From NCBI RefSeq assembly GCF_003987045.1, contig NZ_PIPZ01000001.1, positions 62,001-126,000 on the forward strand: a DNA stretch of 64,000 nt. Reading direction: 5' to 3'. The first letter of the stretch is position 1, and the number at the start of each line of letters is the position of its first letter. Of this stretch, positions 1 to 64,000 are shown piece by piece. Made by a program: the position numbers and the translations under genes. The stretch is from Pseudidiomarina marina. GTDB lineage: Bacteria > Pseudomonadota > Gammaproteobacteria > Enterobacterales > Alteromonadaceae. Under the pieces are notes generated by a model. It did no database searches, had not been told where the DNA came from, and was given only the letters and a program-made list of their open reading frames with translations.

Positions 1-1584
1 ATCTTTTAGGAAGTGCATGGTCATCATAATCATGCGGGCAACCCAGAAGAAAATGATATCGAAACCAGTCACCAGTACATCGGTTGGATGGAACGTCTTC
101 AAATCATCCGTATTCTCTGGCCAGCCTAGAGTTGAGAATGTCCATAATGCCGATGAGAACCACGTATCGAGCACGTCGTCATCTTGACGAAGCGTGATGT
201 CGTCTAAATTATGTTTTGCTCGAACTTCGGCTTCATCGCGGCCGACATAGACATTACCTTGCTCATCATACCAAGCTGGAATGCGGTGTCCCCACCAGAG
301 CTGGCGAGAAATACACCAATCTTGAATGTCACGCATCCAAGAGAAATACATGTTCTCATACTGCTTGGGTACGAATTGAATCTCGCCATCTTCAACCGCT
401 TTGGTCGCAACTTCGGCTAAAGGTGCGACCCGTACATACCACTGGTCGGTTAGATACGGCTCAATTGGCACGCCACCGCGGTCGCCATACGGAACCTTAT
501 TCGTATGTTGCTCAGTTTTGTCGAGCAAGCCTTGCGCATCAAAATCAGCGACAATTTTCTTGCGTGCTTCGAAGCGCTCTAGACCTTGATAATCGGCAGG
601 AAGCGTACCATCGAAGCCATCAATGCTTGGCAGCTCTTCGCCTGTTGGGGTATACAAACCGGCTTGTACTCGGATATGTGCATGGTTGTCTAACACAGCA
701 ATCATTGGCAAATTATTACGTTTACCAATGTCATAATCATTGAAGTCATGAGCTGGAGTAATCTTCACACAACCGGTACCAAACTCTTGATCGACGTAAC
801 TATCGGCAATGATCGGAATTTTGCGTCCAACAATCGGTAGTTGTACGTGCTTACCGATAAGGGCTTGATACCGCTCGTCATCAGGGTGTACTGCCACACA
901 AACATCGCCAAGCATGGTTTCAGGGCGTGTCGTAGCAACGACCAAGTAGTTTTTGCCATCTGCAGTCGTTGCACCGTCAGCAAGAGGGTAGCGTAAATGC
1001 CAAATATGACCTTGTTGCTCTTTGTTCTCGACTTCCAGATCAGAAATAGCTGTTTGCAGTTTCGGATCCCAGTTCACCAAACGCTTACCGCGGTAAATTA
1101 GGTTTTCTTCGTGTAACCGAACGAACACTTCTTTCACAGCATTGGATAAACCATCGTCCATAGTGAAGCGTTCGCGATCCCAATCAACTGAATCGCCAAG
1201 GCGACGCATTTGTGAGGTGATGGTTCCGCCAGATTTCGCTTTCCAGTCCCAAATTTTTTCGATGAAGGCTTCGCGACCAAGCTCTTGACGGGTAACACCT
1301 TGAGCTGCAAGTTGGCGCTCAACAACCATCTGCGTCGCAATACCAGCATGATCGCTGCCTACTTGCCAAAGCGCATTGTAGCCGTCCATTCGCTTGTACC
1401 GCGTCAGCGTATCCATAATGGTGTGCTGAAACGCATGTCCCATGTGCAAGCTGCCAGTAACATTGGGCGGCGGAATCATAATGCAATATGAATCGCCGTG
1501 ACCTGACGGTTTGAAATAACCTTGCTCTTCCCAATTTTTGTAGAGCGCTTGCTCAATGGCTTGCGGGGAATACGTTTTATCCAT
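1..1584 (-). CDS. valS: Valine-tRNA ligase (N-terminal 528 residues, runs off window)
   Basis: Class I aminoacyl-tRNA synthetase that charges tRNA-Val with valine and edits mischarged threonine. The frame is open from the ATG at 1584 down to base 1, exactly 528 codons. The N-terminus reads [18 protein letters not shown] and the HIGH signature appears as HMGH at residues 47-50 after PPPNVTGSL. The last visible residues, [10 protein letters not shown], belong to the catalytic fold just before the KMSKS loop, so KMSKS, the anticodon-binding domain and the C-terminal coiled coil lie outside the window. The holC gene ends 18 bases upstream of the start, so valS is probably the last gene of a pepA-holC-valS operon, an order common in gammaproteobacteria. 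Confidence 0.97.
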
Positions 1585-1602
1585 AGAAACCTTCACTTCG
1601 TT

Positions 1603-2058
1603 CTATTTGGTTGATGATTTTATCTGCTCAGATGCATTTACGGTTTGTAACTCAACACCTTGATGACGATAAGTCTTATATCTTTCTCGTGCTGCTTGAC
1701 GTTCGCTTTCTGCTGAGGGAACACGTTCTAAAATAAGTCGAGCGCCTTGCCAGTTTGGTATGTCAGCCATCAAATTAACGACCGCTGCTGTGCGTCGTTG
1801 CGGAACGTTAGCCTGCGGCCAACACAGCTCGACTGGCGCACCTTGCGCAGGACCTTCGCCCACGAGATTATGCGGCACAAAGGCATCTGCTGGCGCTTGC
1901 CATAATGCTTCATCTAGCTGCTCAGCAGTACTTTGGTCAGGGCACCAAACGCGCACACTGCGAAACTCGCGCCAGGCTTGCGCGATACGCTCGCAGAAGA
2001 ACTGTCGTTGTTGCTCTTCGTTGAGTCCATCGAGTACGTAAAAAATGCCCTGCGCCAT
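1603..2058 (-). CDS. holC: DNA polymerase III chi subunit
   Basis: Chi bridges the clamp loader (through psi) to single-stranded DNA-binding protein at the replication fork. The 151-aa product has the usual length for HolC (about 147 in E. coli). It starts MAQGIFYVLDG and carries the family pattern of an N-terminal beta-strand, a CERIAQAWREFRSVRVWC segment and a central PADAFVPHNLVGEG loop. It lies 12 bases after the pepA stop and 18 bases before valS on the same strand, which matches the conserved pepA-holC-valS order. The C-terminal 25 residues are polar and may be disordered. Confidence 0.93.
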   Translation of the reverse strand: MAQGIFYVLDGLNEEQQRQFFCERIAQAWREFRSVRVWCPDQSTAEQLDEALWQAPADAFVPHNLVGEGPAQGAPVELCWPQANVPQRRTAAVVNLMADIPNWQGARLILERVPSAESERQAARERYKTYRHQGVELQTVNASEQIKSSTK

Positions 2059-2070
2059 AATGTGCTCAGC

Positions 2071-3576
2071 TTAATCTTGCTCGCCAGAGGCGGTGCGGTT
2101 AATGATGAATTGCGTTAACAGAGCGACTGGTCGACCGGTTGCTCCTTTTTTGGCACCACTTCGCCACGCTGTGCCAGCGATGTCGAGATGGGCCCAATGA
2201 TATTTCTTCGTGAATCGAGATAGGAAGCAAGCAGCCGTAATTGTTCCGGCATCGCGTCCACCAAGATTTGCCATATCGGCAAATGGACTGTCGAGCGCTT
2301 CTTGATACTCATCCCATAACGGTAACCGCCATGCACGATCACCACTTTGTTCAGAGGCTGATAGCAATTCATGAGCAAGCGGGTTATGACTGCTCATTAA
2401 TCCGCTAGCATGATGTCCAAGAGCAATAATACAGGCTCCAGTCAAGGTGGCGATATCAACAACAGCTTCTGGTTCAAAGCGCTCAACGTAAGTCAGCGTA
2501 TCACATAACACGAGGCGACCCTCAGCGTCAGTGTTTAATACTTCAACCGTTTGGCCACTCATGGTAGTGAGTACATCACCTGGGCGATAAGCACGGCCAT
2601 CTGGCATATTTTCACAACCAGCGATGGCGCCAATTACATTTATCGGTAGTTGTAACTCTGCGATGGCTTGCATAGTACCTAATACGGCTGCGGCACCACC
2701 CATATCGTATTTCATTTCGTCCATATTGGCTGCAGGCTTTATGGAAATACCGCCAGCATCAAAGGTTAGCCCTTTACCGACTAATACAATCGGAGCGTGC
2801 TCTTTAGCGGCACCTTGATAGTGTATTAAGCTTAATACGGATTCGTTTTCAGAGCCGCGGCCAACAGCAAGGTACGCGTTCATACCAAGCTCAGCCATTT
2901 CTTGCTCGGTGACCGCCGTAAACGACATATTGTCATAGTTACTCGCCAACTCTTTACTGCGTTCAGCCAAATAGCGAGGTGTACAAATGTTGGGTGGCAT
3001 ATTAGCTACATCGCGACAAATCGACATCCCTTTAGCAACCGCTAACCCATGTGCAATCGCTTTTTCGCTGAGCGGGAGCTCGCGGCGAGTTGGTACGTTG
3101 AAAACTAGCTTGCGCAGAGGACGACGCGGCTCTTCTTTGCGGGTCTTCAACTGATTGAACGTATACAAACCACTTTGCGCCGCTTCCACGGCTTGGCGGA
3201 CTTTCCAGTAAGTATCGCGACCTTTAACGTGCAGCTCACTGAGAAAACAAACCGCTTCCATAGAACCTGTTTCGTTCAAAGTATGGATGGTTTTTTCTAT
3301 AATTTGTTTATACTGACGTTCATCGAGCTCGCGTTCCTTACCACAACCAACGAGCAGTACGCGCTCGCTAAATACATTAGGAACGTTGTGTAACAGTAGC
3401 ATTTGGCCTGATTTGCCTTCGAGATCGCCGCGGCGTAATAGGTTACTCAAGTAACCACCGCTCACTTTGTCGAGTTGCTCTGCTACACCGGATAGGCGGC
3501 GTGGTTCGTATACACCGACCACGACACAGGCAGAACGTTGTTTTTCAGGACTGCCGCTTTTTACGCTGAACTCCAT
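2071..3576 (-). CDS. pepA: Leucyl aminopeptidase, cytosol M17 family
   Basis: Hexameric two-metal aminopeptidase that removes N-terminal residues; in enteric bacteria PepA is also a DNA-binding accessory factor for plasmid resolution and carAB control. The 501-aa length is standard. The metal and catalytic motifs are intact: [16 protein letters not shown] (Lys near residue 268) and NTDAEGRL starting at residue 348. The N-terminal third is the less conserved regulatory/DNA-binding domain. The gene is divergent from lptF, with a 123-bp shared intergenic region, and heads the holC-valS run. I see no truncation or odd residues. Confidence 0.97.
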
Positions 3577-3597
3577 ATGTGCTCCCGTTTGCTGCGG

Positions 3598-3626
3598 TTG
3601 ACAGTAGATCGCTGTCGTAGAATAAT
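3598..3626 (+). promoter_or_regulatory. Candidate sigma-70 promoter for lptFG
   Basis: TTGACA at 3598-3603 is followed after 17 bases by AATAAT at 3621-3626, which would start transcription about 70 bases before lptF. An adjacent imperfect operator-like inverted repeat, CTTGT-N7-ACAAG, lies at 3628-3644. The divergent pepA promoter must be in the same 123 bp, but I could not identify it with confidence. Confidence 0.5.
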
Positions 3627-3699
3627 TCTTGTGAAAATGACAAGTTTACTTAAAATTCGCAGCATTTCCAGTAAAAAGCAATGTTAAGAGTGGGTTTCA

Positions 3700-4806
3700 G
3701 TGCGCATATTTCGCTATTTAATACGTGAAACATTCAAGTCTCAAATCGCCGTATTGGTGGTGTTGATGACGATATTTGTAAGTCAGAAGTTTGTTCGCGT
3801 ATTGGCTGATGCATCAGCGGGTGAAATTCCAAGCAATATTGTGATCCAGCTACTTGGTCTGAATCTTCCTGCGCTTGCTGCATTAATCCTTCCGCTAAGT
3901 CTTTTTCTTGGCATCCTGTTAGCTCATGGTCGCATTTATGCAGATAATGAAATGACCGTTTTGCATGCTTGCGGTGTCAGTGAGTGGTATGTCACCCGAG
4001 TAACACTCGTGCTCTCCATTGTGTTGGCTATTATCACGGCAACATTGACACTTTATTTAGTACCATGGTCACTAGAACAAGAACGTGTCGTGGAAGAAAA
4101 AGCGAGAAGTGAAAGTGGGCTTAGCGTGATTATGCCTGGACGCTTTCAACAAGCCAGTAACCAAAAAGCGGTGATTTATGTTCAAGGTCTCAACGAAAAT
4201 GGCGACCTTGACGAAGTCTTTGTAGCACAGTCATTGCGTGACGAAGATGACCAAGTAATAGGTGGAAGTGTCGTTATGGCAGATCGCGGCAGTGTTATTG
4301 CCGCCGACACAGGCGCGCAAACCTTGGTTTTGAACAATGGTATGCGTTACGCGCAAAGTTTTATTGAAGGTGAATTCCAAATTATGCAGTTTGACGATTA
4401 TCAACTGCAGATTAAAGAACAAGAAGGCTCAGAATATATTCGCAAATTAGAGGCTTACAGTACCCTCGAGCTTATGCGTGAGCAGGATGCTGAAGCTCAG
4501 GCTGAGCTGCAATGGCGTATTGCAATACCGCTAGCAATGCCTCTTTTAACACTCATTGCGGTGCCGCTGAGCCGTGTTAATCCGCGTCAGGCCAAGTTTG
4601 CACGAATGGCACCTGCGTTGCTGATTTATCTTGGCTACTTTTTGACGTTAATGGCGGCGCGTTCAGCCGTTGCCGATGAGGCAATTCATCCAGCTATCGG
4701 TTTGTGGTGGATTCATATTTTACTGCTTATTTGCGGAATAATACTTATCGGCAAAGGTCGGCCTTGGGGGCTCAAAGCAATGGCTAAGCTGAAGAGGTCA
4801 CGTTAA
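3700..4806 (+). CDS. lptF: LPS export permease LptF
   Basis: Inner-membrane half of the LptB2FG ABC transporter that extracts lipopolysaccharide and feeds it to LptC and the periplasmic bridge. The 368-aa protein begins MRIFRYLIRETFKSQ, the YjgP/YjgQ family start, and has the family layout: three hydrophobic segments in the first ~130 residues, a periplasmic beta-jellyroll-like stretch (~135-260) and three C-terminal membrane segments. The start is GTG; no ATG is better placed. Its stop overlaps the lptG start by one base (TAATG), so the two are translationally coupled. Confidence 0.96.
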   Translation: MRIFRYLIRETFKSQIAVLVVLMTIFVSQKFVRVLADASAGEIPSNIVIQLLGLNLPALAALILPLSLFLGILLAHGRIYADNEMTVLHACGVSEWYVTRVTLVLSIVLAIITATLTLYLVPWSLEQERVVEEKARSESGLSVIMPGRFQQASNQKAVIYVQGLNENGDLDEVFVAQSLRDEDDQVIGGSVVMADRGSVIAADTGAQTLVLNNGMRYAQSFIEGEFQIMQFDDYQLQIKEQEGSEYIRKLEAYSTLELMREQDAEAQAELQWRIAIPLAMPLLTLIAVPLSRVNPRQAKFARMAPALLIYLGYFLTLMAARSAVADEAIHPAIGLWWIHILLLICGIILIGKGRPWGLKAMAKLKRSR

Positions 4807-5876
4807 TGTTTTCTATCCTTGATCGCTACATTGCACGTTCTGTACTCGTTACCTCGTTACTGAGTTTGGCGGTACTGAGTGGATTATCAAGTCTGATCCG
4901 TTTTGTGGAACAGCTAAAGTCAGTGGGTAAAGGCACCTATTCGGTAGCCGATGCCGGATTATTTGTGCTGTACAGTTTACCCCGAGATATTGAAGTGTTT
5001 TTCCCAATGGCTGCTCTTTTAGGTGGCTTGATTGGGATGGGAATGCTAGCGAGCAATTCAGAGCTTGTTGTTATGCTCGCGGCCGGTCGCTCGAGATTGA
5101 ATATTGTCGGTTCAGTGATGAAGGCTGCAGTAATTATGATGCTAGCTGTTATGGCGATGGGCGAGTGGATTGCGCCCGAGCTCGAATCTCACGGTCGCGA
5201 ACTTCGCGCCCGTGCAATATCAGGTGGCAGTCTAATTTCTGCACAGCAAGGGATTTGGGCACGAGATGGGCTTAGTTTTGTCAATATAGGTGAAGTGGAA
5301 AACACGGGTCGGCTTCGTGACGTCACTATTTATAACTTTGACCAAAATAACGAACTTGAGTCGATAACCCAAGGCCGATCAGCCACCTATGCTGCCGATC
5401 AATGGCGCCTTATGGAAGTGACCAAAACCCAATACACACTTGATCGAATTATTCAGTCTTCGCAACCAACGTTTATGTGGCAATCATCCTTGACCCCAGA
5501 CAAGCTTGGCGTTGTAACGGTAAAACCTGAATCACTTTCAATTCGGGGGTTATTGGATTATCTCGATTATTTAGAAAGTAATCGTCAGGCTGCCGATCGC
5601 TACGAGTTAGCACTTTGGCGAAAATTATTGGCGCCAATGACCGTTGCTGTGATGTTGCTTGTAGCGTTGTCATTTATCTTTGGGCCGTTACGCTCAACAA
5701 CCATGGGCGCTCGTATTTTACTGGGTGTTATCACTGGCTTCGGTTTCCATGTTAGCAACGAAATATTTGGTCCGATGGCTCAGGTGTATCAGCTACCGCC
5801 AGTTTTAGGAGCGTTGTTGCCAAGCTTGATATTTGCGGGATGGGCACTTTGGATGATGGGGCGCCGCGGAAGTTAG
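4806..5876 (+). CDS. lptG: LPS export permease LptG
   Basis: Partner of LptF in the LptB2FG lipopolysaccharide extractor. The 356-aa protein starts MFSILDRYIARSVL and repeats the family topology of three transmembrane helices, a periplasmic domain (~130-265) and three more helices ending in LIFAGWALWMMGRR. It is coupled to lptF by a one-base overlap. Its stop codon lies inside a perfect GC-rich hairpin (5862-5884). LptB is not in this window. Confidence 0.96.
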   Translation: MFSILDRYIARSVLVTSLLSLAVLSGLSSLIRFVEQLKSVGKGTYSVADAGLFVLYSLPRDIEVFFPMAALLGGLIGMGMLASNSELVVMLAAGRSRLNIVGSVMKAAVIMMLAVMAMGEWIAPELESHGRELRARAISGGSLISAQQGIWARDGLSFVNIGEVENTGRLRDVTIYNFDQNNELESITQGRSATYAADQWRLMEVTKTQYTLDRIIQSSQPTFMWQSSLTPDKLGVVTVKPESLSIRGLLDYLDYLESNRQAADRYELALWRKLLAPMTVAVMLLVALSFIFGPLRSTTMGARILLGVITGFGFHVSNEIFGPMAQVYQLPPVLGALLPSLIFAGWALWMMGRRGS

Positions 5877-5884
5877 CCGCGGCG
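5862..5884 (+). terminator. Perfect GC hairpin across the lptG stop codon
   Basis: CGCCGCGG at 5862-5869 pairs perfectly with CCGCGGCG at 5877-5884 around a 7-base loop that contains the TAG stop of lptG. There is no U tract, so it may be a 3'-end stabiliser or a bidirectional barrier between the convergent lptG and RDD genes rather than a classical terminator. Confidence 0.45.
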
Positions 5885-5892
5885 TGAGAACC

Positions 5893-6435
5893 TTACAACT
5901 CTTTCCAATAATACAGTTGATTGGCTTCTTTTGAGAGGGTTACGAGCTCGGTTCCAGCGGCATAGTCATGCCATGCTCGACGATTTTTAAAATCAACTAA
6001 AACCCATAAATTTCCAAGCCCGAATGCACATGTTAGAACGCGAATCAGTGCCTGTTTTTTCGTTAATCGGTGGCCATTACGTTGTTGTACTTTGAGTCGC
6101 CAAGCACGCATGCCAATTGTTTGTCCGCTACGCCACCAAAACCAACCAAAAAATAATCCCAGCACGGTTATTAAATAGATACCGTAAAGGGGCGTTTGAT
6201 TGAGCCAATCTGCGGCGGTGAACGATTCAGTCAGTTCAATAATACCCATCTTACTTAATATGGCAGGTAGCAACATGGCAATGCCCGAGGCGAGCATTAA
6301 AATTGCAACGGCAACAAGTAAGTCATAAACCATGGCGGCTATGCGCCGAAGAAATCCAGCGCTGGGGAAACTCGCATGAATTTGAGCGGTGGTTCGAGGA
6401 GCTTGTTGATTTAAATCTTCGGGTTGGTCGGTCAT
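5893..6435 (-). CDS. RDD family membrane protein
   Basis: The 180-aa protein has the RDD layout: a FLRRIAAMVYDLLV segment containing the Arg and Asp of the first membrane helix (residues ~29-42), a second helix around ITVLGLFFGWFWW (~95-108), and the conserved GQTIGMRAWRLKVQ stretch after it. The family is found widely next to lptG in gammaproteobacteria; its molecular role is not established, though some members are linked to ion exchange. It is convergent with lptG. The first ~25 residues are polar, consistent with a cytosolic tail. Confidence 0.85.
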   Translation of the reverse strand: MTDQPEDLNQQAPRTTAQIHASFPSAGFLRRIAAMVYDLLVAVAILMLASGIAMLLPAILSKMGIIELTESFTAADWLNQTPLYGIYLITVLGLFFGWFWWRSGQTIGMRAWRLKVQQRNGHRLTKKQALIRVLTCAFGLGNLWVLVDFKNRRAWHDYAAGTELVTLSKEANQLYYWKEL

Positions 6436-6561
6436 GGCTGTGTATTGGCCTCTCTGCTCATTTGATGGCAGCTATCTTAACCAAAACTTACCGTGGAACA
6501 CTAATTTTTAAATGAATATGGTTATGAAATAATCGAACGAACAAATGTTCACTAAAATGTC

Positions 6562-6589
6562 TTGATTGACGGTAATGGTTCAGTATAAT
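6562..6589 (+). promoter_or_regulatory. Sigma-70 promoter for tRNA-Leu
   Basis: TTGATT at 6562-6567 and a consensus TATAAT at 6584-6589 are separated by 16 bases. The expected start is near 6596, about 40 bases before the mature tRNA. A GC-rich discriminator (GCGC) follows the -10 box, as in stringently controlled stable-RNA promoters. Confidence 0.7.
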
Positions 6590-6634
6590 GCGCACCATGC
6601 TTCAGCTAGCCAAGCTAGCGCAAAAGTCCCCAGT

Positions 6635-6721
6635 GCCTGGGTGGCGAAATTGGTAGACGCAGCGGATTCAAAATCCGCCGGGATAAAACCCGTGTCGGTT
6701 CGAGTCCGACCCTAGGCACCA
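6635..6721 (+). tRNA. tRNA-Leu (anticodon CAA)
   Basis: An 87-nt cloverleaf with acceptor stem GCCTGGG paired to CCTAGGC (one G-U), discriminator A and encoded CCA. The anticodon stem GCGGA/TCCGC holds the loop TTCAAAA, giving CAA, which reads UUG. A long variable arm (GGGATAAAACCC) is typical of tRNA-Leu, and the T-loop is GGTTCGAGTCC-like. A heptamer-repeat element begins 12 bases after the CCA end. Confidence 0.97.
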
Positions 6722-6732
6722 CTTCCTAAAGA

Positions 6733-6957
6733 CGTTATTCGTTATTCGTTACTGGTTATTCGAAAAGACAAGTGCAAAAGCGTGTTTCGTTGTTCGTGCG
6801 CTACGCTCTTCGTCCGCTTCGCTGTTCGGTACTTCAACAACAATCTTGTTTCGGAATTTCTTTTGCTGCAAGGAACTTGCGTTCTTTGGCTTTAGTCTAA
6901 TCTTTAACGAATAACGAATAACGAATAACGAATAACGAATAACGAATAACGAATAAC
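6733..6957. repeat. Heptamer-repeat element, copy 1
   Basis: A 30-base left arm (6733-6762) made of GTTATTC/GTTACTG-type heptamers is followed by about 140 bases of unrelated spacer and then a right array with seven perfect tandem AACGAAT units (6906-6954). The left arm and right array are reverse complements, so transcript or single-stranded DNA could fold into a long hairpin. The spacer includes an AAAAGCGT block shared with the other two copies (20877-21024, 41512-41688). No protein-coding evidence: the frame across it only encodes low-complexity SLFVIRY repeats. The rest of the 6722-7013 interval holds nothing else I recognise. Confidence 0.9.
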
Positions 6958-7013
6958 CTGTTATGCTTAGGTTATTCATTCAATGCAAGAACGCATTGCT
7001 AATATGAGAAATT

Positions 7014-9371
7014 ATGACAATTAAAGAAAAAGATACCCCCGAATACGAAGTAGAAATTCCCTCGCGCGAGCAGCTCCTAGACGCTGTGAAAGCTCGTCTC
7101 AAGCCCATGCAATTTGAAGAACTTGTCGAACAATTTCAGCTCAGTGACGAACGTCAACAGGTAGGCTTAAAACGCAGGCTACGGGCTATGGAGCGTGATG
7201 GGCAATTAATTTATACCAAAGCTAACGCCTATGGTTTGCCAGACCGAATGAATTTGATAAAAGGTCGGATTATTGGCCACCGCGATGGCTTTGCGTTTTG
7301 TCGTCCGGATGAGGGTGGGGCTGATTTATTCATTCCTCATCATCAAATGTACAACGTTTTGCACGGCGATAAAGTGTTGGTGCAGCAGCAAGGTACCGAT
7401 AGTAAAGGCCGTGTTGAAGGGCGTGTGGTGCGGGTTATCGAACCTCGCCAAGGCGACATTGTCGGACGCTATTTTGTCGAGCATAACATTGGCATGGTTG
7501 TACCGGATGATAGCCGCATTAACCAAGACATTCTTATTCCAGAAGGTCAGGCAGCCGGAGCACGGCATGGGCAAATTGTGGTGGTTGAAATTACCCAACG
7601 ACCGACTCGACGTAGTAGTCCGCTCGGTACGATCACAAAGGTGCTTGGTGAACACATGGCACCCGGCATGGAAATTGAAATTGCCATTCGCGAACATGAT
7701 ATTCCAAACACGTGGTCTGCTGGCGTTGAGCAAGAGCTCGCTCGGTTTGGTGAGACGATTCCAGCAGAAGCTTATGAAGGGCGAATCGATTTACGCGAGT
7801 TGCCGTTAATTACCATAGACGGTGATGATTCTCGTGACTTTGATGATGCAGTGTGTGCCGAGCCTAATGGCGACGGCTGGCGCTTATGGGTGGCGATTGC
7901 TGACGTGAGCTACTATGTGCGTCCCAACACGGCATTAGATAAAGATGCTTTTGAGCGCGGAAACTCGGTTTATTTCCCGAACTTTGTTGTTCCCATGTTA
8001 CCGGAAAAACTTTCCAATGGATTGTGTTCATTAAATCCAGATGTTGACCGGCTTTGCATGGTCGCTGAAATGGAAATTAATGCGCGGGGTAAACTACAAA
8101 AATCGAAGTTTTATCCGGCAGTAATGAATTCACATGCGCGACTAACTTATACCAAAGTTGCTGCAATTCTCGATGGTGATCCGAAGTTACGTGCTGAATA
8201 TGATCATGTGATGACGAATATCGACCATCTACACGGATTGTTTAAAGTGCTTAAAAAAGCACGCCAACAGCGCGCTGCAATTGAATTTGAAACATTAGAA
8301 ACGCGTTTTATCTTCAATGCTCAACGGAAAATTGAATCAATTGAGCCAGTGCGTCGAAATGTTGCTCACACCATTATTGAAGAATGTATGATTATGGCGA
8401 ATGTCGCCACGGCTCGACTGATAGAAGGGCATGAAGAGGCTGGCGCGCTGTTCCGTGTGCATGAGCCACCATCAACTGAGCGCTTAAGTGCATTTCGAAG
8501 TTTCTTAGCAGAGCTAGGAATAACCATGAAAGGGTCAGATGATCCGAGTTCACGCGACTACACCGAAGTTTTACAACAGGTGGCTGAACGTCCTGATGCT
8601 GAATTGATTCAAACGATGTTACTTCGCTCGATGCAGCAAGCGGTGTATAGCCCGGATAATGCAGGACATTTTGGATTAGCGCTTGATGAGTATGCGCACT
8701 TTACTTCGCCCATCCGTCGTTACCCAGATTTAATTTTGCATCGAGCAATTAAGGCGCTGTTGAAGAAACAACAAGGGCCCAGTCCGGCGCTAGAGGGCGC
8801 TTGGATGTATCCGGATGAACAACTTGATGAACTTGGAGCGCACTGTTCAATGACTGAACGTCGCGCCGATGATGCAACGCGTCAAGTTGATGAATGGCTC
8901 AAATGTGAATACATGCAAGACCATATTGGCTCTGAGTTTGGTGGTGTGATTGCCGCGGTGACTAATTTTGGCTTGTTTGTGCGTATTGATGACATGCAAA
9001 TTGATGGTTTAGTGCATATCAGTAACCTTTCCAACGACTATTATCAATTTGACGGCGAAAAGCAGATGCTCATTGGTGAAAATAGTCGAATTGTTTATCG
9101 GTTAGGTGATAAAGTCCGCATCCGTGTCAAATCGGTTAATTTGGATGAACGTAAAATCGATTTAGACTTGTTGTCAGCGGAAAGCCCGATGGGTAAAAAT
9201 CGCATGCCGGAAGGGCACCATCCGAGTACGCGTGGCGAGCGCAACAAGCCTTCTGCTACTAGTAAGAAGCAGAAAAAACAAGCGACTAAAGCGCGAATCA
9301 AATCGAAGCGAAAAGCGACCGAAGCGACGCGAAAAGGTAAGAAGCCAAAAAACAAAAAAGTAAGAAAGTGA
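7014..9371 (+). CDS. rnr: Ribonuclease R
   Basis: Processive 3'-to-5' exoribonuclease that degrades structured RNA and takes part in rRNA and tmRNA-linked quality control. The 785-aa protein shows an N-terminal helix-turn-helix-like region (~20-80), cold-shock domains (~85-235), the RNB catalytic domain with its acidic cluster [11 protein letters not shown] near residues 269-279, an S1 domain (~640-725, [18 protein letters not shown]) and a Lys/Arg-rich C-terminal tail (~735-785) typical of RNase R rather than RNase II. It starts at ATG 7014 and is followed after 13 bases by rlmB, its usual partner. Confidence 0.97.
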
Positions 9372-9384
9372 GTCAATAATTATC

Positions 9385-10131
9385 ATGAGTAAAAAAGTCA
9401 CCATATTTGGCATGCATTCGGTGCGCGCTTTGTTAGAGCAGCACCCAGAGCGTTTGGTCGAAGTATTTGCCACCCGAGAGCGTCAAGATAAACCGTTACA
9501 GTTATTAGTCAGCCAAGCTCAGCGATTAGGTTTACGCGTCCAATTTGTGCCAAAGGCGACGCTCGATAAAAAAACCGAAGGTGGTAATCACCAAGGAATC
9601 GCCATTACTGCGCTTGAAGCACCGCAGTTAACCGAGAATGATTTGGATAGCCTATGTGACAAAGCCGGCAAACGCGCGCTGTTCCTAGTTCTCGATGGTG
9701 TGACTGATCCGCATAATTTAGGTGCTTGCTTACGCACTGCCGACGCCTCTGGGGTTACTGCCGTGATTGTTCCAAAAGACAAATCGGCATCGATTACACC
9801 AGTGGTCCGCAAGGTGGCAAGTGGTGCGGCCGAAACCGTACCGTTTGTCCAGGTAACGAATTTGGCGCGTACTTTACGACAGTTGCAAGATAAGCAAGTG
9901 TGGGTGATTGGTACGGCTGGTGAAGCTACACAAGAACTCTATGCTGTCGACCTTAAAGGGCCTGTCGCTATTGTAATGGGTGCAGAGGGTGACGGCATGC
10001 GCAGGTTGACGCGGGAAACCTGTGATGAGCTCATTAAAATCCCATTATTAGGCACCGTCAGTAGCTTAAATGTGTCTGTCGCTACCGGTGTTTGCTTGTA
10101 TGAGGCGGTGAGGCAACGTCATGGCAATTAA
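9385..10131 (+). CDS. rlmB: 23S rRNA (guanosine-2251-2'-O)-methyltransferase
   Basis: SPOUT-fold enzyme that methylates the ribose of G2251 in the peptidyl-transferase loop of 23S rRNA using S-adenosylmethionine. The 248-aa protein has the substrate-binding N-domain (1-75) and the knotted C-domain with motifs [19 protein letters not shown] (~109-127), [12 protein letters not shown] (~197-208) and SLNVSVATG near the C-terminus. It lies 13 bases after rnr, the conserved gammaproteobacterial order, and its end overlaps the next frame by 11 bases. Confidence 0.96.
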
Positions 10132-10573
10132 GCGTAGCTGGCGGCCATTATTACTCGCGGGGTTAGTGATTGCCATGTTAGCACTAGCATGGCTGCCCGT
10201 TGGCGATCTTGATCCAAGCAAGCGCTCAAACAAGCCGTACCTATATGTTTCCTACGAGGTTACCGGTACTAAAAATCCGCAGTTAGAAGATGTTCTGTTT
10301 GATGTACAACAACGAATCGAAAGCCGTCATGAATGGCGATTGCTCGATCAACCACAAGACCATGCCTGGACACTCAATGTTACGGTTGAAGCTGCTGATT
10401 TACTGCAATTGTCAGGGCAGTTGAGCGCGCCAACAGAGAGTGACACAAGCTCTTCGATACAACGTTTTAAAGTGCAAGGGCAGATGGAAACCTTTGGTGC
10501 ATTGCCGGAGCAGTACGTCAAAATATTAATTGAGCTTGTTGAAAACGGCCATAAAGCGCAATCAAGCTTGTGA
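10121..10573 (+). CDS. Small membrane-anchored protein of unknown function
   Basis: I do not recognise a family. The 150-aa product starts with a basic stretch and one hydrophobic segment (residues ~10-27, [18 protein letters not shown]), followed by a ~120-residue soluble domain that would face the periplasm. It has no cysteine and no lipobox. Its ATG lies inside the last codons of rlmB (11-base overlap), suggesting translational coupling, so it is the third gene of an rnr-rlmB unit. A candidate rpsF promoter begins at its stop codon. Confidence 0.75.
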
Positions 10574-10596
10574 TTGCAGGCGTTATAGGCTAAAAT
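10568..10596 (+). promoter_or_regulatory. Candidate promoter for rpsF-priB-rpsR-rplI
   Basis: TTGTGA at 10568-10573 and TAAAAT at 10591-10596 are 17 bases apart, predicting a start near 10603 and a leader of about 100 nt before rpsF. Confidence 0.45.
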
Positions 10597-10649
10597 CCCG
10601 CCGCTTAAATCAGTCTGAAGTATTTTATTCATTTAAAAAAGCGTTCCTT

Positions 10650-10682
10650 GCTGCTGAGGGTGTGACTGAGCCAGTCAGTAGC
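10650..10682 (+). promoter_or_regulatory. Hairpin in the rpsF leader (possible S6:S18 site)
   Basis: GCTGCTGA at 10650-10657 pairs with TCAGTAGC at 10675-10682 (eight pairs, one G-U) about 20 bases before the rpsF start. A competing inner hairpin GACTG-AGC-CAGTC (10664-10676) is possible. Leaders of rpsF operons in many bacteria contain a structure bound by the S6:S18 complex; I cannot confirm the conserved CCG bulge here, so the match is only by position. Confidence 0.35.
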
Positions 10683-10703
10683 TATGAACCATAAGGAGCA
10701 GAA

Positions 10704-11078
10704 ATGCGTCATTATGAAATCGTATTCATGGTCCATCCAGACCAGAGCGAGCAAGTCCCTGGCATGATCGAGCGTTACAGCGAGACCATCAAACAGGGAA
10801 GCGGTACCATTCATCGTTTAGAAGACTGGGGCCGTCGTCAGTTGGCATACCCAATCAACAAGTTGCACAAAGCACACTACGTGTTGATGAACATCGAAGC
10901 GACTGCTGAAGTTGTTGAAGAGCTGGAAACAGCTTTCCGTTACAACGATGCGGTATTACGCAGCATGATCATGCGCAAGAAAGAAGCGGAAACTGAAGCT
11001 TCTCCATTGAGCAAGAAAGACGAGCCGCGTAAGAGCGAAAGCCGTAACGAAGAGCAAGACGACAGCGAAGCGGCATAA
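10704..11078 (+). CDS. rpsF: 30S ribosomal protein S6
   Basis: Platform protein of the 30S subunit that binds as a heterodimer with S18. The 124-aa sequence starts [20 protein letters not shown] and continues with the family's [21 protein letters not shown] core; the last 25 residues are acidic and Ser-rich ([15 protein letters not shown]), like the E. coli tail to which RimK adds glutamates. The start is preceded by AAGGAG. It heads the classic rpsF-priB-rpsR-rplI operon. Confidence 0.98.
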
Positions 11079-11103
11079 GCCGTAACTCACTGAGTCTACT
11101 ATT

Positions 11104-11653
<550 letters not shown>

Positions 11654-11696
11654 GCCGGCATCGCGAACGATCTCAGAAACTCAGAGGTAGCGTACA

Positions 11697-12149
11697 ATGG
11701 AAATCATTCTATTAGACAAAATTGCCAACTTAGGTAGCTTGGGTGACCAAGTTTCAGTTAAGTCTGGCTATGCACGTAACTTTTTGTTCCCACAAGGTAA
11801 AGCAGTTCCTGCTACCGAAGCGAACATCAAAGTATTTGAAGAGCGTCGTGCTGAACTTGAAGCTAAATTGGCAGAAGAGTTAGCAGCAGCGCAAGCACGT
11901 GCAGAAAAAATCAATGCACTTGAGCCGGTTGTGATTAGCTCTAAAGCTGGTGACGAAGGTAAGTTGTTTGGTTCAATCGGTACTCGCGACATCGCGGATG
12001 CAGTAACTGCTGCAGGCGTTGAAGTTGTGAAAGCTGAAGTATTATTACCACACGGTACTTTGCGTGAAGTTGGTGAATACGACATCGAGTTGCACTTGCA
12101 CTCAGACGTATTTGCTACTGTGAAGTTACAGGTTGTTGCTGCTGACTAA
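11697..12149 (+). CDS. rplI: 50S ribosomal protein L9
   Basis: The 150-aa protein begins [19 protein letters not shown] with the [14 protein letters not shown] motif of the N-terminal rRNA-binding domain; a long connecting helix (~45-75, Ala/Glu-rich) joins it to the C-terminal domain. L9 binds near the L1 stalk base and limits frameshifting. It closes the rpsF operon and is followed by a clear terminator. Confidence 0.98.
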
Positions 12150-12173
12150 TTGAGTCGCAGTTATCAATTTAAG

Positions 12174-12203
12174 AAAGCTGTCCATTCGGGCAGCTTTTTT
12201 TTT
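12174..12203 (+). terminator. Rho-independent terminator after rplI
   Basis: AAAGCTGTCC at 12174-12183 pairs with GGGCAGCTTT at 12188-12197 around ATTC, followed by an uninterrupted T run to 12203. It ends the rpsF-priB-rpsR-rplI transcript. Confidence 0.92.
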
Positions 12204-12302
12204 GGATTTTTTTTAAATCGTGTAAACCATAATGTGGTTAGTGACGACATACTAGGTACGAGAAATAACACTTAGCTGTACCAACTGAATCAAGGACTAA
12301 CA

Positions 12303-12872
12303 GTGACAGCCCAAATACTAACAACAACGCAGTTTGATGATCCTGACATCGCACTTGCTAAAAAAGCCGGTGCTGGCGATCTCCAGGCGTTTCGAGAAAT
12401 TTATGAACGGCACCATCGCCGAGTTTACGGTTTGGTACTGAGACTCGCGGCCGATCATGATGCCGCTCAGGATGTGACGCAAGAAGTGTTTATTCAGCTG
12501 TGGAAGAATCTCGAACGATTTCGCGGTGAGAGCAAGTTTAGTACGTGGTTACATACTGTCGCGACACGTGTGGCAATAACCGAATTGCGTAAACAAACGA
12601 AGCGTCTCAGCAAATTGCAGTTAGCTGGCGAGAACCAAGCGCAATTTGAACAGCAACTGGTGCAAGAAGATAGTGCTGACTTAAACCAACTGGATCACTT
12701 AGTAAAACGACTTCCGTTACAGATGCGCTGGGTTTTCGTGCTGCATTGTTTAGAGGGAATGCGCCATGAAGACGTGGCCGAGGAGTTAGGTATAGCAGTA
12801 GGCACTAGCAAAGCGCAGGTATTTCGCGCCCGAACATTATTAGAGGAGTGGCTAAGTTATGACAACGCATGA
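12303..12872 (+). CDS. ECF-type RNA polymerase sigma factor
   Basis: The 189-aa protein has sigma region 2 (~20-90; AFREIYERHHRRVYGLVLRL and the DVTQEVFIQLWKNLERF block) and region 4 (~130-185; MRWVFVLHCLEGMRHEDVAEELGI followed by GTSKAQVFRARTLL), with no regions 1.1 or 3, so it is a group IV (extracytoplasmic function) sigma factor. It starts with GTG at 12303. It overlaps the next gene by 14 bases, and that gene encodes a single-pass protein placed like an anti-sigma factor. A DUF4097 protein follows, which suggests envelope-related targets, but the target regulon cannot be read from here. Confidence 0.92.
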   Translation: MTAQILTTTQFDDPDIALAKKAGAGDLQAFREIYERHHRRVYGLVLRLAADHDAAQDVTQEVFIQLWKNLERFRGESKFSTWLHTVATRVAITELRKQTKRLSKLQLAGENQAQFEQQLVQEDSADLNQLDHLVKRLPLQMRWVFVLHCLEGMRHEDVAEELGIAVGTSKAQVFRARTLLEEWLSYDNA

Positions 12873-13389
12873 TAACCGAGCTCAAAAGCTTGATGCGCTT
12901 ATCCAACAAGCCATCGCTGAAAACCGTGAAGTAACCCCTCCGCGAGATCTTTGGCGTGGTATTGAAGCGAGTATCAGTCGCAGTCAAGTCACGTTGAAAC
13001 GTAAACCTAGCAATTACTGGGTGTGGTTCACTGGTGCGGCGGCTTCGATATTTGTCATTGTTGGCGTTACCTTGAGCTTATCGATGAATTCAGTCAGTAC
13101 AACCGTCAATGGGCAACAGCTTGAACTGTTGACCATGGTGACGCAGCAGCATCAACAACAACGCCAGATACTTTTAGCGAACTATGAAGATGCTGGTTTA
13201 CAACCTACTTTTTCAGAGCTGCAATCTGAGCTTGAACAATTGCGTAGCGCTGCTGTGCAAGTCACAGAGCAATTGCGACTCGATCCGGATAATAGTGAGT
13301 TGTGGCAGTTTCTCCAATGGCTGCATCAGCAAGAACTCGATTTATTAAAAGTTATGTATCAACAACCACGCACCTATCAGCAGGTGTAA
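12859..13389 (+). CDS. Putative anti-sigma factor, single-pass membrane protein
   Basis: The 176-aa product has a ~50-residue cytosolic N-terminus with a PPRDLWRGIEASI motif (~27-39) seen in anti-sigma proteins of similar cassettes, one transmembrane segment (~54-75) and a periplasmic Gln-rich, probably coiled-coil domain. No HxxxCxxC zinc anti-sigma motif is present. The role is inferred from topology and from the 14-base overlap with the ECF sigma gene upstream; a DUF4097 gene follows 13 bases later. Confidence 0.7.
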   Translation: MTTHDNRAQKLDALIQQAIAENREVTPPRDLWRGIEASISRSQVTLKRKPSNYWVWFTGAAASIFVIVGVTLSLSMNSVSTTVNGQQLELLTMVTQQHQQQRQILLANYEDAGLQPTFSELQSELEQLRSAAVQVTEQLRLDPDNSELWQFLQWLHQQELDLLKVMYQQPRTYQQV

Positions 13390-13402
13390 CAGGAGTACGA
13401 CC

Positions 13403-14350
13403 ATGAAAGTATTTAATATGTTGATTGGCGCCGTTGTAATCGCGCTATCGTTTTCAGCACAGGCTCAGGGCGAACGAGTTGACCAGAAACTAGACATTCC
13501 AGCAAATGCACGCGTTGTTATTGATACAATGCGTGGCGAAGTGGATATTCGAGGTGGTTCAAATAATGTTGCCCACGTTACTGGTCGCTTGGACAAACAC
13601 GCTGAGAAGTTTGTTTTTGAGTTAAACGGCGATACTTTGACGATTAAAGTTGAAATGCCAAAGCGTGGTAATTACAACGATAACGATGGTAACGATCTGA
13701 CAATAACATTACCTGAAACCGCTAGAGTAGAAGCTCGCGGCGTATCAGTAGATTTTAAAGTATCAAACTTTAAATCAGCCGTAACGGCGAATACCGTCAG
13801 CGGAGATATTGCGGCTTCACAACTTGTTGGTAACGCACAGCTTGAGTCTGTAAGCGGCGATATCGAAGGAAAAGGTCTTGCCGGCGAACTAGCACTACGC
13901 AGCGTGAGTGGCGATGTGAAGGACCATGGCAGTGATAGCTCACGTGCAACTTATTCCAGCGTGAGTGGTGACTTGGCCGCAAAAACAAATGCCAAGGTTG
14001 TGCGTGTAGAAGCTGTTTCTGGTGATATCGAGTTGCGCTTGCAACGTATCGAGTCACTTCAGGTGAATAGTGTTAGCGGTGATATCGATGCAAACTTAGA
14101 AGTAGCTCGTGAAGGCCGAGTGAGCGTTGAGAGTGTTAGCGGTGAAGTCAATATGCTGTTCAAGGGGTCTATTGACGCCGATATCGATGCTAAAACAAGT
14201 GCTGGTGGCGCTATCCATAATCACTTAACACAACAACAAGCAGAAGAATCACCCTTCGGCATTGGCCAACGCCTTAGCTTGCAGTTGGGCGAGCGTAGCG
14301 GCTCAATGACCTTCCGTACGGTTAGCGGTGACATCGTTCTTAAAAAGTAA
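13403..14350 (+). CDS. Exported DUF4097 beta-repeat protein
   Basis: The 315-aa protein has a signal peptide (residues 1-22, cleavage after AQA) and a right-handed repeat region in which the motif VSGD or VSGE returns eight times between about residues 132 and 310, each with a short beta-strand pattern (NTVSGDI, ESVSGDI, RSVSGDV, SSVSGDL, EAVSGDI, NSVSGDI, ESVSGEV, RTVSGDI). This is the DUF4097 (adhesin-like beta-solenoid) type. No enzyme motif is visible. It is the third gene of the ECF sigma cassette and is closed by a strong terminator, so it is probably a cell-envelope output or sensor of that system. Confidence 0.85.
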   Translation: MKVFNMLIGAVVIALSFSAQAQGERVDQKLDIPANARVVIDTMRGEVDIRGGSNNVAHVTGRLDKHAEKFVFELNGDTLTIKVEMPKRGNYNDNDGNDLTITLPETARVEARGVSVDFKVSNFKSAVTANTVSGDIAASQLVGNAQLESVSGDIEGKGLAGELALRSVSGDVKDHGSDSSRATYSSVSGDLAAKTNAKVVRVEAVSGDIELRLQRIESLQVNSVSGDIDANLEVAREGRVSVESVSGEVNMLFKGSIDADIDAKTSAGGAIHNHLTQQQAEESPFGIGQRLSLQLGERSGSMTFRTVSGDIVLKK

Positions 14351-14367
14351 TTGATTGGAACGAGAAG

Positions 14368-14403
14368 AAGCGAATCAGCAAAATTATGCTGATTCGCTTT
14401 CTT
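14368..14403 (+). terminator. Terminator after the ECF sigma cassette
   Basis: A perfect 13-bp stem, AAGCGAATCAGCA at 14368-14380 with TGCTGATTCGCTT at 14387-14399, closes a 6-base AAATTA loop and is followed by TTCTT. Confidence 0.85.
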
Positions 14404-14463
14404 ACTGAGGCATCATTTTGTATAGTTTCGCTTGGTCGTTCAAATTAGTTCACTGGGACATTC

Positions 14464-15894
14464 ATGGCAGACAAGCGCAGCGATAAGCATTCACGGCAAG
14501 GACAGCAAAAAATAAAAGATGCCAAACTAGATGCAATAAAAACGCCTCCCCATTCGATTGAAGCAGAGCAATCAGTTCTGGGTGGGTTGATGCTGGATAA
14601 TCAGGCCTGGGATACGATTGCTGGGGAATTGATTGCGGATGATTTTTATCATCGCGGGCATCGCCTTATTTATCGAGCCATGCATCATTTAGCCGAGCGT
14701 ACCCAACCGATTGACTTGGTCACAGTATCTGAAGTATTGGAAACCTCCGGCGAACTTCAAGATGTTGGTGGTTTCGCGTACTTAGGTGAAATTGCCAAAA
14801 ACACGCCAAGTGCAGCAAACATTAGAGCCTACGCGCAGATTGTACGCGAGCGCGCAGTGTTGCGAGAAATGATTGCAGTGGCCAATGAAATTGCCGAATC
14901 TGGTTTTGACACCCAAAACCGAACTTCCAGCGAACTTCTTGATCTTGCTGAAAGCAAAGTTTTTCAGATTGCCGAAAAACGTACCAACGAGAATGAAGGG
15001 CCGCAACCAATCTCGCCAATTCTGCAGAAAACTATCGATAGAATTGACGAACTTAGCCGTAGTAAAAATCATAATGGTATTACTGGCGCTTCAACCGGCT
15101 TCTATGATCTCGACCAAATGACAGCTGGATTACAACCGTCGGATCTCATTATTGTCGCAGCGCGTCCATCGATGGGGAAAACAACGTTTGCAATGAACCT
15201 AGCTGAAAACATTGCGATGCGCGCTGAGAAACCCGTTCTTGTGTTTAGTTTAGAAATGCCATCGGAACAAATCATGATGCGTATGCTCGCTTCACTAAGC
15301 CATGTGGACCAAACTAGAATTCGTACTGGGCGACTCGAAGAAGACGAATGGTCGCGTATCGCCTCAACAATCAATATTCTCAAAGATAAGAATAATATTT
15401 ATATCGATGACTCATCTGGATTAACCCCGACTGAGGTGCGCTCTAGAGCACGACGTGTTTATCGCGAGAGTGGTGGTCTTTCGATGATTATGGTCGATTA
15501 TCTGCAGTTAATGACCGTGCCAGGTATGTCAGAAAACCGAACGCTTGAGATTGCTGAAATCTCTCGCTCATTGAAAGCGTTAGCGAAAGAACTTGAAGTG
15601 CCTGTTGTTGCTTTGTCGCAGTTGAACCGCTCGTTGGAACAACGCACCAACAAACGGCCGGTTAACTCTGATTTACGTGAATCAGGCTCAATTGAGCAGG
15701 ATGCCGACGTGATTATGTTTATCTATCGTGATGAAGTTTATCATCCAGAAAGTGAAGAAAAGGGCGTAGCGGAAGTGATTATTGGTAAGCAGCGTAATGG
15801 TCCTATTGGCAGTGTGAAGCTAAAATTCCAAGGACATTACTCGCGCTTTGATAATTTAGCGAAGATTGATATGCCAGACGGGCCTGATTACTAG
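14464..15894 (+). CDS. dnaB: Replicative DNA helicase DnaB
   Basis: Hexameric 5'-to-3' helicase that unwinds DNA at the fork and recruits primase. The 476-aa protein has the helical N-terminal domain (PHSIEAEQSVLGGLM, ~28-130), a linker, and the RecA-like motor domain with Walker A ARPSMGKT (~234-241), MVDYLQLM as Walker B and the SDLRESGSIEQDADV motif. It is full length with no intein. The gene stands alone between a terminator and the convergent zur gene; an inverted repeat spans its stop codon. Confidence 0.97.
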   Translation: MADKRSDKHSRQGQQKIKDAKLDAIKTPPHSIEAEQSVLGGLMLDNQAWDTIAGELIADDFYHRGHRLIYRAMHHLAERTQPIDLVTVSEVLETSGELQDVGGFAYLGEIAKNTPSAANIRAYAQIVRERAVLREMIAVANEIAESGFDTQNRTSSELLDLAESKVFQIAEKRTNENEGPQPISPILQKTIDRIDELSRSKNHNGITGASTGFYDLDQMTAGLQPSDLIIVAARPSMGKTTFAMNLAENIAMRAEKPVLVFSLEMPSEQIMMRMLASLSHVDQTRIRTGRLEEDEWSRIASTINILKDKNNIYIDDSSGLTPTEVRSRARRVYRESGGLSMIMVDYLQLMTVPGMSENRTLEIAEISRSLKALAKELEVPVVALSQLNRSLEQRTNKRPVNSDLRESGSIEQDADVIMFIYRDEVYHPESEEKGVAEVIIGKQRNGPIGSVKLKFQGHYSRFDNLAKIDMPDGPDY

Positions 15895-15899
15895 GCCCG
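15879..15899 (+). terminator. Hairpin across the dnaB stop codon
   Basis: CGGGCCT at 15879-15885 pairs perfectly with AGGCCCG at 15893-15899 and the TAG of dnaB (15892-15894) falls at the loop border. There is only a weak T-rich stretch after it, so efficiency is uncertain; it separates the convergent dnaB and zur genes. Confidence 0.45.
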
Positions 15900-15908
15900 C
15901 TCGCTTTA

Positions 15909-16349
15909 TTAACGGCAGTCTTTGCAGAGGCCGTGCGCCTCAATGGTTTGCGAAGCAACTAAGAAACCTTGTCCCTCAGCCTGCTTTTTCAGCGCATCAT
16001 ATACACCGTCTGATTGTATCTCTTGCACCGATCCGCAACGCTCACAAATTAACATTTGTACCGGATGCTGGTGGTCAAAATGGCTGCATAATACGTAGCT
16101 GTTTGACGATGTGATTTTGTGAACAAAACCCTGCTCTTGCAAGAAATCTAATGCGCGATAAATGGTTGGCGGTTTAGCATTCGGTACCGCTGCTTTGAGT
16201 TTATCAAGCAGGTCGTAAGCACCAATAGCACCTTCTTGTTCAGCAAGGATCTCAAAAACCTCGCGGCGTGCCGGCGTTAAGCGGGCGCCACGTTGTTCAC
16301 ATAGTTGTTCGGCCTTATTGACGAGGCGCTGGGTTTCTTGTGTGTTCAT
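15909..16349 (-). CDS. zur: Fur-family regulator, Zur type
   Basis: The 146-aa protein has an N-terminal winged-helix domain (LTPARREVFEILAEQEGAI, ~24-42; PPTIYRALDFLQEQGFVHK as recognition region) and a C-terminal metal-binding domain with CERCGS (~100-105) and a closing CKDC pair. The N-terminal AEQLCEQRGARLTPAR and the LCSH-FDHQHPVQ pattern fit zinc uptake regulator Zur better than Fur. It would repress zinc-import genes when zinc is sufficient; no target is obvious in this window. Other Fur-family specificities cannot be excluded from sequence alone. Confidence 0.85.
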   Translation of the reverse strand: MNTQETQRLVNKAEQLCEQRGARLTPARREVFEILAEQEGAIGAYDLLDKLKAAVPNAKPPTIYRALDFLQEQGFVHKITSSNSYVLCSHFDHQHPVQMLICERCGSVQEIQSDGVYDALKKQAEGQGFLVASQTIEAHGLCKDCR

Positions 16350-16418
16350 GAGCAGCAGTTTATCATCGCTTTCATCAGGCGCAAAGCGCCATCTGTCAGT
16401 GACTTGAAAGGAATATAA

Positions 16419-17960
16419 ATGAAAACAATAAAAGCACTTTGTTGGTTGGCGTTTTTTGTATTGTTCAGTGCGAATTCATGGGCGGCTGATGATCCGACAA
16501 TTGAACAACTTCAATACCAATTAAACCGTGGTGAATTGACCAGTGTTGTTTTGGTTGAACGGTACTTGGATAGAATTGCCCAACACAATCGTGATGGTGC
16601 CGAACTTCAAGCGGTTTTGTCTGTGCAGGAGCGTGAGAAGCTATTACAGCAAGCCAAGCAGCTCGATGCTGAGCGTGAAGCCGGGAAAACTCGCAGTTCA
16701 ATGCACGGTATTCCTGTACTGTTGAAAGATAATATTGATACTGCTGACGGGTTAGCTAACACCGCAGGTTCTTATTTATTGCGTGACCATATGCCACCCA
16801 ACGATGCTTTTATTGTGGCGAAATTGCGCGAAGCCGGTGCAATTATTTTGGGTAAAGCCAACTTAAGTGAATGGGCGAACTTTCGCTCGACCAATTCGTC
16901 TTCTGGATGGAGTAGTTTGGGTGGTTTAGTTAAGAACCCATATGATCAGTCACGCACCGCTTGTGGCTCTAGTTCGGGTTCAGCTGCCGCGGTGAGCGCT
17001 AACTTTATTCCCGTTGCGGTTGGTACTGAAACGGACGGTAGTCTTGTTTGTCCGGCTGCCATTAACGGCATTGTGACCATTAAACCAACGGTTGGTTTAC
17101 TCAGCCGCGATGGGATTATCCCGATCTCTGCAAGTCAAGATACGGCCGGACCAATGGCTCGTAGCGTCGCCGATGCCGTACATCTAATGATGGCGATGCT
17201 GGGTTACGATAAAAGCGATGCCGCGAGTTATAACGATACAGTCAATTATGTAGAACATCTAAAAACCGATGGTTTGAAAGGAAAGCGCATTGGTGTGATG
17301 CGCGAGCTCGCTGGCTACAATAACGAGCTTGACCGCGTGTTTAATCGTCGGATTGAGGAGCTAGAAGCAGCTGGCGCCATTATTGTTGATGACCTCAGAT
17401 TTCCAAATGGACGCAATTGGGGTGGCGATGAATATACCGTTTTGCTGTATGAGTTCGCTCATGGCATGCGCGAGTACTTTGAACAGAGCCCGCATCCGGA
17501 TTTTAGTTCATTGGAAGACCTTATTGCTGCAAACAAGGAACATGCAGGCGTCACCATGAAATGGTTTGGACAAGAATTGTTCGAAATGTCAGTCGCTCGC
17601 CAAGCTGACCATGAGGATTATAAGCAAGCTAAGGCTGATGCTAAACGCAAAGCGGGCAAAGAAGGTATCGATGCGGTCTTGAAAGAGCATAACTTAGACA
17701 TGCTTATTGCGCCGACTGTATCACCGGCATGGAAAATTGATTTAATTAATGGTGATCATTTTACCGGTTCAGCGAGTGGGGCGGCCGCAGTTGCTGGATA
17801 TCCTCATATTACTGTGCCGATGGGTTTTGTTCAGCACATGCCAGTTGGATTAAGTTTTTTCGGCACCGCTCGTAGTGAGGGTGTTTTGATTGAAGCAGCA
17901 CATGCTTTTGAATTGATGACGCAGGCACGACGGGCTCCGGTTGTGGCTAGCCCTCACTAG
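16419..17960 (+). CDS. Exported amidase, amidase-signature family
   Basis: The 513-aa protein has a signal peptide (1-22, cleaved after SWA) and the amidase-signature core: the catalytic Lys in PVLLKDNIDT (~103), and the Gly/Ser block CGSSSGSAAAVSAN (~184-197) followed by GTETDGSLVCPAA, which supply the Ser-cisSer-Lys triad. The family hydrolyses amide bonds in many small substrates; here the substrate is unknown, and an export signal argues for an extracytoplasmic peptide or amide rather than glutamyl-tRNA. It is a single gene, divergent from zur across 69 bases. Confidence 0.9.
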   Translation: MKTIKALCWLAFFVLFSANSWAADDPTIEQLQYQLNRGELTSVVLVERYLDRIAQHNRDGAELQAVLSVQEREKLLQQAKQLDAEREAGKTRSSMHGIPVLLKDNIDTADGLANTAGSYLLRDHMPPNDAFIVAKLREAGAIILGKANLSEWANFRSTNSSSGWSSLGGLVKNPYDQSRTACGSSSGSAAAVSANFIPVAVGTETDGSLVCPAAINGIVTIKPTVGLLSRDGIIPISASQDTAGPMARSVADAVHLMMAMLGYDKSDAASYNDTVNYVEHLKTDGLKGKRIGVMRELAGYNNELDRVFNRRIEELEAAGAIIVDDLRFPNGRNWGGDEYTVLLYEFAHGMREYFEQSPHPDFSSLEDLIAANKEHAGVTMKWFGQELFEMSVARQADHEDYKQAKADAKRKAGKEGIDAVLKEHNLDMLIAPTVSPAWKIDLINGDHFTGSASGAAAVAGYPHITVPMGFVQHMPVGLSFFGTARSEGVLIEAAHAFELMTQARRAPVVASPH

Positions 17961-18012
17961 TAGAGAGTGGTAGAATCGCGCGCTCGAATTGAAACAGTAG
18001 TGAAGAAGTACA

Positions 18013-19035
18013 ATGACCTATTATGATGCCGACAAATTAATTGCAATTGCGCCGATGTTAGATTGGACTGATCGGCATTGTCGGTATTTTCATCGGTTAT
18101 TGACCCAAAAGTCAGTGCTTTACACTGAAATGGTGACTACAGGCGCAATTATTCACGGGAAAATGGACTTTTTGCAGTTTAACCCTGAAGAGCAACCCGT
18201 GGTTCTTCAGCTCGGTGGTAGCGACCCTGCGGCCATGGCTGAGTGCACTGCGCGAGCAGCTGAACGTGGTTATCAAGAAGTAAACATCAATGTTGGTTGC
18301 CCGTCAGATCGAGTGCAAAACGGTAGTTTCGGCGCCTGCTTAATGGCCGAGCCGGAAATTGTAGCAGCATGCGTTAAAGCGATGCGCGACGCCGCACCGA
18401 ATACGATTGTTTCGGTCAAAACTCGACTTGGCATTGATGAACACGATAGTGACGAGTATCTTCAAGCGTTTATGGAGCCGGTAATGGATGCCGGTTGCCA
18501 GCATTTTACTCTGCATGCACGTAACGCCTGGCTAAAAGGCTTGAGCCCGAAACAAAATAGGGACGTTCCTCCGCTTCGCTATGATCGTGTATATCGCATG
18601 AAAGAGCGTTACCCGCATTTGCACCTATCTATTAATGGCGGCATTAAAAGTGTTGCCGAAATCAAGCAGCATCTACACTATGTTGATGGCGTGATGATTG
18701 GCCGTGAAGCCTATCAAAATCCATATCTGTTAACTGAGTTTGACGGTTTACTCGGACATAATCGTCAGGTTGACGTCGAGTTGGTTATTGAAACAATGAT
18801 TGCCTATACCGATCACCATGTGGAGCAAGGCGGCCGACCATGGCATGTATTACGACATATGATTGGTTTGTTTCAAGGTGGGCCTGGTGCTAAAAAGTGG
18901 CGACAGGTACTCAGCCAGCTTGGTCCGCAAGCTACTGCTGCGCGTCCTGTTTTGGAGGCGGCATACCATGAAGTTGTATCAGCCCGTACGCTTTTTGCCG
19001 AAAAATTGGCTAATTTCGCAACTGAAACAAGTTAA
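18013..19035 (+). CDS. dusA: tRNA-dihydrouridine(20/20a) synthase
   Basis: FMN-dependent enzyme that reduces uridines 20 and 20a in the tRNA D-loop with NADPH. The 340-aa protein starts with IAIAPMLDWTDRHCRYFHR and has the catalytic Cys in VNINVGCPSDRVQNGSFGA (Cys near residue 97), the FMN-phosphate site INGGIKS and GVMIGREAYQNPY. The C-terminal four-helix tRNA-binding domain is present. DusA rather than DusB or DusC is supported by the DWTDRH start and the LKGLSPKQNR block. Confidence 0.95.
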   Translation: MTYYDADKLIAIAPMLDWTDRHCRYFHRLLTQKSVLYTEMVTTGAIIHGKMDFLQFNPEEQPVVLQLGGSDPAAMAECTARAAERGYQEVNINVGCPSDRVQNGSFGACLMAEPEIVAACVKAMRDAAPNTIVSVKTRLGIDEHDSDEYLQAFMEPVMDAGCQHFTLHARNAWLKGLSPKQNRDVPPLRYDRVYRMKERYPHLHLSINGGIKSVAEIKQHLHYVDGVMIGREAYQNPYLLTEFDGLLGHNRQVDVELVIETMIAYTDHHVEQGGRPWHVLRHMIGLFQGGPGAKKWRQVLSQLGPQATAARPVLEAAYHEVVSARTLFAEKLANFATETS

Positions 19036-19144
19036 CTGCACATCAGTGAAGCTCGGGTATATGATCACTTTTAATTAAAAAGAAAATATACAAGCCTTTG
19101 AAAAATAAAGAATAAATAAATTTTTTAGCGTCACCCGCCAAAGT

Positions 19145-19160
19145 TGGCACAACCTTTGCT
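19145..19160 (+). promoter_or_regulatory. Sigma-54 (RpoN) type promoter
   Basis: TGGCACA at 19145-19151 and TTGCT at 19156-19160 match the -24/-12 consensus TGGCACG-N4-TTGCW with one mismatch and the required 10 bases between the GG and GC. The start would be near 19171, about 43 bases before the 90-aa exported protein. The ~60 bases upstream are very A/T rich, as expected around IHF and enhancer-binding sites, but I cannot name an activator site. Confidence 0.75.
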
Positions 19161-19161
19161 T

Positions 19162-19208
19162 ATCTCCTAGCGACTAAATAATTAGTCCACGAATACTAAC
19201 TAGGAGAT
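19162..19208 (+). promoter_or_regulatory. Nested inverted repeats at the 5' end of the sigma-54 transcript
   Basis: ATCTCCTAG (19162-19170) is the exact reverse complement of CTAGGAGAT (19200-19208), which contains the Shine-Dalgarno sequence of the next gene. Inside lies a second hairpin, GACTAA (19172-19177) with TTAGTC (19182-19187). If transcription starts near 19171 the outer left arm is not transcribed, and only the inner hairpin would sit at the RNA 5' end. Confidence 0.5.
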
Positions 19209-19213
19209 TACCC

Positions 19214-19486
19214 ATGAAAACCACAATCACTTCAATCGTTGTAGCTTCTGCTTTATTGTTCGGTTCAGCGCAAGCACAAGAAAAACAAACAGACAGTAAT
19301 TTACAATTGTCTTTAAAAGAAAGCATTTCACAAGAAGTTAGCAACACGCGTCAGCAAGTTAAATCAAAAAACCAACTTGAGTTGATGCAGTATATTGCTG
19401 AAGTAAAATTTGCATTAGATCCATCACGCATGTTGACTAATGTGGCTGAAGTTGCCGTTGACTTAATTGCCGGTAACGAGGAATAA
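19214..19486 (+). CDS. Small exported protein of unknown function
   Basis: I do not recognise a family. The 90-aa product has a clear signal peptide (1-21, cleaved after AQA) and a short mature part rich in Gln, Ser, Glu and Lys, probably helical (residues ~30-65), ending in acidic GNEE. The ribosome-binding site AGGAGA is well placed before ATG 19214. It is the first gene behind a sigma-54 promoter and is followed 4 bases later by a 38-codon membrane peptide, so the pair is likely co-expressed on an activator's signal. Confidence 0.7.
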   Translation: MKTTITSIVVASALLFGSAQAQEKQTDSNLQLSLKESISQEVSNTRQQVKSKNQLELMQYIAEVKFALDPSRMLTNVAEVAVDLIAGNEE

Positions 19487-19490
19487 CAGC

Positions 19491-19607
19491 ATGTGGATGC
19501 AATCCAGTTTTCTTGTCGCGATGATGGCAGCACCAGTATTGGGTACCGTGGTTGCTGGAGCGGTCGTCATCGCTACTGCTGCGATAAGCGTCGACAAATC
19601 CGAGTGA
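19491..19607 (+). CDS. 38-aa hydrophobic membrane peptide
   Basis: An ATG at 19491 preceded by GAGGAATAAC opens a 38-codon frame starting MWMQSSFLVAMMAAPVLG; residues ~6-33 form one long hydrophobic helix (Ala, Val, Met rich) and the tail is SVDKSE. It begins 4 bases after the stop of the exported 90-aa protein with a good ribosome-binding site. It could instead be a second small secreted peptide; no homologue is known to me. Confidence 0.55.
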   Translation: MWMQSSFLVAMMAAPVLGTVVAGAVVIATAAISVDKSE

Positions 19608-19673
19608 ATACAACATAAACATGTGGTAGGCTGATTTTCACCGTTAATTCTTATAATAAGAGGAAGTTACTGC

Positions 19674-20873
19674 GTGAATAAGCCACTTATGTTGGGTTTG
19701 GTTGGCGCCCTGAGTCTAACAACTATTGCCACAGCACAAGAATACACAGCGAGTGACAAAGCGCATGAAATTGCGCAGAAGAATTTAATTATTGATACAC
19801 ACATTGATGTGCCATATCGATTAAATAACGATTGGGAAGATGTTTCACGCGCAACACAACGTGGTGACTTCGACTACCCTCGTGCAAAGCAGGGCGGTTT
19901 GAATGTTCCGTTCATGTCGATTTATATTCCAGCGCAATTAGAACAAACGCCAGGAGCTAGCTATCAATTAGCGCATCAGCTTATTGATAGTATGGAAGCC
20001 TTAGCTTGGCGAGCCCCGCAAAAATTTGCTATGGCATATAGTGTCGATCAAGTGATGCAGCAACAAGAGCGCGGCGTTATTTCTTTAGCCCTTGGTATGG
20101 AAAACGGTTCGCCAATTGAAGGCGACTTAAACAACCTCCACGAATTCTATAACCGAGGTATTCGCTATATTACCTTGGCACACAGCCAGTCGAATCACAT
20201 CTCAGATTCATCATACGATATTCGCCGTCAATGGAATGGCTTAAGTCCATTTGGCAAAGAGCTGGTAAAAGAAATGAACAACGTCGGGGTGATGATTGAT
20301 ATTTCTCACGTGTCGGACGAAGCATTCTGGCAAGCCGTCGAGCTCTCGCAAGTTCCAGTTATCGCATCGCATTCTTCGCTACGTAAATATACGCCAGGTT
20401 TTGAGCGTAATATGAGTGACGAGATGATCAAAGGCCTCGCCGAAAATGGCGGCGTTATCATGATCAACTTCGGCTCATCGTTTGTTACGCAGCAAGCAAA
20501 CCGATACGGCGATATCGTTCGTAAGCAAATTGCTGCGATCAATGAGCAATATGGAGAAGGCAGCGAGGAAGCTGAAAAGCGCATCGCTGAAGTACGCGCA
20601 AAAAATCCGTTCCCGTTCGCGACCCTTGAAGAAGTGCTGAACCATATTGACCATGTGAAAAACCTCGTTGGTATTGATTACATAGGTATTGGTTCGGATT
20701 ACGACGGTGTTGGTGACTCACTGCCGGTGGGCTTGAAGGATGTCTCAACTTATCCAAACTTGGTTCAAGGGCTTCTTGACCGGGGCTACAGTGAAGAAGA
20801 AATTGAGAAGATTCTGTATAAAAACTTTGTACGTGTGTGGCGCGAAGTAGAAGACTACGCCGCCAAACATTAA
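19674..20873 (+). CDS. Exported membrane-dipeptidase (M19 family)
   Basis: Zinc dipeptidase of the renal-dipeptidase family that cleaves dipeptides, often with a D-residue at the C-terminal side. The 399-aa protein starts with GTG at 19674 after AGAGGAAG, has a signal peptide (~1-21) and the metal-binding DTHIDVPYR pattern (His and Asp near 43 and 45), a glutamate in ALGMENGSPIEG, and later His ligands in LAHSQSNHISDSS and DISHVSDEAFW, all expected for an intact binuclear site. The IGIGSDYDGVGD motif near the C-terminus is also standard. A weak -10 like TATAAT (19652-19657) lies just upstream. Confidence 0.93.
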   Translation: MNKPLMLGLVGALSLTTIATAQEYTASDKAHEIAQKNLIIDTHIDVPYRLNNDWEDVSRATQRGDFDYPRAKQGGLNVPFMSIYIPAQLEQTPGASYQLAHQLIDSMEALAWRAPQKFAMAYSVDQVMQQQERGVISLALGMENGSPIEGDLNNLHEFYNRGIRYITLAHSQSNHISDSSYDIRRQWNGLSPFGKELVKEMNNVGVMIDISHVSDEAFWQAVELSQVPVIASHSSLRKYTPGFERNMSDEMIKGLAENGGVIMINFGSSFVTQQANRYGDIVRKQIAAINEQYGEGSEEAEKRIAEVRAKNPFPFATLEEVLNHIDHVKNLVGIDYIGIGSDYDGVGDSLPVGLKDVSTYPNLVQGLLDRGYSEEEIEKILYKNFVRVWREVEDYAAKH

Positions 20874-20876
20874 AGG

Positions 20877-21024
20877 CGTTATTGGTTATTCGTTACTCGT
20901 TATTCGAGAAAACGAAAAACCAAAAGCGTTGAATCCCGAAATCTCCGTCTCACTCCGTGAGCGGAGATTTTTCTTTTCCACGAATAACCAATAACGAATA
21001 ACCAATAACGAATAACCAATAACG
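20877..21024. repeat. Heptamer-repeat element, copy 2
   Basis: A 30-base left arm (20877-20906) of TTATTSG-type heptamers and a right array (20981-21024) of alternating CGAATAA and CCAATAA units face each other as reverse complements. The spacer again has AAAAGCGT and, in this copy, contains the terminator of the dipeptidase gene. The element starts 4 bases after the dipeptidase stop and ends just before the -35 box of the S10 operon. The interval 20874-21235 otherwise holds the S10 promoter and leader. Confidence 0.9.
20939..20976 (+). terminator. Terminator inside heptamer-repeat copy 2
   Basis: AAATCTCCG (20939-20947) pairs with CGGAGATTT (20962-20970) and, inside it, CTCAC (20949-20953) with GTGAG (20957-20961): a 14-bp stem with one bulged T and a TCC loop, followed by TTCTTTT. 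It would end the dipeptidase transcript before the S10 promoter. Confidence 0.85.
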
Positions 21025-21027
21025 ACG

Positions 21028-21055
21028 TTGCTTTTTCCCTTCAAAAGTGTATAAT
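21028..21055 (+). promoter_or_regulatory. S10 operon promoter
   Basis: TTGCTT at 21028-21033 and consensus TATAAT at 21050-21055 are 16 bases apart, predicting a start near 21062 and a leader of about 174 nt, close to the length of the E. coli S10 leader. Confidence 0.75.
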
Positions 21056-21061
21056 TCGCGG

Positions 21062-21547
<486 letters not shown>

Positions 21548-21585
21548 GCGGGCAGTAATAGGATTACACACGAGAGGTTTTAACA

Positions 21586-22230
21586 ATGGCTATTGGTCTA
21601 GTCGGTCGTAAAGTAGGAATGACTCGCGTCTTCCAAGAAGACGGCGCTTCTGTACCTGTTACTGTGATCGAAGTGACAGCAAACCGTGTGACTCAGGTTA
21701 AATCTGAGGAAACTGACGGTTATCGCGCGCTTCAAGTGACTACAGGTACTAAAAAAGCAAACCGCGTTACTAAACCACTTGCTGGTCACTTCGCGAAAGC
21801 GGGTGTTGAAGCAGGTCGCGGTCTCTGGGAATTCCGCCTAGAGAGCGGTGAAGGTGAAGATTTTGCAGTAGGTTCTGAAATCACTGTTGAGATTTTTGCA
21901 GACACCAAACAAGTAGACGTTACCGGTACCTCAAAAGGTAAAGGTTTCCAAGGTGCTGTTAAGCGCTGGAATTTCCGTACTCAGGACGCTACCCATGGTA
22001 ACTCGTTGTCGCATCGTGCGCCGGGTTCTATTGGTCAAAACCAGTCTCCTGGTCGGGTATTCAAAGGCAAGAAGATGGCAGGTCAAATGGGTAACAAGCA
22101 AGTAACTGTACAAACGCTTGACGTTGTACGTGTTGACGCAGAGCGTGGCTTGTTGCTGATTCGCGGTGCTGTCCCTGGTGCTATTGGTGGCGATGTAATC
22201 GTCAAGCCAGCAGTCAAGGCTAAGGCGTAA
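21586..22230 (+). CDS. rplC: 50S ribosomal protein L3
   Basis: The 214-aa protein starts [20 protein letters not shown] and carries the [24 protein letters not shown]-type extension that reaches the peptidyl-transferase centre, including the Gln that PrmB methylates in E. coli. Second gene of the S10 operon, with GAGAGG before the ATG. Confidence 0.98.
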
Positions 22231-22248
22231 CGTCTGAGGAGAATGGTG

Positions 22249-22854
22249 ATGGAATTAACATTAAAAGACGCAAAAGGCGCTCTTGAAGTTTCCGAAGCTA
22301 CCTTTGGACGTGAGTTCAACGAAGCTCTGATTCATCAGGTAGTCGTTGCTTATGCTGCGGGCGCTCGTCAGGGCACCAAAGCACAAAAGACGCGTTCTGA
22401 AGTATCTGGCGGTGGCAAAAAGCCATGGCGTCAGAAGGGTACTGGCCGCGCTCGCGCAGGTACTATCCGTAGCCCAATTTGGCGCTCTGGTGGTACTACG
22501 TTTGCAGCGAAACCACGCAGCCACGACCAAAAAGTAAATAAGAAAATGTACCGCGGTGCGATGAAAAGCATCTTGTCTGAACTTGTTCGTCAAGACCGTT
22601 TAATCGTGGTAGAGAAGTTTGGTGTTGAATCACCAAAAACTAAAGCATTAGCAGCTCAGCTGAAGTCAATGGATTTGAACGACGTTCTTATCGTGACTAA
22701 AGAAGTTGACGAGAACTTGTTCTTAGCCGCACGTAACTTGCACAAAGTTGACGTTCGCGACGTTCAAGGTCTTGACCCTGTAAGCTTGATTGCTTTTGAA
22801 AAAGTTTTGATGACTGCTGACGCAGTGAAGCAAATCGAGGAGGTATTATCATGA
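22249..22854 (+). CDS. rplD: 50S ribosomal protein L4
   Basis: The 201-aa form starting [16 protein letters not shown] is preferred because TGAGGA (22235-22240) lies 8 bases before ATG 22249; an upstream in-frame ATG at 22243 would add only MV. The loop [18 protein letters not shown] that lines the exit tunnel is intact. In E. coli L4 also represses its own operon through the S10 leader. Its stop overlaps the rplW start by 4 bases (ATGA). Confidence 0.98.
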
Positions 22855-23153
22855 TGCGCGAAGAACGTTTGCTGACTGTAATTCTGGCTCCTCACGTTTC
22901 TGAAAAGTCGACTGTGACTGCAGAAACAGCTAACACTGTCGTGTTCAAAGTAGCGAAAGACGCCACTAAACCGCAAATTAAAGCAGCTGTAGAAAAGTTG
23001 TTTGAAGTTGAGGTTGATAGCGTTCGCACTGTGAACGTAAAAGGCAAAACCAAACGTACCGGCATGCGCTTCGGTAAGCGCAGCGACTGGAAAAAAGCGT
23101 ATGTCACCCTGAAAGAAGGTGCGGACATCGACTTCGTCGGCGGCGCTGAGTAA
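22851..23153 (+). CDS. rplW: 50S ribosomal protein L23
   Basis: The 100-aa protein starts [20 protein letters not shown], equivalent to the MIREERLL start of E. coli L23, which supports the first of two adjacent ATGs. L23 sits at the tunnel exit and docks trigger factor and SRP. It is translationally coupled to rplD. Confidence 0.97.
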
Positions 23154-23167
23154 CAGGAGGAATTCAC

Positions 23168-23992
23168 ATGGCATTAGTTAAGTGTAAGCCTACGTCTCCA
23201 GGTCGTCGCCACGTAGTTAAAGTGGTTAACGAAGACCTGTACAAAGGTAAGCCTTACGCCCCGTTGTTGGATAAAAACAACAAAAAAGGCGGTCGTAACA
23301 ATAATGGTCGTATTACTGTTCGTCACATCGGCGGTGGTCACAAGCATCACTACCGTATGGTCGACTTTAAACGCGACAAAGACGGTATCCCAGCGAAAGT
23401 TGAGCGTTTGGAATATGATCCAAACCGTTCAGCGAACATCGCTTTGGTTCTGTATGCAGACGGTGAGCGTCGCTACATTCTTGCTCCAAAAGGCATGAAA
23501 GCTGGCGATCAAATCGTATCTGGTTCAGATGCACCGATTAAAAGCGGTAACGCACTTCCACTGCGCAATATCCCAGTGGGTTCAGTGATTCACGCTATCG
23601 AAATGAAGCCTGGTAAAGGTGCTCAGTTGGCTCGTTCAGCTGGTGCGTCAGTACAGCTTCTAGCTCGCGATGGCGCGTACGTAACTGTACGTTTGCGTTC
23701 TGGCGAAATGCGCCGCATTCAGTCGGATTGCCGTGCAACCATCGGTGAAGTAGGTAACGCAGAGCACATGCTGCGTCAATTGGGTAAAGCTGGTGCGCAG
23801 CGCTGGCGTGGTGTTCGTCCTACCGTTCGTGGTGTGGCGATGAACCCAGTTGATCACCCACACGGTGGTGGTGAAGGTCGTACTTCTGGTGGCCGTCATC
23901 CGGTTACTCCTTGGGGTACTCCGACTAAGGGTTATAAGACCCGTAAGAACAAGCGTACTGATAAGTTCATCGTACGTCGTCGCAACAAATAA
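23168..23992 (+). CDS. rplB: 50S ribosomal protein L2
   Basis: The 274-aa protein starts [20 protein letters not shown] and contains the conserved [21 protein letters not shown] segment near the peptidyl-transferase centre, with the essential His in DHPHGGG. A strong ACAGGAGGA ribosome-binding site precedes it. Confidence 0.98.
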
Positions 23993-24008
23993 GAGTTGAG
24001 GATTAGAC

Positions 24009-24287
24009 ATGCCACGTTCTCTTAAAAAAGGTCCATTTATCGACCTTCACCTACTGAATAAGGTGGAGAAAGCGTTGGAAGCCGGGGACAAAAAGCCAAT
24101 TAAAACTTGGTCCCGTCGTTCAATGATTATCCCTGATATGATCGGCTTAACTATCGCTGTTCATAACGGTCGCCAGCACGTACCAGTTTTCGTTTCTGAC
24201 GAAATGATTGGTCACAAGCTTGGTGAATTCGCACCAACCCGCACTTATCGTGGCCACGCCGCTGATAAGAAAGCGAAGAAACGCTAA
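24009..24287 (+). CDS. rpsS: 30S ribosomal protein S19
   Basis: The 92-aa protein starts [20 protein letters not shown] and has [20 protein letters not shown] and [19 protein letters not shown]. It belongs to the 30S head near S13. Fifth-from-last order of the S10 operon is conserved. Confidence 0.98.
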
Positions 24288-24299
24288 GGGAGACATAAG

Positions 24300-24632
24300 A
24301 TGGAAGCTATTGCTATTCACAAGTTTGCCAAGCTTTCTGCGCAAAAGGGCCGTTTGGTAGCGGATCAGATTCGCGGATTACCAGTAGCGAAAGCTCTGGA
24401 TATTCTGAACTACAGCCCTAAAGACGCAGCTGTGCTGCTGAAGAAGGTGTTGGAGTCAGCTATCGCGAATGCTGAACACAACGAAGGTGCCGACATCGAC
24501 GAGTTAAAAGTTGCTAAAGTAATGGTAGACGAAGGTCCAACCATGAAACGCATCAAGCCTCGTGCGAAAGGTCGTGCTGATCGTATCTTTAAGCGTACCA
24601 GCCACATTACTGTGGTTGTATCAGATAGCTAG
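24300..24632 (+). CDS. rplV: 50S ribosomal protein L22
   Basis: The 110-aa protein has the [21 protein letters not shown] start domain and the [21 protein letters not shown] beta-hairpin that forms the exit-tunnel constriction, where macrolide-resistance changes occur in other bacteria; no deletion is seen here. Confidence 0.98.
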
Positions 24633-24642
24633 GAGATAAATT

Positions 24643-25332
24643 ATGGGTCAGAAAGTACATCCTAATGGTATTCGCCTAGGTATCACCAAACCATGGAATT
24701 CAACCTGGTTCGCGAATACGAAAGATTTTGCTGATAACCTGCACAGCGATCACTTGGTTCGCAAGATGTTGAACAAAGAACTGGCTAACGCGTCAGTTTC
24801 ACGTATCGTCATCGAGCGTCCAGCGAAGAGCATCCGCGTGACTATCCACACTGCACGTCCAGGTGTTGTGATTGGTAAGAAAGGCGAAGACGTTGAGAAG
24901 TTGCGTCAAGCAGTTTCTAAACTGACTGGTGTTCCTGCGCAAATCAACATCTCAGAAGTGCGCAAGCCTGAGCTTGATTCACAACTGGTTGCTGAAAACA
25001 TCGCTGGCCAGCTAGAGCGTCGTGTCATGTTCCGTCGTGCAATGAAGCGCGCGGTTCAAAACGCCATGCGTCTTGGCGCCAAAGGTATCAAAGTTGAAGT
25101 TAGTGGCCGTTTAGGCGGCGCGGAAATCGCACGTACCGAATGGTACCGCGAAGGTCGTGTTCCATTGCACACATTGCGTGCGGATATCGACTACTCAACC
25201 GCTGAAGCTAACACCACTTACGGTATCATTGGTATCAAAGTATGGATCTTCAAAGGCGAAGTTCTTGGCGGCATGCCAGTTGCTGAAGAAAAGCCAGCAG
25301 CTCCAGCAAAACGCCCTAAAGGCCGTAAGTAA
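24643..25332 (+). CDS. rpsC: 30S ribosomal protein S3
   Basis: The 229-aa protein starts [20 protein letters not shown], has the KH-domain [12 protein letters not shown] loop and the C-terminal [20 protein letters not shown] segment at the mRNA entry channel. The tail is Pro/Ala/Lys rich. Member of the S10 operon. Confidence 0.98.
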
Positions 25333-25343
25333 GGAGATACGAT

Positions 25344-25757
25344 ATGTTACAACCAAAGCGTACTAAATTCCGTAAGGTACACAAAGGCCGTAACCGCGGC
25401 CTGGCGCAAGCAGGTAACAAGGTCAGCTTCGGTACTTTCGGTTTGAAATCGGTTGAGCGTGGTCGTATGACTGCTCGCCAAATCGAAGCGGCTCGTCGTG
25501 CCATGACGCGTCACGTGAAACGTCAAGGTAAAATTTGGATCCGCGTGTTCCCTGACAAGCCAATCACTCAGAAGCCTCTTGAAGTGCGTATGGGTAAAGG
25601 TAAAGGTAGCGTGGAATACTGGGTAGCTCAAATTCAGCCAGGTCGTGTCCTGTATGAAATGGACGGTGTTTCGGAAGAGTTAGCGCGTGAAGCGTTTGAC
25701 CTTGCGGCACGTAAGCTGCCATTCAAAACCACCTTTGTGACTCGGACGGTGATGTAA
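25344..25757 (+). CDS. rplP: 50S ribosomal protein L16
   Basis: The 137-aa protein starts [19 protein letters not shown] and has the [20 protein letters not shown] and [13 protein letters not shown] blocks near the A-site. Its TAA stop shares one base with the rpmC ATG (25757). Confidence 0.98.
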
Positions 25758-25948
25758 TGAAAGCGAACGAACTGAAAGAAAAAACCGTTGAGCAGCTGAA
25801 CGAAGAGTTGTTAGGTTTGCGTCGTGAGCAGTTTAACCTGCGCATGCAAGCAGCCACTGGTCAGCTGAATCAAACTCACATGTTGAAGCAAGTGCGTCGT
25901 GATATCGCACGTGTGAAAACTATCTTGAATCAGAAGGCAGGTGCGTAA
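25757..25948 (+). CDS. rpmC: 50S ribosomal protein L29
   Basis: The 63-aa two-helix protein [18 protein letters not shown] has the [11 protein letters not shown] motif. It is coupled by one-base overlaps to rplP before it and rpsQ after it. Confidence 0.97.
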
Positions 25949-26211
25949 TGGCTGAAGAAAAACGTGTTCGTACTCTGCAAGGTCGTGTTACTAGCGACAA
26001 GATGGACAAGTCTATCACTGTAGCTGTAACTCGCCGTGTAAAACACCCGGTATATGGTAAGTACATTACCCGTACCACCAAGTTACACGCACACGACGAA
26101 AACAACGAGTGTAAAGCTGGCGATACCGTGATTATTCGCGAAACTCGTCCAGTATCTAAGACGAAGTCTTGGGCACTAGTTGAGATTGTAGAGCGCGCTG
26201 AAGTAATCTAA
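25948..26211 (+). CDS. rpsQ: 30S ribosomal protein S17
   Basis: The 87-aa OB-fold protein [20 protein letters not shown] has the [18 protein letters not shown] core. It is the last S10-operon gene. In most gammaproteobacteria rplN of the spc operon follows directly; here a terminator and an unrelated transporter follow. Confidence 0.98.
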
Positions 26212-26238
26212 CCGATTACTTAATAACGTGATTAATAA

Positions 26239-26267
26239 ACGACCACCCTCGGGTGGTCGTTTTTTTT
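26239..26267 (+). terminator. Terminator after rpsQ
   Basis: ACGACCACCC at 26239-26248 pairs with GGGTGGTCGT at 26251-26260, followed by seven more Ts. A 10-bp GC-rich stem plus T run is a textbook terminator, so the S10 transcript does not continue. Confidence 0.93.
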
Positions 26268-26336
26268 GTGTTCAGGAAATTTTCTCAATCAACGCTATAA
26301 TAATCGAAAGTTTTTCAATTCAAGCAAGGACATAGA

Positions 26337-28307
26337 ATGAACGATACTAACGCTCCTGCAAGACTGAATCCCCCTGTATTCTATAGTGCGGCCGGTTTAA
26401 TCATTGTGATTTTATTATTCGCAGCCATTGTCCCAGAAACAGCGAATAGTTGGTTTCAAACCGTTCAGGCAGCCATTATTGAGAATGGTAGCTGGTTCTA
26501 TGTGCTTGCCGTCGCAATTATACTTCTGAGCGTTCTTTATCTGGGCTTTTCGAAAATGGGTGCGATTAAGCTCGGCCCTGATCACTCTGCTCCCGATTAT
26601 TCAAAAATCACCTGGTTTTCAATGTTGTTCTCCGCAGGGATGGGTATCGGTTTGATGTTTTTCGGTGTAGCCGAACCAGTGATGCACTTTTTAGCTCCGC
26701 CAGTAGCAGAGGCAGGTAGTGTCGAAGCCGCTCGTGAGGCGATGAAGATTACATTCTTCCATTGGGGCCTTCATGCTTGGGCTATCTATGCCATTGTCGC
26801 ATTAATTCTCGCCTTTTTCGCTTATCGGCATGGCTTACCGCTTACGCTTCGCTCGGCGCTTTACCCTATGATTGGTGACAGAATATATGGCCCCATCGGT
26901 CATGTTGTTGACGTGTTTGCGGTGATCGGTACCGTATTCGGGGTAGCAACATCCTTAGGTTATGGTGTGACGCAAATTAACGCTGGTATTAATTACCTAT
27001 TCGATGTTCCGGTTTCTGACACGGTACAAGTATTGCTGATTATTGGTGTAACTTTACTTGCAGTTATTTCGGTTACCACTGGTTTGGATAAAGGTATCCG
27101 TCGACTGTCCGAACTAAACATGATTCTTGCCGTGTTATTGCTGGTGTTTGTTTTGTTACTTGGGCCAACCGTATTCCTCTTACAAGCATTTGTACAAAAT
27201 ACGGGTTCATATGTGTCTGAACTCGTCAATAACACGTTTAACCTGTTTGCCTATGAAAAAACCGATTGGATTGGCGGTTGGACTGTCTTTTATTGGGGGT
27301 GGTGGCTAAGTTGGGCACCGTTCGTAGGTTTATTCATTGCGCGCGTTTCGCGTGGACGCACGATTCGTGAGTTCGTCTTAGGTGTGTTATTGGTGCCTGC
27401 CGGCTTCACGCTCATGTGGATGACATTTTTCGGTAACTCAGCCATTGATATGATTCTTAATAAGGGCGTTGTGTCGCTCGGTGAAATGGTTGAAAACGAT
27501 GTGTCGATTGCTCTATTTGCCTTTTTGGAGCAGTTTCCGTGGAGTAGTTTCTTGAGTGTGGTTGCGACGCTTATGGTTGTCGTTTTCTTTGTCACTTCAT
27601 CCGACTCGGGTTCCATGGTAGTCGATATGCTGTGCTCCAATGGTCGCGATGATACACCGGCGTGGCAACGTATATTCTGGGCGAGCGGAGAAGGAATCGT
27701 CGCTATTATTCTGCTCTTGGCTGGTGGTTTAGGCGCATTACAAACTATGACCATCGCTAGCGCGCTGCCGTTTACGATCATTCTTCTTGTGGCAACTTAT
27801 GGATTGATCCAAGCCTTACGTGTAGACGTTCATAAAAAAGATACGCTACAGAACAGCTATTTAACTGCGTCATCACAGAGCAACAAGAATTGGCGTGAAC
27901 GCTTGCACAACATTATCGACTTTCCGAGCAAGTCAGTGGGTCAGCGTTTCTTATTGCAAGTTGTTGAGCCGGCATTTAAAGATGTTGCTGAAGAAATGGA
28001 AGCAAGTGGGCTAACCGTTGTATTGCAAGTTGACGATAAGAACCTTAAGACATTTCGCGTCATTCATGGTGACGAAATCGATTTTATTTATCAAGTTGAA
28101 CTTGCCTCACATATCCAGCCAGCATTTATCTATGCCGAAGGGGAGCAAGTAGATGCCCCTGAAGAACAGAAATACTATCGCGCTGAAGTTCACCTACGTG
28201 AGGGCGGCCAAGATTACGATATTTTAGGTTGGTCACGTGATGCTGTGATAGGAGATATCATCGATCATTACCACAAACACATGCATTTCCTGCATGTTCT
28301 GCGTTAA
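26337..28307 (+). CDS. BCCT-family betaine/choline/carnitine transporter
   Basis: The 656-aa protein has the 12-helix BCCT core. Motifs include the glycine-rich SAGMGIGLMFFGVAEPVMHF (~95-115) and the Trp-rich signature WTVFYWGWWLSWAPFVG followed by FIARVSRGRTIREF (~320-350). After the core comes a ~150-residue cytosolic C-terminus (~515-656), as in BetT-type members, where the tail senses osmolarity. It would import a quaternary-ammonium osmolyte such as choline or glycine betaine with Na+ or H+; the substrate cannot be fixed from sequence. The porin gene downstream starts 10 bases later and is likely co-transcribed. Confidence 0.93.
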   Translation: MNDTNAPARLNPPVFYSAAGLIIVILLFAAIVPETANSWFQTVQAAIIENGSWFYVLAVAIILLSVLYLGFSKMGAIKLGPDHSAPDYSKITWFSMLFSAGMGIGLMFFGVAEPVMHFLAPPVAEAGSVEAAREAMKITFFHWGLHAWAIYAIVALILAFFAYRHGLPLTLRSALYPMIGDRIYGPIGHVVDVFAVIGTVFGVATSLGYGVTQINAGINYLFDVPVSDTVQVLLIIGVTLLAVISVTTGLDKGIRRLSELNMILAVLLLVFVLLLGPTVFLLQAFVQNTGSYVSELVNNTFNLFAYEKTDWIGGWTVFYWGWWLSWAPFVGLFIARVSRGRTIREFVLGVLLVPAGFTLMWMTFFGNSAIDMILNKGVVSLGEMVENDVSIALFAFLEQFPWSSFLSVVATLMVVVFFVTSSDSGSMVVDMLCSNGRDDTPAWQRIFWASGEGIVAIILLLAGGLGALQTMTIASALPFTIILLVATYGLIQALRVDVHKKDTLQNSYLTASSQSNKNWRERLHNIIDFPSKSVGQRFLLQVVEPAFKDVAEEMEASGLTVVLQVDDKNLKTFRVIHGDEIDFIYQVELASHIQPAFIYAEGEQVDAPEEQKYYRAEVHLREGGQDYDILGWSRDAVIGDIIDHYHKHMHFLHVLR

Positions 28308-28317
28308 GGAACAGACT

Positions 28318-29679
28318 ATGAAATTGAAACTGTTAACCGTAGCGATGGCGACTTTGATCACCGCACCAAGTGCGTTTGGTCAGGCAAATGAGTTGACAAG
28401 CACTGAAGAGTTACAGCAGCTACTTGAACAAATCGAGCAGTTGAAACAACGTGTTGTCGATTTAGAGCAACGCGTAGCCTCGCAGCAGCAGGAGCAGCAA
28501 GATCAAGCGCAACAATCTGACCAACAAGAAGAATTTGCGCCGCGGCGTGAGGTAAGAAGCTCAGCCTTAGCAGCAAGAGTGGAGCGTTTAGAAGAGGATG
28601 TGCAAGAGGCTCAAAATGCACCAATACAAATAGGTGGTGCAGTACGGGCTCAGTACGTATGGGAAGATTATAATGACCCGCTGAAAGATCGCGGTGGCGA
28701 TTTTGACTTTGATCTGGTTCGAATTGACTACAATGGCGAAATTGGTGATGTGATTTTGTCAGCTCAATATCGATGGTTCCAGTATATGGATGTGGTGCAA
28801 CATGCATGGGTTGGTTACAACTTCACCGAGAACTGGCAAGGGCAGTTAGGGGTAACTAAAGTCCCATTCGGTAACACGCCGTATAACTCAAACAGCTACT
28901 TTTTTAGCTCAAACTTTTACGTTGGTTTAGAAGATGACCACGATATGGGCGCGAAAATGCGTTATCGCGATGCCGACTGGGATTTTGACGTTGCCTTCTT
29001 TAAATCGGATGAGCTCGGTGGTGCAGACGGTTTAGCAACGAATAAATCGGATCGTTACGCTTACGATGCGGTTGGTATTCGGATCCCTGATGAAGGTTTG
29101 TATGATGATCCGACTGTTCTCGCTGCCGAAACCAATAGCTGGGCATTACGCGGTGTGCGTAAATGGTCGTTTGACGATATTCGTTCAGCAGAATTCGGCG
29201 CATCAGTGCAGTGGGGCGACATGAATGATGGCGTTGATAATGTTGGCGAACGTATTGCTTGGGCAGTTCATGGTCTTTATAACTACGATCGCTGGACGTT
29301 CATGGGGCAAGTCACGCAATACGATTACGATATGGATGTTACGAATGCAGGCATTGTCGTGGGCGCCTACAATTACTTTGATACCATTCCAACGAAAGCT
29401 ACCTTGTACTCAGCAAACATCGCGTACAGTCTTCCAGTGAAATGGGGGCCGGTAACCAACTTAACGTTTTACAATGATTTTAGCTTGATGACCGATAAAC
29501 GTTTTTATTCCGAAGATACATTAATGAATGTGCTAGGCGTTGCGGTTTCAGCGGGCGGTTTGTACACCTACTTTGATTTGGTGACAGCACGTAATCAACC
29601 GTTTGTTGGTGGCTCCATGAGCGGCAATGCTACGGATACCAACACCCGTTTCAACATTAATATAGGCTATTATTTTTGA
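28318..29679 (+). CDS. Outer-membrane porin with N-terminal coiled coil
   Basis: The 453-aa protein has a signal peptide (1-21, cleaved after AFG) and a coiled-coil stretch (~25-95, LEQIEQLKQRVVDLEQRVA and a long Gln run), then a beta-barrel domain rich in alternating aromatic strands and ending in Phe (NINIGYYF), the C-terminal signal for BAM insertion. This layout resembles DcaP-type porins, in which the coiled coil trimerises in the periplasm. ATG 28318 with AAGGA upstream is chosen over an earlier in-frame ATG that lies inside the transporter gene. Its place after a BCCT gene suggests it passes the same small osmolyte. Confidence 0.85.
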   Translation: MKLKLLTVAMATLITAPSAFGQANELTSTEELQQLLEQIEQLKQRVVDLEQRVASQQQEQQDQAQQSDQQEEFAPRREVRSSALAARVERLEEDVQEAQNAPIQIGGAVRAQYVWEDYNDPLKDRGGDFDFDLVRIDYNGEIGDVILSAQYRWFQYMDVVQHAWVGYNFTENWQGQLGVTKVPFGNTPYNSNSYFFSSNFYVGLEDDHDMGAKMRYRDADWDFDVAFFKSDELGGADGLATNKSDRYAYDAVGIRIPDEGLYDDPTVLAAETNSWALRGVRKWSFDDIRSAEFGASVQWGDMNDGVDNVGERIAWAVHGLYNYDRWTFMGQVTQYDYDMDVTNAGIVVGAYNYFDTIPTKATLYSANIAYSLPVKWGPVTNLTFYNDFSLMTDKRFYSEDTLMNVLGVAVSAGGLYTYFDLVTARNQPFVGGSMSGNATDTNTRFNINIGYYF

Positions 29680-29691
29680 GCAAAAATGAGT

Positions 29692-31754
<2,063 letters not shown>

Positions 31755-31755
31755 T

Positions 31756-32580
31756 GTGACACCATGTTATGACTTACATTGTCATAGCTACTATTCTGAT
31801 GGCGCATTAAGCCCCGCAGAGTTGGTTCAGCGCGCCTGTGAGCAGGGCGTCACGCATTTGGCGATAACTGATCACGATTCGGTAGGTGGTGTTGCCGTGG
31901 CACAAGCGTTTATTGCGCAACACCAGCTACCTTTAAAACTCATTGTGGGTACAGAAATCACTTGTTCGTGGGAAGGTTTCGAAATTCATTTGGTGGCGCT
32001 GAACTTTAACGCCGATGCACCAAGCATGGAACAGCTATTGGCGCAGCAACAACAACGCCGTCGCGACCGCTACCAAGCCATGGTAGCGAAGCTTCACAAA
32101 GCTGGCATTGATGTACAACCGCCAATGGCACAGGCTATGACGATGCCGACCCGCAAGCATCTTGCCGATGCCATGGTTGAAGGTGATTGGGTCAGCTCGT
32201 TTGAGTCGGCATTCCGGCGTTATTTGGGGAAAGGCCAGCAAGCTTATGTTGCCACGCAATGGGTGAACTTAGCCGATGCGGTGGCGGCGGTTACGGCCGC
32301 TGGCGGTGTGACGGTAATCGCACATCCTCATGCTTATCAATTGAGTAATAAATGGTTACGGCGCTTATTAACCGAGGCTAAACAGGTCGGCGTAACCGGT
32401 GTCGAAGTTGCCATTGGCACACAATCACCCGGTCAGCGCGAAGCATTGGCGACGTTTGCTGAAGAAATTGGCCTGGCAGCCTCTGTTGGCTCTGATTTTC
32501 ATTATCCGGCACGCTGGCGTGAGTTAGGTAAAAATCTTTGTTTACCAGAGCGCTGTGTGCCAATATGGACCCTATGGTAA
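31756..32580 (+). CDS. rnm: PHP-domain phosphoesterase (YciV / RNase AM type)
   Basis: The frame YDLHCHSYYSDGALSPAELV near the N-terminus is the PHP signature with HxH metal ligands, followed by AITDHDSVGGV, VGTEITCSW and, near the C-terminus, SVGSDFHYPARW. E. coli YciV (RNase AM) with this architecture trims 5' ends of rRNA and also acts on 3',5'-diphosphonucleotides. GTG 31756 (274 aa) is the likely start, just after the fadH stop; the frame extends upstream inside fadH but that part is not conserved. The ribosome-binding site is poor, so the start is uncertain and coupling with fadH is likely. Confidence 0.82.
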   Translation: MTPCYDLHCHSYYSDGALSPAELVQRACEQGVTHLAITDHDSVGGVAVAQAFIAQHQLPLKLIVGTEITCSWEGFEIHLVALNFNADAPSMEQLLAQQQQRRRDRYQAMVAKLHKAGIDVQPPMAQAMTMPTRKHLADAMVEGDWVSSFESAFRRYLGKGQQAYVATQWVNLADAVAAVTAAGGVTVIAHPHAYQLSNKWLRRLLTEAKQVGVTGVEVAIGTQSPGQREALATFAEEIGLAASVGSDFHYPARWRELGKNLCLPERCVPIWTLW

Positions 32581-32633
32581 GCAGTATAAGTAGGCTGTGT
32601 TAAAGCAACCGCAATGAGACAAATTTAATTATT

Positions 32634-33260
32634 ATGAGCCAATACCTTAGTGTACACCCAGAAAACCCGCAGAAGCGCTTGATGCAACAGGCCGCTGAGA
32701 TTATTTTGCAGGGTGGTGTGGTGGTTTATCCAACCGATTCAGGCTATGCCATAGGTTGCCGTATTGGTGACAAAAATGCCATGGAACGCATTTGTCGTAT
32801 TCGAAATATTGATAAAGACCATCACTTCACCCTAATGTGCCGTGATTTATCAGAGTTGTCGACGTACGCGCGTGTTGATAACCAAGCGTTTCGGCTGCTT
32901 AAAAACAACACACCGGGAGCTTATACTTTTATTTTGAAAGGTACCAAAGAAGTCCCAAAGCGCCTGCTGAATCCGAAACGCAAAACTATCGGTATTCGGG
33001 TGTCGGATGACCCAATTGTTATGGCATTACTTGAAGCGTTGGGTGAACCATTAATGTCGACGAGTTTAATTCTCGACGATAATGAGTTTGCTGAGTCTGA
33101 TCCCTATGAGATTCGCGAAAGATTAGACCAACAAGTTGAGCTGATCATTGATGGTGAGCATCGTGGTGAAGAGCCAACTACCGTGATTGACTTAGCCGAC
33201 GACGCAGTCAAAGTAGTTCGGGAAGGTGCTGGCGATATTTCGCCATTTGTGGATGCATAA
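32634..33260 (+). CDS. yciO: Sua5/YciO/YrdC-family protein, YciO type
   Basis: The 208-aa protein has the nucleotide-binding PTDSGYAIGCRIGDKNAMERI segment (~33-53), the KDHHFTLMCRDLSEL region and the IGIRVSDDPIVMALLEAL block. The family includes threonylcarbamoyl-AMP synthases; YciO is the paralogue whose activity in tRNA t6A synthesis is weak or absent in E. coli, so I do not assign TsaC function. It lies just before scpA, a common order. Confidence 0.88.
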   Translation: MSQYLSVHPENPQKRLMQQAAEIILQGGVVVYPTDSGYAIGCRIGDKNAMERICRIRNIDKDHHFTLMCRDLSELSTYARVDNQAFRLLKNNTPGAYTFILKGTKEVPKRLLNPKRKTIGIRVSDDPIVMALLEALGEPLMSTSLILDDNEFAESDPYEIRERLDQQVELIIDGEHRGEEPTTVIDLADDAVKVVREGAGDISPFVDA

Positions 33261-33266
33261 AGTGCG

Positions 33267-34100
33267 ATGAGCAACGCTGACGTGACTATCGCTCAACAAC
33301 AATCACTGCCGCTGGGCTTTGTCCGTGGTGAGCCAGTGATTGAAAAACCCGAAGACCTCTATATTCCGCCGGATGCGCTTGAGCTAATACTTGAGAGCTT
33401 TTCCGGGCCGATGGATTTGTTACTCTATTTAATTCGCCGTCAAAAACTCGATATTGTCGATCTTCCAATACTGCCCATTACCAAACAGTACATGGAATAC
33501 GTCGATATGATGAAAGATTTGAAATTAGAGTTGGCGGCAGATTATTTGGTGATGGCTGCCATGCTGGCTGAAATTAAAAGTCGCATGCTGTTACCACGGC
33601 CGCCAGCTGAGGACGAGGATGAACACGATCCGAGAGCTGAACTCGTTCGAAGATTACAAGAGTACGAGGCCATTCGCCAAGGCGCGGAACATCTTGATGG
33701 AATGCCACAAACGGGGCGCGATAATTTTGTAGCGCACGCACAGACTGATGCACAGGAATTAATTGAACAGCAGTTGCCAGAAGTAACTCTGGCTGAACTT
33801 GCTGTTGCCTTTAGTCAAGCGTTGGCTCAGGCTAAGTTGCAGAACCATCATCATGTACAAAGAGAAAAATTATCGACCCGCGAGCGGATGAGCCGTATTT
33901 TAGATTTGTTGCAGACAAAAAAACGGCTCCGATTAAGCGATATTTTTGAGCCCAAAGAAGGGCGAGCTGGCGTTGTTGTTAGTTTTTTAGCTATTTTGGA
34001 ACTCGTGAAAGAAGCATTAGTAGAAGTAACTCAGGTCGATGCATTTAGCGAAATTCATGTGACAAATCGAGAGCAAGTTTATGCAGATTCAACAACTTAA
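33267..34100 (+). CDS. scpA: Segregation and condensation protein A
   Basis: Kleisin that joins an SMC dimer with ScpB to compact and separate chromosomes. The 277-aa protein carries the ScpA core FSGPMDLLLYLIRRQKLDIVD (~45-65), the YLVMAAMLAEIKSRMLLP helix (~92-110) and a winged-helix C-end. It starts 6 bases after yciO and overlaps scpB by 20 bases. Whether this genome uses Smc or MukB cannot be seen here. Confidence 0.94.
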   Translation: MSNADVTIAQQQSLPLGFVRGEPVIEKPEDLYIPPDALELILESFSGPMDLLLYLIRRQKLDIVDLPILPITKQYMEYVDMMKDLKLELAADYLVMAAMLAEIKSRMLLPRPPAEDEDEHDPRAELVRRLQEYEAIRQGAEHLDGMPQTGRDNFVAHAQTDAQELIEQQLPEVTLAELAVAFSQALAQAKLQNHHHVQREKLSTRERMSRILDLLQTKKRLRLSDIFEPKEGRAGVVVSFLAILELVKEALVEVTQVDAFSEIHVTNREQVYADSTT

Positions 34101-34674
34101 ACAGGCTATTGAAGCATTGCTATTTGTTGCCGAGTCACCGTTGAGTGAGCAACAGCTTGCGGATCATTTTGCCCCCGAAAACGTCACGAAAAAACAACTA
34201 AAAGACGTACTGCGCGAATTGCAGAGCGACTATCAAGAACGTGGTGTGCAACTCATTTTAGTTGGGTCTGGATATAGATTTCAGACGCGCGCGGAATTGG
34301 GTGGTATAATAAGTCGTTTGTGGCAAGAGAAGCCTCCGCGCTATTCACAGGCATTATTAGAGACGCTTGCATTAATTGCGTATCGGCAGCCGATTACTCG
34401 CGGCGACATTGAGGAAATCCGTGGGGTCAGCGTCAGTTCCAATATTATGAAGACGTTGCAAGAACGGGGATGGATCAAAGTAGTTGGTCATCGTGAAGTA
34501 CCTGGGCGCCCGCAGCTTTATGCCACAACGAATGAGTTTTTAGATTATTTTAGCTTACACGATTTATCTGAATTACCTGCAATTCCGGAACCTCCCGAGC
34601 GAGGCAGCAATGCCGGGCAGACCGCTCAGATTAAACTTGAGATAACCGCTGAGACAGCGACAAATACAGAGTAA
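34081..34674 (+). CDS. scpB: Segregation and condensation protein B
   Basis: The 197-aa protein has the tandem winged-helix layout of ScpB with the [30 protein letters not shown] motif split across ~89-118 and the [16 protein letters not shown] block (~142-157). It overlaps scpA by 20 bases, the usual coupling, and is followed after 8 bases by rluB, a conserved order. Confidence 0.95.
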
Positions 34675-34682
34675 TATCCACC

Positions 34683-35690
34683 ATGAGTGAAAAACTGCAA
34701 AAAGTACTAGCCCGATCTGGTCATGGTTCGCGCCGTGAGTTGGAGTCGATGATTGCTGCTGGGCGCGTAAGCGTCAATGGCCAGGTCGCCACATTAGGCG
34801 AACGAATTGATACCAATGCGGTTGTGCGCATTGATGGTCGCGAAGTGAGCATCAAGCAGCCAGAAGATGTTGTCTGTCGCGTATTGATGTACCACAAACC
34901 AGAAGGTGAATTGTGTACAAAACGCGATCCGGAAGGCCGCCCAACGGTGTACGATCGGTTACCTCGTATGCAAGGCGCGCGTTGGGTAGCAGTGGGTCGT
35001 TTAGATGTGAACACATCGGGTCTACTGTTATTCACCACTGATGGTGAACTAGCCAATCGATTGATGCATCCGGGCCATGAAATTGAGCGAGAATATTCAG
35101 TTCGTGTGTTTGGTGAAGTTACTGATGCAATGATGCGAAAGTTGAAGCAAGGCGTTCAATTGGAAGATGGTCCTGCTGCGTTTAAAGAAATTAAACGTGG
35201 TGGAGGCGAAGGCATGAATCAATGGTTTCGCGTTGTGTTAACGGAAGGTCGTAACCGCGAAGTTCGCCGTTTGTGGGAGTCACAGGGCGTGCAAGTAAGC
35301 CGGCTAATTCGTGTTCGTTACGGGAATATCAAATTAGAACAAGGCTTACCTCAAAGTGGCTGGGGTGAGCTATCCCTAAAAGATATTAATTATCTACGCG
35401 ACTTGGTTGGGTTGCCTGAAGAAACCCGTACGTTTATCGATCCGCGTCAAGGTGAGTCACGGCAGAAACGCTATTCACGTGCGCGTCGAATTAATGCGCA
35501 AAAACTGCAACAACGCGGTCCCGGAGCAAATCTTGAAGAGCCTACGCCGGAGCAACGAAAAGCTCCGCGCAGAGACCCACGTAAGCCAAGCAGTCCGCGT
35601 GGTAAAGCGCCGTCAACTGGTAAACCATCATCGCGGACGAACGCCAACAAAAAACGTAAACCCAATGGACGTCAACGAACACGCTCATGA
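34683..35690 (+). CDS. rluB: 23S rRNA pseudouridine-2605 synthase
   Basis: RsuA/RluB-family enzyme that isomerises U2605 in 23S rRNA. The 335-aa protein has an N-terminal S4 RNA-binding domain ([18 protein letters not shown]), the catalytic Asp in [15 protein letters not shown] (~104-118), and a basic, Pro/Arg/Lys-rich C-terminal extension (~255-335) typical of RluB, probably disordered. The final TGA overlaps the next start by 4 bases (ATGA). Confidence 0.94.
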
Positions 35691-36712
35691 GTCTGTTGGC
35701 TGATTGGCAACTGAATGGGCCACTGCTAGCGCTGTGGCCTTTTCGTAACGATGTATGGCGTGATAACGGAGAGCCTGCACAGCGTCAGTTGTTGCAACTC
35801 GCGGAACGCCTTCAGCCTTATCAGAATATTGTTATTGGCGTTCATCCCGATCAATACGATGCGGTCCAGCAGCGTATATCAAATCAGTTTTCCCTTTTTT
35901 CCATGAAGTATGATGATGCTTGGCCACGTGATATCGGTCCGCTATGGGCTCGCAGCGACACGCAAACGCTCGTTGCACATGGTTTCAAATTTTCCGCATG
36001 GCATGGTCTGTACCCCAACTTTCACGATGATCAATTGTTTGCTGAGCGTTTAGCACATCAATTGAATGTCACTTACCGTGCCCATGACTTGGTATTCGAA
36101 GGCGGTGCAATCAGCACTGATGGTGCTGGTACAGCGGTCATTCATGGTGTAAGCGTCATTCGAAATAATCCAACTTGGTCAGCTTTAGACATTGAAACAT
36201 ATCTGAAAGCTGAGCTTCAAATAACTCACCTTTATTGGTTGCATTTTGCTCACCCTGCCGATGAAACCGGTGGTCATGCCGATAACCAAGTGCAGTTTTT
36301 AGACGCCAATACCATTGTGGTTAGCCTACCGAATGCAGCATCATCATTAACCGATGATTATATCCAACAACTTGAAGTAGCGCGGCGCTGGACAAATGCA
36401 AAGGGTGAACTATTCAAGGTGATTGTGGTGCCTCAACCGGAAGCGATTACACCTGTTTTAAGTGAGTATCAGAGTATTCGCGAGCAAGCTGGCGTGCTTC
36501 CACGAGGCAAGGCTCCACTGCTGGCAAGTTACGTTAACTTTGTGCGCACAGGGAACGTTGTGCTGGTGCCACAATTTGGTTTAGATACTGACGCCGAGGC
36601 ACTCGCAATTTTACGGCGTTCAGCACCACAACTTACAATCATTGGTGCTGCAGCCGATGAATTCATAAAAGCCGGTGGGGCACTGCATTGTATGACCTTG
36701 CCAACGCCTTAA
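35687..36712 (+). CDS. aguA: Agmatine deiminase family protein
   Basis: Guanidine-modifying enzyme of the peptidyl-arginine deiminase (PAD_porph) fold that converts agmatine to N-carbamoylputrescine, a step to putrescine. The 341-aa protein has [13 protein letters not shown] (~80-92), [10 protein letters not shown], the His/Asp motif [15 protein letters not shown] (~190-204) and the C-terminal nucleophile in [10 protein letters not shown]. All catalytic residues are present. It is coupled to rluB by ATGA and overlaps the convergent SIMPL gene by 4 bases. No N-carbamoylputrescine amidase gene is near. Confidence 0.88.
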
Positions 36713-37398
36713 TCACGTATACGATAAGTGACGCTGACTTGTGCTCTTAATTCATTTTTGCCCGGTAAGCTAACGTCGGCAGCTTCTTGCATGCGCATCA
36801 TCGCTTGCTGACTGACAGCCGGCGCGTGACTACTCTCTTGGATAGAAATAACCTCGCCGAGTGTGCTGCCAGCAGCGCTCGTCATATTGCTTGCTTTTTG
36901 ACGCGCGTGTTCGACCGCTGAGGCAAGTAATTGCTGATAAATTTTGTCAGTTTCACTGATGATAAACTCAACATTCATGATGTGTGTTGCGCCCGCCTGT
37001 AAAGCTTGATCGACAATACTGTCATATTGCGTCAGGTCTCGCAGCGTGATTTGGATTTGGCGCGTAGCAGTGAATCCACGAGCAACACGTTTGCCATCCT
37101 GGTAATCGTATGCCGGACTGGCACTTACTTTGAAAGACGTGATGTCCGCATCATCTATTTGCTGTTCGCGAAGAAATGCTATGATTGATGCCGAAACTTG
37201 ATCAATTTGTTGTTTGATATCGGCAAGTTCTGCACCATCGCGATTAACGCTGATAGTCAATTTGGCTTGATCAGGAGCCACCAGTGATTCGGCATGCCCA
37301 GTCACGCTAACGGTTCGCGTCATGTCGGAGCTTGGCGGTTGGCAGCCGGCGAGAATTCCACTAAATAAACTCAAGATAATTGCATGGCGAAGTAACAT
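36709..37398 (-). CDS. SIMPL-domain (DUF541) lipoprotein
   Basis: The start at MLLRHAIILS (37398) is chosen because it opens a lipoprotein signal ending in the lipobox LAGC (Cys ~18); an upstream in-frame ATG would bury it. The rest (229 aa in all) has the SIMPL/DUF541 pattern: TVSVTGHAESLVAPDQAKLTI near the start, a RGFTATRQIQITL strand and VEFIISETDKIYQQLL helices. The family is periplasmic and its role is unclear; some members affect stress resistance. Divergent from recX across 33 bases. Confidence 0.82.
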   Translation of the reverse strand: MLLRHAIILSLFSGILAGCQPPSSDMTRTVSVTGHAESLVAPDQAKLTISVNRDGAELADIKQQIDQVSASIIAFLREQQIDDADITSFKVSASPAYDYQDGKRVARGFTATRQIQITLRDLTQYDSIVDQALQAGATHIMNVEFIISETDKIYQQLLASAVEHARQKASNMTSAAGSTLGEVISIQESSHAPAVSQQAMMRMQEAADVSLPGKNELRAQVSVTYRIRD

Positions 37399-37431
37399 AG
37401 CGCCTCCAAATACGGTTGATAACACATCAAT

Positions 37432-37902
37432 ATGACAGCTGAAAACGAAAGACTTCAAGCAGAAGAAACGCTCATCCGTTTGCTAGCGCGTCGAGAACAT
37501 AGTGCCCGAGAGCTAAAACAGAAGTTAAAACAACGAGGTTTCGACCACCAAATTATTGAAATGGTTCTGACTAAAGCGCAAGAAAACGGCTGGCAATCGG
37601 ATCGTCGTTTCGCACAAGTTTGGGTTCGAGCATGTATCGCCAAGGGAGATGGCGTGCGAAAAATAATGGCTCGTGCTCCGCAAAAAGGTCTATCGAGCGA
37701 GTTAATCGAAGATATTTTGCAAACTGAGCAGCCCAATTGGAATCAGGCGTGTTATGAGCGTTTAATTAAAAAATTTGGTGAAACGCCGCCGCAAGATCAA
37801 AAACAGCGCGACAAAATGATTCGCCACTTGATGCAACGTGGTTACAGTTTCGGTGAGATAAAACAGGCGCTTGATCGTCAAGCTAACGCTGATGCAGACT
37901 AG
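37432..37902 (+). CDS. recX: Regulatory protein RecX
   Basis: RecX binds the RecA filament and limits its extension and coprotease activity. The 156-aa protein has three-helix repeats with the signature LLARREHSARELKQKLKQRGF (~14-34), GWQSDRRFAQVWVRACIAKG (~52-71) and DKMIRHLMQRGYSFGEIKQAL near the end. It starts 33 bases from the SIMPL gene. recA, which normally precedes recX, is not here; alaS follows, as expected. Confidence 0.9.
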   Translation: MTAENERLQAEETLIRLLARREHSARELKQKLKQRGFDHQIIEMVLTKAQENGWQSDRRFAQVWVRACIAKGDGVRKIMARAPQKGLSSELIEDILQTEQPNWNQACYERLIKKFGETPPQDQKQRDKMIRHLMQRGYSFGEIKQALDRQANADAD

Positions 37903-37978
37903 TTTAGCCGTTTCTTTCGTGGTAGCATTTCGCCTAATATTTTAGTCCATTTTTTACCCAAAACGTCGTAGGAAGTAG

Positions 37979-40582
<2,604 letters not shown>

Positions 40583-40811
40583 GTTGCACAGCGATGCGGA
40601 TGGCTTTAGGGCAAATGAGAGTGTGTTAGTAAGCTTTAATTGGTAAACTGAACATTCTCATTTTATTCTCGATGAATAAATACGCAATCAACTAGTGAAT
40701 CGTATAACAATTGTGATATATTCGATGGCGCAGTAAATTAGACAGGCTGATAGTGCGGTAATGTTCTATACTGAACCGTATGGAAAACAGAAGTAGGGAA
40801 GGAGTAGGCTA
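40583..40811 (+). promoter_or_regulatory. csrA leader with clustered GGA motifs
   Basis: This 229-bp gap is mostly A/T rich. The last 31 bases before csrA hold three GGA motifs (40782-40784, 40797-40799, 40801-40803), the last two within the Shine-Dalgarno stretch AGGGAAGGAGTAGG. In E. coli CsrA represses its own mRNA by binding such sites. I found no convincing -35/-10 pair. Confidence 0.45.
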
Positions 40812-41006
40812 ATGTTGATCTTAACCCGCCGAGTGGGTGAGACCTTGATGATAGGTGATGAGGTCACAGTCACTGTATTGGGTGTAAAAGGGAATCAGGT
40901 GCGAATTGGGGTAAACGCACCGAAAGACGTCTCTGTTCACCGAGAAGAAATTTATATGCGTATTCAAGCTGAGCACCAAGACGGCGAGAAGACCGATAAA
41001 GAATAA
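40812..41006 (+). CDS. csrA: Carbon storage regulator
   Basis: Small RNA-binding dimer that represses or activates translation by binding GGA in mRNA leaders. The 64-aa protein starts [20 protein letters not shown] and has [14 protein letters not shown] at its end, with Arg44-equivalent region intact. Located between alaS and tRNA-Ser, the usual gammaproteobacterial site, and followed by a strong terminator. Confidence 0.97.
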
Positions 41007-41016
41007 GATTTGCGCG

Positions 41017-41046
41017 AAAAAGCTGACTTTAGAAAGTCAGCTTTTT
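41017..41046 (+). terminator. Terminator after csrA
   Basis: AAAAAGCTGACTTT (41017-41030) pairs with AAAGTCAGCTTTTT (41033-41046), a near-perfect stem with a tiny loop and a T-rich right arm; the symmetry allows function in both directions. Confidence 0.88.
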
Positions 41047-41162
41047 GCGTTTAGAGCGTTCCTGCAGCGTTTTGAATTTGCCTGAAAATAGACCGTTGTG
41101 TTGGAATTTTCGTCCAGATGCTTAAAAATCCCACAAACGATCAGCGAATTCCAAAAAATCGT

Positions 41163-41190
41163 TTGACATATTTGTCAACATCGCTAGAAT
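41163..41190 (+). promoter_or_regulatory. Promoter of the tRNA-Ser / tRNA-Arg unit
   Basis: TTGACA at 41163-41168 and TAGAAT at 41185-41190 are 16 bases apart; transcription would start near 41197, about 12 bases before tRNA-Ser. Confidence 0.75.
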
Positions 41191-41208
41191 TCAACGCCAC
41201 AAGTAAGC

Positions 41209-41301
41209 GGTGAGGTGGCCGAGAGGCTGAAGGCGCTCCCCTGCTAAGGGAGTATAGGGTTTGTAGCTCTATCGAGGGTTCGAATCCCTCCCTCACCGCC
41301 A
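41209..41301 (+). tRNA. tRNA-Ser (anticodon GCT)
   Basis: A 93-nt class II tRNA with acceptor GGTGAGG/CCTCACC, discriminator G, encoded CCA and a long variable arm. The anticodon stem CTCCC/GGGAG holds CTGCTAA, giving GCT for AGC/AGU codons. Located after csrA as in many relatives. Confidence 0.97.
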
Positions 41302-41313
41302 TTTGTCAACAAC

Positions 41314-41390
41314 GCACTCGTAGCTCAACTGGATAGAGTACTCGGCTACGAACCGAGCGGTTGGAGGTTCGAGTCCTCCCGAGTGCGCCA
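41314..41390 (+). tRNA. tRNA-Arg (anticodon ACG), copy 1
   Basis: A 77-nt tRNA with acceptor GCACTCG/CGAGTGC, discriminator G and CCA. The anticodon stem CTCGG/CCGAG holds CTACGAA, giving ACG (read as ICG) for CGN codons. It lies 12 bases after tRNA-Ser. Confidence 0.97.
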
Positions 41391-41416
41391 TTTGTTGACA
41401 GTCAAAATTGAAATGC

Positions 41417-41493
41417 GCACTCGTAGCTCAACTGGATAGAGTACTCGGCTACGAACCGAGCGGTTGGAGGTTCGAGTCCTCCCGAGTGCGCCA
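41417..41493 (+). tRNA. tRNA-Arg (anticodon ACG), copy 2
   Basis: An exact 77-nt copy of the first tRNA-Arg, 26 bases downstream. Tandem identical copies raise the dose of this abundant tRNA. The CCA end is followed after 18 bases by a heptamer-repeat element. Confidence 0.97.
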
Positions 41494-41511
41494 CTTCCCT
41501 AAAACCAAGAG

Positions 41512-41688
41512 CGTTAGTCGTTATTCGTTGTTGGTTATTCGTAAAAACAAAAACAAACACAACACCCTAAAAGCGTTTATCGTTATTCGATCGCTTCGCT
41601 TGTCGTTATTCGTTAAAACAATACACTAAAGACGAATAACGAATAATGAATAACGAATAACGAATAACGAATAACGAATAACGAATAT
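41512..41688. repeat. Heptamer-repeat element, copy 3
   Basis: A 30-base left arm (41512-41541) with the same layout as copies 1 and 2, a spacer with AAAAGCGT and two additional GTTATTCG segments, and a right array of eight CGAATAA-type units (41633-41688; one reads TGAATAA and the last CGAATAT). The arms are complementary. The rest of 41494-41798 is an A/T-rich leader for oadG in which I see no clear promoter. Confidence 0.9.
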
Positions 41689-41798
41689 CTCGCACTTATA
41701 TTGTCTATTTTTTTGCTAAACCCTGCCTGTAAATAAATTGTGTTATCCTGAAGTTAGATTAGGATTAAAACAACAAACTCAACAAAAGCAGGCGTTGC

Positions 41799-42026
41799 AT
41801 GACGAATCTCATCTCAGAAGCTTTCATGGTTATGGTGACGGGTATGATCACCGTTTTTGTGTTTTTAACGCTTTTAATTGGTGCGATGGGCCTTTTACGC
41901 ATTATCGCAGGTAAAGTGGAAGTCGAGTCGCAAACTCAATCATCTGGTGAGCAGCAGCCAAGCGCAATGCAGCTTGCTGCTATTTCAGCCGCAATTCATC
42001 AATATCGTCGCCAGCGTCGTTCGTAA
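41799..42026 (+). CDS. oadG: Oxaloacetate decarboxylase gamma chain
   Basis: The 75-aa protein has one N-terminal transmembrane helix ([21 protein letters not shown], split ~8-30) and a short polar C-terminus, the OadG layout. It anchors the biotin-carrying alpha subunit to the beta subunit and may help proton consumption. It starts the oadGAB operon, 17 bases before oadA. Identification rests mainly on context and topology. Confidence 0.9.
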
Positions 42027-42043
42027 AAGTAAGGAGTGCTTTC

Positions 42044-43831
42044 ATGACTAAACCTTTGAAGTTGACTGAATTAGTATTACGCGATGCTCACCAATCGCTA
42101 TTAGCGACACGCATGCGTCTGGATGACATGTTACCGATTGCCGCAAAGCTTGATGAGATGGGCTATTGGTCAATGGAATCATGGGGGGGAGCGACATTTG
42201 ATTCCTGTATCCGCTATTTAGGTGAAGATCCGTGGGAGCGTATTCGCGAGTTAAAAAAGGCAATGCCTAAAACACCTCAGCAGATGTTGCTACGAGGCCA
42301 AAATTTGTTGGGCTATCGTCATTATGCTGATGATGTGGTGCGTCGTTTTGTGGAGCGGGCGAAAGAAAATGGCGTTGATGTTTTCCGAATTTTTGACGCG
42401 ATGAATGATGTGCGTAATTTAGAAACCGCAATAAAAGCGGCGAAAGAAGTCGACGGACATGCACAAGGTACAATGTCATATACGGTAAGCCCGGTACACA
42501 CCTTGGATAAATGGTTGGAAATGGCGAAGGAGCTTGAAGCGCTTGGCTGTGATTCGTTGTGCATCAAAGATATGGCTGGTTTACTGCGTCCAGAACCTGC
42601 ATACGAGTTAATTTCGGCGTTGAAAAAGACGGTGAAGATACCAATTGCAATGCAGTGCCATGCGACTACTGGTTTAAGCACTGCTACTTATCAAAAAGCT
42701 ATTGATGCAGGTATCGATATGTTGGATACCGCTATCTCTTCAATGAGTATGACTTACGGTCATTCCGCAACAGAAACGATTGTTGCGATGACTGAGGGTA
42801 CACCACGAGATACAGGATTAGATCTCGAAGACCTTACAGATATTGCGAGTTACTTCCGCGAAGTTCGCAAAAAATACGCCAAGTTTGAAGGCTCGCTGAA
42901 AGGTGTTGATGCTCGAATTTTAGTTGCACAAGTGCCAGGTGGAATGCTCACGAACATGGAAAACCAATTACGTGAGCAAGGTGCAACCGATAAGTTTGAT
43001 GAGGTTCTTCAAGAGATCCCTCGTGTGCGTGAAGACCTCGGGTTTATTCCATTAGTAACGCCAACATCGCAAATTGTCGGTACCCAGGCCGTGTTAAATG
43101 TGCTGAGCGGCGAGCGTTATAAGTCTATTTCAAAAGAGACGCGTGGTGTACTTCGTGGTGAATACGGAGCAACAGCTGCGCCAGTAAACAAAGAACTGCA
43201 ACAACGTGTATTAGATGGTGAAGAACCTATTGTTTGCCGCCCAGCTGATTTGATTGATGATGAGTTAGAAAAACTAACAAAGGAGCTTAAAGAAAAAGCA
43301 AAAGCTGATGGCATTGAGTTAGCATCAAATGAAATCGATGATGTTTTAACCTATGCACTGTTCCCACAGATAGGTCTCAAATTTCTCAAAAATCGTGGCA
43401 ACCCAGACGCATTTGAGCCGGCTCCGAATGCCGAAACGGACGCTTCAGCGACGACATCACAATCAGAAAGTGCTGTTAAAACTGCCGGCACAACTGAAGT
43501 TTATGATGTGCGAGTGGATGGAAAAACATTTACTGTTGAGGTTGCTCCATCTGGGCAAATAGTATCGACATCAGCAGCGCAATCGACACCAGAGTCATCG
43601 AAGGCCACAGCAGCCGGTAGTCGAGAAATAAAAGCACCACTTGCGGGTAACGTCTTCAAAGTTCAGGTGAAGCAAGGCCAACAAATTAAGGCCGGTGATG
43701 TTCTTATTATTCTTGAAGCCATGAAAATGGAAACTGATATTAAGGCTGAGCATGATGGAACAGTAGCTACGCTGACTACCAAAGAAGGTGATAGCGTGAA
43801 TGTTGGCGACGTTTTACTGACTTTGGAGTAA
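42044..43831 (+). CDS. oadA: Oxaloacetate decarboxylase alpha chain
   Basis: Cytosolic carboxyltransferase that moves CO2 from oxaloacetate to biotin. The 595-aa protein has the TIM-barrel domain ([16 protein letters not shown], ~12; CHATTGLS near 207), a linker rich in Ala, Ser and Thr (~460-520) and a C-terminal biotinyl domain with EAMKMETDI, biotin on Lys561. With OadG and OadB it uses decarboxylation energy to pump Na+. A pyruvate-carboxylase role is unlikely given oadB next door. Confidence 0.95.
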
Positions 43832-43834
43832 TTC

Positions 43835-44965
43835 ATGGACCGAATAATGACGTTGTGGGATAGCACAGCGATTGCAGCATTTACTTGGGGGGCCGCCATC
43901 ATGATGTTGGTGGGAGCCCTGTTACTTTACCTAGCGATTCACAAAAAATTTGAACCGCTATTGTTACTGCCAATAGGTTTTGGTGCCATTCTAGCCAATA
44001 TTCCTCAAGCCGGTTTTACTGAGCCTGGCGGCTTGCTGTATTACATTTATTACGTTGGTATTGAGACTGGCGTATTTCCGCTCCTCATTTTTATGGGTGT
44101 TGGAGCAATGACGGATTTTGGTCCGCTGCTGGCCAACCCACGAACCCTATTGCTTGGCGCAGCCGCACAATTTGGTATTTTCGCGACTTTGCTTGGTGCG
44201 ATTGCACTAAACGGCCTACCGGGGTTTGACTTCACTCTTGCGGATGCGTCAGCCATCGCGATTATTGGTGGCGCTGATGGGCCGACGGCGATTTTTCTTG
44301 CCTCGCGGCTGAGTCCTGATTTACTCGGTGCTATCGCAGTCGCTGCTTATTCATACATGGCGCTAGTTCCAATTATTCAGCCGCCGATTATGAAGTTGTT
44401 GACCACTGAAGCGGAACGCAAAATTCAAATGGAACAGTTACGCCCGGTTGCTCGTCGCGAGAAGATCTTATTTCCTCTCGCGGTGCTGTTTCTCACACTA
44501 TTGTTCCTGCCAACAGCAACGCCGTTGGTAGGTATGTTTTGCTTAGGTAATTTAATGCGCGAAGCGGGTGTGGTCGATCGATTGAGCAAAACGGCGCAAA
44601 ATGAACTGATTAATATTGTCACGATTTTTCTTGGGCTTGCGGTTGGTTCAAAACTGTCTGCTGAAGAATTCTTATCGTTACAAACACTCGGTATATTAGC
44701 GCTCGGTGCTGTTGCTTTTGGCATCGGGACAGCGTCAGGTGTGCTCATGGCGAAAGTGATGGGCAAGTTTAGTAAACAACCTATTAATCCTCTTATTGGT
44801 GCCGCAGGTGTTTCAGCGGTGCCGATGGCTGCACGAGTTGTCAACAAAGTTGGCTTGGAGGCGAATTCACAAAATTTCCTGCTCATGCATGCAATGGGGC
44901 CGAACGTAGCTGGTGTTCTCGGAAGCGCCGTAGCTGCCGGTATATTGCTTGCTTTGGTAGGGTGA
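43835..44965 (+). CDS. oadB: Oxaloacetate decarboxylase beta chain (Na+ pump)
   Basis: Membrane subunit that decarboxylates carboxybiotin and exports Na+. The 376-aa protein has about nine hydrophobic segments and the key motifs [24 protein letters not shown] (~139-162, with the conserved Asp) and [23 protein letters not shown] near the C-terminus. It starts 3 bases after oadA. Confidence 0.95.
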
Positions 44966-45018
44966 CATTAGGTTGGCGAGAAGGCTGAAAAAGCCTGACT
45001 CAAAACGATTTGGCTAAT

Positions 45019-45041
45019 GGGAAGGGGGAATTCACCTTCCC
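45019..45041. repeat. Inverted repeat between convergent genes
   Basis: GGGAAGG (45019-45025) and CCTTCCC (45035-45041) form a 7-bp stem between oadB and the small minus-strand gene. No T run, so a terminator role is only possible. Confidence 0.35.
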
Positions 45042-45205
45042 GTTAACCACAACAAAAGCGTGTAAAAAACAGCAATAAATGCACTAAAAACTGCGATATA
45101 GATAAAACCCTTTAAGCCTTGTCGTAATGTCCATCCATGTAATCTCAAATAAACGAACCAAGCAACGCTTAAAATAAGTGGAATCAAAAACAAAAATCGA
45201 GTCAT
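45032..45205 (-). CDS. 57-aa membrane protein of unknown function
   Basis: The start at 45205 has AGGAAAAC upstream and its ATGA overlaps the stop of the hybrid kinase by 4 bases. The product starts [20 protein letters not shown] and has two hydrophobic segments (~3-20 and ~32-54) separated by a short basic loop ([13 protein letters not shown]). I do not recognise a family. Coupling suggests it works with the kinase, perhaps as its missing membrane part, but this is inference. Confidence 0.6.
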
Positions 45206-47385
45206 GATTGTTTTCCTGATGATTGTTGGCGCTGCTGCCACAGCACGAGATCAGCAACAGCCTGTCTGGCTTGTTCAAGCAATGGATCGAGTCGCGTAAT
45301 GTTATCGGCAACCTCGTTGACAGCGCCTGATGACATACTTTGCTCCAGAATTGCCGCTACTTTTGACAGTTTGGTCAAGCCTAGATTTGCCGCAGCACCT
45401 TTCAATGAATGGAAAAAGCGCTTAGCCTGATCATGTTGGCCTTTCGACAAGAACTCAACGACTTGTTGAGGGGCTTGGTGATAATCGCTATAGAGTCGTT
45501 CAACGAGAGTTTGGTATAGGGTTAAGTTATGCCCGAGCCGTTCAAGTGCACCATTAAAGTCGATGCCATTGTGATTTGGGTAAGACACGTGTTCCGGTGT
45601 TTCGACAATTGGATGTGATGTCGCAGGTGGTTTGTCGTCGTTTGTGTAGCGACCACGCACACACCATTTTTCAAGTGCCTCAATCAAGGTTCCTTCATCA
45701 ATTGGTTTACTGATGTGATCTTGCATTCCAGCGGCCAACGAACGTTCGATATCTTCGCCGCTACTATTGGCCGTCATAGCAATAATTGGCAACTGCTGAT
45801 AAGAAAAGAAACCACGAATTTTCTCGGCGGCAGTTAGTCCATCCATAACCGGCATTTGGATATCCATAAAAACTAAGGCATAGGGCTTTGCTCTCACCAT
45901 CGCCACGGCCTCTTCACCGTTGCGCGCGACATCAACCACTAATCCCGCCTGTTGAAGCATTTCTTTGGCAATCATTTGATTAATATCATTATCTTCAACT
46001 AGCAACACAGGCGCACTGCAAAGTTCCTCAAGTCGGTTTGATGCGGCAGGAACTGATGGTTGCCCCGATATAGCTAACGCTGAGCAGAGCACGCGTAATA
46101 GGGCCGAGCTGGTATATGGCTTAACAATATACTCGGCAACGCCGATTTCTCGCGCTTGTTCAATCATATCTTTAGCGTGGTAGTTAGTTGCAAGAACGAG
46201 CCGCGGTAATGTCGTGTCTTGGCACAGGAGTTCTTGGCAAAACTCTAAACCACTCATACCAGGAAGTTGCCAGTCGACGATGACCGCATCAAAATCATGT
46301 TGCTCTAAAAGTTGCAAGGCCTCTTCGGCAGTGCGGCAACTCACAACATTGACAGAGTAACTTCGCAATAATTCAGTCAACATTTCTCGTGTCGTCAAGT
46401 TATCTTCGATAGCAAGAACATGTTTCTGTTGTAACCGATTAATAAGTGAATCACGACCAGAATCATCTTGATTCTTTTGCAATGGAAAGCGCATTTCCAA
46501 AAAGAAAGTTGAACCTTGACCTAATGAACTGATCACGCCAAGGCCATGTTGATTCATTAATTTGACGATACGCTGACTAATTGCCAAACCAAGACCAGTG
46601 CCGCCAAAACGTCTTGTGGTTGAGGCATCAGCTTGGGTGAAAGCATCGAACAATCGGGCTCGTTGCGCTTCGTCCATACCAATTCCCGTATCGGTTACCG
46701 ATAGACGTAAATAAACATTATCAGAGTCAATATCGAGTAACGTTGCGGCAACTACAATCTCGCCATCTTCGGTAAATTTGATGGCATTGCTAACGAGGTT
46801 GACTAATACTTGATTTAATCGCAACGGGTCGCCAATAAGGCGGGTCGGAATATTAGTAGGTAAGTTGATAATGAATTCCAGATTCTTATCGTACGCTCGA
46901 TAAGCAAACATATCTGCGAGGTTCGCAAGTACTTCTTCGAGGTCAAAAGGGATGGCTTCTATAGTTAGCTTACCAGCTTCGATTTTCGCAAAATCGAGCA
47001 AGTCATTCACAATGCCGAGTAAGATACGCGATGAACTTTCAATGGAGCGTAAATAGCTGCGCTGTTGATCATCAAGATCGGTTTTCAAACTTAATTGAGT
47101 CATGCCCAATATGGCATTAATCGGTGTGCGGATTTCATGGCTGACATTCGCTAAAAATTCGCTTTTCGCTTGATTCGCAGCAGCAACCGCTTGGAGTTCA
47201 CGTTCACGTTCGGCAATCGACAGTGATGGTGAAGACGTTGCCGTTTTCGCCGCACCGTGTTGGGCGCGGCGACGGTACTTAGAAAGCCACTGTTTTAACT
47301 TACGTGAAACTTGCATCAACTGCCTCAAATCAACATTGATATGTTTTAGTTGTACTATCATGCCATGCAAGCCCAGTACTGCCAA
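45202..47385 (-). CDS. Soluble hybrid histidine kinase (HisKA-HATPase-REC-REC-Hpt)
   Basis: The 727-aa protein has HisKA with [18 protein letters not shown] (His83), an HATPase domain (~190-310; GTGLGLAIS), two receivers (Asp371 in [10 protein letters not shown] and Asp508 in [11 protein letters not shown]) and a C-terminal Hpt domain (His659 in [13 protein letters not shown]). This is a BarA/ArcB-type phosphorelay order, but the N-terminus has no membrane helix and no sensor domain: only ~60 residues, partly coiled coil, precede HisKA. M9 is an alternative start. No cognate regulator is adjacent; a 57-aa membrane protein is translationally coupled downstream. Confidence 0.9.
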
Positions 47386-47480
47386 TGTTTAACAGTGATC
47401 GACTAACATAGACTAACCGTTTATAAACCAGTAATATTTCGCCATAACTTATGGCTCGATGAGATAAGGCAGGAAAAATT

Positions 47481-49076
47481 TTGCAGTCACAATTTGCCGA
47501 ACTGTTGGCGACTCTCGCCAAAGCCGAGCACGTTCAAGCCTTACGAGGTATTCAGCGTGGCGTGGAACGCGAAACTTTGCGTATTACCGAGCAGGGTAAA
47601 TTAGCTTCGAGTCCACATCCGAAAGCACTTGGATCGGCTCTTAAACATCCGCTAATTACTACTGATTATGCTGAAACGCTTATGGAGTTTATTACGCCGG
47701 TCGCTAGCGATATTGCGGTTACCCTCGAGCAATTATCAGATATTCATAAGGTCACATATCAAGAGTTAGGGGATGAGTTGCTGTGGCCGCTCAGCATGCC
47801 GTGTTTTGTCGGCTCAGCTGAAGACATTGTGATTGCACAGTACGGTAGTTCACATACAGGTAAAATGAAGACACTCTATCGCAAAGGTCTGACTTATCGA
47901 TATGGTGGCGGAATGCAGATAATTGCTGGCGTTCATTTTAACTTTAGTTTGTCGGATGAGTTATTAGCAATACTAGCCCAACATGAAAACAAGCCGTTTA
48001 ATCAGGACTTTGTGTCGACAAGATACTTTCACTTGATTCGTAATTATAAACGCGTTTGTTGGCTGATCCCTTACCTATTTGGCGCATCGCCGGCCATTTG
48101 TAAGTCGTTTTTACAACATACTGAAGATAACATTGAGTTTTCATCAATGGGTAAAGGCACAGTATATCGGCCATATGGAACGTCACTTCGAATGAGTGAC
48201 CTAGGCTATACCAATAAAGAGCAAGCCGACCTTAAAATCACTTACAACACATTGGAAGAATATGTGAGAGGTTTGCGTCGAGCCATTACAAAGGAATCGG
48301 CAAGGTTTAGCAAAATCGGTGTTAAAGTCGATGGCGAGTATCGCCAGTTAAACAATAATATTTTACAAATCGAAAACGAGTTTTATTCGGCCATTCGTCC
48401 AAAGCGTGTAGCGCGCTCTGGTGAAACGCCAACGCAGGCTTTAGAACGTGGTGGTGTTGAATACATTGAGGTGCGTGCATTAGATGTGAATCCTTTTAGT
48501 CCAGTCGGAATTACCGCTGAGCAAATTCGGTTCCTAGATTTACTATTAATGTACTGTGCGATCAGACCAAGTGAGCCGTTGAGCTGGGAAGAACAGGTTA
48601 TCACCGATAAGAATTTTAATCGGGTGGTGATGGACGGTCGGAATCCTCGATTAACACTGAATGACAACAATTATGAGCGTCCGATCTCCGATTGGTTGGA
48701 AGATATTTTCGCCGACTTACAGCAAATTGCAAAAGTTATGGATGTAGCCCACGGTGGCAGCGAATACAGTGATACAGTGACACAGCAATATCGTTGTGTC
48801 TTGAATCCAGAGTTAACCTTGTCTGGTCAATTTTTATCTTATTTATTAGATAACCAGATGGATAACAGTAAGTTTGGTATGCAATTGGCACGTCAGTATA
48901 AGCAGCAACTGAGGGACCAGCCGCTACAATATTTTAGCCGTTCTGAATTTGATCGTTTACGTGATGCATCGCTTGCAGCGCAGGCTGAATTAGAGCAACA
49001 AGACGCTAATACGAGTTTCGATGAATTTTTAGAGGAGTACTTCCGCCGTGCTGCATGTCAGTCGCCGGATTGTTAA
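47481..49076 (+). CDS. gshA: Glutamate-cysteine ligase
   Basis: First step of glutathione synthesis, joining glutamate and cysteine with ATP. The 531-aa protein is of the E. coli type: GIQRGVERETLRITEQGKL (~23-41), PLITTDYAETLMEFITP (~58-74), YRYGGGMQIIAGVHFNFS and YIEVRALDVNPFSPVGI. The frame starts with TTG at 47481, 12 bases after AGG; an ATG alternative is not available before the conserved N-terminus, so TTG is likely real. The following lipoprotein gene begins 3 bases after its stop. Confidence 0.94.
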   Translation: MQSQFAELLATLAKAEHVQALRGIQRGVERETLRITEQGKLASSPHPKALGSALKHPLITTDYAETLMEFITPVASDIAVTLEQLSDIHKVTYQELGDELLWPLSMPCFVGSAEDIVIAQYGSSHTGKMKTLYRKGLTYRYGGGMQIIAGVHFNFSLSDELLAILAQHENKPFNQDFVSTRYFHLIRNYKRVCWLIPYLFGASPAICKSFLQHTEDNIEFSSMGKGTVYRPYGTSLRMSDLGYTNKEQADLKITYNTLEEYVRGLRRAITKESARFSKIGVKVDGEYRQLNNNILQIENEFYSAIRPKRVARSGETPTQALERGGVEYIEVRALDVNPFSPVGITAEQIRFLDLLLMYCAIRPSEPLSWEEQVITDKNFNRVVMDGRNPRLTLNDNNYERPISDWLEDIFADLQQIAKVMDVAHGGSEYSDTVTQQYRCVLNPELTLSGQFLSYLLDNQMDNSKFGMQLARQYKQQLRDQPLQYFSRSEFDRLRDASLAAQAELEQQDANTSFDEFLEEYFRRAACQSPDC

Positions 49077-49079
49077 AAA

Positions 49080-49688
49080 ATGAAGGTTAAGTTTACCGTT
49101 ATTCTTGCATCTCTGATTCTATCAGGGTGTGCTTCGGCGCCGCCTGAAGAGCCTGAGAATTTGTGTCGAATATTCGAAGAAAAGCGTGATTGGTATGATG
49201 CTGCGGCTGATATGCGTGATAAGTGGGGAGTTCCGATTCAGGTTCCCATGGCCATGATGTATCAAGAAAGCTCATTTAAGCACGATGCAGTACCGCCACG
49301 GGATTATATTTTGTGGATAATTCCATGGGGACGCGTCAGTAGCGCTTACGGTTATTCTCAAGCAAAAACTGCAACTTGGGACGACTATGTTCGTGAAACT
49401 GGCAATTCATGGTCGTCGCGTGATGATTTCGAAGATGCCATCGATTTTATGGGCTGGTTTATTTCAAAAAGCCAAAAAATTAATGGTGTATCCAAGTGGG
49501 ATGCTTACGCACAGTATTTGAATTATCACGAAGGATGGGGCGGCTATCAACGGCAAACGTACCGCAAAAAACGCTGGTTGATGCAAACTGCTGAACGAGT
49601 TAAGGCGAGAGCCGGTCGCTATGGCGCGCAATTGCGCCAATGCGAAGATGAGTTAAAACGCGGATGGTTGTGGCGCTTATTGTTCTAA
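49080..49688 (+). CDS. SLT-domain-like lipoprotein
   Basis: The 202-aa protein has a lipobox (LILSGC, Cys ~17) and a domain with a lysozyme-like pattern: PMAMMYQESSFKHDAVPP (putative catalytic Glu ~60), SAYGYSQAKTATWDDY (~91-106) and a LNYHEGWGGY stretch (~155-164). It probably cleaves or binds peptidoglycan from the outer or inner membrane face, but activity is inferred. It follows gshA by 3 bases and is convergent with the CNNM gene. Confidence 0.8.
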   Translation: MKVKFTVILASLILSGCASAPPEEPENLCRIFEEKRDWYDAAADMRDKWGVPIQVPMAMMYQESSFKHDAVPPRDYILWIIPWGRVSSAYGYSQAKTATWDDYVRETGNSWSSRDDFEDAIDFMGWFISKSQKINGVSKWDAYAQYLNYHEGWGGYQRQTYRKKRWLMQTAERVKARAGRYGAQLRQCEDELKRGWLWRLLF

Positions 49689-49694
49689 TAAGCG

Positions 49695-50963
49695 CTATTT
49701 TTCGGGCATGAATCGAACGAGTTTGACGAGGTTATCACTGCTTTCGATAACTTCCATCGCATAACCATTTATTCTCAAGCACAGTGCCTGCTGTGGAATA
49801 TCGCCAAGTGTTTCAATAATCAAACCGCTAACAGTTTTCGGACCGTTGGTTGGCAACTCCCAATTCATTTCTTTGTTTAAATCACGAATATTGGCTACGC
49901 CTTCCACTAACACCGAACCATCGGGTTGTACTTGCGTGGTTTCGCTTGGGGCTGGGGTAATGCTTGTCGTGAAGTCACCAACTATCTCTTCAAGAATATC
50001 TTCTAAGGTGACAAGCCCTTGAATGTCGCCATACTCATCAACAACAAGCCCGATGCGCTCTTTATTTCGTTGGAACTTCAATAGTTGCACGTTGAGTGGC
50101 GTACCCTCGGGAATGTAGTAAATATCTCGAGCCGCACGCACAATCTCTGACTTATCTAGGTCGGCAGTGTTTTTTGTCATTATTTGCATAATGTCACGCG
50201 CATGCAGAAAGCCTACGGCATCGTCAATTTCGTTACGGTACAGCAAAATGCGCGTGTATTGCGCTTGGCTAAGCTGCTTGATGATCGATTTGACGTCATC
50301 TTGCACATCAATTCCGGATATTTCCGCGCGAGGAATCATGACGTCCTCAACCGTTACCTTTTCCAAGTCGAGAATACTGAGCAGCATCTCTTGGTGGCTC
50401 GAAGGTATCATTGAGTTTGCTTCATTCACCACGGTACGTAGCTCTTCAGAGCTCAGCGCATCTTGTCCTGAAGACCCATTCGGATTAATGCCAAGTAGTC
50501 GCATAAAACCATTGGTAATAAAGTTTACGGCGGCTACAAGTGGGTACATGACACGAAGAAGTGGCTTCAATATGACCGAACTTGGAAATGCAACTTGTTC
50601 CGGATGTAGCGCAGCAATCGTTTTCGGCGTGACCTCTGAAAATATCAGAACAATCAGTGTTAAACCAAAGGTTGCGACCACAATCCCAGCGTCGCCAAAC
50701 CAGCGCAAGCAGATGATTGTGGCTACTGCAGACGCAGCAATATTGACCAAATTGTTGCCAATCAGAATAAGGCCGATGAGACGATCAGGACGATCGAGCA
50801 GATATTGGACGCGATTGGCTCCGGCATTACCTTGTTGAGCGAGATGTCGAAGTCGATAACGGTTGACTGACATCATTCCAGTTTCCGAACCAGAAAAGTA
50901 GGCCGAAAGCAGCAATAAAACCCCAAGAATGATAAGTAGGGTCGAGGTGGATATCTCGTCCAA
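49695..50963 (-). CDS. CNNM/CorB-type transporter with DUF21 and CBS domains
   Basis: The 422-aa protein has a DUF21 membrane domain (~1-170, with GSETGMMSVNRYRLRHLAQQ near the start), a tandem CBS pair (~205-330, including MIPRAEISGID and VVDEYGDIQGLVTLEDILEE) and a C-terminal CorC_HlyC transport-associated domain (~340-420). The family is linked to Mg2+/Co2+ efflux or resistance. It lies next to ypjD and ffh, the E. coli yfjD-ypjD-ffh arrangement. Confidence 0.9.
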   Translation of the reverse strand: MDEISTSTLLIILGVLLLLSAYFSGSETGMMSVNRYRLRHLAQQGNAGANRVQYLLDRPDRLIGLILIGNNLVNIAASAVATIICLRWFGDAGIVVATFGLTLIVLIFSEVTPKTIAALHPEQVAFPSSVILKPLLRVMYPLVAAVNFITNGFMRLLGINPNGSSGQDALSSEELRTVVNEANSMIPSSHQEMLLSILDLEKVTVEDVMIPRAEISGIDVQDDVKSIIKQLSQAQYTRILLYRNEIDDAVGFLHARDIMQIMTKNTADLDKSEIVRAARDIYYIPEGTPLNVQLLKFQRNKERIGLVVDEYGDIQGLVTLEDILEEIVGDFTTSITPAPSETTQVQPDGSVLVEGVANIRDLNKEMNWELPTNGPKTVSGLIIETLGDIPQQALCLRINGYAMEVIESSDNLVKLVRFMPEK

Positions 50964-51050
50964 AAAATATTCCTATAACTTAAAACTGAACGACTAATTT
51001 AGCCAGCTAGGCTAACAAGTCAAGCACTTCGATAGTATTTAAGCCATAAA

Positions 51051-51842
51051 CTACAGCGAAAGTATAATATCTTTGACGAAACGACTGCCAAAGTAGGCTA
51101 GTGATAAAATGACACTTGCGATGACGCTCGTTGTCACTAAGGTTTTACCGCGCGCCTGTTTTACTTGGTGCAGAAATATCACGACAGCATATAAAACAAA
51201 AGCCACGAGACTAAGTACCGTCTTGTGCGCCTGACCTTGCGCAAACATATCGTTAAGGAAGATAAATCCGCTGATTATAGCAATCGCCAACAATACTGTT
51301 CCGGCACTTAATAGACGGAAAAAGTACCGTTCAACCGTCATCAATGGTGGTAAATAACCGGTCAAAGCTTGGGAGCGGTGATGTTTTAACACATAATTTA
51401 GGTAGAGCAATTGAATTGCGTACAAGGTGGCTAACATTAATACGGCATAGGCTAATAACGATAAAAGAATATGGACAACTAAACCCTTGGCCTCACTCAA
51501 TTGCGCGCCCCAGTTGGCTGGGCTAACAACCATCAGAATGACACTTACTGCCGCGAAAACATATATAATAGGGCTCAATAACAAGCCGCCGGCTCGACGG
51601 TTGCGAATCAGAGTTAAACTTGCAAGCAGCAACGCCACAGTGCTCAAGCTGGTGGTGATGTTGAGGTGATCAAAGTGGTCGGTTTCCAAATACCCCCACA
51701 ACAGTGCTAAATGAGACAGGATAGCCAGCAAAGGTACCACTAATAATGTCCACGATGCCGGTTTCGCCCGCACCAAATTGCGCCACAGTAAAATGGCTGA
51801 AAGTACATAAAGCGCAACACTGAGTAGAAGCAATATGGTCAT
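51051..51842 (-). CDS. ypjD: Cytochrome c assembly family membrane protein YpjD
   Basis: The start at MTILLLLSVALYVL (51842) gives 263 aa, the usual YpjD length; a longer frame exists but its extra residues are not conserved. About eight transmembrane segments are seen, with conserved His in LSHLALL and VVHILLSLLAYAV typical of CcmC/CcsA-like proteins and the FLHQVKQARGK end. The specific role is unknown. It lies between the CNNM gene and ffh (divergent), a widespread arrangement. Confidence 0.9.
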   Translation of the reverse strand: MTILLLLSVALYVLSAILLWRNLVRAKPASWTLLVVPLLAILSHLALLWGYLETDHFDHLNITTSLSTVALLLASLTLIRNRRAGGLLLSPIIYVFAAVSVILMVVSPANWGAQLSEAKGLVVHILLSLLAYAVLMLATLYAIQLLYLNYVLKHHRSQALTGYLPPLMTVERYFFRLLSAGTVLLAIAIISGFIFLNDMFAQGQAHKTVLSLVAFVLYAVVIFLHQVKQARGKTLVTTSVIASVILSLAYFGSRFVKDIILSL

Positions 51843-52009
51843 GGCGGTTATTATTTCACTGTGTCTAAAAATTGGAATGCTCCAAGTATATGCATTGTCG
51901 AGACTAAACCCAATAGGATCAGGAAACTTTGCTTGATTTGCGATATACTCGCCGCCATATCGACATAATCGCCAACACATAAGTGCCAACAGAGAGTGAG
52001 CAGATTCGC

Positions 52010-53383
52010 ATGTTTGAGAATTTAAGCGAACGATTGTCGCAATCGTTGAAAAATATCACCGGTCGAGGCCGACTCACCGAAGACAACATCAAAGACACCC
52101 TGCGCGAAGTGCGGATGGCGCTATTAGAAGCTGACGTTGCCCTGCCGGTAGTGCGTGAATTTGTGAGTCGAGTTAAAGAGCAAGCGCTTGGGGTTGAAGT
52201 GAATAAAAGCCTTACCCCAGGTCAAGTATTCTTGAAAATTGTCCAAAAAGAACTCGAACATGCCATGGGCGATGGCAACGTTCCAATTAATTTAGCGGCA
52301 CAACCACCGGCTGTCATTTTAATGGCCGGTTTGCAGGGGGCTGGTAAAACGACCAGTGTCGGCAAACTCGCGCGTTACTTGCGCGAAAAACAGAAAAAGA
52401 AAGTACTCGTGGTCAGCGCCGACGTTTATCGTCCTGCCGCAATTAAACAGCTTGAAACGCTAGCCGCAGAAGTGGAAGTAGAATTTTTTCCTTCCAGCAC
52501 AGAGCAACAGCCTGTTGCAATAGCACAAAGTGCTATCGATCACGCACGGAAGAAGTTTTTCGATGTGGTGTTAGTGGATACTGCCGGTCGTACCGCAATT
52601 GACGAAGCCATGATGGCCGAAATTCAGGCGTTGCACCAAGCTATCAATCCAGTAGAAACACTGTTTGTGGTCGATGCAATGACGGGGCAAGATGCCGCCA
52701 ATACGGCAAAAGCATTCAGTGAAGCATTGCCGCTAACTGGCGTGATTTTGACGAAAACCGATGGTGATGCGCGCGGTGGTGCCGCATTGTCGATTCGCCA
52801 TATCACTGGTAAACCGATTAAATTCTTGGGGGTTGGCGAGAAAAACACGGCTCTGGAGCCGTTTCATCCCGATCGCATCGCATCGCGCATTTTGGGAATG
52901 GGCGATGTGTTATCACTGATTGATGAACTCGAAACCAAGGTTGATCGAAGCAAAGCCGAGAAAGTAGCGAAGAAGGTCATGAAAGAAGGGAAGTTCTCAC
53001 TCGAGGATTTCCGTGACCAATTAGCGCAAATGCGCGACATGGGCGGCATGATGGGGCTCATGGACAAACTTCCAGGAATGGGCAAGATGTCAGCGCAAGT
53101 GAAAGGTCAGCTTGACGACAAAATGACCGTTCGTATGGAAGCAATTATTAATTCCATGACGCCCAAAGAGCGTGAATACCCCGACTTAATTAAAGGCTCG
53201 CGCAAACGTCGAATAGCAGCTGGTTCGGGTACACAAGTACAAGACGTGAACAAATTGCTGAAGCAATTTATGCAAATGCAAAAAATGATGAAGAAAATGA
53301 AAGGCGGCGGTATGGCGAAGATGATGCGCAGCCTTGGCGGAATGGGTGGTAAATTGCCGCCAGGAATGTTCCCGAAAGGCTAG
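52010..53383 (+). CDS. ffh: Signal recognition particle GTPase Ffh
   Basis: Ffh with 4.5S RNA targets nascent membrane proteins to Fts[21 protein letters not shown] at 52010 matches the family start (457 aa). The NG domain has [18 protein letters not shown] (~107-124), DTAGR and [12 protein letters not shown] motifs; the M domain (~300-457) is Met-rich ([17 protein letters not shown] near the end) and binds signal sequences and RNA. An upstream GTG-frame extension is rejected. Confidence 0.97.
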
Positions 53384-53390
53384 TAAAAAC

Positions 53391-53419
53391 TTGCATTCGG
53401 ACTAAATTTCGGGTAAATT
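53391..53419 (+). promoter_or_regulatory. Candidate promoter for rpsP-rimM-trmD-rplS
   Basis: TTGCAT at 53391-53396 and TAAATT at 53414-53419 are 17 bases apart, starting just after the ffh stop. Confidence 0.45.
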
Positions 53420-53428
53420 CCACGACCT

Positions 53429-53456
53429 CTTCGACCCCGGTCGGAGACTTTTTTAT
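53429..53456 (+). terminator. U-tracted hairpin in the rpsP leader
   Basis: CTTCGACC and GGTCGGAG (53429-53446) can pair over most of their length and are followed by CTTTTTTATTT. It could end ffh readthrough or act as an attenuator of the rpsP operon. Confidence 0.5.
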
Positions 53457-53490
53457 TTACTTAACATTAGAAACTGTATCGAGGAACGTA

Positions 53491-53739
53491 ATGGTAACCA
53501 TTCGTTTACAACGTGGTGGCGCTAAAAAACGCCCATTCTACCAAATGGTAGTTACTGACAGTCGCAATGCCCGCGACGGTCGTTTTATTGAGAACGTAGG
53601 CTTCTTTAACCCGGTCGCTCGTGGCCAGGAAGAAAAACTGCGCGTTGATTTAGATCGTGTTGATCACTGGGTATCTAACGGTGCATCACTGTCTGAGCGT
53701 GTAGCGAAGCTTGTAAAAGACGCGCGTAGCGCAGCTTAA
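53491..53739 (+). CDS. rpsP: 30S ribosomal protein S16
   Basis: The 82-aa protein starts [20 protein letters not shown] and has the [18 protein letters not shown] core. First gene of the conserved rpsP-rimM-trmD-rplS operon. Confidence 0.98.
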
Positions 53740-53766
53740 TGATTTAAATCCGTATTATAGGTGGCT

Positions 53767-54297
53767 ATGAATACTCCTGCTGAAACCGTCGTCGTTGGTC
53801 AACTAGGCGCAGTGTATGGCGTAAAAGGCTGGATTAAAGTTCAAAGCTATACCGATGATCCGGAAGCCATTTTTGAATACAGCCCTTGGCAACTAGTTAA
53901 GCAAGGTAAAACTCAACCAGTTCAAGTCGAAGAATGGCGTCGACACAATAAAGGACTGATTGCAAAGTTAGCCGGCGTTGAAGATCGTGACCAAGCCCAT
54001 GTGTTAACAGGCGCGGAAATTATCATCGATGTAGAGCTACTACCTGAATTGCCAGAGGATGAATTTTACTGGCGCGATTTGATTGGTATGGCCGTGGTAA
54101 ATACTGACGGTTATAACATGGGAGTCGTTGACCAGATTATGGCCACAGCATCAAATGATGTGATGGTGGTGAAAGCGAATAGCAACGATGCATTTGGTCG
54201 CTCAGAGCGTTTGATTCCGTTTATTCAGAGTCAGTATGTTCAAGAAGTTGACAAAGAAAACAAACGTATTGTTGTGGATTGGCCGTCGGACTTTTAA
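53767..54297 (+). CDS. rimM: 16S rRNA-processing protein RimM
   Basis: Assembly factor that binds S19 and matures the 30S head. The frame has the N-domain [20 protein letters not shown] and the PRC-barrel [18 protein letters not shown] 53767 (176 aa) is used; GTG 53761 is also open but leaves no room for a ribosome-binding site. Its stop overlaps the trmD start by one base. Confidence 0.95.
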
Positions 54298-55073
54298 TGA
54301 CTGCGAAATTACAGGTTGGGGTTATCAGCCTCTTTCCTGAAATGTTTCAGGCCATTACCGATAACGGTGTGACTGGTCGGGCAGTTCGCGATGGGGTGTT
54401 GGATATCCAACTGATTAACCCACGTGATTTTACCCACGATCGGCATCGCACTGTTGATGACCGCCCTTACGGCGGAGGTCCGGGAATGCTGATGATGGTG
54501 CAACCGCTCACAGACGCGATTGCAGCAGCTAAACAACAGCTCGGTGCCAATACCAAGGTGATCTATATGTCACCTCAAGGTCGCAAACTTGACCACGCTG
54601 GCGCTCATGAATTAGCGCAGCATGACAAGTTCATCATAATCGCCGGTCGCTATGAAGGCATCGATGAACGAGTAATTACTCGTCACGTTGATGAAGAATG
54701 GTCGATTGGAGATTACGTGTTAAGTGGTGGCGAACTGCCAGCCATGGTGATGATTGACACGGTAGCGCGATTGATTCCCGGTGTTTTAGGGCATCAAGAT
54801 TCAGCTAGCGAAGATTCATTCGCCGATGGCTTACTAGATTGTCCACACTATACACGACCGGAAGTTTTAGATGGTGAGGCGGTTCCCGCTGTGTTGTTAA
54901 GCGGAAACCATGAAAATATACGCAAGTGGCGTTTGCAACAATCTCTTGGGAGAACTTGGTTGCGACGTCCTGAATTGTTAAAACACCTAGCTCTGACTGA
55001 CGAGCAGAGGCAGTTGTTGGATGAGTTTATCCAGCAACATCAAGATGCCTCTGATACAGGTTCGGGCAGTTAA
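54297..55073 (+). CDS. trmD: tRNA (guanine-37-N1)-methyltransferase
   Basis: Essential SPOUT methyltransferase that makes m1G37 and prevents +1 frameshifting. The 258-aa form starts [18 protein letters not shown] at the TAATG overlap with rimM. Motifs [27 protein letters not shown] and the trefoil-knot region [14 protein letters not shown] are intact. Confidence 0.97.
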
Positions 55074-55093
55074 TCTAGGCAAGTGAGGCTATC

Positions 55094-55453
55094 ATGGCAA
55101 AAGTAAATCAAAATTTGATCAAAGCGATCGAAGACGAGCAATTGAAAAGCGACCTTCCAGCGTACGCGCCGGGTGATACAGTGGTCGTTAATGTTAAGGT
55201 AACTGAAGGTAACCGTGAGCGTATTCAGGCATTTGAAGGCGTGGTTATCGCAAAACGTAATCGTGGCTTACACAGCGCAGTAACTGTTCGTAAAATCTCG
55301 AACGGTGAAGGCGTTGAGCGTACTTTCCAAGTACATAGCCCAATTGTAGATAGCATTGTTGTGAAGCGTAAAGGTGCGGTACGTCGTGCTAAGCTTTACT
55401 ACCTCCGTGAGCGTTCAGGTAAATCTGCGCGTATCCGCGAGAAGTTGTCTTAA
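55094..55453 (+). CDS. rplS: 50S ribosomal protein L19
   Basis: The 119-aa protein contains [20 protein letters not shown] and [20 protein letters not shown]. It sits at the 30S-50S interface and closes the rpsP operon before a strong terminator. Confidence 0.98.
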
Positions 55454-55472
55454 TAAGCATCAAGCTTATTCG

Positions 55473-55500
55473 AAAAAACCCGCCGCTGGCGGGTTTTTTT
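55473..55500 (+). terminator. Terminator after rplS
   Basis: AAAAAACCCGCC (55473-55484) pairs with GGCGGGTTTTTT (55488-55499), loop GCT, with the T run ending at 55500. Confidence 0.93.
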
Positions 55501-55550
55501 ATGGTACAAATGCGCTAATACACACTAAATTGGCCTGTGGAGTTGAGGAC

Positions 55551-56687
55551 ATGTCGAATTCGAAGCACGAACAACAGCAACTTGAAGTATTGCGTCAACA
55601 AATTGACGACACGGATAGTGAATTAGTGCGGTTGTTATTGCAGCGACGTCAGCTCGCCAGTCAGGTTGGTGTGGTAAAACGCAAACTTGGACAGCCGTTA
55701 TATGTACCCGAGCGTGAAGCCGCTATGCTCGCTAATCGACGCGAGCAGGCGCTGCAAATGGGGTTGTCTCCTGAGTTGATTGAAGATGTATTGCGTCGGG
55801 TTATTCGAGAATCTTATCAGCAACAGCAAGCCGCCGATGTGCATTTAGAGAGTAAGTCGATCGTAGTCGTTGGTGGTGCAGGTGCATTAGGTCAGTTATT
55901 TGTGCGTTTATTCGAGTCGGCCGGTGCAACCGTCAATATTATCGAGAAAGATAATTGGGAAATGGCGGAGATTTATTGCGCTCAAGCGGATCTGGTCTTG
56001 GTTGCTGTTCCTGTTGTAGCCACTGTTGATGTTATTGCTGACTTACCGGTATTACCGCCCAGTTGCGTGCTCGCCGATGTAACTAGCATCAAAGAAAAGC
56101 CTCTCGCAGCAATGATGGCGAAACATAGTGGGCCGGTAATTGGACTTCATCCAATGTTTGGTCCGCAACAGGCAACTCTCGCCAAGCAACTCATGGTGGC
56201 CTGTCACGGGCGCGATGAAGAGAATTATCAGTGGTTGTTACAAAGCATTGAACGTTGGGGAGCACAGATTAAATTTATCGATGCAACCGAACACGACCAA
56301 GCAATGTCGTTCGTGCAGGTATTACGCCACTTATCGACATTTGTCTACGGTGCTCACTTAGCCCACGAGCAAGTCGATGTGCAGCAGCTCCTTGATTTGA
56401 GTTCGCCAATTTATCGACTTGAGCTGATGATGGTAGGGCGTTTATTTGCTCAGGATTCGAACCTCTACGCTGACATCATTCTGTCTGATCCGCATAACTT
56501 TATGATGCTGCGCCGTTACGTTCGCTTATTCGATCAGTTATTAACGGAACTTGAACACGGCAATAAAGTCGAGTTCATCCGTCGCTTCGAGCATGTGCGC
56601 GACTATTTCGGCGATTTCGCCCAGAAGTTTTTAACCGAAAGCCAACGGTTACTTGACGTCGCTGGCGATACGAAGCAGGTCAGCTAG
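55551..56687 (+). CDS. tyrA: Chorismate mutase / prephenate dehydrogenase (T-protein)
   Basis: Bifunctional enzyme that turns chorismate to prephenate and then to 4-hydroxyphenylpyruvate for tyrosine. The 378-aa protein starting MSNSKHEQQQLEVLRQQIDD has the AroQ mutase domain (~8-90, LLLQRRQLASQVGVVKRK), then the NAD-dependent dehydrogenase with VVGGAGALGQLF (~104-115) and GLHPMFGPQQATL. The frame extends upstream without homology and is trimmed. Its last 39 bases overlap, on the opposite strand, the end of a receiver-only regulator. Confidence 0.95.
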   Translation: MSNSKHEQQQLEVLRQQIDDTDSELVRLLLQRRQLASQVGVVKRKLGQPLYVPEREAAMLANRREQALQMGLSPELIEDVLRRVIRESYQQQQAADVHLESKSIVVVGGAGALGQLFVRLFESAGATVNIIEKDNWEMAEIYCAQADLVLVAVPVVATVDVIADLPVLPPSCVLADVTSIKEKPLAAMMAKHSGPVIGLHPMFGPQQATLAKQLMVACHGRDEENYQWLLQSIERWGAQIKFIDATEHDQAMSFVQVLRHLSTFVYGAHLAHEQVDVQQLLDLSSPIYRLELMMVGRLFAQDSNLYADIILSDPHNFMMLRRYVRLFDQLLTELEHGNKVEFIRRFEHVRDYFGDFAQKFLTESQRLLDVAGDTKQVS

Positions 56688-57029
56688 CTGTTTAGGGCTG
56701 ACTGGTTTATGTAAGCAAGTATCTATGCCCGCAGCAGTACATCGCTGCGCGAAATCCTCTTGCTGATGGCCGGTAATCATTGCTGCGCGCGGTGCTTCTG
56801 CGCCAAGGTCGGCGACAATTTTGCAATACACATCGATACCATCAATATCGGGTAATTCATGATCGAGAAGTACGAGAGTGGGGCGCTGTTCCACGGCTAA
56901 CTTAACAGCCTCTTTCCCAGTTTCAGCGGTAATAACTTCAACAGGATACTGCTGCACCATCGCTCTTAATACTTCGAGCGAAATATAATCGTCGTCAACA
57001 ATTAATACTTTATTCACTGATTGGGTCAT
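56649..57029 (-). CDS. Stand-alone receiver-domain response regulator
   Basis: The 126-aa protein is only a receiver: VLIVDDDYISLEVLRAM at the N-terminus, the phosphoacceptor Asp in LVLLDHELPDIDG (~55) and the Lys in CLHKPVSPKQLADLL. No output domain. It may act by phospho-dependent binding or serve a phosphorelay. No kinase is adjacent; the soluble hybrid kinase at 45202-47385 is a distant candidate. Its 3' end overlaps tyrA by 39 bases. Confidence 0.88.
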   Translation of the reverse strand: MTQSVNKVLIVDDDYISLEVLRAMVQQYPVEVITAETGKEAVKLAVEQRPTLVLLDHELPDIDGIDVYCKIVADLGAEAPRAAMITGHQQEDFAQRCTAAGIDTCLHKPVSPKQLADLLRIASDVK

Positions 57030-57087
57030 TGTTGTATCCTATACTGCCAAAAGAATCATAGTGTATTGAACAGAAGGAAGACTGAAA

Positions 57088-57720
57088 ATGCAACGGGTAA
57101 AAATTTGGGATAGCTTCGTTCGATTAAGCCATTGGCTGATGGTAATTCTAATCGTTCTTATGTGGTACACCGCAGAAGAAGGCCTGATGGAACGCCATTT
57201 GCAACTTGCAGGACTATTAGGTGCATTGGTTATTACACGAATTTTATGGGGCTTTTGGGGTAGTGAATCAGCTCGCTTTTCGCGCTTTGTAAAAGGGCCC
57301 AAAGCTGTTGCGGAGCATCTGTCAGAATTCAAAGCGGGAAAATATCAACCGTCAAACACCCACAACGCAGCCGGAGGTTGGGCTGTTGTAGCGCTGTTGA
57401 TATTGTTATTGATACAGTTCGGAACAGGTTTGTTTTCAAGCGACGATATTTTCTTTTCAGGGCCATTAGCCAGTAGCGTTAGTAGCGAAGTGAGTGAGCT
57501 TGCCGGTGAGGTTCACGAAACTATTTTTAATGTACTAGCTGCCGTGGCTATTCTACATATTATCGCCATTGTGCTTTACCGAATTCGCGGAATTAATTTG
57601 ATCAGCGCGATGTTTCATGGCTATCGTGAAGGTGTTTCTGAACCGAAGCTAGTGTCAGGACTTGTTGGCATAATCGCAGCAGCGGTAATCGCTGCTGCGT
57701 TGTTCTTCTGGATTAATTAA
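57088..57720 (+). CDS. Cytochrome b561-type membrane protein
   Basis: The 210-aa protein has four or five hydrophobic helices, with His in DSFVRLSHWLMVILIVLMW (~6-24) and in EVHETIFNVLAAVAILHIIA (~148-167) that fit the diheme b561/NiFe-hydrogenase-b-like family. It likely passes electrons between the quinone pool and a periplasmic partner. It is convergent with, and overlaps by 4 bases, a cytochrome c' gene. Confidence 0.82.
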   Translation: MQRVKIWDSFVRLSHWLMVILIVLMWYTAEEGLMERHLQLAGLLGALVITRILWGFWGSESARFSRFVKGPKAVAEHLSEFKAGKYQPSNTHNAAGGWAVVALLILLLIQFGTGLFSSDDIFFSGPLASSVSSEVSELAGEVHETIFNVLAAVAILHIIAIVLYRIRGINLISAMFHGYREGVSEPKLVSGLVGIIAAAVIAAALFFWIN

Positions 57721-58187
57721 TCTTTGTACTGGTCGTGGCAGCCCTTGCAATTGCGAGCGGCTGCCATGAATGCATCGCGAATTGCGCCTTGCTCACCTGC
57801 GTTAGCTGCTTGTTGAAGCGCTTTGGCATCTTGCTGCAATTGCTCGGAGCGTTCGACGAAATCTTCCCAGTTATCCCAAATAGCCGGTAACGCATCGGTA
57901 TTGTTACCTGGCATGGCACCTTCTTGACTGAAACCGATCCAAGGGATGCTGGTTAAAGCGGCGAAGTCATTCGCACGCTCAGCGAAAATCGTGCCATCAA
58001 ATTCAATATCACCTTTTACCATGTCACCCATCACAGCGAAGTTATTCTGCATGATGGATAATGCTTTTTGACGATATTCAACGGCTTTGTCTGCATCGTT
58101 GAAAGCGTGTTGTGCTAAAGCGCTTGCTGATACAGTTAGTGCCACAATACTTAAGAAACTGCCTGCGATTTTGAACACTGACTTCAT
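57717..58187 (-). CDS. Cytochrome c' family protein
   Basis: The start at MKSVFKIAGS (58187) has AAGGAGAACAAC before it and opens a signal peptide (1-25, cleaved after ALA). The mature part is helical and ends in ARNCKGCHDQYKD, the single CXXCH heme site near the C-terminus that marks cytochromes c'. 156 aa in all. Family members bind NO or CO and may protect against nitrosative stress. Pairing with the neighbouring cytochrome b is plausible. Confidence 0.9.
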   Translation of the reverse strand: MKSVFKIAGSFLSIVALTVSASALAQHAFNDADKAVEYRQKALSIMQNNFAVMGDMVKGDIEFDGTIFAERANDFAALTSIPWIGFSQEGAMPGNNTDALPAIWDNWEDFVERSEQLQQDAKALQQAANAGEQGAIRDAFMAAARNCKGCHDQYKD

Positions 58188-58313
58188 GTTGTTCTCCTTA
58201 TTGTGTTGTTTAACGACTGCAATACGCTTTTCATCCTTAAATGGATTGCGCAGAGTCATCATTCCCCATTAATGTGACCATGATAACCGTAAAAATCATA
58301 AAAGGGGAACCAG

Positions 58314-61300
58314 ATGAACGGGATTAAGCATCTCAGTAAACTGGCATTGTCAGTTTGCGCAGCGTTGCCGTTAGTGGCAGCGGCTTCGCAAACAACACCA
58401 GTGCGGGGTTTACACGATAATTCGTCCACATTTATAGCATTACAGAATGCGACGATTGTGACAGAACCAGGTAAAAAACTCGAAAATGCGACACTAGTAA
58501 TTAAAAATGGCAAGGTCGTTTCGGTTGCTCGAAATAATCGTGCTCCAGAAGGTGCGCGCGTGATTGATGCAAGTGGACACACTATTTATCCAGGTTTTAT
58601 TGACGCCTACAGTAATTATGGTGTTCCGGCGGTCGAGAAGCCAGATCGTCCACCATATCGAAGCACTACGCCGCAATATAACAATAAACGCGAAGGTGGC
58701 AACGCTGCAAACGACGCAATCCATTCGCAAGTTGACTGGGTCGATAAGTTCGCGACGGATAGTAAAGCTGCTAAAGATTACATTAATCAAGGCTTCACCG
58801 CCGTACAAAGTGCGCGATTAGATGGCATCTTTCAGGGGCAGGCGGTAACCGTTTCATTGGCCGATACTATCGCCAATAATGCGGTTTATAACCCACGTGC
58901 TCGTCATTTTGGTTCGTTCGATAAGGGCTCTTCGCTGCAACAATATCCATCCTCTTTGATGGGTTCTATTGCACTTATTCGTCAAACTCTTTCAGATGCG
59001 AACTGGTATGAGCAAGCCAATGGTAAAGATGTACACAATGGGCGTGTTGAATACAATGCGGCGCTGGCTGAACTCACCAATGTAGAGCAAGAGGGGATGG
59101 TGTTTAAGATCTCTGATGATCGCTCATTACTTCGCGCGCATGATGTGTTTTCACAGTTTCAAATACCAGTAACCTATTTGGGTTCAGGTTATGAATATGC
59201 GCGTCTCGATGCGATCAAAAACACCAACTCATCGATTATTCTGCCATTAAACTTCCCTGCCGCTCCTGAAGTGAAAGGTGTGGATGACCATTTGGATGTA
59301 AGTTTAGCTGACCTGCGTCATTGGGAACGAGCACCAGGCAACGCAGCTGCGCTTGCTCAAGCAGACATCGACTTTTCATTCACATTAAGCGAATTAAAGA
59401 AGGCTGATGATTTTTGGCCGAATCTGCGCCGTGCCATTCAACATGGTCTGGATGCTGATAAGGCGCTTGCAGCATTGACTACGGTGCCAGCGCAAATAGC
59501 CGGTGTTAGCGATAAAGCCGGTAAATTAGCACCAGGTTACATGGCCGATTTTGTAATTGCTGAGGGGGATTTATTTACCAACGGCACGATCAAATCAGTG
59601 TGGTTACAAGGAAATGAAGTTGAATTAGTGCCACTTCATCAAGCAGATTTTGCCGGCACATTAGTCGTTACTGTTGCGAATGAACAAGCAGAACTTGTCT
59701 TAAAGTCAGGTAAGTCAATTTCAGGTGAATTTAATAGCAATAAAATTCGTGATGCGAAGCGTAGCGATTCAGCTGTTGAATTTGTCGTTGACGCAAACTT
59801 TGCTGGTTTAGATGGCGCTTGGCGTATGCGCCTTGAGCAAGCTTCAGCTGATGGTTACACCGGTGTTGCGATTGCACCAGATGGACGCGAACTTCCGCTT
59901 ACTGCAAGCCGCACTGCGGCGGGTGAACAGCAAGCAGAAGGTTCGTCGAATACCGAAAAAGAATATGTTGGCAAGGTTACCTTCCCAAATGTTGCTTACG
60001 GTTTAGATGGATTACCTGAGCGTCAGAATGTACACATTAAAAATGCGACAGTTTGGACTGCAGATGAAGCTGGCGTACTGGAAAACACCGATGTTCTAAT
60101 TCGTGACGGTGAGTTCTATCGCATTGGTAAAGACCTACGCACGCCATCGGGCTATACCGTGATTGATGGCACCGGTAAGCATGTCACTCCTGGTATTATC
60201 GATGAACATTCGCATATCGCTATCGAAGGCGGTGTCAACGAAGGTTCAGAAGCGATTACGGCCGAAGTTCGTATTGGTGATGTGGTGAACCCAGATGATA
60301 TTCATATCTATCGTTCGCTTGCTGGTGGCACGACCATGGCGCAATTACTGCACGGTTCTGCCAACCCTGTTGGTGGACAAGCGCAAGTAATTAAGCTGCG
60401 CTGGGGAGCCGACGCGAATACTTTGAAGTTTGACGCAGCGCCGCCAAGCATTAAATTTGCGCTAGGTGAAAACGTTAAGCAAAGTAACTGGGGCACAACC
60501 TTTACCGTCCGTTATCCGCAGACACGCATGGGTGTCGAAGCGGTTATGCGCGATGGCTTTACTGCGGCTCGAGAATACAAGCAACGTATGGATGCGTACG
60601 AGAAATTGAGCCGTAGCGAAAAAGCAAAAACCGCACCGCCGCGTCCAGATTATCGTTTGCAAACATTGCTCGAGATTCTGCGCAGTGAACGATTTGTTCA
60701 TGCTCACTCGTATGTTCAGTCAGAAATTTTAATGCTTCTTCGTTTAGCGGAAGAGTTTGGTTTTACCCTGACCACGTTCACGCATATATTGGAAGGCTAT
60801 AAAGTAGCCTCGGAAATGGCGAAACACGGTGCCGGTGGCTCTACCTTTGCCGACTGGTGGGCGTTTAAATTCGAGGTATACGATGCGATTCCACAAAATG
60901 CATGTTTAATGTCTGAGAAGGGCGTGTTAACCAGCATTAACTCTGACAGCAATGATTTACAACGCCGACTAAATACTGAAGCGGCGAAATCAGTCACGTA
61001 CTGTGGCATGTCGGAGCATGACGCGTTACAAATGATCACGTTGAATCCTGCGAAGCAACTAAAAATTGATCAGTATGTAGGTAGCATCAAAGAAGGCAAA
61101 CATGCTGATTTTGTTATCTGGAATGATCATCCATTAAGCGCTTACGCGTCAGTGGAAGAGACTTGGATTAATGCTCGCAAGTACTTCGATCGTGAACGTG
61201 ATATGCAGTTGCGTGCTGAGCTTGAAACCGAGAAACAGCAGTTGATTCAGAAGCTATTACGTAGCCCTGAAAGCGCTAAGAACGGTAACGGCAATGGCTA

Positions 61301-61415
61301 TAAAAAACCACAGCCAACGTGGCATTGTGAAGATAATCACGACGTTTGGAGTGATCAATTTACAGTTCATGGCGACCATCAACATGTGCACGCACATCAA
61401 GGAGAGCAACTATGA
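58314..61415 (+). CDS. Exported double-module amidohydrolase
   Basis: The 1033-aa protein has a signal peptide (~1-24) and two amidohydrolase-fold modules. Module 1 (~35-450) has IDASGHTIYPGFIDAYSNYG where the metal-binding HxH should be, so it looks inactive. Module 2 (~570-990) has HVTPGIIDEHSHIAIEGG, with EHSH keeping the HxH, later His in RFVHAHSYVQ and TTFTHILEGYK and Asp in INSDSND, so it looks active. The C-terminal ~40 residues are His/Asn/Asp rich. Substrate is unknown (imidazolonepropionase- or dipeptidase-like). Its stop overlaps the next amidohydrolase by 4 bases. Confidence 0.88.
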   Translation: MNGIKHLSKLALSVCAALPLVAAASQTTPVRGLHDNSSTFIALQNATIVTEPGKKLENATLVIKNGKVVSVARNNRAPEGARVIDASGHTIYPGFIDAYSNYGVPAVEKPDRPPYRSTTPQYNNKREGGNAANDAIHSQVDWVDKFATDSKAAKDYINQGFTAVQSARLDGIFQGQAVTVSLADTIANNAVYNPRARHFGSFDKGSSLQQYPSSLMGSIALIRQTLSDANWYEQANGKDVHNGRVEYNAALAELTNVEQEGMVFKISDDRSLLRAHDVFSQFQIPVTYLGSGYEYARLDAIKNTNSSIILPLNFPAAPEVKGVDDHLDVSLADLRHWERAPGNAAALAQADIDFSFTLSELKKADDFWPNLRRAIQHGLDADKALAALTTVPAQIAGVSDKAGKLAPGYMADFVIAEGDLFTNGTIKSVWLQGNEVELVPLHQADFAGTLVVTVANEQAELVLKSGKSISGEFNSNKIRDAKRSDSAVEFVVDANFAGLDGAWRMRLEQASADGYTGVAIAPDGRELPLTASRTAAGEQQAEGSSNTEKEYVGKVTFPNVAYGLDGLPERQNVHIKNATVWTADEAGVLENTDVLIRDGEFYRIGKDLRTPSGYTVIDGTGKHVTPGIIDEHSHIAIEGGVNEGSEAITAEVRIGDVVNPDDIHIYRSLAGGTTMAQLLHGSANPVGGQAQVIKLRWGADANTLKFDAAPPSIKFALGENVKQSNWGTTFTVRYPQTRMGVEAVMRDGFTAAREYKQRMDAYEKLSRSEKAKTAPPRPDYRLQTLLEILRSERFVHAHSYVQSEILMLLRLAEEFGFTLTTFTHILEGYKVASEMAKHGAGGSTFADWWAFKFEVYDAIPQNACLMSEKGVLTSINSDSNDLQRRLNTEAAKSVTYCGMSEHDALQMITLNPAKQLKIDQYVGSIKEGKHADFVIWNDHPLSAYASVEETWINARKYFDRERDMQLRAELETEKQQLIQKLLRSPESAKNGNGNGYKKPQPTWHCEDNHDVWSDQFTVHGDHQHVHAHQGEQL

Positions 61416-62698
61416 AAAAGTTATTAACAGCCGTTGTTGCTGCAAGTTTGAGTGCGGCAGCAGTCGCTCATGATATGGTTCCTGGTAAAACTCAGGAGCA
61501 ACCGGTATTGCTGCAAGGCGGAACATTAAATACCGTCACAAATGGTGTTATGACGGATACCGATTTGTTGTTCGAGAACGGTAAAATTACCGCAATTGGT
61601 GCAAATTTATCGGTACCGGAAAACGCTCGCGTTATCGATGTCTCGGGTAAACAAGTTTATCCAGGCATTGTTGCATTGGATACCACGTTAGGCTTGATTG
61701 AGTTGGCCGCGGTACGTGCAACGAATGACATGAGTGAGGTGGGTGACATTACTCCTGAAGTGAGTGGGCACACAGCGTACAACCCTGACTCTGAAGTTAT
61801 CCCGACGGTTCGCCATAACGGTATTACTCACGCAGAAATTGTGCCACAGCGCAATTTAATTGCTGGTCGTTCTAGCTTGCTGCAAACCGACGGTTGGACG
61901 TTCGAGGACGCTGCTGAAGCACTGAATGTTGGCGTTCACGTTAATTGGCCACGGGTTGGTATCAGCACGTCGTGGTGGGAGCGTCGTTCGCCTGAAGAGC
62001 AACGTAAAGCAAATGCCGAAGATTTGAAAAAATTGAAAGCTGCTTTTATTGACGCAAAAGCGTACTACGATGCCAAACAGGCCAACGAACTTAATGGCAC
62101 TGATGTACGCTGGGAAGCGATGACAGGTCTATTTGACGGAACAAGCAAGCTGTTTGTTCATGCGCACGACAAACGTCAGATGGAGCAAGCTATCGAACTG
62201 GCATCAGAGTGGGGCTTTGAACTCGTTCTTGTTGGTGCACGCGATGCGTGGCGGATTGCCGACAAACTTGCTGCACAGGATATCTCTGTAGTCTATGGTG
62301 AACCGTATGGCTTGCCAACACGCCATGACGAAGCATATGACCAAGCCTATGCGACACCAGCTGCACTTGCTGCTGCTGGCGTTGACTTTGCTATTGCCTA
62401 TTCAACCGGCTTCTGGGATATCCGTAACCTTGCTTTTGCTGCAGGGAATGCGGTTGCTTATGGTCTTGATAAAGAGCAAGCATTGGCCGCGATTACCTTA
62501 AAACCAGCTGAGGTTATGGGAGTTGCCGACAAAATTGGTTCTTTAGAAGTTGGTAAGAATGCATCACTGTTTGTTTCTGATGGTGATGTCATGGATCAAC
62601 TTGGCCAAAAAGTACAACTGATGTTTATTGATGGTGCAGAGGTTGATCTTAACAATCGTCATAACCAGCTGTATCAAAAATATCGTCAAAAGCCATAA
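61412..62698 (+). CDS. Exported single-module amidohydrolase homologue
   Basis: The 428-aa protein has a signal peptide (1-19, cleaved after AHA-like site) and one amidohydrolase fold. The strand that normally holds HxH reads IDVSGKQVYPGIVALDTTLG, so the first metal site is missing; an HAHDK motif (~250) remains. It most resembles module 1 of the preceding protein. The ATGA overlap indicates a stoichiometric complex with it. A terminator follows. Confidence 0.86.
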   Translation: MKKLLTAVVAASLSAAAVAHDMVPGKTQEQPVLLQGGTLNTVTNGVMTDTDLLFENGKITAIGANLSVPENARVIDVSGKQVYPGIVALDTTLGLIELAAVRATNDMSEVGDITPEVSGHTAYNPDSEVIPTVRHNGITHAEIVPQRNLIAGRSSLLQTDGWTFEDAAEALNVGVHVNWPRVGISTSWWERRSPEEQRKANAEDLKKLKAAFIDAKAYYDAKQANELNGTDVRWEAMTGLFDGTSKLFVHAHDKRQMEQAIELASEWGFELVLVGARDAWRIADKLAAQDISVVYGEPYGLPTRHDEAYDQAYATPAALAAAGVDFAIAYSTGFWDIRNLAFAAGNAVAYGLDKEQALAAITLKPAEVMGVADKIGSLEVGKNASLFVSDGDVMDQLGQKVQLMFIDGAEVDLNNRHNQLYQKYRQKP

Positions 62699-62724
62699 AG
62701 AATTGCTTAATTGGCAAGTCCTGC

Positions 62725-62757
62725 AAAAAGCCAGACATTTGTTCTGGCTTTTTTTGT
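62725..62757 (+). terminator. Terminator after the amidohydrolase operon
   Basis: AAAAAGCCAGA (62725-62735) pairs with TCTGGCTTTTT (62743-62753) around a 7-base loop and the T run continues into 62755. Confidence 0.88.
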
Positions 62758-62846
62758 GTTTTCGCAACAGTATCAAAAAGTAAGTATTGTGTTAGTTAAC
62801 AGTAATTGGCAGTATTTACGCAAAGCTATCTAAAAAGGAAGAAACG

Positions 62847-63152
62847 ATGCCATTACACCGCCAGTTTGCCAATGACGGAAAAGAACTGATTATCGCCATC
62901 AAAGGAAAATTCGATTTCGGTTTGGTCCAAGAGTTTCGTCAGGCCTACAGTAACGTCGGAGATCAACAGCCTACGGTATTTATTGATTTGCGAGAAACTG
63001 AATATTTGGACAGCTCTGCGTTAGGTATGCTGCTTAATATGCGTAAATCACTAGGGAAATCGGTTAAAGGGATTCACATCATCAATTGTCGACCGGAAGT
63101 AAGAAGCATTTTAGATATTTCTCGTTTCGATAAATTATTTGTCATTGAATAA
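62847..63152 (+). CDS. STAS-domain anti-sigma factor antagonist
   Basis: The 101-aa STAS protein has the TVFIDLRETEYLDSSALGML block (~48-67) with the phosphorylatable Ser in DSSALG and the VRSILDISRFDKLF end, typical of SpoIIAA/HsbA-like proteins. It is followed 2 bases later by a PP2C phosphatase gene. In related systems (HsbA-HsbR in Pseudomonas, CrsA-CrsR in Shewanella) this pair controls an anti-sigma factor by phosphorylation. AAGGAAG precedes the ATG. Confidence 0.9.
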   Translation: MPLHRQFANDGKELIIAIKGKFDFGLVQEFRQAYSNVGDQQPTVFIDLRETEYLDSSALGMLLNMRKSLGKSVKGIHIINCRPEVRSILDISRFDKLFVIE

Positions 63153-63154
63153 AG

Positions 63155-64000
63155 ATGAGTAGTTTTTATGAGTCAACAGCTCAATCGATGCACGTTTATG
63201 TGATTGATGACGGCTCTGACTTGGCGCGCGACGTCAATGCGCAGTTGCGTTCATATCAACTTTTCGCGGTGAGTACCTGCTCAATTGAGCAGGTGGCTAC
63301 GTTGTCAGCACCAAATGAGAAAGTCCTCTACCTCGTTGTGGCTGGCGAAAAAGCTCAAGTAGCACAAATAAGCGCGCTGTTACAATCAAGCAGTACTCAA
63401 AGTATTCTCATCACCGATAGCCCTATAGTGTTTCAGCAGCTCGGGCAGTTTGCGACTGACGCCTTACTGTGGCCATTGGCGTCCAACCTGCTGCAACAGC
63501 GTCTTAATTATCTGCACCAATTACAAGTGGCACATGATCAACTGGATGGATTAAAACAATCATTGGCTTGGCATAAAGCTCGCGTCGATCGTGAACACCA
63601 GCTTGTTGAACACATATTCCAAAATGCGTTGAGTCGAAATTATCTTGAGTATGCTCACGTTCATACCTATTTAACGCCTGTTTCAAAGTTTAATGGCGAT
63701 CTTTGCCTGATAGCTCCCGGACCGCTAGGCAACATATACATGCTTATGGCAGATTTTACCGGACACGGATTAGCTCCTGCCACCGGTGCGTTGCCGCTAT
63801 CACAGGCGTTTTTCGCCATGTCTGATCGCGGCGTATCGGTTGCAGAAATGGTCACCGAGTTTAATTACCGTATGAGCCGTCTGTTGCCTGATGACATGTT
63901 CTGTGCGGCAATTTTATTGGAATTATCTGCTAATGGTGAGCGAGTAACTTATTGGAATGGCGGGATGCCGGCCGCCTTATTGTTTGATGAACAAGGCGAA
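63155..64000 (+). CDS. PP2C phosphatase with degenerate receiver (runs off window)
   Basis: An ATG at 63155, two bases after the STAS stop, opens a frame that stays open to the last base (282 codons). It starts MSSFYESTAQSMHVYVIDDG: a receiver-like fold (~13-125) in which the phosphoacceptor region reads KVLYLVVAGEK with no Asp, so phosphotransfer is unlikely. A linker coiled coil (~130-165) leads to the PP2C/SpoIIE domain with KFNGDLCLI and LMADFTGHGLAPATGA, which keep the metal-binding Asp residues. A C-terminal HATPase (anti-sigma kinase) domain, as in HsbR/CrsR, would lie outside the window. Confidence 0.85.
   Translation, partial: MSSFYESTAQSMHVYVIDDGSDLARDVNAQLRSYQLFAVSTCSIEQVATLSAPNEKVLYLVVAGEKAQVAQISALLQSSSTQSILITDSPIVFQQLGQFATDALLWPLASNLLQQRLNYLHQLQVAHDQLDGLKQSLAWHKARVDREHQLVEHIFQNALSRNYLEYAHVHTYLTPVSKFNGDLCLIAPGPLGNIYMLMADFTGHGLAPATGALPLSQAFFAMSDRGVSVAEMVTEFNYRMSRLLPDDMFCAAILLELSANGERVTYWNGGMPAALLFDEQGE

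Follow-up and report, generated by a model that had tools for sequence, protein, structure and literature searches.

Inverted heptamer-array palindromes in Pseudidiomarina marina: a dispersed repeat family with largely conserved slots and switching occupants

Cyanobacterial STRRs are abundant intergenic direct heptamer repeats, and bacterial MITEs are small, multi-copy elements with inverted termini. The elements described here share with MITEs the inverted ends, the small size, and the many copies, but the sites read showed no target-site duplication, and 594 kb contained no cognate transposon. With STRRs, which the first-pass annotation had named as known heptamer tandem repeats, they have the unit size and nothing further in common: the STRR arrangement is a direct array without an inverted partner, and 32 of 53 clusters in the genome studied here are simple inverted pairs. 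There is also a likeness to REPINs and to GTAG/CGTC REPs, which the available text of PMC3116915 and PMC3733652, respectively, presents as dispersed, hairpin-forming inverted repeats that are short, lie between genes, have conserved arms around a variable spacer, and occur in mosaics. Unlike these, the present arms are NGHTRYT heptamer arrays without GTAG, the genome has no match to a Y1 transposase, and slots swap occupants, which the same parts of the two accounts do not mention; GTAG REPs do occur here, as an occupant type separate from the heptamer elements.

Three other systems, each as portrayed in the accessible part of its paper, combine palindromes or heptamers in other ways. Volvox organelle DNA contains palindromic repeats, including palindromes within palindromes, but these are organellar, have other sequences, and are not said there to have heptamer arms (PMC2670323). 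In the P6b region of the Nostoc tRNA-Leu intron, degenerate heptamers of variable copy number pair into one hairpin, a single intron stem-loop in contrast to a dispersed intergenic family (PMC3488679). Marine Beggiatoaceae carry abundant intergenic TAACTGA heptamers, in 169 direct sets and one indirect set (PMC4679880), whereas the present arms are inverted. As far as the available text of their papers goes, none of the five systems compared combines heptamer arms, conserved slots, and switching occupants, and no account of such elements in Idiomarina or Pseudidiomarina was among the matches listed from the open-access literature.

The window, the whole stretch of 64,000 nucleotides that was analyzed, sits in contig C1 of a Pseudidiomarina marina genome (G000; 2.41 Mb, 10 contigs). 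At each of three loci in it (sites 1 to 3), a GTTATTC-type left arm and a right arm of its reverse complement enclose an interior (Table 1). The first-pass annotation had recognized them as one design, and their arms and arrays, with 7.6, 5.9, and 8.0 copies on the right, are as it described. By eye, the interior of element 1 resembles the same-locus copies of genomes G023 and G011, and the array at this site is longer in G023 than in G000. The CTGTTATGCT adjoining its right arm is read as the putative −10 region of the next gene. The terminator-like hairpin of element 2 was matched by a scan at 20953-20966 and has a longer stem in the fold. Two tandem tRNA-Arg genes with the same anticodon (acg) lie at 41314-41493, ahead of element 3. 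From their translations, we take neighboring proteins to be RNase R, a dipeptidase, ribosomal protein S10, and oxaloacetate decarboxylase.

Table 1. Parts of the three elements (window coordinates) and clusters of mixed unit type
Feature	Position	Strand	Description
Element 1 left arm	6733..6762	+	30 nt; GTT type, ~4 heptamers; same spot occupied in G023 and G011
Element 1 interior	6763..6904		AAAAGCGT block, then GC-rich GTT-A palindrome pieces, then other sequence
Element 1 right arm	6905..6957	+	7.6 perfect heptamers; adjoins CTGTTATGCT
Element 2 left arm	20877..20906	+	30 nt; GTT type
Element 2 interior	20907..20979		Holds an ordinary intrinsic-terminator-like hairpin
Element 2 right arm	20980..21025	+	3.3 copies of a 14-mer, or 5.9 copies of AATAACC at 20983-21023
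Element 3 left arm	41512..41542	+	31 nt by TRF; GTT type
Element 3 interior	41543..41627		Contains a second left-arm-like block, AAAAGCGTTTATCGTTATTCG
Element 3 right arm	41628..41683 (array 41632-41687)	+	8.0 GTT-type copies
AATATC at outer edge of element 3 right arm	41684..41689	+	Candidate GAT-type relic
Mixed cluster	G000		GTT left arm, then GAT element
Mixed cluster	G000		GAT element, then GTT right arm
Mixed cluster	G000		GAT left arm, then GTT-A element
Mixed cluster	G000		GTT-left/GAT-right chimera
Mixed cluster	G000, contig C4		GTT element, then GAT right arm

A dispersed family of inverted heptamer arms

Arms detected independently over 593,745 b of G000 form 41 left-right pairs of inverted heptamer arrays. 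The units follow one skeleton, N-G-H-T-R-Y-T, and are of two types, GTT (CGTTATT) and GAT (AGATATT). The same type stands on both sides in 40 of the 41 pairs (31 GTT/GTT, 9 of the GAT/GCT class, and 1 mixed). Four units are the modal arm, on the left in 22/41 and on the right in 20/41. The fixed left arm of 30 nt proposed for the window loci thus survives as a mode and not as a constant, since the left run is 27 nt (four units minus one base) in 22/41 and ranges from 13 to 69. With a three-unit threshold, and after one stretch that was contained in another had been dropped, G000 yielded 53 clusters: 32 simple left-right pairs, 6 multi-arm clusters, and 15 single arms. Paired polarity, likewise noted at the window loci, describes most clusters but not the 15 single arms. 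The AAAAGCGT block lies between the arms at all three window loci and had been offered as a mark of the family, which it is not, being present between the arms in 3 of the 32 simple pairs.

These arrays exceed chance. A 23-nt array (≤2 mismatches) gave 90 + 119 overlapping placements (209 in total) in the 2.41-Mb genome and 0 for the reversed control. A tandem-period scan of 458,634 b, drawn from the window and from seven Pseudidiomarina genomes, found 59 arrays of period 7 and 41 of its harmonic, period 14; periods 4, 5, 8, 9, and 10 gave 0, period 6 gave 8, and periods 11, 12, and 13 gave 1, 2, and 1. Period-7 arms were present in 31 of 97 inverted repeats in 464 kb of G000, the other tested lags scoring 0 to 2 per stretch. 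The three window loci belong to a dispersed family of small palindromic intergenic repeats of about 60 to 230 bp, and the first-pass view of an element rather than simple slippage is borne out by the single unit type in 40/41 pairs and by switches of type that change both arms.

The interiors fall into several dispersed types, labeled here GTT-A, GTT-B, and GAT, and the element ends often read AAAAGCG...CGCTTTT. GTT-B interiors are regional: ten elements with a common core cluster within one 160-kb stretch of G000 (C3:60001-220000). A profile built from these ten cores had a single further, weak match elsewhere in G000 (434 kb); the stretches searched of G011, G012, G018, and G023 had none. 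Because the cores average 63% identity, either their spread was not recent or they change fast. A G012 element (locus 25317) has, by eye, the GTT-B end ACTCACG and scores below the profile threshold; GTT-B may thus be older.

Long hairpins, as foreseen in the first-pass annotation, are predicted by RNA folding of elements 1, 2, and 3 (z = −4.6, −8.8, and −5.7), and a GC-rich stem with a T-run occurs inside some elements. On the further proposal that the elements may end transcripts, gene context gave no clear bias. As placed by a simple gene caller, the 33 elements comprise 19 in tandem, 6 in divergent, and 5 in convergent spacers and 3 not cleanly intergenic, against 80 tandem, 33 divergent, and 11 convergent background spacers of ≥100 nt (convergent versus divergent, P = 0.11). 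By pattern match, a GCTT- or T-rich right tail is present in 13/41 elements, and no T-run follows the right arm at site 1. A terminator role is possible, but the gene context does not favor it, and any transcriptional effect would be secondary.

Covariation of each arm with its own partner was considered and rejected for the GTT type. Among the 20 of 41 pairs with both runs ≥27 nt, own partners matched at 23.65 of 27 positions and other partners at 23.88, the own-partner score being reached in 4,669 of 5,000 permutations with outer anchoring; inner and best registers likewise gave own partners no advantage. The GAT elements (6 in G000) looked slightly better matched to their own partners, in a comparison compromised by a filler value of −99 given to short arms and by arms having been detected via complementarity. 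At site 2, 13 of 25 species were tested. Complementarity to the own right arm ranged from 15 to 33, versus means of 9.7 to 20.8 for the right arms of others, but same-type partners equal or beat the own partner, and in 10 of the 13 the two windows overlap, which favors the own partner.

Conserved slots with switched occupants

G000 and G011, whose genes are 80 to 83% identical, were compared at 104 orthologous spacers. A paired element was scored where a left motif of two units had a right motif of two units after it; 8 spacers without a usable orthologue and spacers of <70 nt were left out. Paired elements were found in both genomes at 19 spacers, only in G000 at 4, only in G011 at 3, and in neither at 78 (Fisher P = 3.9e-14). 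Every G011 counterpart of the 23 G000 element spacers contains arm motifs, unpaired ones at the 4 G000-only spacers. Where G000 lacks motifs (65 spacers), G011 never has a paired element. At the 3 G011-only spacers, G000 has a GTAG REP (two) or an unpaired motif (one).

Among related species, slots largely keep their positions and change the type of their occupant, with both arms affected: the unit type differs at 12 of the 19 shared slots. Where switched loci were read by eye, the interiors also differ and the flanks are homologous to near the arms; interiors are alike at the same-type loci read. A stricter detector was applied to the same stretches from either genome, in a comparison that left out elements marked as without flank, rearranged (2), or not adjacent (1). 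Starting from G000, 9 elements were switched, 4 the same, and 4 not strict on contig C3 (n = 17), and 3, 2, and 1 on C1 (n = 6); starting from G011, the counts were 9, 4, and 3, with 1 without flank, on C3 (n = 17) and 3, 2, and 0, with 2 without flank, on C1 (n = 7). Flanks were aligned from 15 nt outside the arms. At 15 of 17 C3 loci, both flanks aligned to within 4 nt of this start, the exceptions with poorer flanks being loci 7432 and 98281. At one such junction, GGAGAGCAAAAGCG is followed by TTATTCG in G000 and by ATATTAG in G011.

More distant comparisons show further occupants. Against G012, the C3 elements were the same at 2 loci and switched at 1, with 11 slots having no strict heptamer element, 2 rearranged, and 1 without flank; five of these 11 slots hold a GTAG REP, and several more hold a GC-rich GTT-A hairpin. 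A GTAG-type REP (GTAGCCCGGCG...CGCCGGGCTAC) occupies some slots of heptamer elements in G012 and in the C3 stretch of G000. G000 carries GTAG REPs despite having no Y1 transposase match.

The orthologous loci of sites 1 to 3 were inspected by eye, using a mask that covered the GTT unit alone. At site 1, 3 of 26 genomes have the element (G000, G023, and G011). At site 2, 16 of 25 species have heptamer arrays or remnants to at least one side, 3 (G006, G010, and G022) have another hairpin, and 6 have neither. Site 2 units are GTT, GAT (G011, G012, G018, and G020, by eye), CGAACAT (G004), CAAGCAA (G005), or mixed (G002 and G009). Site 3 has an element in 6 of 24, GTT in G000 and GAT in G023, G011, G012, G018, and G020. 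The site 2 arrays of G005 and G004 are very long and perfect, and the G004 contig ends inside its array; such arrays may thus break assemblies.

Proposed turnover in place and its alternatives

A tree from 16 genes (23,029 columns) groups the genomes as ((G000,G023),G011),(G012,G018), with both internal branches at 100. Of 11 loci compared, 7 have the GTT type in G000 and the GAT type in both G023 and G011, so that GTT in G000 is derived by parsimony at these seven, two of which (61974 and 62526) match one single element in G023. The DNA between these two slots (G000 C3 121974-122675) was not found on the G023 contig, through either a deletion between elements or a draft-assembly fault. The opposite direction, GTT to GAT, is suggested at G011 locus 34169, where the end of a GTT arm lies outside a GAT element. 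Import of the C3 region was considered and set aside, since G000-G023 gene identity there (85.6%) is alike to that in C1 (86.0 and 85.1%).

Remnants of one type outside another, and nested elements, exist. G000 has five clusters of mixed type (Table 1), and in G012 a GTAG REP block sits within a GTT-A element; the multi-arm clusters of G011 (5) and G023 (6) are each of one type. The starts of contigs C1 and C4 have a common flank and one GTT element and diverge from just inside the right arm outwards. Because the flank of the C4 mixed cluster is also at the C1 start, without the GAT arm, recombination between copies may explain that cluster.

From the relics and nested cases we infer an insertion step. 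On sequence comparison, it is on balance probable that a copy of a non-autonomous palindrome inserts into the palindrome already resident in a slot and that the resident then loses its outer arms. Slippage involving heptamer arrays that resemble each other and A/T-rich tails would perhaps bring about this loss, and repeated rounds would result in turnover in place. The copying agent would act in trans and would be neither a Y1 (RAYT-type) transposase nor a reverse transcriptase of the present G000. More tentatively, the elements may spread almost only into palindrome-holding sites and overwrite the resident, with no detectable RAYT or reverse transcriptase, their arms enabling clean overwriting through many slippage registers. 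The small mobile or recombination-prone unit of the first-pass annotation is indirectly supported by dispersed interiors, nesting, and replacement in place, but no movement was seen: neither a transposition event nor a duplicated target site nor a clean empty site was among the loci read, and where element 1 stands, G024 has ~50 nt of other sequence. Reverse transcriptase is present in 7 of 26 genomes and was not found in G000. No autonomous partner was seen in 594 kb, about a quarter of G000; three arm pairs there are >450 nt apart, one of which joins two separate elements, and the other two have 601-nt interiors with no ORF of >118 aa.

Other processes might keep a slot and change its occupant. 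Selection for a hairpin, as a bidirectional terminator or transcript-end stabilizer, would allow many hairpins to serve and occupants to be swapped freely. The frequent AAAAGCG...CGCTTTT ends, the strong predicted folds of elements 1 to 3, the other hairpins at site 2 in G006, G010, and G022 (terminator-like by eye in the last two), and one switched slot where both species have a GC terminator-like stem of different sequence inside the arms are in keeping with such selection. Spacer orientation, the GCTT- or T-rich tails in 13/41, and the lack of own-partner preference in the 20 GTT pairs speak against it, and we regard it as rather unlikely. Homologous recombination through the flanks, moving slot alleles that differ among strains or species, would agree with syntenic flanks at 23/23 G000 slots compared with G011 and with the element common to the C1 and C4 contig starts. 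We judge it unlikely, as genes near slots show ordinary divergence and the origin of the alternative occupant and of the outside relics would be left unaccounted for.

Mutation in place, with slippage and hairpin-templated copying spreading a new unit through both arms and no movement between loci, could draw on the common skeleton, on the expansion of the site 1 array in G023, and on mixed-unit arms that match unit by unit at site 2 in G002 and G009 (by eye). We find it very unlikely, because interiors are unlike at switched loci read and alike at same-type loci, GTT-B and GAT interiors recur at several loci, and relics of one type lie outside complete elements of the other. Mobilization of REP-type doublets by a RAYT transposase is scarcely credible: intergenic elements whose two conserved arms are inverted around a variable spacer recall REPINs, in the available part of PMC3116915, and some slots are also used by GTAG REPs, but the heptamer arms are without GTAG, and PF01797 (Y1 transposase) has 0 matches in G000 and none in G023, G024, or 4 more of the 26 genomes, G000, G023 (88% complete), and G024 being rich in heptamer arrays.

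Bacterial spacers are usually taken as regulatory or as repeat debris. In the present case, a hairpin keeps its place and has its sequence replaced wholesale, which makes the kept slot separable from an interchangeable occupant. If residents are the targets of newcomers, as insertion into resident palindromes would have it, genomes could carry fast-changing repeats at little harm, and the clade would be a natural experiment in the spread of non-autonomous palindromes.

Occurrence in other genomes

The 23-mer (≤1 mismatch) occurs in 17 of the 25 other genomes in the genus, in none of 9 genomes from other genera of the family, and in 1 of 24 further genomes from the order. Since G004, G005, G009, and G019 (100 kb each) have one heptamer element in total, the system appears dense only in some species. 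An order-wide occurrence of the skeleton was considered and discarded: the degenerate pattern has matches in 87 of 394 genomes, but its reversed control also matches in ~50 (hand count), so the signal outside the genus is weak, and inverted heptamer pairs were near 1 of 29 non-own matches.

An exact-match scan for two GTT arms 55 to 85 nt apart returned 18 contigs, of which 4 are Pseudidiomarina, 1 is from a gammaproteobacterial MAG with a flank resembling that of one Pseudidiomarina contig, and 13 are Saprospiraceae (8, 4, and 1 in three MAGs). The Saprospiraceae elements are of similar design in another phylum. Their arms consist of GTTATTC or GTTATTG units and in most cases enclose a different core, itself inverted, like GTGTGGTAAC.CTTGGC, and the same MAGs contain other inverted arrays (GTGAGTC, GAGTTAT, GATGAAT, and GTGTTTT-like) of period 7 and, by eye, 8.
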